This document shows positions 1 through 45,290 of a stretch of DNA of 45,290 nt, one piece after another. The stretch spans positions 1 to 45,290 of the forward strand of contig JAFIGD010000041.1 of the NCBI GenBank assembly GCA_020831625.1, given 5' to 3'. Position numbers and translations under genes: made by a program. Position 1 is the stretch's first letter. Every line of letters begins with the position of its first letter. The stretch comes from Verrucomicrobiota bacterium. GTDB lineage: Bacteria; Verrucomicrobiota; Kiritimatiellia; SS1-B-03-39; UBA6053. Below the pieces are notes generated by a model. The model searched no databases. It was not told the origin of the DNA and worked only from the letters and a program-made list of their open reading frames with translations.

Positions 1-16
1 CTGAAATAGGTTGCCG

Positions 17-249
17 CCGGGCTTGTCCCGGTGGTGCCACAACTTTGCGTCCGATCAGCTCCATTTCTGATTGAGGCCGCCCCTTCGCTTGTCGGAGGGG
101 TGTCGCCACGACTTTCCACGGGGGGCTTGAGGATACAGGTGGTTTCTCAGTCGTCGCGACACCCCCGTGGCAAGCATAGGGGCGGCGATTCGGGCTTATG
201 GTGACGCTTCGTGCACAAAGTCATTGCTTCCCTCCGACAAGCGGAGGGG
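17..249. repeat. Four copies of a CTTGT-loop hairpin repeat
   Basis: This noncoding stretch holds four related copies of a roughly 35-40 base element. Each is a GC-rich stem around a CTTGT-type loop, followed by a tail resembling GCCACGACTTT. Plus-strand copies lie at 17-52 (CCGGG-CTTGT-CCCGG) and 80-121 (CCCCTTCG-CTTGT-CGGAGGGG). Minus-strand copies lie at about 149-182 (most degenerate) and 210-249 (CCCTCCG-ACAAG-CGGAGGG read on plus). Two direct copies therefore face two inverted copies, making a composite palindrome downstream of the ABC exporter stop. I see no convincing gene in 1-354. The copies differ too much in sequence to be recent duplications. Confidence 0.6.
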
Positions 250-354
250 TGGCAAACACCTCGGAAAACTCGATTTCACGTCTGCGGATATCCTTAGCTT
301 GACGCATATGCCCTCCGGGGTTACAAATGCCTTTGGGGGAACCACTCCGTCCAA

Positions 355-2271
355 TTACTTCTGTGAGTTCAGCACATGGTGGAACTGCTGTTCGAACAGC
401 GTGCTGTACAGTCCTTCGCGGGCGATGAGTTCCTCATGGCGGCCGCGGTCGACGATGCGTCCGGAATCCATGACGAGAATTTGATCGGCGCTGAGAATTG
501 TGGACAGTCGGTGGGCGATGACCAGGGACGTGCGTCCCCGCAGCAGGGTCTCTAATGCGCCCTGAATGAGGTATTCACTGGTGGCGTCCAGATTGCTGGT
601 GGCTTCGTCGAGAATCAGGATCGCCGGATCTTTCAGCAAAGCCCGGGCGATGGACACCCGCTGTTTTTCGCCGCCGGAGAGGCGGAAGCCGCGTTCGCCC
701 ACCAGGGTGTCGTATCCGTCCGGAAGCCCGGCGATGAAGTCGTGAATGTTCGCGGCCCGGCAGGCCTCGATCATTTTCGCCTCGTCCGCGTCCGGCCTCG
801 CGTACAGCAGATTGGTGCGCAGGGTGTCATGAAACAGAAACGTTTCCTGGGTGACCATGCCGATATGCTGCCGGAGTTCCGCCTGGTCCAGCTCCCGCAG
901 ATCGATGCCGTCCAGCGTGATCCGGCCCTCGTTTGGATCGTAAAAGCGGGGCAGCATGTAGGTGATGGTGCTTTTGCCCGCGCCGCTGAGTCCGACCAGG
1001 GCGACCCGCTGTCCGGGGGCGATTTCGAAGCTGACATCGACCAGTGCCGGGCGGGGTGCCGGAGTCTCCGCGGCATCCGCCTCCGGGAGTTCGCGGCCCG
1101 CCGGCGCGGCGGCGGGGTATTCAAAACCGACCTTCTCGAACACCACATGCCCCCGGGTGGAGGGAAGCGGTTGGGTCTCCGGAGCGTTCCGCACATCCGG
1201 CACCATGTCCAGATATTCAAAAATCCGGTCAAACACCGCGAACGATCCCTGAATATCCACGTACACGGTCGCCAGTTGCATGAGGGGACGGTACAGGAGC
1301 GTCAGCAGCGCCGCAAAGGCGATGAGTTGTCCCACTGACAAGGAACCCTCCATCACCTGCATGCCCCCGTACCAGAAAATCAGGGCCGGCCCCAGGGCGC
1401 TGAAGACACTGAGAATGACAAACAGCCAGCGGCCGACCACGGTTTGCCGCACGTGAAGATCCCGCACTTCGGAACTGTGCCGGGAGAAGATTTCCGCGTC
1501 GGCATCGCGCTGACCGAAAATATGCATCAACATCGCCCCGGCCATGTGCAGGCGTTCGCCCATGAAGCCCAGCAGCGCCGCGTGGCGGTCCTGGGTTTCC
1601 GCGGAGAGCCGTCTGCGGATTTTACCCACGACTTTGGAGGGAATATAGAACGCGGGCACCACCACCACCGCCAGGAGGGTCAGCCGCCAGTTCATGGACA
1701 AGAGGGCGGCGGAGGTGGCGATGAGGGTGGCGAGGTTGCTGAGGATGGAGACGAAGGTCCCTGTGGCCACGCCCTGCACGGCGCTGACATCATTGTTGAT
1801 CCGGGAGATAATTTCCCCGGACCGGTTGGTCATGAAAAAATTCAGCGACATGCTTTGCAGATGCCGGTACAACTGCTGCCGGATATCGTACATGATACCC
1901 TGCCCGACCCGCGCGGTCAGAGACTGCTGCAGCACGCCGATCAGGCCCGAAAGCACCGCCAGCCCCACCATGGCTCCGGCCAGTGCGATCAACAGTCCTT
2001 CGCGTTGTTCCGGAAGGGCCACATCCACAATCCCGGCCACACAAAACGGGGGCAGGACCGAAAGCCCGGACGAAAGCAGGATGCAAACCACCACCACCAG
2101 GCCTTTTCCCCAATACGGCTTGAAATAAGCGGCGATCCGCCGGAAAGAGGCCCGGTTGATGCGTTGGCCCGGTGTGGGCTCTTCTTTGCCAAAGGCACGT
2201 TGCAGACCGAAGGTGCGGGGGATTCCGCCCACCGTGCTCATCGGACCGCGCATGCCGCCCCCCGTTCTCAT
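355..2271 (-). CDS. ABC exporter, fused membrane and ATPase domains
   Basis: A 638-residue half-transporter of the MsbA/MDR-like exporter type, expected to dimerise in the inner membrane and use ATP to export a lipid, drug or peptide. The N-terminal half (about 45-330) is a six-helix membrane domain. The C-terminal half is the nucleotide-binding domain, with Walker A GLSGAGKST near residue 430, signature LSGGEKQR near 530, Walker B ILILDEAT near 552 and the switch His in IAHRLST. A Pro/Ala-rich insertion of about 15 residues sits between the start of the ATPase domain and Walker A. It follows the GH10 gene by 22 bases on the same strand, so it probably ends the rnk-GH10-exporter operon. The substrate cannot be told from sequence. 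Several in-frame ATGs near the N-terminus leave the exact start uncertain by up to 10 residues. Confidence 0.93.
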   Translation of the reverse strand: MRTGGGMRGPMSTVGGIPRTFGLQRAFGKEEPTPGQRINRASFRRIAAYFKPYWGKGLVVVVCILLSSGLSVLPPFCVAGIVDVALPEQREGLLIALAGAMVGLAVLSGLIGVLQQSLTARVGQGIMYDIRQQLYRHLQSMSLNFFMTNRSGEIISRINNDVSAVQGVATGTFVSILSNLATLIATSAALLSMNWRLTLLAVVVVPAFYIPSKVVGKIRRRLSAETQDRHAALLGFMGERLHMAGAMLMHIFGQRDADAEIFSRHSSEVRDLHVRQTVVGRWLFVILSVFSALGPALIFWYGGMQVMEGSLSVGQLIAFAALLTLLYRPLMQLATVYVDIQGSFAVFDRIFEYLDMVPDVRNAPETQPLPSTRGHVVFEKVGFEYPAAAPAGRELPEADAAETPAPRPALVDVSFEIAPGQRVALVGLSGAGKSTITYMLPRFYDPNEGRITLDGIDLRELDQAELRQHIGMVTQETFLFHDTLRTNLLYARPDADEAKMIEACRAANIHDFIAGLPDGYDTLVGERGFRLSGGEKQRVSIARALLKDPAILILDEATSNLDATSEYLIQGALETLLRGRTSLVIAHRLSTILSADQILVMDSGRIVDRGRHEELIAREGLYSTLFEQQFHHVLNSQK

Positions 2272-2293
2272 TTTTCCAGCCCTTTGGAAAGCA

Positions 2294-3706
2294 TCACAGG
2301 GCGTTCAAGCGGATGGACAGGGGGCCGGACTGTTCCGGGAGCAGTTGGAAGGGAAGGCCGACGGATTGACCGGTCGGGGTTCGGGCGCGCAGGCTGTAGT
2401 CGCCGAAAAACCCGCGGAACCGCAGGATGCCGTCGGCATCTGTGCGCAGGGTTTCGCGGGTCATCCATTCCTCACGCAACAGTTTTTTCACCCGGTCATA
2501 CACGAGGGTGGGGTTATTGGAGGACGTGGGGATGCCGTGGCTGTTGTGATCGCTTTTGAAGCCGAAGCTTTCGTTGATGTCGCCCCAGAAATAAAACGCG
2601 TCCACCTTGGGATGGGCGTAGGCGAGGGTCATGACCTGGGCGATGTAGTCGGCTTTCTTTTCGTGGGCCTCGTCGGGATCCATGCCCGCGCCGATGAGGT
2701 GATGGGTGTGGGCCCAGAATTCGGTAATGTGCAGGGGCACGCCGCCGGTGGCGAGGTCGTCGAGAATGCCGTTCTGTTCCGCCGGGGTCATCCACGCGCC
2801 GGTGTGGGCCTGGATTCCGAGTCCGTCGGGGCAGGCGCCCTCTTCGCGCAGTCGGCGGAACAGCGCCGTGTAGCGGTCGCGCTGACTTTTGGCGGTCACC
2901 GCATGACCGTCTTTATCCTGCAGATGTTTTCCGGGACTGTCGACCTCCATGCCGTAATCGTTGACGATGAATTTCGCATCCGGATCCTCCTCGCGGGCCC
3001 ACTGCATGACCGGAATGATGTATTCGCAGATGTTGTCGAGCGACTCCAGATGCGGCCAGAAGCGGTGGGGAAGGTTTTTGGGGGCCGCCTCCCACATGGC
3101 TTCATTGATGACATCCCACAGTTTCACTTTGCCTTTGAAGCGGGCGACAAGATTGCGGACCCTCACTTCGATGAATTTCCACTGGGTGTCCATCGGGTAG
3201 CGGCTCAGCCATTCGGGATAGGCTTTGGGCAGAGACCAGAAAATCGGATGGCCTTTGGGGGTCAGTCCGTTCTGCAGGGCCCAGTTGACCTGGGCCTCGA
3301 AGTTGTCGAGTTTGTCCTCGCCCTGAAACTCCATGTGTTTCGGACCGTCGTTCCGGGGGGCTTCGGTCCAGTAGCTCAGGCAGTTGGCGCTGTTCAAACA
3401 GTCAGTGAAAAGCCGGGTGTAATGACGGACCCGGTCGCTGTCGGCGAATCCGTGCCGCAGCAGGGTGTCCAGGCCCCAGAGGTTTTCCCCCCAGTTGAAG
3501 TGACTGCGGGTCTGGACCACTGAAAATTCGCGGTTCTTCAGCGGGCGGCCCTGATGATCGGTCAACCGGATTTCGGCATCGCCGCAGCGGATGTCGCGGA
3601 TCCGTTTCCGCGCCGCGCTCACGTCATCGGCGTACTGACTGAAATCCACCGAGCGGTGGACGGATTCCATGTCTTTCCATTCTTCCCCGGTGGGTGCGGT
3701 GGCCAT
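2294..3706 (-). CDS. Glycoside hydrolase family 10 (xylanase-like), no signal peptide
   Basis: A 470-residue GH10 enzyme, a family that hydrolyses beta-1,4-xylan or xylo-oligosaccharides by a retaining mechanism. The acid/base Glu202 lies in WDVINEAMWE and the nucleophile Glu329 in HITEFWAH. Other GH10 marks are KGHPIFW (substrate-binding His) and FIVNDYG. Residues 1-45 and a short C-terminal beta-rich tail (about 430-470) flank the barrel. The start is well placed: AGGAGA lies six bases before the ATG, just after the rnk stop. No signal peptide is visible, so the enzyme may be cytoplasmic and act on imported short oligosaccharides. That is inference, since secreted forms are common in the family. 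The 11-base gap to rnk and 22-base gap to the ABC exporter indicate one operon. Exact substrate unknown. Confidence 0.92.
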   Translation of the reverse strand: MATAPTGEEWKDMESVHRSVDFSQYADDVSAARKRIRDIRCGDAEIRLTDHQGRPLKNREFSVVQTRSHFNWGENLWGLDTLLRHGFADSDRVRHYTRLFTDCLNSANCLSYWTEAPRNDGPKHMEFQGEDKLDNFEAQVNWALQNGLTPKGHPIFWSLPKAYPEWLSRYPMDTQWKFIEVRVRNLVARFKGKVKLWDVINEAMWEAAPKNLPHRFWPHLESLDNICEYIIPVMQWAREEDPDAKFIVNDYGMEVDSPGKHLQDKDGHAVTAKSQRDRYTALFRRLREEGACPDGLGIQAHTGAWMTPAEQNGILDDLATGGVPLHITEFWAHTHHLIGAGMDPDEAHEKKADYIAQVMTLAYAHPKVDAFYFWGDINESFGFKSDHNSHGIPTSSNNPTLVYDRVKKLLREEWMTRETLRTDADGILRFRGFFGDYSLRARTPTGQSVGLPFQLLPEQSGPLSIRLNAL

Positions 3707-3717
3707 AATTCTTCTCC

Positions 3718-4128
3718 TTACAGGTTCAAATCACCGGCCGCCTCGGGCTGGTAGAGCAGGTCTTCAATTTTCAGCTTCCGGGTGCCGGCGGGGACGGTCC
3801 ATTCGATCACGTCGCCGACCGCATAGCCCAGCAGCGCGGTGCCGATGGGGGAGAAGACGGACATTTTGCCCTGATCCAAATCCGCCTGGTCCGGAAACAC
3901 GAGGGTGATCTCGGAAACCGTGTCCTCCTCGAGGTCCCGATAGGCCAGCCGTGAATTCATGGTCACCACGCTGGCGGGAACCTTGGCGGAGTCCACCACC
4001 TTGGCCCGGCTCAGCTCGTGATCCAGCGACTGGAACTGTTTGCGGGTTTTCACATCCAGATTGTCCAGGTGATCCTGTAAGCGCTGCAAGTCGAATTCGG
4101 TAACATAAATTTGTCGTTTTTGTGCCAT
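3718..4128 (-). CDS. rnk: Rnk/GreA-family RNA polymerase-binding regulator
   Basis: A 136-residue protein of the Rnk branch of the GreA/GreB superfamily. Rnk proteins bind RNA polymerase near the secondary channel and were named for effects on nucleoside diphosphate kinase levels. The C-terminal FKBP-like domain carries the family marks VVTMNSRLAYRDL, SPIGTALLGYAVGD and LLYQPEAAGDL. The N-terminal helical part is short, as in Rnk, and lacks the long coiled coil with acidic tip used by GreA for transcript cleavage. I chose the ATG at 4126-4128 because GGAG precedes it at a normal distance and the length then matches Rnk (about 136 residues). An upstream in-frame ATG at 4182 would add 18 residues unlike the family. 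It is the first gene of the operon with GH10 and the exporter. Confidence 0.93.
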   Translation of the reverse strand: MAQKRQIYVTEFDLQRLQDHLDNLDVKTRKQFQSLDHELSRAKVVDSAKVPASVVTMNSRLAYRDLEEDTVSEITLVFPDQADLDQGKMSVFSPIGTALLGYAVGDVIEWTVPAGTRKLKIEDLLYQPEAAGDLNL

Positions 4129-4212
4129 AATGCGTGTCTCCGGGGAAAAGAACAAATGTGCCAGAGCCCCGCCGAAATGCAAGCCAAAGAGGGTTTCATT
4201 TCTCTTTTCCGG

Positions 4213-4262
4213 CTTTCCGGCGTTCGGAAAACCGCGCGCTTTGTTTTCCGAAGCTCGGAAAA
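4213..4262. repeat. Two TTTTCCG-N5-CGGAAAA palindromes, 31 bp apart
   Basis: Two palindromes lie in the divergent intergenic region between rnk and the LemA-fusion gene. Copy A, at 4213-4231, has half-sites TTTCCG and CGGAAAA around GCGTT. Copy B, at 4244-4262, has TTTTCCG and CGGAAAA around AAGCT. Their centres (4222 and 4253) are 31 bp apart with a 12-bp spacer. The same motif with the same period occurs at 44632-44712. They could be operators, nucleoid-protein sites or REP-like elements. Confidence 0.75.
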
Positions 4263-4320
4263 TCTAAAAGGGCGGCATTCGGGATTTGCATTGCGCGCCG
4301 GGCCTTTCTAGGCTGGGGAC

Positions 4321-7300
4321 ATGCAAACCTATCAATGTTCACGTTGTAAGCAGAAAGTGTCCCGTTCGGATTTGCTGGAGCACCGCAAAGCCTGCGGCCC
4401 GGCGGAGATGGAGCTGCGCCGCGGGGTGGGCGGGAGGCTTGCGGGGGCGCTGAAGGCCTGTTTGCTGTTGTTTGTGGCATTGATGATGGCGGGGGCGTCG
4501 ATTTTGCTGGGCATGTGGAGTTTTGAGTCGCTGGCGGAAATGCGGCAGTTGGAGCGGATTCCGGCGGTGTCGGTGCGGGGCGTGCTGGAAGGGGAGGTGA
4601 ATCTGAACGGGCGGGGGCGTCGGCTGGACGCCGCGCTGAGCGCTCCGAGCACGGGGACGGCGTGTTTGATCTATCGCTACGTGGTGGAGCGGCAGGAGCG
4701 GGATTCGGACGGGGATACGCGGTGGCGCACCATCCGGGACGAAACCCGGTTTGTGCCGTTTTTGCTGGAGGATGACACGGGTTCGGTTCGGGTGGAGCCG
4801 GCGGGCCGGGCGCGGATCGCTTTGCGCCAGTCGTGGAGTCAGACCCGGGGCGACATGCGGTACACGGAGTATCGGCTGGAGCCGGGAGATTCGCTGTTTC
4901 TGTTCGGATTTGCGGAGCGGGACGCGCGCGGGGCGTTTACGGTGGGATTTGAGCGGGACGGGTATTATTCGCCGATTCTCTCGGTGTTCGGCGAGACGAG
5001 TGAGCGGGCGACGATGGCGGGCGGGTCGATCGCCAAAGTCTGGTTCGGGGTGGTGGTGTTGGCGATCGGTCTGTCCTTGGTGATCTCGGTGCTGCGGATT
5101 CACCGGCTGCTGGTGTATTTCAGCATCCTGAATGTGCTGGTCGCCATCTATATGGTGGTTTTGGGGCTGAACATGATGAAGCTGGATCTGGAATCCGCGA
5201 TGGAGCGTCTGGCGCAGCATGAGCGGCGGACCGGTGCGGAAATCGCGCGGATGTTCGGTGCCCGGAATATTGCGTGGGACGGCGGACGGGACTCGCTGGC
5301 GGCGATGGACGCGCGGGCGCTCCGGGGCCTGACGGAGGAGGAGGCGGCGCGGGTGCGTGAGATCCGGGTGAATCTCGCGGTGGCGATCGAGCGGGTGCGG
5401 CATCAGCGGTCGGCCTTTCCTGAATTTTTGTTGGCACCGCTGTGGGGCATTGCGGAACCGGAGGCGCTGCCGCTCTCGGCGGCGGAGTCCGAGGAATTTG
5501 AGAGCCGGGAGGTGATCCCGGAGACGGCGAAAGTGCCGCCGCTGGTGGGGCTGATTTTGATCGGGATCAGTCTGGTGGTGGGATTCGCCACGTTTTTCAC
5601 CGGATTCCGGAGGGTTCGGTTCAAGCGCTGTATGGAAAATCTGCCGACCTCGCCCACGACCGGAGCGGTGTGGGGGCTGGCGGAATTCAAGGGGGTGGTG
5701 GACGTGGCCGCCGGGGCGGATCTGCTGAAAGGTCCGCTGAGCGCGCAGCCCTGCATTCAGTATCACTATAAGATTGAGGAGCGGAGGGGTTCAGGCAAAA
5801 AAGCGCGCTGGGTCACGGTGCTGGATCAGCATCGGCGGATTCCGTTTCTGGTGCGGGACGAGGAGGGCAGCCTGCTGGTCGACCCGGCCGGAGCCAAGGT
5901 GTACACATCGCACAGTTCCCGCCGGTCCCGGCTGGGCCGCCGCTATTCCGAGACCCGCCTGGAATACGGCGACCCGCTTTACGCGATCGGCGAATGCCGG
6001 GTGGAGCCGGTGAGCGGCGAAAAGCTGTATCTCAGCAAGCCGCGGGATGACTATCCGTTTATTCTCAGCAATTTCACCGAGCAGCAGGTGATGCTGAAGG
6101 TGGCCCGGAGCGGAATCGCGCTGCTGAATGTGTCGTTCGCGGCGATTCTGCTGACGGCCCTGCTGCTGTTCGGTCTGTCGGGTTCGTTTGCGGCCACGGA
6201 TTATCTGGCAGCGGCGTTGACGGCTCCGTTTTTCATGACCGCGGTGACGCTGATGCTGCATTACAACGACCTGGTGTTTCTGCGGGAGCGGGTGCGGCGG
6301 AATCAGTCGAACATCGATGTTTCGCTTAAGAAACGCCACGATCTGGTGCCGCAGTTGGAGAACATCACCCGGGCCCTGACCGAGCATGAGCGGCAGATTC
6401 AGGAGGGTCTGACGGAAATGCGGAGTCTGTACACGCAGAAGGTCGACCGGACGCCGGAGGGGCTGCAAAAGCATCTTCAGGCGGAGCACGGGCTGTTGCA
6501 GCAGATGCTTATGCGGGTGGAGGCCAATCCGTCGCTGGTGGCGGACAAACAGACCGCGCTGATGATGCGGACGCTGATTCTGCTGGAGAACGAGGCGGCG
6601 CTGATGCGGAAGGGATACAACGACGCCGTGGAGACCTACAACACCCGGATCGCGGTGTTCCCCGATGTGCTGTTCGCGCGGATGTTCGGCTTCAAAGAGG
6701 CGGTGTTTCACATGGACGGCGGGGCGGTGCTGCATGTGCCGCCGTCGGTTCAGGCGGTCTGGGAACGGGCGCAAACGCCTCCGCCCCCGCCGATTCCGAC
6801 CGCCCACAGTCCGGCGGCCGAAGGCGCGGAACCGGATGTGCCCGCAGATACGGGGGACACGCCCGCCAGTGCGGCGGCCCTGGCGGCGGCGGCAGGATAT
6901 GAGGCCGAAGGCGAAGAGCGGGCCGTTGAAGAGGCTCTTTGCGACCGGCTGCTGGCTCTGTTTGAGCACGAACCGGCGGAGCCACTGGCGGCACTTGACC
7001 GGATCGAGGCGCTTTATCCCGAAATGAGGGAACTGACCCCGGCCGCGTACCGCACGCTGCGGCGGCGGGTGGTGGAGGCGGTCGAGGCGGACGACCGGCT
7101 GACCTTTTTTGAATGGGCGCTGCTGCAGTCCATGACCCGTCAGGTGGATGCCGGATTCGGATTGAAACCGGAGCATCCGCTGCGGTACCGGAACTTCGAC
7201 GCGATTACCGGGCCGGTGTCAAAACTCCTCTCGCTCATCGCCCGCACGGAGGCGACCCCCGACACCGCCCGGGCCGCGTATGATGAAGGGGTGGCGAATT

Positions 7301-7530
7301 TGAATCATCCGAAAAAACAGGACTTTACCCTCATGGAGGTCGATCCCCAAAACCTTCAGGCCTTCGAAGAGGTGGTCGAGGAACTCGCCCACGCCGCCCC
7401 GATGATCCGCGCCAATGTCTATTACGCCTGTGACGCCGCCGTGCGCCGCGGCAACACCTTCACCGTGGAGCAACAACTGCTGCTCATCGCCCTGGCGGAC
7501 GCGTTTGAACGGCCCAGACCCTCGTTTTAG
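4321..7530 (+). CDS. Zinc finger, GIDE x2, LemA and M48-type tail fusion protein
   Basis: A 1069-residue inner-membrane protein that joins parts usually found in separate genes. Residues 6-25 are a C-x2-C-x11-H-x3-C zinc finger, followed by a membrane segment near 44-66. Two GIDE-like beta domains follow (about 82-225 and 440-595), each with an aromatic-rich YRY/YHY-x-EER strand and a PFL-D-E/D-G-V-x-P-G stretch, and each followed by membrane helices (236-282, 405-428, 596-645). Residues 648-797 are a LemA domain, with NIDVSLKKRHDLVPQLE, YNDAVETYNTRI and FP-x8-FGF. After a Pro/Ala linker (816-868), residues 870-1069 resemble the C-terminal extension of LemA-linked M48 proteases (LTPAAY, ADDRLTFFEWALL). 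The protein has no protease HExxH; an M48 lipoprotein lies 7 kb away. GGGGAC precedes the ATG. Function is unknown; membrane-protein quality control is a guess. Confidence 0.85.
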   Translation: MQTYQCSRCKQKVSRSDLLEHRKACGPAEMELRRGVGGRLAGALKACLLLFVALMMAGASILLGMWSFESLAEMRQLERIPAVSVRGVLEGEVNLNGRGRRLDAALSAPSTGTACLIYRYVVERQERDSDGDTRWRTIRDETRFVPFLLEDDTGSVRVEPAGRARIALRQSWSQTRGDMRYTEYRLEPGDSLFLFGFAERDARGAFTVGFERDGYYSPILSVFGETSERATMAGGSIAKVWFGVVVLAIGLSLVISVLRIHRLLVYFSILNVLVAIYMVVLGLNMMKLDLESAMERLAQHERRTGAEIARMFGARNIAWDGGRDSLAAMDARALRGLTEEEAARVREIRVNLAVAIERVRHQRSAFPEFLLAPLWGIAEPEALPLSAAESEEFESREVIPETAKVPPLVGLILIGISLVVGFATFFTGFRRVRFKRCMENLPTSPTTGAVWGLAEFKGVVDVAAGADLLKGPLSAQPCIQYHYKIEERRGSGKKARWVTVLDQHRRIPFLVRDEEGSLLVDPAGAKVYTSHSSRRSRLGRRYSETRLEYGDPLYAIGECRVEPVSGEKLYLSKPRDDYPFILSNFTEQQVMLKVARSGIALLNVSFAAILLTALLLFGLSGSFAATDYLAAALTAPFFMTAVTLMLHYNDLVFLRERVRRNQSNIDVSLKKRHDLVPQLENITRALTEHERQIQEGLTEMRSLYTQKVDRTPEGLQKHLQAEHGLLQQMLMRVEANPSLVADKQTALMMRTLILLENEAALMRKGYNDAVETYNTRIAVFPDVLFARMFGFKEAVFHMDGGAVLHVPPSVQAVWERAQTPPPPPIPTAHSPAAEGAEPDVPADTGDTPASAAALAAAAGYEAEGEERAVEEALCDRLLALFEHEPAEPLAALDRIEALYPEMRELTPAAYRTLRRRVVEAVEADDRLTFFEWALLQSMTRQVDAGFGLKPEHPLRYRNFDAITGPVSKLLSLIARTEATPDTARAAYDEGVANLNHPKKQDFTLMEVDPQNLQAFEEVVEELAHAAPMIRANVYYACDAAVRRGNTFTVEQQLLLIALADAFERPRPSF

Positions 7531-7598
7531 GAAAAAATGAAAACATCCACCAAAACATTCTTTCGCGTCATTGGTCAGCATCAAATGGGTTTCCATTC

Positions 7599-7730
7599 AT
7601 GGGGATATTGTACGTCATTTTGCCGATGGGCGTTGCATATTTTTTCTACAAAATTGCCGTGAAGATGTTCATTCAAACCCCGACCCCGGATGAAGAAAGT
7701 GAAGGACCACGGATAGAAGACCACGGATGA
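7599..7730 (+). CDS. Possible 43-residue membrane microprotein ending in a repeat
   Basis: A short frame beginning MGILYVILPMGVAYFF would encode one hydrophobic helix followed by a charged tail. The last ten or so residues and the stop codon come from the CCACGGATG repeat block that starts near 7683. This suggests either that a repeat replaced the original 3' end or that the frame is chance. No clear ribosome-binding site precedes the ATG. I would not treat it as a gene without conservation or expression data. Confidence 0.28.
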   Translation: MGILYVILPMGVAYFFYKIAVKMFIQTPTPDEESEGPRIEDHG

Positions 7731-8036
7731 AGAAGAGGGGGGAAGAACCACGGATAGCTTTGCCGTCCCGCGAATGAAAATGGAGGAGTCCAAAACGGAC
7801 GTGTGCGCCGAAGCCGGAGGCGAAGGAGCATGGCTTGCGCCGGACAACGGATAGGGCCACGGATAGAAGACCACGGATGAAGACGGAGGGCGGGATTCAC
7901 CCAACGGATGGCTTGCGCCGGACAACGGATGAAAAAAAGGAAAGACCTCGGATAGCTTTGCCGCACCACGGATGCAGAAGAGGGGGAACGAACCACGAAT
8001 AGCCTTGCCGGACCACGGATGAGGAAGGGGGGGCGG
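7683..8036. repeat. Interspersed CCACGGATG/CCACGGATAG repeat block
   Basis: This 350-base noncoding block between the LemA fusion and the photolyase 3' end contains about ten degenerate copies of CCACGGATGAAG, CCACGGATAGAAG or ACAACGGATG. They alternate with recurring words such as GATAGCTTTGCCG and GGCTTGCGCCGGACAACGG (7830-7848 and again from about 7908). Unit spacing is irregular, so it is not a simple tandem repeat. Related words recur at 10946-11133 and 25402-25450. All predicted frames across it are translations of the repeat. Confidence 0.75.
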
Positions 8037-8116
8037 GGTTGAAACCCACTTCTATGCGTCGGAGGGCGCTACGCGACGAAGACGGACGACAGCCTCTACA
8101 ACGATTTCTGTTCGTG

Positions 8117-9523
8117 TCAGTTCGAGTCTTTGAGCGAGCTGAGGGCTTCGAGGGCGCGGTCGCGGGCCTGGGGGTGGTTGACGATGGGGGCGGGATAGTT
8201 TTTCGGGGGTGTGTCCATTTCCCAGGGGGCGTGGAGGTCTTTGGTGTCGAGTTCCCGCAATTCCGGGACCCAGCGCCGGATGTACGCGCCGTCGGCATCG
8301 AATTTTTTGCTTTGCAGGACGGGGTTGAAGATGCGGAAGTAGGGCGCGGCGTCGGCACCGCAGCCGCCGGCCCACTGCCAGCCGAAGCTGTTGTTGGCGA
8401 GATCGGCGTCGACGAGGGTGTCCCAGAACCAGAGCGCACCCTCCCGCCAGTGGATCAGGAGGTCTTTAACGAGGAAGGAGGCGACAATCATGCGGACGCG
8501 GTTGTGCATCCATCCGGTGGTCCAGAGTTCGCGCATGCCCGCATCCACAATGGGATAGCCGGTCTGTCCGCGCCGCCAGGCGTTGAGCAATTTGTCATTT
8601 TTTTCCCAGGGAAAGTCTTTGAATTTTTCCTGCATTGGCTCCCAGTCGAGCTGGGGCTGATGAAACAGGAGGTGAGTGGCGAAGTCGCGCCAGACGAGCT
8701 GTCGGGTCCAGGCTTCGATCCCCCCGCGCTTTGCACCGCGTTCGGCGGCCTCCTGCGCCTGATGCCAGAGGCGGCGGGTACTGATCTGGCCGAAACAGAG
8801 GTAGGGGCTGAGCCGCGAGGTGCCGCGGATGCCGGGATAATCCCGCTTGTCTTTGTAGACACCCGCGGCTTCGTCGAGAAACGTTTCGACTTGCTCTCGA
8901 CATCCGTCCGAACCGGGATCCCAGGTGTCGTAAAAGCCTTGGTCCCAGTGGATGTCGGGGAGCAGGTTCAGCTCGTCGAGACTGAGGGATTCGGGCCAGG
9001 CGGAGGGTGCGGGAAGGGATTTCGGGGTGTCCACCGGTTCTGAAAAATCGCCCTGGGCGAGCATGGCTTTGTAAAAGGGGGTGAACACTTTGTAGTAGTC
9101 GCCGGACTGGTTGGCGATTTGATGGGGTTCGAACAGGACATTGCCCCGGAAGCTTTTAGCGGGGAGGTCTTTTTTGAGCCGGGTATCGGTTTGGACACCA
9201 TAAGGATCGTAGCGGCGGTTCCAGAGGACTAGATCTGCTCCGGTTTGAGCCATCAGGTTTTTGAGCAGGTCGGCTTCGGAGTTTCCGGCGCGGAGGATGA
9301 GTTTGGAGCCGAGGGATTCCAGTTGGCCGGACAGGGATTTGAGGGCGTGATGCAACCACCAGCGGGTCGCGCCGCCGGGTTTCCAGCGGCCTTCGGAGTC
9401 CGGCGTCCAAAGAAATACCGGAATAACGGGTCTTCCGCTTTCGGCGGCGTTGTGAAGGGCGGGGTTGTCATCTAAACGTAAATCGTTTCGAAACCAGACA
9501 ATTACAGGGGGGGGCATGCTCAT
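8117..9523 (-). CDS. phrB: Deoxyribodipyrimidine photolyase (class I, cryptochrome/photolyase family)
   Basis: A 468-residue flavoprotein of the cryptochrome/photolyase family, about the length of E. coli PhrB (472). It is expected to repair UV-induced cyclobutane pyrimidine dimers with blue light. The N-terminal alpha/beta antenna domain starts at VIVWFRNDLRLDDNPAL. The FAD-binding helical domain includes GTSRLSPYLCFGQIS, GQTGYPIVDAGMREL, GWMHNRVRMI and NNSFGWQWAGGCGADAAPYF. These blocks carry the FAD contacts and the tryptophan-rich electron-transfer region. The C-terminal signature IFNPVLQSKKFD is complete. The start at MSMPPPV fits the family; an ATG two codons later is equally possible. 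It lies 118 bases downstream of the permease gene on the same strand and may be separately transcribed. A light-sensing cryptochrome role is possible but less likely. Confidence 0.93.
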   Translation of the reverse strand: MSMPPPVIVWFRNDLRLDDNPALHNAAESGRPVIPVFLWTPDSEGRWKPGGATRWWLHHALKSLSGQLESLGSKLILRAGNSEADLLKNLMAQTGADLVLWNRRYDPYGVQTDTRLKKDLPAKSFRGNVLFEPHQIANQSGDYYKVFTPFYKAMLAQGDFSEPVDTPKSLPAPSAWPESLSLDELNLLPDIHWDQGFYDTWDPGSDGCREQVETFLDEAAGVYKDKRDYPGIRGTSRLSPYLCFGQISTRRLWHQAQEAAERGAKRGGIEAWTRQLVWRDFATHLLFHQPQLDWEPMQEKFKDFPWEKNDKLLNAWRRGQTGYPIVDAGMRELWTTGWMHNRVRMIVASFLVKDLLIHWREGALWFWDTLVDADLANNSFGWQWAGGCGADAAPYFRIFNPVLQSKKFDADGAYIRRWVPELRELDTKDLHAPWEMDTPPKNYPAPIVNHPQARDRALEALSSLKDSN

Positions 9524-9641
9524 GTTAACGTTTCGGAACGGAGGGGGGATCCTTACAGGCGGATACTGGCGTTATTCTCTCGGAGATATTCTCACGGAGG
9601 CACAGAGATACGGAGTTGAATCGATTTGAGGAAATGGGCCG

Positions 9642-10766
9642 TTAGTCTTCACATCGGAGGGCCCGGGCGGGAACGAGGCGGGCGGCCATGCGGGCGGGGA
9701 TCCAGGAGAAGACGCCGCCGGTGATCCAGGCGAGAAGAAAGGGAAGGATCAGCACGTAGCCGTCCTGTTTTAAGGGGATATCCAGGTCCTCCGGGAGGCG
9801 GTGCAACAGGTGCGTCGCGAGGAAAACCCCAATAAAAGCGGCAAAAGTGCTGAGCAGAAGTCCTTCGGACATGAAAAGCGTGAAAATATCCCGGCCGCGG
9901 GCACCGATGGCCATGCGCAGGCCGATTTCACGGCGGCGCTGGCGGACGTTCTGGATCATGAGGCTGCCGAGGGTGGCGCCGCCGAGGAGGAGGGACAGGA
10001 GGGTGACGGTGCCGAAGACGCGTTGGAGAATCCGTGAGAGGCGGCGGGTTTCGGTCAGAAGCTGGTCGGGGGTGATGAGGTGGAGATCGGCGTTCGGGGC
10101 TTCGCGGGCGAAAAACGCTTCGATATGCCGGAAAAGCGGTAATGGGTCGGTTGCGGTGTGAAGGAGGCGGATGCGGTGGAAGCGTTCGGAGTCCTCCGGG
10201 TGTTCCCAGTCGCCCCGGAGGGTGTCGGGAATCTGCAGAAAGCGTCCGGGTCCGGTGACGCCGACGACGGTGAATTCGGTTTGGCGGATTCGGAGGCGGT
10301 CGCCCAGGGCGAGGTTCAAATCGGAGGAGGCGAGGGCGTAGGTGTCGCGCCGGGCGGCATCGGCGGGGTCGAGGGGGCGGCCGGCGTGAACGGGGAGGCT
10401 GCGGACGGTGTTCCACGCGGGGGTGGCGGCATAGAGGGTCAGGCGGCCGTGGGGCGGAACATTCAGGGGGCCGTATTCGCGTTCGCCGACCCAGCGGGTT
10501 TCAGGGAATTGGTTCCGAAGGGTCGCGAGGTGGCCGGGGGTGAGGGCGGGCCGGTTTTCTTCTTCGAGTTCGAGGATGGCGGTGTCGGCGCCGAAGTCGG
10601 CGGTGAGGCGGGCGGCTTGATCGCGGAGACCGCCCATGGCGGCGAGGAGCAGTGTGAGCGTGAGGGTTCCGGTCCCCACGGCGAACAGGGTCAGGAAGAC
10701 CCGGGCGGGCGATGTCCGCCAGCCTTCCCAGAGATCCTGAAGCCACCAGGGGAGTTGAATGCGCAT
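9642..10766 (-). CDS. MacB/FtsX-type ABC transporter permease
   Basis: A 374-residue inner-membrane permease of the MacB/FtsX/LolC superfamily. These proteins move substrates such as lipoproteins or peptides by mechanotransmission, powered by a separate LolD/MacB-type ATPase. One membrane helix (about 20-45) is followed by a large periplasmic MacB-PCD-like domain (about 50-250, starting TADFGADTAIL). Three C-terminal helices follow in the FtsX domain (about 255-365), including GGATLGSLMIQNVRQRRREI and GLRMAIGARGRDIF. The last residues, VPARALRCED, are typical of the end of such permeases. No partner ATPase lies next to it, which is unusual because these genes normally sit with one. It is the only clear member of its transcript, with a possible promoter near 10860-10897. 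Substrate unknown. Confidence 0.88.
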   Translation of the reverse strand: MRIQLPWWLQDLWEGWRTSPARVFLTLFAVGTGTLTLTLLLAAMGGLRDQAARLTADFGADTAILELEEENRPALTPGHLATLRNQFPETRWVGEREYGPLNVPPHGRLTLYAATPAWNTVRSLPVHAGRPLDPADAARRDTYALASSDLNLALGDRLRIRQTEFTVVGVTGPGRFLQIPDTLRGDWEHPEDSERFHRIRLLHTATDPLPLFRHIEAFFAREAPNADLHLITPDQLLTETRRLSRILQRVFGTVTLLSLLLGGATLGSLMIQNVRQRRREIGLRMAIGARGRDIFTLFMSEGLLLSTFAAFIGVFLATHLLHRLPEDLDIPLKQDGYVLILPFLLAWITGGVFSWIPARMAARLVPARALRCED

Positions 10767-10859
10767 TTTAGTGGGTTACGTTCAGGCCTGCAAAAAATCG
10801 ACAGCGGAAACGGCAATTCGGGGAAATGTTTTCAGAACTTTCTCTTAATATGATTGTTC

Positions 10860-10897
10860 CCATACTGGAACCGTATTAAACCCATATTGGTTGTCAA
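10860..10897 (-). promoter_or_regulatory. Possible promoter/operator upstream of the permease
   Basis: On the minus strand a TTGACA box (10892-10897 on plus) lies about 125 bases upstream of the permease ATG. The best -10 candidate, TACGGT after 16 bases, is weak. Two near-identical CCATAYTGG words (10860-10868 and 10882-10890), 22 bp apart, overlap it and could be operator half-sites. Treat as suggestive only. Confidence 0.28.
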
Positions 10898-10945
10898 GAA
10901 AGCGATTACAATCTGCATCCAGGAGACGCAGAGGGCTGCGGGGCA

Positions 10946-11133
10946 GGGTTAGGGGGAGACCACGGATGGAAGACCACGGATGCATTGGGGCAGGGTTAGG
11001 GTGAGACCACGGATGGAAGACCGCGGATGCTGTGGGGCAGGGTTAGGGTGAGACCACGGATGGAAGACCACGGATGCTGTGGGGCAGGGTTAGGGTGAGA
11101 CCACGGATGGAAGACCACGGATGTTGTGGGGCT
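10946..11133. repeat. Four tandem 47-bp units containing two CCACGGATG words
   Basis: Four head-to-tail units of 47 bp begin GGGTTAGGGTGAGACCACGG, continue with GGAAGACCACGGATG and end TGTGGGGCA. They differ at only a few positions; for example, unit 2 has CCGCGGATG and unit 4 ends GGGGCT. A single, diverged unit of the same kind occurs at 25402-25448. The region is noncoding, and short frames through it are repeat translations. Confidence 0.9.
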
Positions 11134-11136
11134 GGG

Positions 11137-11220
11137 TATTTTAAACAGGAGGTCGCAGAGAAAACGGAGCAAATCCAACGCCTTTCGCCTAAAAAATTCG
11201 GATATTCCCTGTTTTTAAAG
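11137..11220. repeat. Inverted-repeat element with AACAGGAGGTCGCAGAG arm
   Basis: Directly after the 47-bp array lies a block whose ends are inverted: TTTTAAACAGG at 11139-11149 and CCTGTTTTTAAA at 11208-11219. Bases 11140-11180 match 25601-25641 with one mismatch in 41, so this is a dispersed element. It resembles a nonautonomous MITE-like or REP-like unit, with no coding capacity. Confidence 0.6.
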
Positions 11221-11275
11221 GCGAATCCTTAATTTTAGCCATGAAAAACGGGGAATGTCCCGGCCCCGCATCCGC

Positions 11276-11302
11276 TTGACAGGACTGGGTTTTCTTCATA
11301 AT
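11276..11302 (+). promoter_or_regulatory. Sigma70-like promoter with very short leader for the LarA-like gene
   Basis: A perfect TTGACA at 11276-11281 is followed by CATAAT at 11297-11302 (15-bp spacer) or by TAATCC at 11299-11304 (17-bp spacer). Either -10 places the expected transcription start within a few bases of the ATG at 11311. The mRNA may be leaderless, and no ribosome-binding site is visible. Confidence 0.55.
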
Positions 11303-11310
11303 CCTGAATC

Positions 11311-12579
11311 ATGATCTATAAAGCGATTGGTTCCCCGGAGACGGTCCTGACGGACGAGGATTTGCAACGTCATTTGTTTGAGGCGTTTGAGGCAATGGGG
11401 CCGAAGAAGAAGGTGCTGGCGGTGCCGCCGGATTTCACGCGGCTGAATTCGCGGGCGGGTCCGTTGACCTGTATGACGCATGCGTATTATGGCGATGCCC
11501 TGGTGGATGTGATGCCGGCGCTGGGGACGCATGTGCCGATGCCGGACTGGCAGTTGGAGCGGATGTATCCGACGGTGCCGAAATCGCTGATTCGCGAGCA
11601 TGACTGGCGGAATGATGTGGTGACGGTGGGCGAGGTGCCGTCGGAATTTGTGTCGGAGGCGACCGAGGGAATTTATACGAAGCCGTGGCCGGCGCAGATG
11701 AACCGGCTGCTGTGGGAGGGCGGGCATGATCTGATTCTGAGCGTTGGCCAGGTGGTGCCGCACGAGGTGATCGGGATGGCGAACTATACCAAGAATATTT
11801 TTGTGGGGACCGGGGGTGTGAAGGGGATCAATGAGAGTCATTTCATCGGCGCGGCGTTCGGCATGGAGCGGATGATGGGCCGGGCGGACACGCCGCTGCG
11901 CCGGATTCTGAACGAGGCGGCGGACCGCTTTTGCGCGCATCTGCCGCTGATGTATGTGCTGACGGTGATCGGGCCGGACGGCAAGGGCGGTCTGGTGACG
12001 CGGGGGCTGTATATCGGGGACAGCCATGACTGTTTTGAGCGGGCGGCGGAGTTGTCGCTGCTGGTGAATTTCAATATGCTGGACGAGGCGCCGTCGAAGG
12101 TGGTGGTGTATCTGGATCCGGAGGAGTTTCACAGCACCTGGCTGGGAAACAAGGCGATTTACCGGACGCGGATGGCGATCGCGGACGGCGGGGAGCTGGT
12201 GGTGCTGGGGCCGGAGGTGGGGACTTTCGGGGAGGATAAAGAAATCGACCGCCTGATCCGCAAGTACGGGTACCGCACCACGCCGGAGGTGATGGATTTT
12301 GTGGAGAAGAACGAGGATATCCGCAACAATCTGTCGGCGGCGGCGCATTTGATCCACGGTTCGTCCGAAGGGCGGTTCCGGGTCACGTATTGCCCCGGAA
12401 AGCTGAGCCGGGAGGAGGTCGAGGGGGTTGGATATGAGTACGGAGACCTGGCGGCGTATTCGGAACGCTATCCGGTCGAGGAACTGCGGGACGGCTGGAA
12501 TGAGCGGAACGGAGAGCGTTATTACTTTGTCTCCAATCCGGCGCTGGGCCTGTGGGCCCATCCCAGCCGGTTTGCCTGA
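11311..12579 (+). CDS. LarA-family nickel-pincer racemase/epimerase (DUF2088)
   Basis: A 422-residue protein of the lactate racemase LarA superfamily, close to the length of LarA itself (about 424). LarA enzymes use a nickel-pincer nucleotide cofactor to racemise or epimerise 2-hydroxy acids by hydride transfer. The N-terminal PPDFTRLNSRAG matches the family VPDxTR motif. His74 (LGTHVPM), His151, Lys161 and His177 line up with LarA His108, His174, Lys184 (cofactor tether) and His200 (nickel ligand). The spacings of 10 between His151 and Lys161 and 16 between Lys161 and His177 are kept exactly. The glycine-rich FVGTGGVKG lies between. The substrate may be lactate or a sugar acid, since the superfamily is broad. 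No larB, larC or larE cofactor gene is in the window. It converges on the barrel candidate, five bases away. Confidence 0.85.
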   Translation: MIYKAIGSPETVLTDEDLQRHLFEAFEAMGPKKKVLAVPPDFTRLNSRAGPLTCMTHAYYGDALVDVMPALGTHVPMPDWQLERMYPTVPKSLIREHDWRNDVVTVGEVPSEFVSEATEGIYTKPWPAQMNRLLWEGGHDLILSVGQVVPHEVIGMANYTKNIFVGTGGVKGINESHFIGAAFGMERMMGRADTPLRRILNEAADRFCAHLPLMYVLTVIGPDGKGGLVTRGLYIGDSHDCFERAAELSLLVNFNMLDEAPSKVVVYLDPEEFHSTWLGNKAIYRTRMAIADGGELVVLGPEVGTFGEDKEIDRLIRKYGYRTTPEVMDFVEKNEDIRNNLSAAAHLIHGSSEGRFRVTYCPGKLSREEVEGVGYEYGDLAAYSERYPVEELRDGWNERNGERYYFVSNPALGLWAHPSRFA

Positions 12580-12584
12580 TTCGA

Positions 12585-13085
12585 TTAAAATCTGAACCGG
12601 AAGGTCAGGCCGTAGTCCAGGTTGTTGAAGCGGAAGTCATTGAGGTTTCCGAAGCGGTCAAAGGCGTAAAAGGCGTGGCCGCCGATGGACATGCTTTTTC
12701 CGACAGGAAAATTCAGGCCGAGTTGGAACTGGTAGTAGTGATCTCCCCAGCCGTTGCTGTTGCCGTCGTCGATGTAATCGATGAGCGCGGAAACCCCGGC
12801 CTCCCAAATGCCGTCCTGCAGGAGGAGGGTGAGTTCAGGGGTGATCACGGAGTCGACTTCACCCGCGCCGCTGGGATCCGAGCCGTACAGGGCTCCAAGC
12901 CGCCAGCCGGCGGTGCCGTCAAAGATTTCCAGAAAGGCACCGTAGGAGAGATCGCTGTTTCCGTATGGGCGGTCGCTGAATTTTGAGTGGTTGGTGTGCT
13001 GCTTCACCATCACGGCGACATCTGCGCCCTGAAGGGTGTGCAGCGCGGGGAGCGCGAGGATGAGGCAAAGAATAAAGCGTTTCAT
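12585..13085 (-). CDS. Small outer-membrane beta-barrel candidate
   Basis: A 166-residue exported protein. Residues 1-20 are a signal peptide (MKRF, hydrophobic core, cleavage after LQG-A). The mature part is rich in alternating aromatic and polar strands, for example DLSYGAFLEIF, YYQFQLGLNFPVG and LDYGLTFRFRF. It ends in phenylalanine, the usual recognition signal for BAM-dependent insertion. About eight strands would fit the length, as in small OmpA- or OmpW-like barrels. I do not recognise a specific family. It is transcribed alone, away from the pseudo-nucleotidyltransferase gene. No ribosome-binding site is seen: the bases before the ATG read CCTCCTGCT. Confidence 0.7.
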   Translation of the reverse strand: MKRFILCLILALPALHTLQGADVAVMVKQHTNHSKFSDRPYGNSDLSYGAFLEIFDGTAGWRLGALYGSDPSGAGEVDSVITPELTLLLQDGIWEAGVSALIDYIDDGNSNGWGDHYYQFQLGLNFPVGKSMSIGGHAFYAFDRFGNLNDFRFNNLDYGLTFRFRF

Positions 13086-13172
13086 AGCAGGAGGTCCGGT
13101 ATGGGGTGGTTGTTGGCAGAATGCTTTGTGATGTTGCGGATTTTTATGGAAGAAGCAAGCGGGAAGCGGGGT

Positions 13173-13775
13173 TCACGGAAGTTTTCCGAAGACAAGGATG
13201 CCCTCCCGGGCGATACGGGTCCAGAGGGGGCTGAACTCCGGGTCGTCCATGGTGCGGATATCCATAAAGGTGACCCTGGAGTCGAGGGCGTAGCGGGCGC
13301 GGAGGTTTTCCCGCAGACGGTCCAGAGAGCGGTAAGCCTGAAGGCGCAGTCTTCCTGTGGCAAAGAGAAGGTGGATCTCGAGGATGTCCTTCTGATTGGG
13401 AGGGCGGACGCCGGGTTCCGGGGATCTTGCCAGGGGACCGGTGACGATGGCGGCCTCGGGTTTGGGATGCATGTGGCGGCGGACGGTTTTGCGCAGGTCG
13501 TCCCAGAAGCCGACCTCGGCGTCCAGCGCGGGCCGGACGGCTTTGGTCCAGAGGTAATGCCGGGGATTTCCGGAAAAGAAATGGGCGTTCCCCTGAACGG
13601 TTTTCAGGAGAACGCCTTCGGCCGTCAGATTGCCGAGGGCCTGCATGGCGGCCCGGTTGCTGAGGCCGCTGGCGCGTTGAACCTCCCGGCCGCTCAGGGG
13701 GGTGTCGGCATGATGGATGACCCTCAGCACGGCGAGATGACTTTGCCGGCCCAGAATAGGGGTCAGGCCCTGCAC
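13173..13775 (-). CDS. Winged-helix regulator with degenerate nucleotidyltransferase domain
   Basis: A 200-residue, probably cytoplasmic DNA-binding protein. Residues 8-70 form a winged helix-turn-helix (LSGREVQRASGLSNRAAMQAL, then the wing GVLLKTVQGNAHFF). Residues 105-200 look like a minimal nucleotidyltransferase fold. The usual GSxARG motif reads GPLARS, and the catalytic SDxD is replaced by KDILEI, so transfer activity is unlikely. The end, WTRIAREGILVFG, matches the usual end of that fold. The start codon is GTG. It lies two codons after the TGA of the membrane protein gene and in the same frame, so the two are surely co-transcribed and read-through would fuse them. Its targets are unknown; autoregulation of this pair is a guess. 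Confidence 0.65.
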   Translation of the reverse strand: MQGLTPILGRQSHLAVLRVIHHADTPLSGREVQRASGLSNRAAMQALGNLTAEGVLLKTVQGNAHFFSGNPRHYLWTKAVRPALDAEVGFWDDLRKTVRRHMHPKPEAAIVTGPLARSPEPGVRPPNQKDILEIHLLFATGRLRLQAYRSLDRLRENLRARYALDSRVTFMDIRTMDDPEFSPLWTRIAREGILVFGKLP

Positions 13776-13781
13776 CGCGGA

Positions 13782-14210
13782 TCAGGCCTTGGGTTCGGAG
13801 GGCGCTTCGGGTTCGGGGGCCGGTGTGGATTCGGGGGCGGCGGGCGCGGTGGTTTTGCCACTGCGGGCGGCGAGGAAGGACTGGACGTAGATGCCGATGA
13901 GCACGAAGGTGATCACGGTGGTGCCCCAAAGGGAGAAGACTTTATTCAGCTCTTTGCGGTCGGGATGGGGGCCCATGGTGACGATGCGCATGAACGAGCC
14001 CAAAAACAGGATGACCGCGCAGGTTAGGGCGATGTGCATGAGCAGTTTGCGTTTTTCGGGACTGCGGGCGCTTTCCCAGCCGCAATAGATGATGGGCAGT
14101 CCCAAAATCAGGGGGAGAGCGGCGGTGAAGTGTTCAAATGCGGAAACGGCATAGCTGATCAGGCCGATGAGGCTGAGAAGGGCACCGAGGAACATGGTGA
14201 TTTTGTACAT
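13782..14210 (-). CDS. Four-helix membrane protein of unknown function
   Basis: A 142-residue inner-membrane protein with about four hydrophobic helices: near 4-26, 30-48, 62-80 and 96-116. Its Pro/Ala/Glu-rich cytoplasmic tail contains APAAPESTPAPEPEAPSE. I chose the ATG at 14208-14210 because GGAG lies nine bases before it; an earlier ATG at 14246 would add a hydrophilic 12-residue extension. I do not recognise the family. It is the first gene of a pair with the winged-helix/pseudo-nucleotidyltransferase and is divergent from the M48 lipoprotein gene. Confidence 0.72.
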   Translation of the reverse strand: MYKITMFLGALLSLIGLISYAVSAFEHFTAALPLILGLPIIYCGWESARSPEKRKLLMHIALTCAVILFLGSFMRIVTMGPHPDRKELNKVFSLWGTTVITFVLIGIYVQSFLAARSGKTTAPAAPESTPAPEPEAPSEPKA

Positions 14211-14316
14211 AAATGGGTTCTCCATACGGGTTAATAAAGCAGTCATGATGCGTTTTTTTCAAAAAAAGGCAAGTGCGGGGATGGTATTTTGAGGAAATGT
14301 CGCGTAAAATCCGGCC

Positions 14317-15462
14317 ATGAACTATCCAAGGCGTCCAATTCTGTTTGTACTGTTGTTTCTGGTGATCGGCTACAGTTGTGTGACCAATCCGGTGACGGGC
14401 CGGACGGAACTGCAATTGATTAGTGAACAGCAGGAAATCTCCATCGGAACCCGGAATTTCCCGTATCAGCAGCAGATCCAGGGCGGCGTGTATCAACTGG
14501 ATCCCGGGGTGAACGCGTACATCAACGAGGTGGGGCAAAAACTTGCGAGGGTGAGTGACCGTCCGCATCTGCCGTATGAATTTGTGGTGCTGAATGACAG
14601 TTCGTGGAACGCCTGGGCGATGCCGGGGGGCAAGATCGGAATCAACCGGGGGTTGTTGCTGGCGTTAAGCAATGAGAGTGAGCTGGCGGCGGTACTGGCG
14701 CATGAGATTGTGCACGCGGCGGCGCGGCATTCGGCTCAGCAGATGGAACGGGGGGTGTGGATGCAGGCCGGAGTGGCCGGGATCAGTGGTTTGGCGGGCT
14801 CGGATTACCGGAATCTGGTGGAGACGGCGGGGATTATCGGGTTGAATCTGGGCATGTTGCGGTACAGCCGGGCGGCGGAGGCGGAGGCGGATTATTTCGG
14901 GATGCTGTATATGATGCGGAGCGGGTATGACGCGGTCGGGGCGGTGACGCTGCAGGAAACGTTCGCGGAGAACATGGCCAGCGCCGGGGGGTGGCTGGCG
15001 TCGCATCCGGCCTCGATCGAGCGGGTGCGACGGAACCGGCAGACGCTGGAGCGGCACACGAGCGAGCCGGGGTATCTGGGGGAGGCGGAATACCGGGTGC
15101 AAATGCGCAATCTGCGGCAACAGGCCCCGGCCTATGAACTGTATGAGCAAGGGGTGAAAGCGTTGAATGAACGCCCCGAAGAAGCCTTGCGGCTTTCGAT
15201 GGAGGCGAGACGGATGGAGCCGCGGGAGGCGCTTTTTTACGGACTGAGCGCGCAGGCGCATCAGCGGATGAATAATCCGCAGGCGGCTCAGCAGGCCTGG
15301 GATCAGGCGATTGAGCGGAATCCGGAGTGGTTTTTGTTCTGGCTGGAGCGTGGACGGCTTCACGCCGCGCAGGGACGGAACGCCGCCGCCCGGCGGGATT
15401 TGGAGCGCAGCATGACGCTTTTGCCGACGCAAACCGCCCGGGACGCGCTGGAGGCTCTTTAA
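14317..15462 (+). CDS. M48 metallopeptidase lipoprotein with TPR tail (BepA/LoiP-like)
   Basis: A 381-residue zinc peptidase of the M48 family, probably periplasmic. BepA- and LoiP-like members help assemble or degrade outer-membrane proteins. A hydrophobic N-terminus runs to Cys21 (VIGYSC), a weak lipobox. The phrase TNPVTGRTELQLI directly after it is typical of lipoprotein M48 enzymes. The HExxH motif is HEIVH (His129, Glu130, His133), and the third zinc ligand is probably in AEAEADYFG near 190. Residues about 265-381 form two or three TPR-like helices (EALFYGLSAQAHQRM and repeats), as in BepA. It stands alone, divergent from the membrane protein gene. The LemA-fusion protein carries the tail usually attached to M48 enzymes, so the two may work together; this is inference. 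Confidence 0.88.
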   Translation: MNYPRRPILFVLLFLVIGYSCVTNPVTGRTELQLISEQQEISIGTRNFPYQQQIQGGVYQLDPGVNAYINEVGQKLARVSDRPHLPYEFVVLNDSSWNAWAMPGGKIGINRGLLLALSNESELAAVLAHEIVHAAARHSAQQMERGVWMQAGVAGISGLAGSDYRNLVETAGIIGLNLGMLRYSRAAEAEADYFGMLYMMRSGYDAVGAVTLQETFAENMASAGGWLASHPASIERVRRNRQTLERHTSEPGYLGEAEYRVQMRNLRQQAPAYELYEQGVKALNERPEEALRLSMEARRMEPREALFYGLSAQAHQRMNNPQAAQQAWDQAIERNPEWFLFWLERGRLHAAQGRNAAARRDLERSMTLLPTQTARDALEAL

Positions 15463-15500
15463 CGTTTATCAAACTTTGGTGAACTCCCGTTCTGAAACGC

Positions 15501-15529
15501 TTGCTTTCCGTGCGGGTTCTCTGTTAGAT
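15501..15529 (+). promoter_or_regulatory. Promoter-like boxes close to the MshEN gene start
   Basis: TTGCTT at 15501-15506 and TTAGAT at 15524-15529 are separated by exactly 17 bp. The -10 end is only seven bases before the ATG at 15537, so the transcript would have almost no leader. No ribosome-binding site is seen. The layout is like that upstream of the LarA-like and DUF4143 genes. Confidence 0.42.
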
Positions 15530-15536
15530 CTTTCGT

Positions 15537-16412
15537 ATGAGTTCCGACCCCTTTGACCCCGATGCTGACTGGGACGATGATCGTTCCGATTTAGACGCGC
15601 CCTCCGACACCTCCACCCCCGAAGAAAACCGGGTGGTGATTGAGGCGATCCGTATTCTGGAGGATAAGCTCCATGAGATTGAAGATCCCGTGGGGATTCT
15701 GATCACCTTATTTGATATGTACACAGAGATCGAGGCGCTGAATGACGCCGGAAATTGTTTGGTGGAGGCCGCGCGCAGGGTCACAGGGGGGGAACATCCC
15801 GAACTCTGCTTCTTTTTGTACAACAATCTTGAGTTATTCGCACAGTTGAATCCCGAGGCGCAGTCGGCCTATGAGGCGCTGGCGGATATGATCAGTGAAA
15901 GCGATGAGGATCTGGGGGCCAACACGCTGCATTTGGATCAGCGCAAAATTTATCAGCACGATTTGATTCCGGAACTGCTGTTGGCTCAGCATTTGATGCG
16001 GGCCCGGAAAATTTCCGACGCGGAGTATAAGGTGATCCTGCATGATCTGTGTTGGTATTCCACGCATGCGCCCACCTCTCCGCGGACGCTGGCGTATGTG
16101 TTGGACGACCGGGTGCTTCCGCACCGCGATACCGCGCTGGAGTTTCTAACCCATGATTCCGGGGTGCCGTATATCGATCTCGGTTTGATTGAGCCGGATC
16201 CGCAGGCGCTGGAATTGTTGCCGCCCGAGTTTATGAGGGTCCGGGCGGCCTGCGCGTACGGTTTTGTGGCCGGCGAACCGCTTATCGCGGTGCTGAATCC
16301 TTTTAACCTTCAGTTGCGCGATGATGTGAGCATGCAGATTGATCTGCCGTGTCACTACACGTTCACATCCGCCGAAGGCTATCAGCGGATTCTGGAACTT
16401 GTTTCCCAATAG
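15537..16412 (+). CDS. Stand-alone MshEN/T2SSE N-terminal domain protein
   Basis: A 291-residue soluble protein. The first 30 residues are very acidic (DPFDPDADWDDD). Residues 35-195 are mostly helical and unrecognised. Residues about 205-291 resemble the MshEN domain (N-terminal domain of the GspE/PilB/MshE secretion ATPases), with VPYIDLGLIEPDPQALELL, followed by LIAVLNPFNLQLRDD and a closing EGYQRILEL helix. In MshE this domain can bind cyclic di-GMP, but I cannot confirm the binding residues here. No secretion ATPase is attached. It lies 11 bases upstream of the Ser/Thr kinase on the same strand, so the two are probably one operon and may form a signalling pair. Confidence 0.65.
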   Translation: MSSDPFDPDADWDDDRSDLDAPSDTSTPEENRVVIEAIRILEDKLHEIEDPVGILITLFDMYTEIEALNDAGNCLVEAARRVTGGEHPELCFFLYNNLELFAQLNPEAQSAYEALADMISESDEDLGANTLHLDQRKIYQHDLIPELLLAQHLMRARKISDAEYKVILHDLCWYSTHAPTSPRTLAYVLDDRVLPHRDTALEFLTHDSGVPYIDLGLIEPDPQALELLPPEFMRVRAACAYGFVAGEPLIAVLNPFNLQLRDDVSMQIDLPCHYTFTSAEGYQRILELVSQ

Positions 16413-16423
16413 CGTTCTCCGCT

Positions 16424-18643
16424 ATGCTCGTCACGTTTCACTGTTCCAACTGCGACGCCCGTCTCCGCATCAACGCCAATGCGATGGGGACGATGTTGAA
16501 TTGTCCGGAATGCGAGGGCGAGATCCGGGTCCCGAAGCTTGATTTGGGGCCGGGGTTTGTGGTGGGGGGCTTTCTGATCAAGCACCGGATCGGTCAGGGC
16601 GGGATGGGAGAGGTCTATCTGGCGAAGCAACTGTCGCTGGAACGCGATGTGGCGTTGAAGATTCTCCCGGCGCAGTACACGCAGCAGAGTTCGTTTGTGG
16701 TCCGGTTTTTGAAAGAGGTGCATTATCAGGCCAAGATGGATCACCCCAACATTGTCACGGCCTACGACGCCGGAGAGGACAACGGGGTGTATTTCATGGC
16801 GATGGCGCATGTGGCGGGGGAGACCCTGGAGGCGCTGCTGGAGCGGGAGGGGTGTCTGCCGGAGGCGGAGGCGTTGAAAATTGTCCGTCAGGTGGCGCTG
16901 GCCCTGCAGTACGCCTTTGAACAGAAGGATATTCTGCACCGGGACATTAAACCGGGCAACATTATGCTGAGCCCCACCTTTCACGCGAAAGTTCTGGACA
17001 TGGGACTGTCCAAAAATCTGCTGGAGAAGCATTCGACCACCCATGCGGACACGCTGATGGGCACGCCGAACTATATGAGTCCGGAGCAGATTGACCATCC
17101 CCAGCAAATCGACACCCGCTCGGACATGTTCAGTCTGGGCATGACGCTGTATCACACGCTGACCGGGAAAATCCCGTTTGAAGACACCGGGTATTTAAAG
17201 ACGCTGAAGCGTCACGCCGCCGAGAAGCTGGAGGATCCCCGGTCGTTGGTGCCGGGAATTTCCCGGCATACCGCGCATCTGCTCGCCCGTCTGCTGGCGA
17301 GAGACCCGGCCGACCGTCTGGCGACCTGGGAGGGTGTTCTGGCCGCGTTGGACCGGGCGCTCACGCACACCGGTCCGCCGATTTCGCTTCCTGTCGGCGA
17401 AACCACGCTTGCATTGGACCCCGCCCATGAGGCTCCGCCTCCCGCACCGGCGCGGCCCATACCGGATTCCGAACCGTCGACGCCCTCTCTTCGTCGGCGG
17501 GTTGAGGCGGTACCCCGGCCTTTGGGTGTCGCCTTGTCTGTGGGTCTGGGTCTGATCCTGGGGGTGGCGGGAATTCAGGGACTGATTGTTTTTCTGCCGT
17601 CTCCGGTTGAAGAGGTCCGGGATCAGGATCCGCAACCGGACCTGGTTGAGAATGCTGAAGCGGAAGCCTCACCCGAGGCGGACCCGCTTGCGGACTTGCG
17701 TCGGCGTTACAGCCAGTTAATGTTGACCTATGAACGGAACCCCGGTCAGTTTGATCCGGTTTTGGAGGATTTGTTGGCGATCGCGCGGGAAGCGGAGGGA
17801 ACGGATTTGGAGGAGCGAGCGGAACAGCAAATCCGCAGAATTCAGCAGGCGCGAAGCGATGCGGTGGAGGTTTACCGCCGCCGCTTGCAGGACAACACGC
17901 TTCGGATATTGGTTCAACAGGGCGGAGATGCGGCCCGGTTGTATCTGGCGGAGTCGGAAAGTCCGTTTCAAAATGCGGCTGAAGGACTTCGTCAACGGCT
18001 CAATCAACAGATCGAGGACTGGGAACTTCAGGAGCGCAATCAGCGGATCGAGGATGAGCGGCGGGCCCGCGAACGCTATCAGGATCTTTTAGAGGAGCTG
18101 GTGTCGCCAGTACTGGCGCGGGATTGGGCGGAGGCGTTAAGGCTGGTGGAAAGCGCGGTGGGCCGGCCCGGCCTTTTTCCGCTTTCCGAGGAGCTTGCGT
18201 CCCTGCGTACGGAGCTGCTTCGCCTTCAGGCTGTTCAGGGCGAGATTATCCAAACCTACCGGGGGCGGCAGGACCAGGATATCACGCTTCTGCTGCATTC
18301 GGGTCCGGTGACCGGGGCGGTTCTGCATGTTGGCCGGGACGGCCTGACCCTTGGTATCCCTATTTTGGATTCCGGAGGCCGGATCAGGGGGATGTTGGAG
18401 GAGCTGATTCCGTTTCACCGGCTCAGTTCTCGTGAAATTCTTCAGCGGATGAACGGCTGGGACGAGCCTCATTTTGATATTTACCGGGCGTTGATTCATT
18501 ACAGCTCCGGCAATCTCACAGAAGCGAGAATTCATTTGGCCAGAGCGGCCTCGGATCTTGCTCTGGTTCTGGACAACAGTCTGCAACCGTTCCTGCAACG
18601 GGGCGGCGGATCGATGTATCTCCCGCCTAATGCCCCACGCTGA
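16424..18643 (+). CDS. Membrane Ser/Thr protein kinase with zinc ribbon
   Basis: A 739-residue Hanks-type kinase. Residues 7-30 are a zinc ribbon (CSNC and CPEC). The kinase domain runs from about 48 to 320, with P-loop GQGGMGEVYLA, Lys79 (VALKIL), catalytic loop HRDIKPGNI (Asp174), DMG in place of DFG at Asp192, and GTPNYMSPEQ. A Pro-rich linker leads to one membrane helix near 366-392. The C-terminal half (about 395-739) is Gln/Glu/Arg-rich and probably coiled coil up to about 590, then globular. Zinc-ribbon kinases with one membrane helix are common in PVC bacteria. I chose the ATG at 16424 because it places the ribbon at the N-terminus; an upstream ATG at 16349 would overlap the MshEN gene. 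No clear ribosome-binding site is seen. The 3' end overlaps the convergent TolC gene by 17 bases. Confidence 0.9.
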   Translation: MLVTFHCSNCDARLRINANAMGTMLNCPECEGEIRVPKLDLGPGFVVGGFLIKHRIGQGGMGEVYLAKQLSLERDVALKILPAQYTQQSSFVVRFLKEVHYQAKMDHPNIVTAYDAGEDNGVYFMAMAHVAGETLEALLEREGCLPEAEALKIVRQVALALQYAFEQKDILHRDIKPGNIMLSPTFHAKVLDMGLSKNLLEKHSTTHADTLMGTPNYMSPEQIDHPQQIDTRSDMFSLGMTLYHTLTGKIPFEDTGYLKTLKRHAAEKLEDPRSLVPGISRHTAHLLARLLARDPADRLATWEGVLAALDRALTHTGPPISLPVGETTLALDPAHEAPPPAPARPIPDSEPSTPSLRRRVEAVPRPLGVALSVGLGLILGVAGIQGLIVFLPSPVEEVRDQDPQPDLVENAEAEASPEADPLADLRRRYSQLMLTYERNPGQFDPVLEDLLAIAREAEGTDLEERAEQQIRRIQQARSDAVEVYRRRLQDNTLRILVQQGGDAARLYLAESESPFQNAAEGLRQRLNQQIEDWELQERNQRIEDERRARERYQDLLEELVSPVLARDWAEALRLVESAVGRPGLFPLSEELASLRTELLRLQAVQGEIIQTYRGRQDQDITLLLHSGPVTGAVLHVGRDGLTLGIPILDSGGRIRGMLEELIPFHRLSSREILQRMNGWDEPHFDIYRALIHYSSGNLTEARIHLARAASDLALVLDNSLQPFLQRGGGSMYLPPNAPR

Positions 18644-19967
18644 AGCGGTATTCCGCCACCAACTCGAGATAACGCAATTGTTGGGTGATCCGCTGCACCT
18701 GTGCGTCTTCCAGGTTGTTCTGACTTCGGATGTACTCCAAGATTCCGATTTCGCCGTTCTCCCAGCGGTCCTGAAACAGACGTAACTGCTGTTCGAGCAC
18801 CTCCACGCGCTCCTCCTGCAGGCCCACGCTGCGCTCTGCCTCCAGAACCCGGCTGTGCAGAACCTCGATATCCCGCCGGCGCTCGTTTTGCGCGAGAGAA
18901 TAGCCGATGATCGCGCTGTCGAGTTCATTTTGCTTTTGGCGGGCTTCGGCCCGGTCGCGGCGGTTCAGCCAGGGCCAGGTCACCACCACCTCTCCGCGGG
19001 TTTCGCTGTCCCGTTCGTTTTCGCCTGAAAACTCGCTGGTGGTGTGACTCACCTGGGCGGTGACCTCCGGGAAGCGGCGGCTTCTGGCCACGCGAAGCTC
19101 TTTCTCCAGCAGTTCCAGCTCCAGACGGTTATTCAACAGCAATTCGTGATTTTCCAGGGCATAGGCCAAATCGTCCGTCAGCGCCAGAGATGCAAATGCG
19201 AAGTCCACGTCCGGCTCCAAGCGTAATTCTTCAGACAAAGGGAAACCGATTTCGGTTTTCAGATTGAGCAGGCCGCTGGAAATCTGCCGTTCAGCCGCGG
19301 CCACGTCCAGTTCACTCTCGGGAATCCGCAGCCGCGCGGTGGCGATGTCGAGGGGATCCTCCCGGACCAGAGCGTGCTCCAGGTTCAGTTTGGCGCGCTC
19401 CAGCTGCATTTCACGCAGACGGAGCGTCTGCTGACTGCGGATGACGTCGAAAAACTGGCGGGTCACTGAAAAACGGACCCGGCGCTGTTCCAGACTCAGG
19501 CGGTTGAATTCGCGGGCTTCATTGATCATGGCCCGGATCACCGAAATTCGGCTTTCCAGCAGGGAGCCGCCTCCCAGCAGGGTTTTGCTCAACTGAATGG
19601 CATAGCGGGTCAAATCGCCCCGGTCCCCCTGATCCTGCACACTGGCGGTGGCGGTGAGTTGGAGATCCGCCGGTAGGGTCTGGCGCACACTGCCCTGCGT
19701 TCGTCCGGCATCGCCGTCGTCCTGCCATTCCTGACGGGCGGTGAACACCGGATCAAATTTTGTCCGGGCAATGGTGACCGCCTCGATGAGGTTTTCATAC
19801 CCCAGCCGCTGACGTTCCAGACCGGGGGCATGGTTCAGGGCATAGTCCTGAAGCGCCTCCAGCGACCAGACACGCGGCCCGTCCGGATCCGCCCGGAGTG
19901 CGGGAGCCGATACACACGCGAAACTAAATAAGACAACAATCGTTTTTTTTAAACAACTCAGATACAT
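18627..19967 (-). CDS. TolC-family outer-membrane channel protein
   Basis: A 446-residue outer-membrane efflux protein of the TolC family, expected to form a trimeric barrel plus periplasmic alpha-tunnel. A signal peptide covers about residues 1-26 (hydrophobic core VVLFSFACVSAPALRA). The mature protein has two long helical repeats, for example RLSLEQRRVRFSVTRQFFDV and ERRRDIEVLHSRVLEAERSV, with the usual closing EYIRSQNNLEDAQ. It is the last gene of a cluster with polyprenyl synthase and nucleosidase, and its ATG overlaps the nucleosidase stop by 10 bases. No adaptor or pump gene is next to it. It may export a product of the cluster or only share transcription. Its 3' end overlaps the convergent kinase gene. 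Confidence 0.86.
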   Translation of the reverse strand: MYLSCLKKTIVVLFSFACVSAPALRADPDGPRVWSLEALQDYALNHAPGLERQRLGYENLIEAVTIARTKFDPVFTARQEWQDDGDAGRTQGSVRQTLPADLQLTATASVQDQGDRGDLTRYAIQLSKTLLGGGSLLESRISVIRAMINEAREFNRLSLEQRRVRFSVTRQFFDVIRSQQTLRLREMQLERAKLNLEHALVREDPLDIATARLRIPESELDVAAAERQISSGLLNLKTEIGFPLSEELRLEPDVDFAFASLALTDDLAYALENHELLLNNRLELELLEKELRVARSRRFPEVTAQVSHTTSEFSGENERDSETRGEVVVTWPWLNRRDRAEARQKQNELDSAIIGYSLAQNERRRDIEVLHSRVLEAERSVGLQEERVEVLEQQLRLFQDRWENGEIGILEYIRSQNNLEDAQVQRITQQLRYLELVAEYRFSVGH

Positions 19968-20563
19968 GACATGCAGAATTTCTCCAGGACGGGAGAATAC
20001 CCCGGACCCCGGGATTGAATATAGTTCATAAACTGCCCGTGGGTCATCTCCGCGTCGCCATCGGCGACATCAGACACTTCCCGCAGGCTTAAAAACGGAA
20101 TCCGGAATTCGCGGGCCAGCAGGGCCAGGGCCGCGGTTTCCATATCCACTGCGACGGCGTCCGGATCAATGTGCACCTCGCGGTCCACAAACCGGTCACC
20201 GGAGATCAGGGTGCCACGGACAACGGATTTGTCACTCAAAAATTGCAACAAACGGTCATTGTCCGGCAAGGGAAGCGGGCAGTGGTTTTGGTAACCGTGT
20301 CCGATGGCAATGCCCGGAATGGCCAAAAAGAAGTCCCATTGCCGGGTTTCGCGGGCCAGAATCAGCGAACCCTGGCCGCTGCCGTTCAAACCTCCGCAAA
20401 ATCCGACGGAAAGGATGAGGTCCGGCCGGTCTGCCTGGATGGCCTGAGCGGTTTTGACGGTTGAGAGGACTTTTCCGATTCCGGTTTCCAGCACCCGGCA
20501 GCCGGGAGGGAGGGTGCAGACCGGTTTTTCAATCGGCATCGCATGGGTGATGAGAACGTTCAT
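19958..20563 (-). CDS. MTA/SAH nucleosidase-family protein (possibly futalosine hydrolase)
   Basis: A 201-residue purine-nucleoside phosphorylase-fold enzyme, somewhat shorter than typical MTA/SAH nucleosidases (about 230). Family marks are the N-terminal GIGKV, GFCGGL, GTLISGDRFV, AVDMETAALA (the Met-Glu that binds ribose) and LREVSDVADG (the catalytic Asp in SDVAD). It should cleave the N-glycosidic bond of an adenosine derivative in the cytoplasm. The ATGA overlap with the polyprenyl synthase upstream shows translational coupling. Polyprenyl chains are used in menaquinone synthesis, so futalosine hydrolase (MqnB) is a real alternative to methylthioadenosine or S-adenosylhomocysteine cleavage. 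The sequence alone does not decide between them. Confidence 0.8.
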   Translation of the reverse strand: MNVLITHAMPIEKPVCTLPPGCRVLETGIGKVLSTVKTAQAIQADRPDLILSVGFCGGLNGSGQGSLILARETRQWDFFLAIPGIAIGHGYQNHCPLPLPDNDRLLQFLSDKSVVRGTLISGDRFVDREVHIDPDAVAVDMETAALALLAREFRIPFLSLREVSDVADGDAEMTHGQFMNYIQSRGPGYSPVLEKFCMSCI

Positions 20564-21429
20564 CCCAGCAGGGCGCGCAGCGCGGGTTGGAGGTCCTCGG
20601 CGATATAGGTCTTCACCCCGGAAACCGCCTGAGTGTCCCCGTTCAGAATCCGGACCGCCTCCTCCAGCAAGGTGTCCAAATGCCGTTCGAGATCCACATC
20701 ATCGAGCCGGGCCGCGGAGACGATGTCCCGGGCGGCGTCGGTGCCCAGCGTTTTGCCGGAACTGTCGTCACCCGCATGGGTGTCCAGGATATCGTCGGCC
20801 AACTGGTACACGGTGCCCAGGAGGTATCCGGATTCTTTGAGCACTTCGGTGCGGTGTTCATTTCCCTGACCGCCCAGCAGGGCGGCGAAGGCGAACAGCG
20901 CCCCGGTTTTGCGGCGGGCAATGCTCTGACACAGTTCCAGACGGGATTCCGATCCCTGAAAAATGAGTTCCTGTTCGGATTCCGCCTCGCAGACTTCACC
21001 GGTCAGCTTCACCAGTTCATGCGTGTAGGCGCCATTGGCCACCCGGCACATCAGATCCACCGCTTTGAACAACAGCAGATCCCCCAGCAGAATTGCGCCC
21101 GCTTTGCCTTTTTCCATCCAGAAAGTCGGCACCCCGCGGCGCATCACCCCGCCGTCAATCACATCATCGTGCAGAAGACTGGCGGTGTGAATCATTTCCA
21201 CCGCCGCCGAACCGTACACCAGCAGTTCCGGGTCCGCGCCGGTGGCGCTGCCGACCCGGAACGCGAGGCGCGAGCGAAGCATTTTCCCGCCCAGCGCCGA
21301 GAGAGAAGGGGAATCCTTCACAATTCCCTTCAGGGATGTCTCCTCCAGGGTGCGGAACATCAATTGACGCACATCTTCAAGATGCTGATCAAGCGTTGAT
21401 AAGGTGTCGGTTGTGGAGGAGGCCATCAT
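20560..21429 (-). CDS. Trans-polyprenyl diphosphate synthase
   Basis: A 289-residue all-helical isoprenyl synthase that adds isopentenyl diphosphate to an allylic primer in the cytoplasm. The first Asp-rich motif is LLHDDVIDGGVMRRG (Asp88, Asp89, Asp92) and the second is QLADDILD near residue 210. GGKMLRSRLAF matches the substrate-binding GGKRLRP region, with Lys-Met replacing the usual Lys-Arg. The family member (geranyl-, farnesyl- or octaprenyl-type) is not clear; the length of about 290 is shorter than typical octaprenyl synthases. It heads a cluster with the nucleosidase (ATGA overlap) and TolC. Menaquinone side-chain synthesis is a plausible role, but hopanoid or carotenoid precursors are also possible. 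Confidence 0.88.
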   Translation of the reverse strand: MMASSTTDTLSTLDQHLEDVRQLMFRTLEETSLKGIVKDSPSLSALGGKMLRSRLAFRVGSATGADPELLVYGSAAVEMIHTASLLHDDVIDGGVMRRGVPTFWMEKGKAGAILLGDLLLFKAVDLMCRVANGAYTHELVKLTGEVCEAESEQELIFQGSESRLELCQSIARRKTGALFAFAALLGGQGNEHRTEVLKESGYLLGTVYQLADDILDTHAGDDSSGKTLGTDAARDIVSAARLDDVDLERHLDTLLEEAVRILNGDTQAVSGVKTYIAEDLQPALRALLG

Positions 21430-21569
21430 AGAGTAAAGGAATATGCACGCCCTCGGAAAAAGGGCAAACGGTAATATTCATTTTTTTCTGAAAATAGTGA
21501 ATATAGGGGATCTCTTCATCCATACGATATTGACATATCTTTGGCAACGGAAAAGCCGATGTGGAAACA

Positions 21570-22361
21570 TCAGGATTGCCGTTCCGGCACCCAGGCGCAG
21601 GTGCGTCCGCCGATGGTTTCGAAGCGGATGATTTCACCCCGTCCGGTTTTCTCCGCCTGTTTGCCCCAGCGGGTGTGAAACAGCCAGGTTTTGGGAAAGT
21701 GTGCATCGTCCGCGCTCACCGCCACCGCTTTGGCGAGGATGCGGTGAAGGGTGCGCAACAGGGTTTGAATTTCTTGCCGGCTCAGATCGCCACAGGCGCG
21801 GTGCGGTGAAAGGTTTGCCTGATACAGCACCTCGTCCGCAATCCAGTTGCCAACCCCCGCAAAGAGCCGCTGATCCAGCAGGGCGCTTTTGACGGGGCGT
21901 TTTTTTCCTGCAAACGCCTTCGCGATCTCGTCGGGAGACAGCGGCTCCGCCAGCGGGTCCGGCCCCAGCGCCGCGATCGGTTTGCTGGTCAGGGCGTTTT
22001 CGTAATAGCGGACCTTGCCGATCCGCCTGGGGTTGCGGTAGGTCAGCCATTTGCCGTTGTCCAGTTCCAGGGCGAGTTTCGCGTGAGAGGGGCCTTCGCC
22101 GGGCTCGTGGGCGGTCAGGGAGCCGCTCATGCCGAAATGGAGATAGAGATGCCCCGGCGCATCAAATTCCAGCCACATGTGCTTCCCGCGCCGTCCGGTA
22201 CCCAGAATGGTGCGGCCCGGCAACAAACGGCCCAGATCATCCGGGGGCGTCTCATCCATCACGATCCGGTCCTCCGCGACCTGAACCCCGCGAATGATCC
22301 GGCCGGTTGCCTCGCGTTCCGCGAGCCGCCGCCAGGTTTCCACCTCCGGCAATTCAGGCAT
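21570..22361 (-). CDS. mutM: Formamidopyrimidine-DNA glycosylase (MutM/Fpg), zinc-less
   Basis: A 263-residue base-excision repair enzyme that removes 8-oxoguanine and nicks the strand. The N-terminus PELPEVETW supplies the catalytic Pro and Glu after Met removal. GRRGKHMWLEF holds the conserved beta-turn lysine, and the helix-two-turn-helix carries GVGNWIADEVLYQANLSP. The C-terminus lacks the four zinc cysteines of E. coli MutM. In their place is KTWLFHTRWGKQ and IGGRTCAWVPERQ, a form in which a zinc-less beta hairpin replaces the finger. I chose the ATG at 22361 because it gives MPELPE at the N-terminus; an upstream in-frame start would add 43 unrelated residues. It overlaps the NIF3-like stop by eight bases, so the pair is co-transcribed. 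Confidence 0.93.
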   Translation of the reverse strand: MPELPEVETWRRLAEREATGRIIRGVQVAEDRIVMDETPPDDLGRLLPGRTILGTGRRGKHMWLEFDAPGHLYLHFGMSGSLTAHEPGEGPSHAKLALELDNGKWLTYRNPRRIGKVRYYENALTSKPIAALGPDPLAEPLSPDEIAKAFAGKKRPVKSALLDQRLFAGVGNWIADEVLYQANLSPHRACGDLSRQEIQTLLRTLHRILAKAVAVSADDAHFPKTWLFHTRWGKQAEKTGRGEIIRFETIGGRTCAWVPERQS

Positions 22362-23130
22362 CGCTGTCCACCAGCTCGACCGGATCTTTATCCGCCCGGG
22401 AAAGGAGGACCTCCACCCCCGCGGGCAGACGGGCAAGCAGCCGTTCCCGGAGCACCGCGAGATACGGACGTTCCGTGTGGGTGTGCTCACTCAAAAACAC
22501 ATGAACGCCGCGGCGGGTGAAGGACAGGATGTCGTGATGCTTCATTTCGCCGGTCACCACCGCGTCCACCTCCAGGCCGGACAGCACGGAGGCACCCGCG
22601 CCCGGACAAAGCGCCAGACGGCGGATGGACCCGGTCCCGTGCGCCGCCAGCGCCCGGCGGAGGTAGGGCAGCGAGAGTGAGGTTTTCAAGCGCTGTCCCG
22701 CTTCTGCAGGGGTTAGCGGGTTGGATAACGTCAGCACCCGTCCGCTGCCCTCGATCGCTTCGATGAGATCATATTCGAAGGCGCGTGCCATCCAGTCGGA
22801 CATTCCCTCCGGGGCGGCGTCAAGCGCCGTGTGGGGCGAATACACACTCACTCCCGCCGCCAGCAGATCCAAGAGCGGGGCCGCCACCGGATCCGCGCGG
22901 TTCAATTGTTTGAGGCCCGAGAACACCGGCGGGTGGTAGGCCACAATCGCCTGAACGGCCGAATCCAGAGCCTCCTCCGCCACTTCGGCGGTCAAATCGA
23001 GGGTCAACAGGATCTTTTTGAGCGGCAAACCGGAGCTTGCCTCCAGAATCAGGCCGGTGTTGTCCCATTCCGCCGCGCCTTCGGGCGGCGCGAGTGTTTC
23101 CAGCATATCAATCAGGTCGGATAAGGTCAT
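22354..23130 (-). CDS. NIF3-family dinuclear metal protein (YbgI-like)
   Basis: A 258-residue member of the NIF3/DUF34 family, toroidal proteins with a two-metal site. They are sometimes annotated as GTP cyclohydrolase type 2 homologues, but their role is unsettled. Conserved marks are [20 protein letters not shown] (metal His), [30 protein letters not shown] and [12 protein letters not shown]. All metal-binding positions I can recognise are kept. It precedes mutM with an eight-base overlap and is divergent from msrB, so it may share an oxidative-damage context. That link is only positional. Confidence 0.9.
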
Positions 23131-23214
23131 GAACGAACCCTAAAGCGGAGCGCTCGAAAAGCCAGCCGGAAATTTACGGATTGCACATTGTCGATTTTGC
23201 GGCACATTGAGAGG

Positions 23215-23631
23215 ATGAAAGACTTCCCCCGAATCGATCCGCACGATGCGGCAAGCCGCGCCTATTGGCGGCCCCGGCTCACGCCCGAGCAGTTTCGCGT
23301 CTGCGTGGAAAAAGGAACCGAACGGCCTTACACCGGTGAATACACCGATACCGAGACCCCCGGCGTGTATCATTGCGTCTGCTGCGATGCGCCGTTGTTC
23401 CGGTCCGACGCCAAATTCCATTCCGGCTGCGGCTGGCCCAGCTATTTCGAGCCGGTCAGCGAAGACGCGATGGAGGAGCATTCCGATCATCTGCTCGGAT
23501 ACCGCCGCACCGAAGTGTGCTGTTCCGCCTGCGGCGCACACCTCGGACACGTGTTCCCCGACGGTCCGCCCCCCACACACCTCCGCTACTGCATCAACTC
23601 CGTCTGTCTGGTGTTGGAGGAAGACGAATGA
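23215..23631 (+). CDS. msrB: Peptide methionine-R-sulfoxide reductase MsrB
   Basis: A 138-residue cytoplasmic enzyme that reduces methionine-R-sulfoxide in proteins. Zinc is held by two CxxC pairs (CVCC and CSAC). The substrate region [18 protein letters not shown] and the catalytic Cys in RYCINS are all present. I prefer the ATG at 23215, although GAGAGG lies directly against it; a TTG at 23188 in frame would add nine residues. It converges on the duplicated His-rich protein gene, five bases after its stop. It stands next to mutM and the NIF3-like gene, consistent with an oxidative-stress neighbourhood. Confidence 0.93.
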
Positions 23632-23635
23632 AAAA

Positions 23636-24526
23636 TTAATTCCGGTAGTGTTTCATCTTGTACATCATATGGTGAATCCGGTCGCGCATGAGCCCGGCCA
23701 CCAGGACGAATTCGCGCCATTCCGCGTGTTCACAGGCGTCGATTTGAGCCACATACTCCGCCCAGGCTTCGCCCCGGCGGTCCGACAGACCGGGTGCGGG
23801 GCGGCAGGCCGCTGTCTCCAGGGTTTCGCCGTAGGTTAGCCACTGGGTGAGCAGATCATCCAGCATATGGGCGAAAACGATCATGCTTTGCACGGACTCG
23901 TGGAGAAGCCGGGGTTCGACATCGTATTGCCAGGCCCACTCGCGAAATTCATCCAGAGTGACGTGGTTCAGCCGCCGCGCATCTTCAGCGGGAATGCCCT
24001 CGCCGTGATCCATCGGGTCGCCGCGGAGGTATTCACTCAGGTCCGCATCCCGGCCGCGGGCATCGCGGTCCCGAATCAGAGAGCGGGCCATGGCGTGATG
24101 AACCCGGTCATGCATGATCTCGGTGATGCGCACCAGTTCGTACCAGTCCGAATCATCCCCCGCCGCCTCAAGAGATTTGCGGTACGCCGCCCATTGTCCG
24201 CCGGAAATCCGGTGCGTGAACTCCGGGACATGCCCGCGGTCTCCGCGCAACTCCACCGCGTATTCCGCCATGTGTGACATCATTTCATGCATGTGATTGT
24301 GAAAGCTGCCGAAGGTCCGCATGGAGCGCGCCCAGAGATCGTCTTCGGAAATATGGGACGAAATATAGTTTCGGAACGCGCCGCCGGAAATTGAATCCAT
24401 GCGGTAATCGTCCCGGTGATCCAGACGGCCTTCCGGCATGTCCGGCGGATCGGCAAAAACCGTGAGGCTCATGATGAGGCCGAGGATAAGTTGAGTAGCG
24501 TAATTCAGATAACGTATCGGGTGCAT
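23636..24526 (-). CDS. Exported His-rich helical protein with internal duplication
   Basis: A 296-residue protein with a signal peptide (about 1-26, ending VFADPP) that I cannot assign to a family. It appears to consist of two related helical repeats, about residues 74-165 and 218-296. Each contains a W-A-x-Y helix (WAAYRKSLEAA and WAEYVAQIDAC) followed about 20 residues later by MHDRVHHAMA or MRDRIHHMMY. The pattern FHNHMHEMMSHM and the HH pairs suggest a metal site in a helical bundle, but this is inference. GGAG lies nine bases before the ATG, supporting the start. It is on the opposite strand to msrB and upstream of no obvious partner except the lipoprotein gene, 52 bases before it on the same strand. 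Confidence 0.65.
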   Translation of the reverse strand: MHPIRYLNYATQLILGLIMSLTVFADPPDMPEGRLDHRDDYRMDSISGGAFRNYISSHISEDDLWARSMRTFGSFHNHMHEMMSHMAEYAVELRGDRGHVPEFTHRISGGQWAAYRKSLEAAGDDSDWYELVRITEIMHDRVHHAMARSLIRDRDARGRDADLSEYLRGDPMDHGEGIPAEDARRLNHVTLDEFREWAWQYDVEPRLLHESVQSMIVFAHMLDDLLTQWLTYGETLETAACRPAPGLSDRRGEAWAEYVAQIDACEHAEWREFVLVAGLMRDRIHHMMYKMKHYRN

Positions 24527-24578
24527 CGTAAAATCTCCTTAACGTTACCGTAAGCGGGCACACCGAAAGGTCAAGGAT

Positions 24579-25121
24579 TCAAGGGACTTCCAAAAGTTCA
24601 ATGCGAAAGCTTTTGTTGATCTGACGGAGCCGCTGCCACAGCCCGATAATGTCTTCTGTGGCGTCTTGATAGACAACGTCCGGGTTGTTTGGGACGATCG
24701 TTCCGTCAGGAAGGTGTGTCCGGGCAACATGGTTCGATATGTAAGCGCCTCCAAAAACCAGGGCAAGAACAGTCTCTCCCGAAGCGTCCAGTTGCAAAAT
24801 TAAATCGGCTGGATTTCCAGCCGTAAATTCCAGAACAGATCCCGAAGCAAGCGGTTGTGCATTATTCACCCCATAGGCCCTTGCAAAGTCCGTTTCAGTT
24901 GAGAATTCGATAACGATCTTCTCCATGGCATATGTTGACGTGATCGTGAGTCTTTGCATATTCGCCTGATCCGCCAGCCCGGTGCTGCTTGCTGATGTTT
25001 CAGCGAAAGGGTCCCGCGTACCCGCCACATTAGGCGTTGGCTCATGTTGACATCCGGCCCACAAACCGATTAGAAGCGTTGTTATAACCGTCCCGAAAAA
25101 TCGGTTTATTTGAATGCTCAA
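24579..25121 (-). CDS. Lipoprotein of unknown function
   Basis: A protein of about 180 residues with a lipoprotein signal: a hydrophobic stretch TVITTLLIGLWAGC, with the lipidated Cys about 24 residues from the chosen start. The mature part begins with a low-complexity Ser/Thr/Pro region and continues with beta-rich sequence such as MEKIVIEFSTE and LILQLDASGETVLALVFGG. No family is recognised. I prefer a TTG at 25119-25121, because GGAG lies five bases before it and the signal peptide then starts cleanly (MSIQINRFFG). An ATG at 25163 would add 14 residues. It lies upstream of the His-rich protein gene and could be its operon partner. Confidence 0.55.
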   Translation of the reverse strand: MSIQINRFFGTVITTLLIGLWAGCQHEPTPNVAGTRDPFAETSASSTGLADQANMQRLTITSTYAMEKIVIEFSTETDFARAYGVNNAQPLASGSVLEFTAGNPADLILQLDASGETVLALVFGGAYISNHVARTHLPDGTIVPNNPDVVYQDATEDIIGLWQRLRQINKSFRIELLEVP

Positions 25122-25401
25122 ACGGTTCTCCAATCTCTTCGCGTCATAAATATTGTGGAACATGAAGCCAGGATGGCACTGATTCCTCCGATTGACATGA
25201 TCAACGGCCGCTCATTCGCAAGGGGATTGTTCCGTTGCCAGTGAGGTTTCATGAGTCCGTTTCCCGTAAAAATTTCCGCGAAAGATTTTTCAGGAGGGAG
25301 GGGGGAGGGGTTGAGCATGGAAAACTCCTACGCGAATCCCGTCTTGATTACAATGCGGGATGTTCACAGGACATTCCCCATTTTTTCAGCAAGATATTTA
25401 T

Positions 25402-25565
25402 GGGGCAGGGTTGGGGAGAGACCACGGATGGAAGACCACGGATGGTGTGGTATTTTGAACAGAAGATAACAAAGAAAACAAAGCACCTTCTCCGCATGCC
25501 CCCACGCGTTCCGCGTGGCAAGCTGCCCCAAAGCCTTCGTTTCCTTCCTTTCCTTCTGTAAAAAA
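25402..25565. repeat. Diverged 47-bp unit followed by a MITE-like inverted repeat
   Basis: The region 25164-25843 has no convincing gene. At 25402-25448 lies one copy related to the 47-bp unit of 10946-11133. Next, 25451-25474 (TATTTTGAACAGAAG...) is roughly inverted relative to 25535-25565 (...TTCCTTCTGTAAAAA). Between the arms is a perfect palindrome, CCACGCG-TTC-CGCGTGG (25502-25518). The whole looks like a nonautonomous inverted-repeat element. Confidence 0.6.
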
Positions 25566-25600
25566 CTCGGCGGATTGGAAAGGGAGGAATGAAAGAGGGG

Positions 25601-25680
25601 TTTAAACAGGAGGTCGCAGAGAAAACAGAGCAAATCCAACGTACTTTTCCTCTGCGCTCTCCGCTATCTCCTGTTCAAAA
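25601..25680. repeat. Second MITE-like element; right arm repeated at 27041
   Basis: The left arm begins TTTAAACAGGAGGTCGCAG at 25601; bases 25601-25641 match 11140-11180 with one mismatch. The right arm, 25649-25680, is roughly the inverse of the left arm. It also recurs as a direct repeat at 27041-27072 (30 of 32 bases identical). Together the two direct copies bracket the three-gene module 25880-27024. Between this element and that module, 25681-25803 contains only a small TTATCC-TTTT-GGGATAA hairpin near 25727-25742. Confidence 0.65.
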
Positions 25681-25803
25681 TAATGCGTATACTCGTCAGG
25701 GCTTTGCCCCTGGCTGACGGGTTTTATCCTTTTGGGATAAAGAGGCGACCCAAACAGATGATGAAGGAATCAAGCAGCCAGGCAGAAATTTATAAATTAG
25801 TTA

Positions 25804-25831
25804 TTGTCAGCCATTTCGTCAACGGTATCAT
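25804..25831 (+). promoter_or_regulatory. Promoter candidate for the three-gene module
   Basis: TTGTCA at 25804-25809 and TATCAT at 25826-25831 are separated by 16 bp. This is a good sigma70-like arrangement about 50 bases before the first ATG at 25880. It lies inside the lower-GC segment downstream of the MITE-like element. Confidence 0.5.
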
Positions 25832-25879
25832 TGAAAGCGTAGCGTGCTTATTCTCACGACTTTCCATAAGAATACCCCT

Positions 25880-26029
25880 ATGCAATCGATCCTTAATTTT
25901 TTCCTGTTCGCAGGGTTTGTATTCGTCCTGATCCTGTTTCTGGGTTATTTAGTTGTCCGCAGTCATCAGGCGGTTGAGAAGCAAAAACGAAATGAGGAAG
26001 CGAATGAGTCTGTCATTACCGGTCGTTGA
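25880..26029 (+). CDS. 49-residue single-span membrane protein
   Basis: A short protein with one strong membrane helix (SILNFFLFAGFVFVLILFLG) followed by a charged, probably cytoplasmic tail (EKQKRNEEANES). No family is recognised. The ATG at 25880 fits better than an upstream in-frame start at 25844, which would add a hydrophilic leader. It overlaps the next gene by 26 bases, which argues that it is real. A promoter-like sequence lies 50 bases upstream. GC content is lower than in the neighbouring operons. Confidence 0.5.
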   Translation: MQSILNFFLFAGFVFVLILFLGYLVVRSHQAVEKQKRNEEANESVITGR

Positions 26030-26402
26030 AGGAAAGCGCACGCACTGGCCTGAGAAAGCGGTCTGCCCGATGTGCGCCGAGAAGAAGGTGTTCGAGCCGC
26101 ACTCGTTTGCGGTTCTCAGCGCGGGGGCACTGTTGATGGATCGAAAAAGCGACTCCGGCGGGATGTCCGATGATCTTGATGGCTTTCTGAATTTGTTGTG
26201 GCACGGGGCCCATGACGGCGGTCAGGGAGGTGATCGGGAAATTTGCTGTGTTGTTGACATTATGCGGGATGTTGTCGGCGGCCAGGGCGAAGCCTATTTC
26301 TGCTCGATCCAGTGTTTAAGAGCATTCCTCAATAAATGTGTCGATGAACTTGAGAACAAAGTCCGCAAAGAACCGGAGCAGGATGAAAATAAAGCCCGTT
26401 GA
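26004..26402 (+). CDS. Cys-rich (putative zinc-binding) small protein
   Basis: A 132-residue soluble protein. It has CPMC near residue 22 and YFCSIQCLRAFLN near 97-110, an arrangement like treble-clef or TRASH/YHS-type zinc sites. Another Cys pair lies in EICCVVD. A Gly/Asp-rich region sits between, and the C-terminus is charged. No family is recognised with confidence. The ATG at 26004 is preceded by GAGGAAG at a normal distance. It overlaps the small membrane gene by 26 bases and the pseudopilin-like gene by 20 bases, so the three are translated as a unit. Confidence 0.62.
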   Translation: MSLSLPVVEGKRTHWPEKAVCPMCAEKKVFEPHSFAVLSAGALLMDRKSDSGGMSDDLDGFLNLLWHGAHDGGQGGDREICCVVDIMRDVVGGQGEAYFCSIQCLRAFLNKCVDELENKVRKEPEQDENKAR

Positions 26403-27024
26403 AGTTTTGGTGGTGCTGCTTGGTTTGGGGATTTTGGTGGGGTTGATTGTGCCAATGTTCACGACATCTACAGGGGTTCATCAGGCCCAACTTAGAATGC
26501 TTTACAATGGAAGACATTTGTACCAAGCTGTTTTTTCGGCCATGATAGAGGACTTGCACAAGGAGCCTGCGCCCAATTATTGGGCGGACAGCGGTAATCC
26601 TGATCACGGGGGAACCAGCACGGGATACTTCCGGCATCTGATGTCGATTGATGTATTACCTCACGACTTCGGATTATTTGCAGCGCCGGGCATTCAACGT
26701 GCGGATGATTTGAATGCGTTTTCGGCGGAGCACAATGCCTGGGCGGCGGTTTCCTTTGAGGGAAATTCCGGACACAGGTTCGATTCAGGAACGCCGGTTT
26801 TTATCAGCCGGAATTTGAACGAGTCCCGGTTAAAAGACGGAACGTCCACAACACGGGATCGATTGCAAAACGTTGGGCGCGGAGAATGGGAGACTCCGTT
26901 CGCGGACCGTTGGGTGATTGTGGTCCGTGTGGGCGGCGGAGGGCAAATCTTGAGAGTGCGGGACGCTCCCACCTGGCAAAAGCTCAATCCAACAGACAAT
27001 ACGCTGCTGATTCTTCAACCGTAA
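26383..27024 (+). CDS. Pseudopilin-like membrane-anchored protein lacking prepilin cleavage site
   Basis: A 213-residue protein whose N-terminus KPVEVLVVLLGLGILVGLIV resembles the conserved helix of type IV prepilins and type II pseudopilins, including the Glu near position 5 of that helix. The Gly-Phe-Thr processing site is missing, so prepilin peptidase cleavage is doubtful. The remaining 180 residues are soluble and rich in Gly, Asn and aromatic residues, roughly like the C-terminal part of PVC pseudopilins with H-x9-D-G motifs. I chose the ATG at 26383 because GGAGCAGG precedes it; an earlier start at 26338 would overlap more of the upstream gene. A role in a pilus-like or secretion assembly is inference. 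Confidence 0.58.
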   Translation: MKIKPVEVLVVLLGLGILVGLIVPMFTTSTGVHQAQLRMLYNGRHLYQAVFSAMIEDLHKEPAPNYWADSGNPDHGGTSTGYFRHLMSIDVLPHDFGLFAAPGIQRADDLNAFSAEHNAWAAVSFEGNSGHRFDSGTPVFISRNLNESRLKDGTSTTRDRLQNVGRGEWETPFADRWVIVVRVGGGGQILRVRDAPTWQKLNPTDNTLLILQP

Positions 27025-27040
27025 TCTTTCCACCAGCTCC

Positions 27041-27072
27041 CCTCTGCTCTCTCCGTTATCTCCTGTTCAAAA
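27041..27072. repeat. Direct repeat of the 25649-25680 arm
   Basis: This 32-base sequence matches 25649-25680 in the same orientation with two mismatches. It follows the stop of the pseudopilin-like gene and precedes the efflux operon. The pair brackets the module and could have served as a recombination target. Confidence 0.7.
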
Positions 27073-27146
27073 AATGGGGAATCATCTGGGGAGGTTTAGA
27101 AACGCTCCCGGTTGCAATGTTTTGGTTTCGGGGTAAGTACAGATCT

Positions 27147-28265
27147 ATGGATATCTCATTTCACAATCGTTTTTCACTATGGACTTCACTGGGCGTTTTC
27201 GCGTTGTTGCTGGGGGGGACGGGTGTTCGGGCCCAGTCCTCCGGCGACCGGCCTTTGTCGGTGGTGGTGGCGCGGGTGGATGTGCGGACGGAATTCGGCG
27301 AACGCCTCGAGGCCCTTGGCACGTCACTGGCGCGGGAGTCGGTTCTGCTGAAATCCAATGTGACCGAATTCGCCGAGGAAATCCTGTTTGATGACGGGGA
27401 TGTGGTGGAGGAGGGGCAGGTGCTTCTGCGCATGCGCGATGACGGGCTGCGGGGGGAGCTGAAAGCGGCCAAAGCCACCTATGACGAGCGGAAATCTGCT
27501 TTCGAGCGCGCCCGCGAACTGGTGGAGCGTCAGGCGGTTTCCTCCGCGACCCTGCAGGAGCGCGAGGCGGCGCTGCGGCAGGTTGAGGGACAGATTGAGG
27601 AAATCGAATCGCGGATCCGCGACCGCACCCTCAAGGCGCCTTTCTCGGGGGTTCTGGGCATCCGGCGGGTGAGTCCGGGCGCGCTGATCTCCGCCGGGGA
27701 GACCCTGACAACTCTGGACGATCTGACCTCGATCCGGGTGGAGTTCGATGCGCCGTCGCTGTTTCTGAATGCGCTGCGTCCGGGCATGGAACTGGAGGCG
27801 GAGAGTGACGCGTTTAGGGGAGAAACGTTCACCGGCACCCTGAGCCACATCGACACGAGAATTGATCCGGTGACCCGCACGCTGCGGGCGCGGGCGAACT
27901 TTCCCAACGAGGACGGCCGCCTGCGGCCCGGTCTGCTGATGCGGGTGAATTTGACCAAAAATCAGCGGGAGGCGCGGCTGATTCCCGAGGGGGCCATCAT
28001 CCAGCGGGGGCGCGAGTCGTTTGTGTTCCGGGTCGCGGAAAACGGGGATGAGACGACCGTTGAGGAGCGCAAGGTCACGCTGGGCACCCGGATTCCGGGC
28101 TGGGTGGAGGCGGCGTCGGGTTTGGACGCGGAGGACCGGGTGGTGGTTCACGGCCTGATGCAGGTCCGCGACGGGGTCAAGGTCCGCATTCTGGGCGAAT
28201 GGACGGGCGACGAGCCGCTGGCCTCGTTTTTGGACCGGAAAAACGGAAATAACGGGCGGAACTGA
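27147..28265 (+). CDS. RND efflux periplasmic adaptor protein
   Basis: A 372-residue membrane-fusion protein of the AcrA/MexA/HlyD class. A signal peptide (about 1-32, ending GVRAQSS) sends it to the periplasm. The first lipoyl half is ESVLLKSNVTEFAEEILFDDGDVVEEGQ, read in parts, then a coiled-coil hairpin from about 95 to 145 (ELKAAKATYDERKSAFERAR). The second lipoyl half is APFSGVLGIRRVSPGALI, with beta-barrel and membrane-proximal domains to the end. No lipobox Cys is seen. I chose the ATG at 27147 for the clean signal peptide; an ATG at 27117 is also in frame. It overlaps the pump gene (TGATG), so assembly of the trio is coupled. Confidence 0.92.
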   Translation: MDISFHNRFSLWTSLGVFALLLGGTGVRAQSSGDRPLSVVVARVDVRTEFGERLEALGTSLARESVLLKSNVTEFAEEILFDDGDVVEEGQVLLRMRDDGLRGELKAAKATYDERKSAFERARELVERQAVSSATLQEREAALRQVEGQIEEIESRIRDRTLKAPFSGVLGIRRVSPGALISAGETLTTLDDLTSIRVEFDAPSLFLNALRPGMELEAESDAFRGETFTGTLSHIDTRIDPVTRTLRARANFPNEDGRLRPGLLMRVNLTKNQREARLIPEGAIIQRGRESFVFRVAENGDETTVEERKVTLGTRIPGWVEAASGLDAEDRVVVHGLMQVRDGVKVRILGEWTGDEPLASFLDRKNGNNGRN

Positions 28266-31200
28266 TGATACTTTCGGACCTTTCGGTTAAACGCCCGGTT
28301 TTCGCGTCGGTGATTTCGCTGATGCTGATCGCGCTGGGGGTGGTGTCGTTTCAGTTGATTCCGCTGCGGGAATATCCCGACATTGATCCCCCGGTGGTTT
28401 CGATCGACACCACGTATCCCGGCGCGGCGGCGAGTGTGGTGGAGACGCGGATCACCCAGGTGATTGAGGACCGCATCGCCGGCGTGGAGGGCATCCGCTT
28501 TATTTCCTCCAGCAGCAGCGACGGGCGTTCCCGCATTTCGGTGGAGTTCAGCACCGGGCGGGACATTGACAATGCGGCCAACGACATCCGCGACCGGATT
28601 TCGGGTCTGCTGGATGATCTGCCGGACGAGGCGGACGCCCCCTCGATCGAAAAGGCGGACTCCAGTGACGATGTGATTATCTGGCTGTCGCTGACCAGCG
28701 ATGAGATGTCGGGCCTGGAGCTGACGGACTACGCGAACCGGTATCTGGTGGACCGCCTGTCGGTGCTGCCGGGCGTGGCCCGCGTCCGGGTCGGCGGCGG
28801 ACTGGAGTATTCCATGCGGATCTGGCTGGACCGCGACAAGCTGGCGGCGCGGCAACTGACGGTGACGGATGTGGAGGACGCGCTGCGCGCGGAGAATGTG
28901 GAGCTGCCCGCCGGGGGGATTGAGTCGGTCTCCCGTCAGTTCACGGCCCGGATTGAGCGGGGGTATCAGGACGAGGAGGATTTCCGGCAACTGGTGGTGG
29001 CCCGGGGGGAGAGCGGATATCTGGTGCGTCTGGGGGATGTGGCGCGGGTTGAGAAGGCGGCGGTCGAGGACCGAACCATGTTCCGGGGGAACGGACGGCC
29101 GCGGGTCGGCATCGGCATCATTAAACAGTCCACCGGCAATACGATCGAGGTGGCGGAGGCGGCGATCCGGGCGACGGAAGAGATCAATCCGACCCTGCCC
29201 GACGGCATGTCGCTGCTGCCGGCCTTCGACACCTCGGTGTTTATCCGCAACGCGATCCGCGAAGTCTACAACACCCTGGCGGTGGCGATTTTTCTGGTGG
29301 TGCTGGTGATTTGGCTCTTTCTCGGAAATGTCCGGGCGATGCTCATCCCGGCGGTCACCATTCCGGTGGCGCTGGTGGGCACGTTTATCGTGCTGCTGAT
29401 CATGAATTTCACCATCAATCTGCTCACGCTCCTGGCACTGGTGCTGGCGATCGGGCTGGTGGTGGACGACGCGATTGTGGTGCTGGAAAATGTGTCCCGC
29501 CGGATTGAAGCCGGCGAAACGCCGCTGGTGGCCGCGTTCCACGGCAGCCGTCAGGTGGGCTTCGCGGTGGTGGCCACCTCGGTGGTGCTCATCGCGGTGT
29601 TCACGCCCATCGCTTTTCTGGAGGGGGACCTGGGGCGTCTGTTCTCGGAGTTCGCGCTGACCATGGCGGCGGCGGTGTTTTTCTCCACGCTGGTGGCCCT
29701 GTCGCTTTCCTCCATGCTCGCCTCCAAGCTGCTCACACGGACCGAGAAAAACCGGTTCAGCCGCAGAATTGACCGCGATTTCGAAAGACTGCGCGGCGTC
29801 TATCAGCGCGTGTTGCGGTTTAATCTGCGCGCGCCCTGGATCATCAGTCTGGTGTTTGTGGGCATGCTGGGGCTGGCGGCGGCGCTGTTCAGTGTGATCC
29901 CCCGCGAATACGCGCCCAGTGAGGACCGGGGGGCGTTTTTTGTGCTGGTGAACGGCCCCGAGGGGGCCTCCTACGAATACATCAAAGAGTACATGGACAT
30001 TGTCGAGGAACGCATGACCCGCTTTGTGGAGGCCGGGGAAATTCAGTCTCTGATCGTGCGCGCCCCCCGCTCGTTCGGCGCGATCGCCAGTTTCAACGAC
30101 GGGATTGTGATCGCGGTGCTGGAGCCCTGGGAGGACCGCCGCTCCGCCTGGGACATCATGGCGGATGTGCGCCGGGATTTGGCGGATCTGACCGGGGTGC
30201 GGGCCTTTCCGGTGATGCGCCAGGGTTTCGGCGGCGGTATTCAGAAGCCGGTGCAGTTTGTGATCGGCGGCGGCACCTACGAGGAACTCGCGGAGTGGCG
30301 CGATATACTGATGGACAAGATCCGCGAGGATAATCCGGGGTTTGAAGGTCTGGAGTCGGACTTTCAGGAAACCAAACCGCAGATCAGCATCCGCATTCTG
30401 CGCGACCGCGCCGCCGCGCTCGGGGTGAGCGTGCGGGATGTCGGCCGCACCCTGGAATCAATGCTTGGCGGCAGACGGGTGACCACCTTTATCGATGACG
30501 GCGAGGAATACGATGTGATCATCGAAGGCGAGCGCGACGCCCAGCGCACGCCCACCAATCTAGAGAACATTCAGGTACGGGCCGACAGCGGCCGGCTCAT
30601 TCCTCTTTCGAATCTGGTGGAACTCAGCGAACTGGCCGACGCCGCTTCCCTGAACCGCTACAACCGGGTCCGGGCGATCACGCTGGAGAGCAATCTGGAG
30701 CCGGGATACTCGCTGGGCGAAGCCCTCACCCATTTGGAGAATCTGACGCGCGAGCATTTGCCCGACACGGTGATGATCGACTACAAGGGTCAGTCGCTCG
30801 ATTTCCAAACCAGCGGAACCTCGATTCTGTTCGTGTTCGGGCTCGGTTTGTTTGTGGTGTTTCTGGTGCTCGCGGCTCAGTTCGAAAGCTGGATGCAGCC
30901 GCTGATCATTATGCTGACGGTGCCGCTGGCGATGACCGGGGCGATGGTCGGTTTGTTTTTCTCCGGCGGCAGTCTGAACATCTACACCCAGGTCGGCCTG
31001 ATCATGCTGGTCGGACTCGCGGCGAAGAACGGGATTCTGATTGTGGAGTTCATCAACCAATTGCGCGACGAAGGGCGGGATTTTGACGAGTCGGTTCTCG
31101 AGGGAGCGTCCATCCGCCTGCGGCCCATCGTGATGACCGGCATCACCACCGCCGCCGGATCGCTGCCGCTGATCTTCACCTCGGGTGCCGGGGCCGAAAC

Positions 31201-31378
31201 CCGCTCGGCCATCGGCATCGTGATTTTCTCCGGCGTGCTGGCGACCACCTTTTTCACCATCTTCGTGGTGCCGGTGGCGTACGCCCTGCTTTCCCGGAAA
31301 ACCGGGTCCCCCGGCGATGTCGCCCGCAATCTGGCGGAGCAGGAGGAAATTTTCATGCTTAAGGAGACCGGCGAATGA
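28265..31378 (+). CDS. RND efflux pump (HAE-1/AcrB family)
   Basis: A 1037-residue inner-membrane proton antiporter, close to AcrB in length (1049). It has the N-terminal LSVKRPVFASVISLMLIALG helix, two large periplasmic loops and twelve expected membrane helices. The proton relay GLVVDDAIVVLENV in helix 4 keeps both Asp residues. The second half repeats the pattern with LVGLAAKNGILIVEFINQLR. It exports hydrophobic compounds or solvents; the substrate range cannot be predicted. It starts inside the adaptor stop (TGATG) and ends with an ATGA overlap with the outer-membrane factor gene. No TetR/AcrR-type repressor lies in the window near the operon. Confidence 0.95.
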   Translation: MILSDLSVKRPVFASVISLMLIALGVVSFQLIPLREYPDIDPPVVSIDTTYPGAAASVVETRITQVIEDRIAGVEGIRFISSSSSDGRSRISVEFSTGRDIDNAANDIRDRISGLLDDLPDEADAPSIEKADSSDDVIIWLSLTSDEMSGLELTDYANRYLVDRLSVLPGVARVRVGGGLEYSMRIWLDRDKLAARQLTVTDVEDALRAENVELPAGGIESVSRQFTARIERGYQDEEDFRQLVVARGESGYLVRLGDVARVEKAAVEDRTMFRGNGRPRVGIGIIKQSTGNTIEVAEAAIRATEEINPTLPDGMSLLPAFDTSVFIRNAIREVYNTLAVAIFLVVLVIWLFLGNVRAMLIPAVTIPVALVGTFIVLLIMNFTINLLTLLALVLAIGLVVDDAIVVLENVSRRIEAGETPLVAAFHGSRQVGFAVVATSVVLIAVFTPIAFLEGDLGRLFSEFALTMAAAVFFSTLVALSLSSMLASKLLTRTEKNRFSRRIDRDFERLRGVYQRVLRFNLRAPWIISLVFVGMLGLAAALFSVIPREYAPSEDRGAFFVLVNGPEGASYEYIKEYMDIVEERMTRFVEAGEIQSLIVRAPRSFGAIASFNDGIVIAVLEPWEDRRSAWDIMADVRRDLADLTGVRAFPVMRQGFGGGIQKPVQFVIGGGTYEELAEWRDILMDKIREDNPGFEGLESDFQETKPQISIRILRDRAAALGVSVRDVGRTLESMLGGRRVTTFIDDGEEYDVIIEGERDAQRTPTNLENIQVRADSGRLIPLSNLVELSELADAASLNRYNRVRAITLESNLEPGYSLGEALTHLENLTREHLPDTVMIDYKGQSLDFQTSGTSILFVFGLGLFVVFLVLAAQFESWMQPLIIMLTVPLAMTGAMVGLFFSGGSLNIYTQVGLIMLVGLAAKNGILIVEFINQLRDEGRDFDESVLEGASIRLRPIVMTGITTAAGSLPLIFTSGAGAETRSAIGIVIFSGVLATTFFTIFVVPVAYALLSRKTGSPGDVARNLAEQEEIFMLKETGE

Positions 31379-32772
31379 AGCATATTCTGAGGGCCTGTGC
31401 CGGTCTCGGCCTCATCGCCGTGACCGCAGGATGCCGCACGGCATTGGACCCCGCGCGCCCGGAACGTTTTGAGGACCGCTCCTGGGCGGATGTGGCCGAA
31501 GAAAATGATCTGCCGGAATTCCGGGAGTCGGATGCTCCGTGGTGGGAGGGGATTGAGGATGAGGTGTTGCAGGGGCTGATTCTGGAGGCGCTGGAGGAGA
31601 ACCGCGAATTGCGGGTGGCGCAGGCGCGTATCCGCCGCGCCCGGGCCCTGCGGGAGGAATCCCGGGCGGGCCGACGTCCGGAGCTGTCGGCGGTTTCGGG
31701 GGTTACCCGGTCGCGGACCGCAACCGGCGTGGACGGCGGCGGAGCCCGGACCGAATGGGACGCGGGTCTGGCGGCGGACTGGGAACTGGATGTTTTCGGC
31801 CGCATCGGCCGGACCGTGGAGGCCGCGGACGCCCGGCGGCGCATTGAAGCCGAGCGTCTCCGTGACGCGCGCCTGCGGGTGGCGTCGGAAGTGGCGCTGG
31901 CGTATTACCAAATCATGGGGGTGAAACATCAGCAGCGGATCACGGATCAAAACCGGGAGCTGCTGGTTCGGACGCTGGAGTTGGCGCAGGGCTTGTTTGA
32001 CGCCGGGGAAACCAGCGAATTCGATGTGGTCCGCGCCCGGGGTCAGTTGCAACTGATTGAAGCGCGTCTGCCGGAGCTGGATGTCCGGTTTCATGAGACT
32101 GTTTATCGGCTTTCCACCTTCCTGGGGCGCGAATCCCGGGAATTGCTGTCGGACTTCCAGGCACTGGAAACGGCGGCGGAGATGCCGGATCCGGGATTGC
32201 CGGAACTGCCGTCGCACCTGTTGCGCCGCCGTCCGGATGTCCGGGCCGCCGAGGAGGCGGTGAATGCGGCGGCGGCGGCGGCTGGCGCGGCGCGGGCGGA
32301 CCGCTTTCCGCGGTTTTCGCTGCTGGGGGAGGCGGGCCGCCGGGCGGAATCGGCTTCGGATTTGGGGGATGCGGACAGCGAGCGCTATCGGGCCGGGCTG
32401 GTGATGAACTGGCCGATTTGGGAGGGCGGTGCCCTGCGCGCGGCGGAAGAGGTCCGTGGCGCGGAGCTGGAGGAGGCGGAGGCGCTGTATGAGCAACAGG
32501 TGCTGCTGGCGTTCGCGGATGTCGAAACCGCCTTGATACAATATCTCCGCGAACGCGAAATCGCGGAACGTCTGAGGGAAGCCGAAGGCAGCACCCGCCG
32601 CGCGGTGGAGCTGGCCCGGGATCTGTACAACGCCGGCGAGGAGAATTTCCTGTCGGTGCTCGATGCCGAGCGGGAGCTGATTTCGGTTCAGGACCGGCGG
32701 GTGCTTTCCGAAACCGCGCTGACCCTCAACCGCGTGCGCCTCTACCGCGCCATGGGCGGTCGCTGGGATTGA
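31375..32772 (+). CDS. RND outer-membrane factor lipoprotein (OprM/NodT type)
   Basis: A 465-residue TolC-superfamily protein of the OprM/NodT branch. A lipobox VTAGC near residue 19 (MKHILRACAGLGLI) suggests an N-terminally lipidated outer-membrane channel. The helical repeats include ENRELRVAQARIRRARAL, DVVRARGQLQLIEARLPEL, PSHLLRRRPDVRAAEEAV (a family hallmark) and LSVLDAERELISVQDRR. It completes the tripartite system with the upstream adaptor and pump, joined by an ATGA overlap. The spacing is tight throughout, as in known mex-type operons. Its helices differ from the other TolC protein at 18627-19967, which lacks the PDV motif. Confidence 0.94.
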   Translation: MKHILRACAGLGLIAVTAGCRTALDPARPERFEDRSWADVAEENDLPEFRESDAPWWEGIEDEVLQGLILEALEENRELRVAQARIRRARALREESRAGRRPELSAVSGVTRSRTATGVDGGGARTEWDAGLAADWELDVFGRIGRTVEAADARRRIEAERLRDARLRVASEVALAYYQIMGVKHQQRITDQNRELLVRTLELAQGLFDAGETSEFDVVRARGQLQLIEARLPELDVRFHETVYRLSTFLGRESRELLSDFQALETAAEMPDPGLPELPSHLLRRRPDVRAAEEAVNAAAAAAGAARADRFPRFSLLGEAGRRAESASDLGDADSERYRAGLVMNWPIWEGGALRAAEEVRGAELEEAEALYEQQVLLAFADVETALIQYLREREIAERLREAEGSTRRAVELARDLYNAGEENFLSVLDAERELISVQDRRVLSETALTLNRVRLYRAMGGRWD

Positions 32773-32819
32773 TAAATTTTCCAGTTTATCTTTTCGGGAG
32801 ACTGTGGTTTGATTGAGGA

Positions 32820-35099
32820 ATGAAAGAAGAAGGCATCTTGTACTGTGAGAATCAGGAACGGCTTCTGGCGCTGTATCGTTATGACATTCTGGACACCCCC
32901 AGGGAAGAATTGTTTGACGAGTTCACCCGCATGGCCTCCGCCGTCTGCGGGATGCCGATTGCAGTATTGAATTTTTTGGACCGGGACCGGCAATGGTTCA
33001 AATCGGAGATCGGACTCGGGATCCGTGAGACACCTTTGGATGTTTCCATTTGCCAGTATGCGGTGTTGGAACATGATTTATTTATTATTGAGGACACGCT
33101 CAACGATGAGCGCACCCGGAATAATCCGGTGGTGACCGCGCGCAATGGTCTCCGCTTCTACGCGGGCGCGGTGTTACGGACAGACGAGGGACATGCGATC
33201 GGCACACTTTGCGTTTTGGATCATCACCCCCGGGTTTTGACTCCGGAACAGAAGGAGCTGCTGCTTTATTTGGCCCGTCAGATTATGAACCGGCTGGATC
33301 TGCATCTGGAAAAAAAACGTTTCGCAAACGCGGTGAACAGTTTTACGGAAACGTTTTTCACGCTGAACCATTCGTTGCGTCTGATCCATCTGAACGCTGC
33401 TGCGGTCAAGGCACTTGGCGGTTCGGATGTTGTGAACCTGAAAGGAGCCCTGCTTACGGATCTGACCGGTATTGACGAGGGGCATCTTTTTGTGAGCACG
33501 TGTCGGGAGGTCCTGAACCGGGAAGAGATTCGGTCTGTTGAATGTGAGTTTCCGACCAACGGCCGTTGGATGGAGGCGGTGCTCTATCCCTCCGCGGAAG
33601 GGTTGACCGTTTGCGCCAAGGATATTACCGACACCCGGGCGGCCCGTCAGCGGCTTCATCTGTTGGAGGCCTGCGTGCAGGCGCTGAACGACCTGGTGGT
33701 GATCACCCGGGCGGAGTCTCTGGACGGGCCTGGCCCCGAGATTATTTATGTGAATCCCGCGTTTGAGCAGTTAAGCGGGTATTCCCAGGAGGAGGTGCTG
33801 GGAAAAAGTCCCCGGTTTTTACAGGGGGCTAAAACGGACCGAAAGACGCTCGACCGGATTCACGCGGCGTTATTCAAGGGCGAATCGATTCGGGAGGAAG
33901 TGCTCAATTACGCCAAGGACGGTCAGGAGTACTGGCTTGAAATGGAAATTCAACCGGTCCGAAATGCCGCGGGCGTGATCACAAATTTTATCTCCGTCGA
34001 ACGGGATGTGACCGAGCGGAAGCGCATGCAGCACCGGATGCTCCGGACGCACCGTTTGGAGGGGCTCGGGGCTTTAGCCGGGGGTATGGCCCACGAGTTG
34101 AATAATATGCTCGGTCCAATGTTAATGGCCGCGAATTTTCTGGAGGAGACCGTCACGGATTCCCAGGGGAGGGAACTCCTGGGAATGATTGAAAACGGTG
34201 TGGATAATGCGGCGAAAGTGATTCGGCGCGTATTGGCGTATGCCCGCGGGATCGGTGGGCGGAGGGTTGAGCATTCGCCCGCGGATCTAGTGGCGGATCT
34301 GCCTCTGCTGGTGTCCGAATCCTTTGACCACAGGATTCATTACCAATTGGAGGCTGAACCGGATCTGCCGATGCTGTGGGGGGATGAAGAGCAAATCGAG
34401 TCGGTTCTGGATCAGCTGGCGCATAACGCCTGCGCGGCCATGCCGGAGGGAGGCGACCTGACCCTTTCGATACAGGTGGAGGACGTCCGGGAGCAGGACG
34501 ATGTGTTACACGAGCCGGTGACACCGGGGATGTATATGGTGTTTACCTTCAGCGATACCGGGCCCGGTGTTCCTGAAGCCTTGCGGGACAAAATTTTCGA
34601 GCCGTTTTTCACCACCCGGCCCTTCGGAACCGCCTCCGGGATGGGCCTGCCGTTTGTGCTGGGCATTCTGCGCGGGCATGGCGGTTTTTTACGGATGTCG
34701 GAGAGACCCGCCGGCGGAGTGCTAATGTCCGCCGGATTTCCATTATTCGACAGGATTCAGAAGGACGATGAGCCCCGGCAGACCTTTCCGGCAAATGCCA
34801 AGGTTTTTATTGTCATGTCGGATACCCGTATCCGTCGGATGCTGTTGGCGGTCTTGGAACAGGAAAAGGTTCAGGTCCGGCTTTGTGACACGCCGGATTC
34901 TCTTTTCGGCGACTTTCCCGACGGTCCCGCAGTGGTGATCACCGAGAAAAACGAAAAGCATCCGGGAGGGTCGGAATGCCTCGATACGCTCTCGGTGCGG
35001 CACCCCCGGCTTCTTTGCTTAACCGTGCCTTCCGAAGGACCGGTGGACATGAAATCCCTCCTGCTTGGCATCCGGAATCATATCCGGCCCCCTTCATGA
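32820..35099 (+). CDS. GAF-PAS hybrid histidine kinase with degenerate receiver
   Basis: A 759-residue cytoplasmic sensor kinase. A GAF domain (about 20-165) starts RYDILDTPREELFDE, the same opening as in many GAF-kinases. Two PAS domains follow (about 170-285, weaker, and 285-405, with IIYVNPAFEQLSGYS). The HisKA helix has HELNNMLGPM near His424, and the ATPase domain has the N box NAC, FSDTGPGVP and MGLPF. Residues 658-759 look like a receiver fold, but AVVITEKNEK replaces the phosphoacceptor Asp region, so it is a pseudo-receiver. GAGGA lies directly before the ATG. It is the first gene of a four-gene operon; its TGA overlaps the next ATG. Signal unknown. Confidence 0.88.
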   Translation: MKEEGILYCENQERLLALYRYDILDTPREELFDEFTRMASAVCGMPIAVLNFLDRDRQWFKSEIGLGIRETPLDVSICQYAVLEHDLFIIEDTLNDERTRNNPVVTARNGLRFYAGAVLRTDEGHAIGTLCVLDHHPRVLTPEQKELLLYLARQIMNRLDLHLEKKRFANAVNSFTETFFTLNHSLRLIHLNAAAVKALGGSDVVNLKGALLTDLTGIDEGHLFVSTCREVLNREEIRSVECEFPTNGRWMEAVLYPSAEGLTVCAKDITDTRAARQRLHLLEACVQALNDLVVITRAESLDGPGPEIIYVNPAFEQLSGYSQEEVLGKSPRFLQGAKTDRKTLDRIHAALFKGESIREEVLNYAKDGQEYWLEMEIQPVRNAAGVITNFISVERDVTERKRMQHRMLRTHRLEGLGALAGGMAHELNNMLGPMLMAANFLEETVTDSQGRELLGMIENGVDNAAKVIRRVLAYARGIGGRRVEHSPADLVADLPLLVSESFDHRIHYQLEAEPDLPMLWGDEEQIESVLDQLAHNACAAMPEGGDLTLSIQVEDVREQDDVLHEPVTPGMYMVFTFSDTGPGVPEALRDKIFEPFFTTRPFGTASGMGLPFVLGILRGHGGFLRMSERPAGGVLMSAGFPLFDRIQKDDEPRQTFPANAKVFIVMSDTRIRRMLLAVLEQEKVQVRLCDTPDSLFGDFPDGPAVVITEKNEKHPGGSECLDTLSVRHPRLLCLTVPSEGPVDMKSLLLGIRNHIRPPS

Positions 35100-36868
35100 A
35101 ACATAAACTCCGTCCGTCCGCACAGAGGAGCGCGGCGCTTTGCGCGGCCGCGGGGTTTTGCCTTGGCGCGGTGGCTTTTTGCGGATGGATGTTTGATGTG
35201 CCCGCGTTAAAATCGGTTTTTCCGGGCATGGTCACCATGAAGGCCAACACGTCCATCGGGATCATGGTTTGCGGCTGGGGTTTTTGGCGGCTTCGCTTCG
35301 GGGATCAGCGGAAAAATGTTTCAGGCATTGCGCTGGTGTGCGGAGTATTCACGTTGCTTCTGGGGGTTCTGACGTTGCTTCAATACGCCTGGGACGCGGA
35401 TTTCGGAATTGATCAGCTCGTCTTCCGCGAAGCGGGGGATGTGGTTCTCACCCAAACGCCCGGACGCATGGCGCTGAACACCGCCTTGGCGTTTTGTGCC
35501 GCCGGTGCCGGATTGGCCGCCTTTTTTCAACCGTTCAAACGGCCGTTGGCCACGGTGTGGGTGGTGGTGCCTTCGGCCACACTGCTGCTTTCCGCCGCGA
35601 TGCTTGCACTGACCGGTTATTTGCTGCGCAGCACTCCAGGGTACCAATGGGGGGACGCCACGGCGATGGCGGTTCACACCGCGGTCGCTTTCCTGTTGCT
35701 GGGGGTTTCCATGATTGCCCGGCTTCAGGAGCGGAAACTGCTGGAATGGTCTCTGCGGTATCGGATCTGGATCCCGATGCTTTCGGCCACGATGCTGCTC
35801 CTGGCGGTGAATGTTCAGGGGTGGAATGCGGTCTCGCAGATGTGGGATTCGTTTCAGGCGCTTGAAGATGTGAACGAAAACCGCCGGGAAATTCAATACC
35901 GAATTCATGCGCTGTCATTGGTTTCTCCCCCCGACCTCTATTCCGTTGCCACTGAAAGGAGCCGACTGGATACATTGTATCAACAGTCGGCCATGGAGGC
36001 GGAGGTGCTGTCGAGGCAATCCCGTGAGACCGCCCGGTACACGTTTTTCATGCTCCCGGCCGGGGGTACGGCGGGCTTGGTGATCCTTACAGGCGTCCTG
36101 ATCCTGCTGAACCGGGAAAATGTTTACCGCAGCCGTGCAGAAGCGAGGCTTTCCGAAGCTGTGGCTGAACTAAAACGCAGTAACCAGGAACTGGAGCAGT
36201 TCGCCTATGTGGCCTCTCACGATTTGCAGGAGCCCCTGCGGATGATTTCCAGCTATCTGCAACTCATTGAAGCGCGTTATGCGGACAAACTGGATCAAGA
36301 CGGACACGAATTCATCGGATACGCGGTCGACGGCGCTGTGCGGATGCGGAATTTGATCAACGACCTGCTCACGCTTTCCCGCATTCGCGCCAGGGAAAAG
36401 CCGTTTGAAGCCGTGGAGATGAACAAGGTGATGGAAGAGGTTCTGCAGGATCTGCGCCTGAAGGTCGAGGCGCTGGACGCGGAGATTCAGGTGGAAGCCC
36501 TTCCGGTTGTTCAGGGGGATCCGGTGCAGTTAAGCCTGCTGATGCGCAATCTGCTGTCGAACGCGCTGAAATTCCACGGAAAAGATCCGGTCCGGATCCG
36601 GGTGGGCGTCCGGCGGCGGGGCGGGGTGTGGGAGTTTTTGGTTCAAGACAACGGCGTGGGGATCGCCAGGGAGCATTTTGAGCGGATTTTTGTGATTTTT
36701 CAACGCCTGCATGCGCGGGACGCGTTTCCGGGAACCGGAATCGGGCTGGCGATCTGCCGCCGGGTCGTGGAACGGCACGGCGGCAGCATCCGGGTGGAGT
36801 CGGTCCCCGAACATGGCAGCACATTTTACTTCACACTTCCCTCAAAACCCGGCACAATGTCCCAATGA
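35096..36868 (+). CDS. Membrane-bound sensor histidine kinase
   Basis: A 590-residue kinase. The N-terminal region (about 1-235) has five or six hydrophobic helices, perhaps a MASE-type membrane sensor. A periplasmic segment (about 240-315) precedes one more helix near 320-340. The cytoplasmic part starts with a coiled coil and ELEQFAYVASHDLQEPLRMI, with phosphoacceptor His near 375, typical of phytochrome-like kinases. The ATPase domain shows NLLSNALKFH, VQDNGVGIA and GTGIGLAICRRVVERHGG. It lies on the Ala-rich end of the previous gene through an ATGA overlap and shares another with the response regulator. I chose the ATG at 35096; an in-frame start at 34976 would add 40 residues overlapping the previous gene. 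Confidence 0.88.
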   Translation: MKHKLRPSAQRSAALCAAAGFCLGAVAFCGWMFDVPALKSVFPGMVTMKANTSIGIMVCGWGFWRLRFGDQRKNVSGIALVCGVFTLLLGVLTLLQYAWDADFGIDQLVFREAGDVVLTQTPGRMALNTALAFCAAGAGLAAFFQPFKRPLATVWVVVPSATLLLSAAMLALTGYLLRSTPGYQWGDATAMAVHTAVAFLLLGVSMIARLQERKLLEWSLRYRIWIPMLSATMLLLAVNVQGWNAVSQMWDSFQALEDVNENRREIQYRIHALSLVSPPDLYSVATERSRLDTLYQQSAMEAEVLSRQSRETARYTFFMLPAGGTAGLVILTGVLILLNRENVYRSRAEARLSEAVAELKRSNQELEQFAYVASHDLQEPLRMISSYLQLIEARYADKLDQDGHEFIGYAVDGAVRMRNLINDLLTLSRIRAREKPFEAVEMNKVMEEVLQDLRLKVEALDAEIQVEALPVVQGDPVQLSLLMRNLLSNALKFHGKDPVRIRVGVRRRGGVWEFLVQDNGVGIAREHFERIFVIFQRLHARDAFPGTGIGLAICRRVVERHGGSIRVESVPEHGSTFYFTLPSKPGTMSQ

Positions 36869-37314
36869 GTATAGAAGAGGAGTTGTTGGATGTGTTGTTG
36901 GTCGAGGACAACCCCGGGGATGTCCGCCTCGCCCGCGAGGCGCTGAAGGAGGGAAAGCTGCATGTTCGCCTGCATGTGGTGAGCGACGGAGAGGCCGCCT
37001 GCGATTATCTTTTTCAACGGGGCCGCTATGAGGATGCCCGCCGCCCCGACCTGATTCTGTTGGACCTGAACCTTCCCCTGAAAAACGGACAGGAGGTTTT
37101 GAAAGAAATTAAAGCGGACGACTCTCTGAAAATTATTCCGGTGGTGGTGCTGACCACCTCGGAAGCTGAGGAGGATGTGATGCAAAGTTACAGTCTCCAC
37201 GCCAACTGCTTTGTCAGCAAGCCCCTGGGACTTGGTGAATTTCAGAAAGTGGTTAAATCCATTGAGCAGTTCTGGTTCACGATTGTGAAGCTTCCGGAGG
37301 GGACGGCGGAATGA
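36865..37314 (+). CDS. Stand-alone response regulator (Rcp1-like receiver)
   Basis: A 149-residue receiver domain with no output domain. The acidic pocket is [14 protein letters not shown], the phosphoacceptor is Asp67 in LILLDLNLPLKNG, and the conserved Thr and Lys lie in VVLTTSEA and VSKPLG. The NPGDV form and the length are typical of Rcp1-like regulators that pair with phytochrome-type kinases such as the gene just upstream. It is joined to both neighbours by ATGA overlaps. It probably carries phosphate between kinases or to an unlinked target. Confidence 0.92.
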   Translation: MSIEEELLDVLLVEDNPGDVRLAREALKEGKLHVRLHVVSDGEAACDYLFQRGRYEDARRPDLILLDLNLPLKNGQEVLKEIKADDSLKIIPVVVLTTSEAEEDVMQSYSLHANCFVSKPLGLGEFQKVVKSIEQFWFTIVKLPEGTAE

Positions 37315-39242
37315 ATGCCGTTCCGATCCGGATACTTCTGGTGGAGGATAATCCCGGCGATGTGCGGCTGGTGCGGGAATATCTGAAGGACTCCGCCCTG
37401 TTTCTCCCGGAAACCCACGAGGCGGAATGTTTGGAACGGGCTGTTGATTTGCTGAAACGGGTGCGGGTTGATCTGATCCTCGCCGATTTAAGTCTCCCCG
37501 ACTCAGTCGGACTGGACACATTTCTCCGCATTCAACAGTGTTCGCCGGATATTCCGATCATTCTGTTGAGCGGTTCAAGAGACGATGAGAAGGCGGTCAA
37601 CGCCTTGTCGCGGGGCGCGCAGGATTATTTGCTGAAAGCCGAGCTGTCTCCCCTGCAATTACAACGGTCGATTCTTTACGCTGTGGAGCGTGTGCGCCTG
37701 ACGCGGGCTTTGAGGGAATCCGAACAAAATCAGAGCAAACTAATTGAGCGTCTGAGGGAACAGGCTGAACTATTGAACAAAGCGCAGGACGCGATTCTGG
37801 TGCGGGATTTGGAAAACCGCATCCTGTTTTGGAATAAAAGCGCCGAGAAGCTTTACGGGTGGACCGAATCCGAAGCGGCGGGGCGGGACTGTGTGGACCT
37901 GTTGTATCGGAATCCCGATATTTTCGCGGCCGCCACCGCTGAAACCATGGAAAAAGGGGAGTGGGTCGGCGAACTCAATCAAATCACCAAGAGCGGCGAC
38001 ACGATTATCGTTGAGGGACACTGGACGCTGGTGCGGGACGAAAAAGGCAATCCGAAATCTGTTTTGGCGATCAATACCGATATCACCAAACGCAAAGCGC
38101 TGGAACAGCAGTTTCTCCGCGCCCAGCGCATGGAAAGCATCGGCACGCTTGCCGGCGGAATCGCGCATGACCTGAATAATGTCTTCTCGCCTATCGTGAT
38201 GGCGAACGACCTGTTGAAGTTTTATATTCAGGATCCGGAAGGGCTGGAGATTCTCGACACCATCAACCGAAGCGCCAAACGCGGCGCGGAGATGGTCAGT
38301 CAGGTCTTGTCTTTCGCCAAAGGCATGGACGGACGGCGGGTCAACCTCCAGGTGAAACATTTGGTGAGAGACATTGAGCAGATTGTCCGGGACACCTTTC
38401 CCAAGAACATACAGCTGGTGCCCCGTCTGAGTGAACATCTCTGGACCGTGGAGGGAGATCCCACCCAGCTGCATCAGGTGCTGGTGAATCTTTGCGTCAA
38501 CGCCCGCGACGCCATGGAGGACGGCGGCGAGATCAGGATCATCGCCGAAAACGTCCGCCTCGACGAACAGTATGCGGCCATGAATATCGAGGCCAGGGTG
38601 GGACCTCATGTGCGGATCGAAGTGGAGGACAACGGTGGTGGCATCCCGAAAGAAATTCTGAATAAAATTTTTGATCCCTTTTTCACCACCAAAGAAACCG
38701 GCAAAGGCACCGGGCTGGGGCTGTCCACCAGTCTGGCGATCGTGAAAAGTCACGGCGGGTTTATCCGTGCATACAGTGACAAGGGGATGGGGTCGAAGTT
38801 CAGAATTTACCTTCCGGCCAAAACCGAGTCGGACGGGATGCCTCTGCCGGTGGAGGAGCCGGACCTTCCCCGGGGACACGGCGAGACGGTTCTGGTGGTG
38901 GATGATGAGGCCGCCATCCGCCAAATCACCCGCCATACGCTCGAAGCCTTCGGCTACCGGGTGCTGGATGCGGCCGACGGCGCGGAGGCGGTATCGATCT
39001 ACGCGGAAAAACCCGACGGAATTGATGTGGTGCTCACCGATATGATGATGCCGGTCATGGACGGACCCGCCACCATCAAGGTGCTGCGCCGCTTCAATCC
39101 GGACGTGCGCATCATCGGTGCCAGCGGCATCACCGGCAACGGAAAAATCGCCAAAGCCGCCGATGCCGGCGTCTCTCATTTCCTGCCCAAGCCCTACACC
39201 GCTGAAACCCTGCTCAAAGCGATCCGGAAAATTCTGACGTGA
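37311..39242 (+). CDS. REC-PAS-HisKA-HATPase-REC hybrid histidine kinase
   Basis: A 643-residue cytoplasmic phosphorelay kinase. An N-terminal receiver ([18 protein letters not shown]; Asp59 in [11 protein letters not shown]) is followed by a PAS domain (about 150-265, with [18 protein letters not shown]). HisKA has [10 protein letters not shown] (His near 285), and the ATPase domain shows [19 protein letters not shown] and [22 protein letters not shown]-terminal receiver has [14 protein letters not shown] (Asp near 577) and FLPKPY. All phosphotransfer residues are present. It is the last gene of the operon and ends 33 bases before the convergent DUF4143 gene. No terminator is obvious in that gap. 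Confidence 0.92.
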
Positions 39243-39275
39243 GGATCGCGTTCGCCCCAATGTGAGATATGCGGT

Positions 39276-40469
39276 CTACAGCCACTGAGAAAGAAGCGTC
39301 CGGGCGGGTACGATATGCGGTGTAGCATGTGCATAAGGGTTCGCGTCAACGTATGGAAGAGTCTCCACCACTTGAAAAGCATGGGAGGCTTTCGTCTGGT
39401 CCTGAAAATATTGAAGCGCAGGGCTGAGGCGGGTATTGCTGTGTTTCGCCTCTGCCAAAAACCAGGGTTCGCTGTCCCGAACCACCAGGAAATCCACCTC
39501 CCGCTGTTGTTTGTCGCGGAGATAACGCAGCTCAAATTCACCGAGGCCCAGATCTGTCCATCCCTGTACCGCTTTGAGGAGGTGGCAGGCCACAAAGGTT
39601 TCAAACCGTTTTCCGGGATCGGAAATGGATGACCAGTCCCGAACATACCATTTCGGTTCTTTACGCAGAGCACTGCTTACATTGCGGTGCCAGGGGCGCA
39701 CGATAAACCCGTGGTGAAAATCACAAAGTGTATGCACCCATGACTTCAGCGTGTGCGGTGAGACCCCGGCATCTCTGGCGAGATTTGCATAAACAAGCGG
39801 CTCGCCCGACCGTTCCGCGAGCAAATCGGCGGTCATTTCCAATTGAGGCAGATCCTCTATACGGGTGAGATCCCGAATATCCTCCCGAATCAGTTGTTGC
39901 CGCCGGAGTTTGCGCCATCTGATTTGAAACGTTGGATCCTTCATTGAAAAGGGTTCAGGAAATCCACCCTGGCTCATCAGGGTATTCCACTCGATATCCT
40001 GAAGAGGTGCGGGCTCCCGGAGAATATCAGATCCGGGCGGGAGGGTATGAAGCAATTCCGCGACGGATAACGGATGCATATGGTATAAAAAATAGCGCCC
40101 CATCAAACTGTCGCCCCCTTTGCGATAGACATCCAAACGCGAAGACCCGGTCACGATGATCCGGCAGTCTGATTCATAAAGATCGAAAAACCCCTTTAAA
40201 AAGGTCTTCCACCGAGGATTCTTGTGAAGTTCATCCAAAACCACCACCGGTAGCTTTTCCTGTAACCGGCGCAGGTTCAAGGTCTCTCCCACCGAAGCGG
40301 GACCGTTTAAAATGAGGCGCCGGTGTTCTTCAACATCCCAGGACAGATAGTGATCCGCCAATGCGCGGCAGGCCGTGGTTTTCCCCACCTGACGTGGACC
40401 GCTGACGAAGGCCATTTGCCTGTAATGGTCCATGTGACGGGATAAAATTGTTTCATAAATCCGCTTCAT
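39276..40469 (-). CDS. AAA ATPase with DUF4143 domain
   Basis: A 397-residue protein of the widespread AAA_14/DUF4143 family. The N-terminal P-loop ATPase has Walker A SGPRQVGKTT (Lys30), Walker B VVVLDELHK near 95-103 and sensor IIVTGSSRLD. A winged-helix-like middle part follows, then the DUF4143 region (about 195-340), ending in a nuclease-like core with RDKQQREVDFLVVRD and EAKHS. The role is unknown; members are often linked to mobile DNA or defence, but this is not shown. The ATG at 40467-40469 lies only six bases after a -10-like CATTAT, so the mRNA may be leaderless. A perfect 13-bp inverted repeat overlaps its promoter, suggesting autoregulation. Confidence 0.88.
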   Translation of the reverse strand: MKRIYETILSRHMDHYRQMAFVSGPRQVGKTTACRALADHYLSWDVEEHRRLILNGPASVGETLNLRRLQEKLPVVVLDELHKNPRWKTFLKGFFDLYESDCRIIVTGSSRLDVYRKGGDSLMGRYFLYHMHPLSVAELLHTLPPGSDILREPAPLQDIEWNTLMSQGGFPEPFSMKDPTFQIRWRKLRRQQLIREDIRDLTRIEDLPQLEMTADLLAERSGEPLVYANLARDAGVSPHTLKSWVHTLCDFHHGFIVRPWHRNVSSALRKEPKWYVRDWSSISDPGKRFETFVACHLLKAVQGWTDLGLGEFELRYLRDKQQREVDFLVVRDSEPWFLAEAKHSNTRLSPALQYFQDQTKASHAFQVVETLPYVDANPYAHATPHIVPARTLLSQWL

Positions 40470-40470
40470 T

Positions 40471-40540
40471 TAACCATAATGCACATGCCTGCATTTTGGT
40501 CAATACCAAAATGCAGGTGTATTCCTTTTGGTTATACACC
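40471..40540. promoter_or_regulatory. Palindromic operator over the DUF4143 promoter
   Basis: A perfect inverted repeat at 40488-40517 has 13-bp arms CCTGCATTTTGGT and ACCAAAATGCAGG around CAAT. On the minus strand a -35-like TTGACC (40498-40503) sits at its centre, with CATTAT (40476-40481) 16 bp away. A second, partial copy of the core, TTTTGGTTATACACCAGAA, follows near 40526-40544. Outer 6-bp arms TAACCA/TGGTTA (40471-40476, 40529-40534) also pair. Such overlap is what a repressor site would look like. It could also influence the divergent glycosyltransferase gene. Confidence 0.55.
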
Positions 40541-40581
40541 AGAATCTTGCTTTTTCCTTTCGATTCCATAGACAAGCGCGC

Positions 40582-41700
40582 GTGATTGTTTCTTTGCAAC
40601 TTCAAGCCGCCATTGCGCAACGCGCCGGGGTGGGGCGTTATGTGCACACTCTCGCGCCGCTGCTGGCGGCCCGCAAGGGTGTCGATGACCGTTTACTGGG
40701 CTTTTATTTCGATTTTCGCCGGAAGGGCTCGCCGTTCCCTCCGGGAACCCTGGAGGAGCACCGGGTGCGCTGGATTCCCGGCGCGCTGGTGCAGCAGGCC
40801 TGGAAACGGCTGGGGGTTCCGCCCTATACCTGGTTCGCGCCCGGCGCGGATGTGCATCATTTCACCAATTTCGTAATTCCGCCGCTGCCGAAGAAGGCCA
40901 AAGCGGTGGTCTCGATTCATGACGCCTCCTTTCTCCGCTTTCCGGAAACCCTCGAACCCAAAAATCTCGCCTATTTGCAAAAGCATATCGATGCCACCGT
41001 GCGCCGCGCGGATCTGATTCTGACCATCAGCGAGACCATTGCCGACGAACTGCGCGAGGCGTATTCGCTCCCCGCCGACCGGGTCCGGGCCACCCTGCTG
41101 GGGCCGCCGCCCTCGCTGACCCCGATCAAAGACGCGGAGGCGGAGGCGCTGCTGAAACCGCTGGGCCTGGACCGTCCCTTCCTGCTGCATGTGGGCACCC
41201 TCGAGCCCCGCAAAAACCATCAATTTCTGTTTGAGGTCTTCAACCGGCTGGAGACCTTCGACGGCGATCTGGTCCTGTGTGGCATGGAGGGCTGGCATGT
41301 GGATCCGATTTTGCGGGCCCTGGAGGCGAGTCCGAAACGCGACCGGATCCGGCGGATCCATTATGTGAGCGACACCCAGCTCACGGCACTGTACCGCCGC
41401 GCGGAGGCACTGCTGTTTCCGTCGCTGTACGAAGGCTTCGGGCTGCCGCCGATCGAGGCGATGCGGCAGGGTTGTCCGGTGATTTCGAGTGACGGCGGTT
41501 CGCTGCCGGAAGTGGTGGGAGGGGGTGGACAGGTCCTCCCGCTGGAGACCGCGGCCTGGGTGGCTTCGGTGGAGACGCTTTTGTCGGATTCGGATCAGCG
41601 CGCGGCGCAAATTGCCGCCGGACAGGCGCGCGCGGCGGACTTCTCCTGGGAGCGTTGCGCGGACCAGACCTGGGACGCCTATCGGGAGGTGGCCTCATGA
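40582..41700 (+). CDS. GT4-type glycosyltransferase
   Basis: A protein of about 372 residues with a GT-B fold, family GT4-like. It transfers a sugar from a nucleotide-sugar, probably in lipopolysaccharide, exopolysaccharide or glycolipid synthesis at the cytoplasmic face of the membrane. The donor-binding C-terminal domain has LHVGTLEPRKNH and [15 protein letters not shown], with the E-x7-E pair. The N-terminus begins IVSLQLQAAIAQRAGVGRYV, the acceptor side. I place the start at GTG 40582 because it fits the family N-terminus; the ATG at 40528 would add 18 residues extending into the operator region. No strong ribosome-binding site is seen. It is followed by a second GT4 gene with an ATGA overlap. 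Confidence 0.85.
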   Translation: MIVSLQLQAAIAQRAGVGRYVHTLAPLLAARKGVDDRLLGFYFDFRRKGSPFPPGTLEEHRVRWIPGALVQQAWKRLGVPPYTWFAPGADVHHFTNFVIPPLPKKAKAVVSIHDASFLRFPETLEPKNLAYLQKHIDATVRRADLILTISETIADELREAYSLPADRVRATLLGPPPSLTPIKDAEAEALLKPLGLDRPFLLHVGTLEPRKNHQFLFEVFNRLETFDGDLVLCGMEGWHVDPILRALEASPKRDRIRRIHYVSDTQLTALYRRAEALLFPSLYEGFGLPPIEAMRQGCPVISSDGGSLPEVVGGGGQVLPLETAAWVASVETLLSDSDQRAAQIAAGQARAADFSWERCADQTWDAYREVAS

Positions 41701-42827
41701 AAATCGCCCTTGATGCCCGCTGGATTTTTGCCGAAACTTCCGGAATCGGTCAGCACACCAAGCAACTCATTCAGGGCCTTCAGGGGCTGGACACCCCGCA
41801 CGAGTGGCTGTTGCTTTTCGATGACGCGGAACGCGCGGAACAGGTCGCGGCGGAAACCGGGTGCGACATGCCCCGGGCGGTGCTGCCGTATTCCCTGTTT
41901 TCGATGCGGAATCAATTTCAGCTGCCAGGCTTCCTGCGGCGGGAAGGGGTAGAGGTGTACCATTCCACCAACTATATGATGCCGCTGAAAGGCTTTCCCC
42001 GCCACCGCGCCGGACGGGTGAAGGCGGTGATCACGATTCATGATCTCATTCCCATGGTGTTCCGGGACCACGCGCCCAAATCCCGCAAGAGCCGGCTGTA
42101 TCCGGTGTATGCCGGACTGATGCGGCAGGTCGCGGCCCGCGCGGACGCGGTGATCACCGTGAGCAAATCCTCCGCCGCCGATATCGCCCGCCTGTTGCGG
42201 CTGCCGGAATGGGAGCGGGAAAAAATCAAAGTCGTCTACAACGGAATTCATCCGCGATACTGCCCGGATCCGGAGACACCGCGGCGTCAGCCCCCGGAAA
42301 TCCTCTATGTGGGCCGGCTGGATCCCTATAAAAACGTGCCGCAGTTGGTGGCCGCCTTCGGGCAGGCGGTGAAAAAACTGCCGTCGGACACGCGGCTGCG
42401 GATCATCGGACCGCCGGACGAGCGCTACCCGGAGGCGATGGCCCTGGCGCGTCAGTTGGAGCTGTTCCCGCGCATGGACTGGGAGGGGCATGTGAACGAC
42501 AAAACGCTGCTCGACGCCTACCGCCGCGCCTCGGTGCTGGTGCTGCCCTCGCTGTATGAGGGCTTCGGTCTGCCGGTGGCGGAGGCGATGGCCTGCGGCA
42601 CCCCGGTGATCTGCAGCAACGCCTCCTCGCTTCCCGAAGTCGCCGGAGACGCGGCGGTCACCGTGCCCCCCGGCGATTTGCGCGAACTGGCTGACGCGCT
42701 GGTGCGGGTGATGACCGATGCGGAGCTTTCCGCCCGCCTCGCCGCCGCCGGCCCGCCCCGCGCCGCACACTTTACCTACGAAAACATGGCCCGCGAAACC
42801 CTCGCGGTTTATGAGACCCTCCTTTGA
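41697..42827 (+). CDS. Second GT4-type glycosyltransferase
   Basis: A 376-residue GT-B glycosyltransferase, related to its neighbour (both have GIGQH or GVGRY N-terminal loops, HDLIPMVF or HDASFLRF, and [10 protein letters not shown]). The donor site carries [13 protein letters not shown] and [14 protein letters not shown] (E-x7-E). The pair probably arose by duplication and acts in sequence on one glycan. The ATG at 41697 overlaps the upstream stop by four bases. The specific sugars are unknown, and no polysaccharide transport genes lie nearby. Confidence 0.88.
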
Positions 42828-42850
42828 TTCCTTACCCAATGTCTTTTCTT

Positions 42851-42948
42851 AATCGTAATCGTAATCGTAATCGTAATCGTAATCGTAATCGTAATCCCCA
42901 TCGAGGTCTGCTTACAGAAGGTTCGATTCCGATCCCGATCCCGATTAC
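42851..42948. repeat. AATCGT hexamer array and GATCCC/GATTAC repeats
   Basis: After the glycosyltransferase stop, seven perfect AATCGT hexamers and a partial eighth fill 42851-42896. A second array of degenerate hexamers (GATTCC, GATCCC, GATCCC, GATTAC) follows at 42925-42948. Simple repeats like these change length by slippage. The stretch 42828-43206 holds no other gene that I can support. Confidence 0.85.
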
Positions 42949-43106
42949 GCGTATCCCTCTTACCTCTTGTATGGGACCCGGGGTGATGGAGTTCTGTTTT
43001 GATGTTGTGTTGGATTTCCCATCAACGCATCCTCCATTACCCCACCACTCCCGCCGCCAGGTCTTATCACTTCAAATCCCGACTCCCATCGGCGGCGGTG
43101 CCCTCA

Positions 43107-44544
<1,438 letters not shown>

Positions 44545-44567
44545 CCTCCGCGCCCCGGCGCAACAGG

Positions 44568-44599
44568 AAAACCCCGCCACGCCTTGTGGCGGGGTTTTT
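44568..44599 (+). terminator. Rho-independent terminator of gdhA
   Basis: A GC-rich stem (ACCCCGCCAC and GTGGCGGGGT) closes a GCCTT loop and is followed by a TTTTT run. It lies directly after gdhA. Confidence 0.93.
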
Positions 44600-44601
44600 C
44601 A

Positions 44602-44712
44602 TTTTCCGGGACTATGAAAAACAAAGCGCCATTTTCCGATGGCCGGAAAACAAAACCTGTCGTCTTCCGACGGTCGGAAAATAAGGCATGGCGTTTTCCG
44701 ACGGTCGGAAAA
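44602..44712. repeat. Phased TTTTCCG-N5-CGGAAAA palindrome array
   Basis: Three palindromes lie at 44632-44650, 44663-44681 and 44694-44712, with centres 44641, 44672 and 44703, exactly 31 bp apart, and 12-bp spacers of unrelated sequence. A degenerate fourth (TTTTCCG then GGACTATGAAAA) lies at 44602-44620, about 30 bp before the first. The half-sites are identical except for one T-to-C in copy 2. The same motif and period occur at 4213-4262. Thirty-one bp is close to three helical turns, so a protein could contact one face of the DNA. Frames reading through it are repeat translations. Confidence 0.85.
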
Positions 44713-44746
44713 CCTCCCGGCCACCATTGTGAACCCCGAAAACCCT

Positions 44747-45094
44747 TTATTTCGGGAAATCCAGCGGACTCTTCCGCTCCTTTTGCGTCCGGCTTGGAAC
44801 CGTGTGCGTATAGATCATCGTCGTCCGCACATCGGAATGACGCAGAATCTCCTGACACAAGCGCACCGCCTCTGTCGCCGCCGCCTGCTGCTCCGGCGAT
44901 TGACCTTTCGACGCAAGTTTCTGCAAAAACGGCATCAAACTGTCCTCCTCCTGAGGAGGATGACGATACTTGGCGCAAAAATCCCAGTAAAACCGAAGCC
45001 ACTTCAACGCCTCCCCATGACCCTGACCTGACACGCCCATCTTCTTCAGAGCGTCAGAAAAACTCGAAAATACATCAGCGGGTGGAGCGTTCAT
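44747..45094 (-). pseudogene. Internally deleted integron-type tyrosine recombinase
   Basis: A 115-residue frame that joins the two ends of an integron-integrase-like protein (normally over 300 residues). Residues about 24-79 resemble the N-terminal core-binding domain (LRFYWDFCAKYRHPP, FLQKLASKGQSPEQQ). Residues 81-115 are the C-terminal end, with ILRHSDVRTTMIYTH, including the nucleophile Tyr95, and a terminal KSPLDF. The catalytic Arg, Lys and His-x-x-Arg between them are missing, with the junction near residue 80 (RLC/QEIL). The deletion kept the frame, so a short protein could be made but should not recombine DNA. The start ATG lies at 45092-45094. An inverted repeat and an AT-rich gene lie upstream of its start, where an attI site and cassettes would be. 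Confidence 0.72.
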
Positions 45095-45110
45095 GGACTT
45101 ATATAAATAA

Positions 45111-45141
45111 CGTATAACATGTTCGTTTGAGTAGTTATACG
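45111..45141. other. Inverted repeat upstream of the integrase remnant (attI candidate)
   Basis: CGTATAAC (45111-45118) and GTTATACG (45134-45141) are perfect 8-bp inverted arms separated by 15 bp, starting 17 bases upstream of the integrase ATG. Tyrosine recombinase sites have inverted arms, but the arms do not fit the integron core-site consensus GTTRRRY exactly. The function is speculative. The surrounding sequence is AT-rich. Confidence 0.35.
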
Positions 45142-45242
45142 ATTAGTCAAAATCCTTTTCAACCACAAAATGTAGAAAATGCTTGATCAAAATAAAGCTC
45201 CGGTGCAAGATACCCGAAAAACGCTCAATAACTTGTTACCCC

Positions 45243-45290
45243 ATGAAGAAATATAAAAACATGATTTTTGCTTTTCTGGCAGGAATGGCG
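45243..45290 (+). CDS. Partial gene at the window edge, probable signal peptide
   Basis: The first 16 codons of a frame run off the window end: a Lys-rich start (MKKYKN) then a hydrophobic run (MIFAFLAGMA). This looks like the beginning of an exported or membrane protein. The DNA is much more AT-rich than the rest of the window, as expected for recently acquired DNA. No ribosome-binding site is clear. The product cannot be predicted. Confidence 0.4.
   Translation, partial: MKKYKNMIFAFLAGMA

Follow-up and report, generated by a model that had tools for sequence, protein, structure and literature searches.

The ribonucleotide reductase (RNR) repressor NrdR binds as a tetramer to two 16-bp palindromes, the centres of which lie about three helical turns apart across a variable linker (PMC9110341, PMC12051234). 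The palindrome arrays reported here resemble NrdR boxes in their geometry, with centres 30–32 bp (three turns) apart, and differ from them in lacking both ACAC..GTGT-type arms and a location at nrdR promoters, as evident from 30 nrdR loci. Whereas NrdR boxes occupy few RNR promoters, the arrays amount to up to approximately 1000 pairs, follow no single gene set and extend into coding DNA. Sites of Lrp are usually degenerate, whereas the arms of the present arrays, for which Lrp is a weak candidate binder, are nearly invariant. The likeness to Lrp/AsnC arrays lies in the regular spacing of short palindromes, which these proteins bind as multimers of dimers (PMC2995911).

REP elements carry, by definition, a GTAG/CGTC tetranucleotide tag at one palindrome end (PMC3733652). 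Like REP/BIME sequences, the arrays are abundant, form small clusters and are located downstream of stop codons and between convergent genes; unlike REP/BIME sequences with a RAYT, they show neither the tag nor a correlation with RAYT, consist of symmetric units at a fixed helical spacing and originated within genes by substitution. Noc, SlmA and MatP sites are mainly single and biased along the chromosome. With these, the arrays have in common that short palindromes are spread over the chromosome, genes included, possibly for one putative reader protein; the arrays differ in being phased pairs without clear bias along G008, a closed genome of another genus. Similar to the DUS/USS signals of DNA uptake, the arrays occur in hundreds of copies, in family dialects and in genes as well as 3′ regions; those signals, unlike the paired units of the arrays, are not known to need a partner at a fixed distance.

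The arrays in the window and their counterparts

The window, a stretch of 45,290 nucleotides, is contig C68 of genome G000 (4.89 Mb, 111 contigs) and contains two arrays, A and B (Table 1). Eleven sites at ≤3 mismatches were detected in it versus 3.9 expected, the maximum in 100 shuffles being 9. As claimed in the preliminary description, array B comprises three TTTTCCG-N5-CGGAAAA palindromes with successive centre distances of 31 and 31 bp, array A is a second locus with the same period, and the spacers are unrelated in sequence. All five copies described there are present, two of them with one mismatch instead of an exact match, and the start of the array B span (44602–44712) turned out to be a worn fourth copy, spaced by 30 and not 31 bp.

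Table 1. Positions of the palindrome units in the window and of neighbouring features of array B
Feature	Position	Strand	Sequence and remarks
Array A, unit 1	4213..4231		CTTTCCGGCGTTCGGAAAA, 1 mismatch
Array A, 12-bp spacer	4232..4243		spacers drift between orthologues
Array A, unit 2	4244..4262		TTTTCCGAAGCTCGGAAAA, exact; 31 bp after unit 1
Array B, degenerate unit	44602..44620		TTTTCCGGGACTATGAAAA, 2 mismatches; 30 bp upstream of the unit at 44632
Array B, unit 1	44632..44650		TTTTCCGATGGCCGGAAAA, exact
Array B, unit 2	44663..44681		TCTTCCGACGGTCGGAAAA, 1 mismatch; 31 bp after unit 1
Array B, unit 3	44694..44712		TTTTCCGACGGTCGGAAAA, exact; 31 bp after unit 2
Glutamate dehydrogenase gene	43207..44544	+	context of array B, outside the array; read by eye
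Intrinsic-terminator-like stem and T run	44572..44600	+	context, between the dehydrogenase gene and array B; read by eye

The DNA flanking array B is common to two other loci of G000, L222 and L181. Adjoining array B on the minus strand, a 115-aa frame (44747–45094) was noted, the end of which resembles an integron integrase (TIGR02249, E 3.9e-8, residues 76–112) and which appears internally deleted. Related pieces adjoin arrays at L222 (4283–4770), L181 (159–435) and L162 (3833–4443), two of them near contig ends. At the gdhA orthologue of the sister species G002, the 272 bp of contig that were inspected directly contained no array.

A scan of the whole G000 genome, which the preliminary description had proposed as the test of whether the phasing was a coincidence (no copies beyond these five, or scattered distances), produced neither of these outcomes: it yielded 116 exact TTTTCCG-N5-CGGAAAA sites and none for the reversed control pattern, with the spacing locked at 31 bp. 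Among the 30 strict pairs found 19–49 bp apart (gap of 0–30 bp left free), the distance was 31 bp in 28 and 32 bp in two, both of the latter sitting within coding frames (L160, L168). All 55 spacings in G002 were 31 bp, with mainly TCA/TGA as the loop. Counting partners with ≤5 mismatches for the strict sites of both genomes gave 184 at ±31, four at ±32 and three at ±30 bp, versus about seven at every other offset from 22 to 60 combined. The ±31 positions were bimodal, 178 holding a site with ≤4 mismatches and the remainder being random; a partner 30–32 bp away, almost always at 31, was present for 173 of the 176 strict sites. The core in both species was determined to be TTCCGA-NNN-TCGGAA, with the outer T/A pairs best kept in the spacer-facing arms. 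The approximately 78 dispersed arrays have 2–5 units each (two in most, four or five in the largest), with repeats of 15–19 bp and spacers of 12 bp.

For locus-by-locus reading, stretches (L numbers) were taken around listed sites in G000 and around G002 sites. Other odd repeats were seen to fill intergenic regions of G000 (L223, L156, L201, L202), namely GATTAA runs, ACCACGGATGAACACGGAT and CGAATGA units. Many G000 arrays are separated from the nearest contig end by no more than a few hundred bases (e.g., C29, C36, C42, C50, C77), by eye above expectation, as if they flanked repeated or variable DNA.

For relatives, a relaxed core was used (TTCC-N7-GGAA pairs at 30–32 bp), and genomes with at least two pairs were scored as array-bearing. 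Of 97 genomes sampled from the class of G000, 44 had such pairs, at 2 to 1047 per genome, and the other 53 were without arrays; genomes from the rest of the phylum gave 0 or 1 pair each, which is chance level, and reversed controls gave no match in array-bearing genomes of the class. The arms follow dialects, TTCCGA..TCGGAA here and TTCCAA..TTGGAA and others in other families, where half-sites of the form TTTTCCAA..TTGGAAAA were found and a distance of either 31 or 32 bp is the habit of each species. With the strict paired pattern, the matches listed from the GTDB collection carried the labels Kiritimatiellae, Kiritimatiellales, Lentisphaerae, Verrucomicrobia/subgroups, PVC group or none; judging from the labels of relatives, the array-bearing class is probably Kiritimatiellia of Verrucomicrobiota.

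An IMG/VR contig with Mu-like genes, as read by eye, contains three units 31 bp apart (L435, 3427–3507) in a small coding gene whose start resembles a Cro/XRE regulator. The only two pairs in an otherwise array-free family (L351 and L357 of G270) enclose a palindromic GGTCTGACC centre, because of which they look MITE-like and different from true arrays. Rfam families and plasmid relatives were tried as matches for the arrays and rejected. No description of Kiritimatiellota/Verrucomicrobia palindromes or of the literal sequences was found in the literature searched, which is weak evidence of absence, most subscription papers lying outside it.

Conservation, sites inside genes and genomic context

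Orthologous arrays of G000 and G002 were compared at five loci, including the pgk-tpiA gap, a site upstream of aspS and one after rlmN (gene names by eye). Identical bases numbered 143 of 144 in the core arms, 34 of 84 in the spacers and 12 of 36 in the loops; arms and spacing are kept while spacers and loops are almost randomised. A check for compensatory changes between half-sites, as the preliminary description had recommended, revealed no excess (7 observed versus 5.65 expected). Across G002 loci, the loop has drifted towards one triplet while the spacers are not homogenised, which suggests a shifted binding preference rather than gene conversion.

The number of units varies between the two sister species. 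In a methyltransferase gene, G002 has three units (L256) and G000 two (L168), a 30-bp difference that leaves the reading frame intact. Breaks in synteny between G000 and G002 were seen at arrays, in stretches that were all chosen around arrays. At G002 L276, a single array separates two genes, the orthologues of which in G000 each adjoin a different array (L203, L179); this layout is what inversion between arrays would yield. In G055, separate loci carry arrays of identical spacer sequence, which points to copying of whole arrays, and not every copy in such genomes therefore arose in place.

In G008, predicted coding frames contain 15 of 23 fetched pairs, with apparent ileS, carB, purL and pcrA genes among them, and an array in alaS is common to G000 and G002. 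Across the array, IleRS, AlaRS and aspartase (ileS, alaS, aspA) align without gaps to solved homologues, and in CarB the sole nearby gap falls past the array. Since the homologue alignments are ungapped there, these coding pairs arose by substitution in place and not by insertion, and insertion of a palindromic element of the Rickettsia type into these genes was rejected. An array in a gene for an FAD amine oxidase is kept between G000 and G008, i.e., across two genera, with 24 of 24 core-arm bases identical; third bases agree at 8 of 8 positions in the array arms versus 125 of 270 elsewhere, a comparison biased by the choice of pairs for array presence in both species. At the divergence of G000 and G008, this array would be expected to be lost without constraint.

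Context was analysed over all loci, with genes called by a simple script. The commonest position of an array is 0–20 bp past a stop codon, accounting for 78 of 192 3′ distances versus 17 of 169 5′ distances; convergent gaps are favoured and divergent gaps not avoided. The arrays after stop codons could instead reflect a 3′-end function. Across all loci, no gene set beside arrays common to different species was found, nor any shared regulon. Bias along the G008 chromosome was rejected, the 50 listed sites being placed near uniformly (KS p 0.10–0.32), and so was the idea that, where a genome has few arrays, they cluster at the gene of their binder.

Alternative explanations

Operators of a global Lrp/AsnC- or NrdR-type regulator, with multimers on phased palindromes controlling many genes, are an unlikely explanation of the arrays, although NrdR/Lrp systems have the same geometry (PMC12051234, PMC2995911). 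An Lrp/AsnC protein is encoded in all 44 scored array-bearing genomes, and all nine scored Lrp-free genomes are array-free (Fisher p 0.0003, uncorrected for phylogeny); however, Lrp also occurs in 25 array-free genomes and is without a match in G003 (88% complete, with some arrays, outside the scored table); arrays are absent from the neighbourhood of lrp, and the Lrp of the class has an acidic-looking recognition region. As an array binder, Lrp is a weak candidate. NrdR is probably not the reader, because it is present in nearly every genome with or without arrays; it was rejected as binder on this ground and on a scan of 30 nrdR loci, none of which had an array nearby. For either regulator, it is against the operator reading that array sites are commoner at 3′ than at 5′ ends, occur in coding sequence as well and mark no common gene set.

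It is rather improbable that the arrays are a DUS/USS-like signal spread by preferential DNA uptake or transfer, which would accumulate everywhere including coding genes. The arm dialects, which differ by family, have a known parallel in DUS dialects (PMC3630211). The presence of sites both in genes and after stop codons and their formation by substitution are likewise in line with such a signal. Known uptake signals, however, are short and asymmetric and are not known to require a partner at a fixed distance, and many array-bearing genomes show a low density of sites.

It is very unlikely that the arrays represent a mobile palindrome of the REP kind, which a transposase would propagate and which would be kept as tandem doublets. 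The preliminary description had considered such a propagating unit, and copying of arrays does occur in G055, where separate loci have arrays with identical spacers; the placement of arrays past stop codons and between convergent genes, the differing unit number of sister species and the flank of array B shared with L222 and L181 would also agree with mobility. The idea has mostly failed on the absence of a GTAG/CGTC tag or of any conserved base in both 15-bp flanks of 52 two-unit arrays, on spacers that are near random while arms are kept, on old orthologous arrays and on coding copies that are not insertions. A RAYT-associated REP was rejected because the array-bearing G054 lacks Y1_Tnp, which many array-free genomes possess.

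The units could form 8-bp stems with 3-nt loops, many of them just past stop codons, yet a function as RNA hairpins in transcripts (termination, 3′ protection) is highly improbable: sequence is kept rather than pairing, as seen from the lack of a compensatory excess, and the T/A flanks are reversed for an intrinsic terminator, with an A run and not a U run on the 3′ side. Moreover, RNA hairpins would not be expected to keep a spacing precise to a single base, essential genes and divergent gaps contain sites as well, and a terminator-like stem is already in place upstream of array B.

The CRISPR-like outline seen in the preliminary description is superficial, CRISPR arrays, which accompany cas genes, having repeats of about 21–48 bp and spacers of similar length, whereas here 15–19 bp repeats and 12-bp spacers form dispersed arrays of 2–5 units, orthologous between species and with drifting spacers.

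Probable paired binding sites for a putative protein

The arrays are probably paired binding sites on the same DNA face for a putative oligomeric, sequence-specific dsDNA-binding protein, for which a chromosome-wide role is more likely than one regulon. Each array would provide two, sometimes three to five, sites for this putative class-specific protein, one dimer of which would bind each 15–19 bp palindrome via both arms, with weak reading of the central 3 bp and none of the 12-bp spacers. Dimers 30–32 bp, or three helical turns, apart would share a face of the DNA and touch, so that binding would be cooperative and a lone site would be of little use. Selection would maintain arms and spacing locus by locus, genes included. 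The three-turn phasing, the variable linker, the invariant arms and the lack of a compensatory excess fit dimers that bind cooperatively to a single face of dsDNA. Against this reading stand the 53 of 97 sampled genomes of the class that manage without arrays. Of the interpretations offered in the preliminary description, it is the one in which selection acts on the binding of a protein to a single DNA face that is well supported, namely by the three-turn spacing, the kept arms, the near-random spacers and the coding sites built by substitution.

As no gene set is marked and sites occur in 3′ regions, divergent gaps and essential coding genes alike, the role of the putative protein would most likely be chromosome-wide, in nucleoid architecture or as a self-mark, and not in the control of one regulon. 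More tentatively, the phased pairs may constitute a class-specific, chromosome-wide code in intergenic DNA and essential genes, read by a putative dimer-of-dimers protein with an organising or marking function on the chromosome of these Verrucomicrobiota; into essential genes, this code would have been written through silent and conservative changes.

The arrays appear to be dispersed protein-binding sites, unusual in their pairing, precision, number and presence in genes. Their abundance, exact spacing and confinement to one class imply a dedicated DNA-reading protein. They amount to a natural experiment in which the exact helical phase of site pairs is held at hundreds of loci, coding sequence included, and the family dialects allow the study of how a recognition sequence changes between families. 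In this largely uncultured group, the array itself is a ready bait with which to find its protein.
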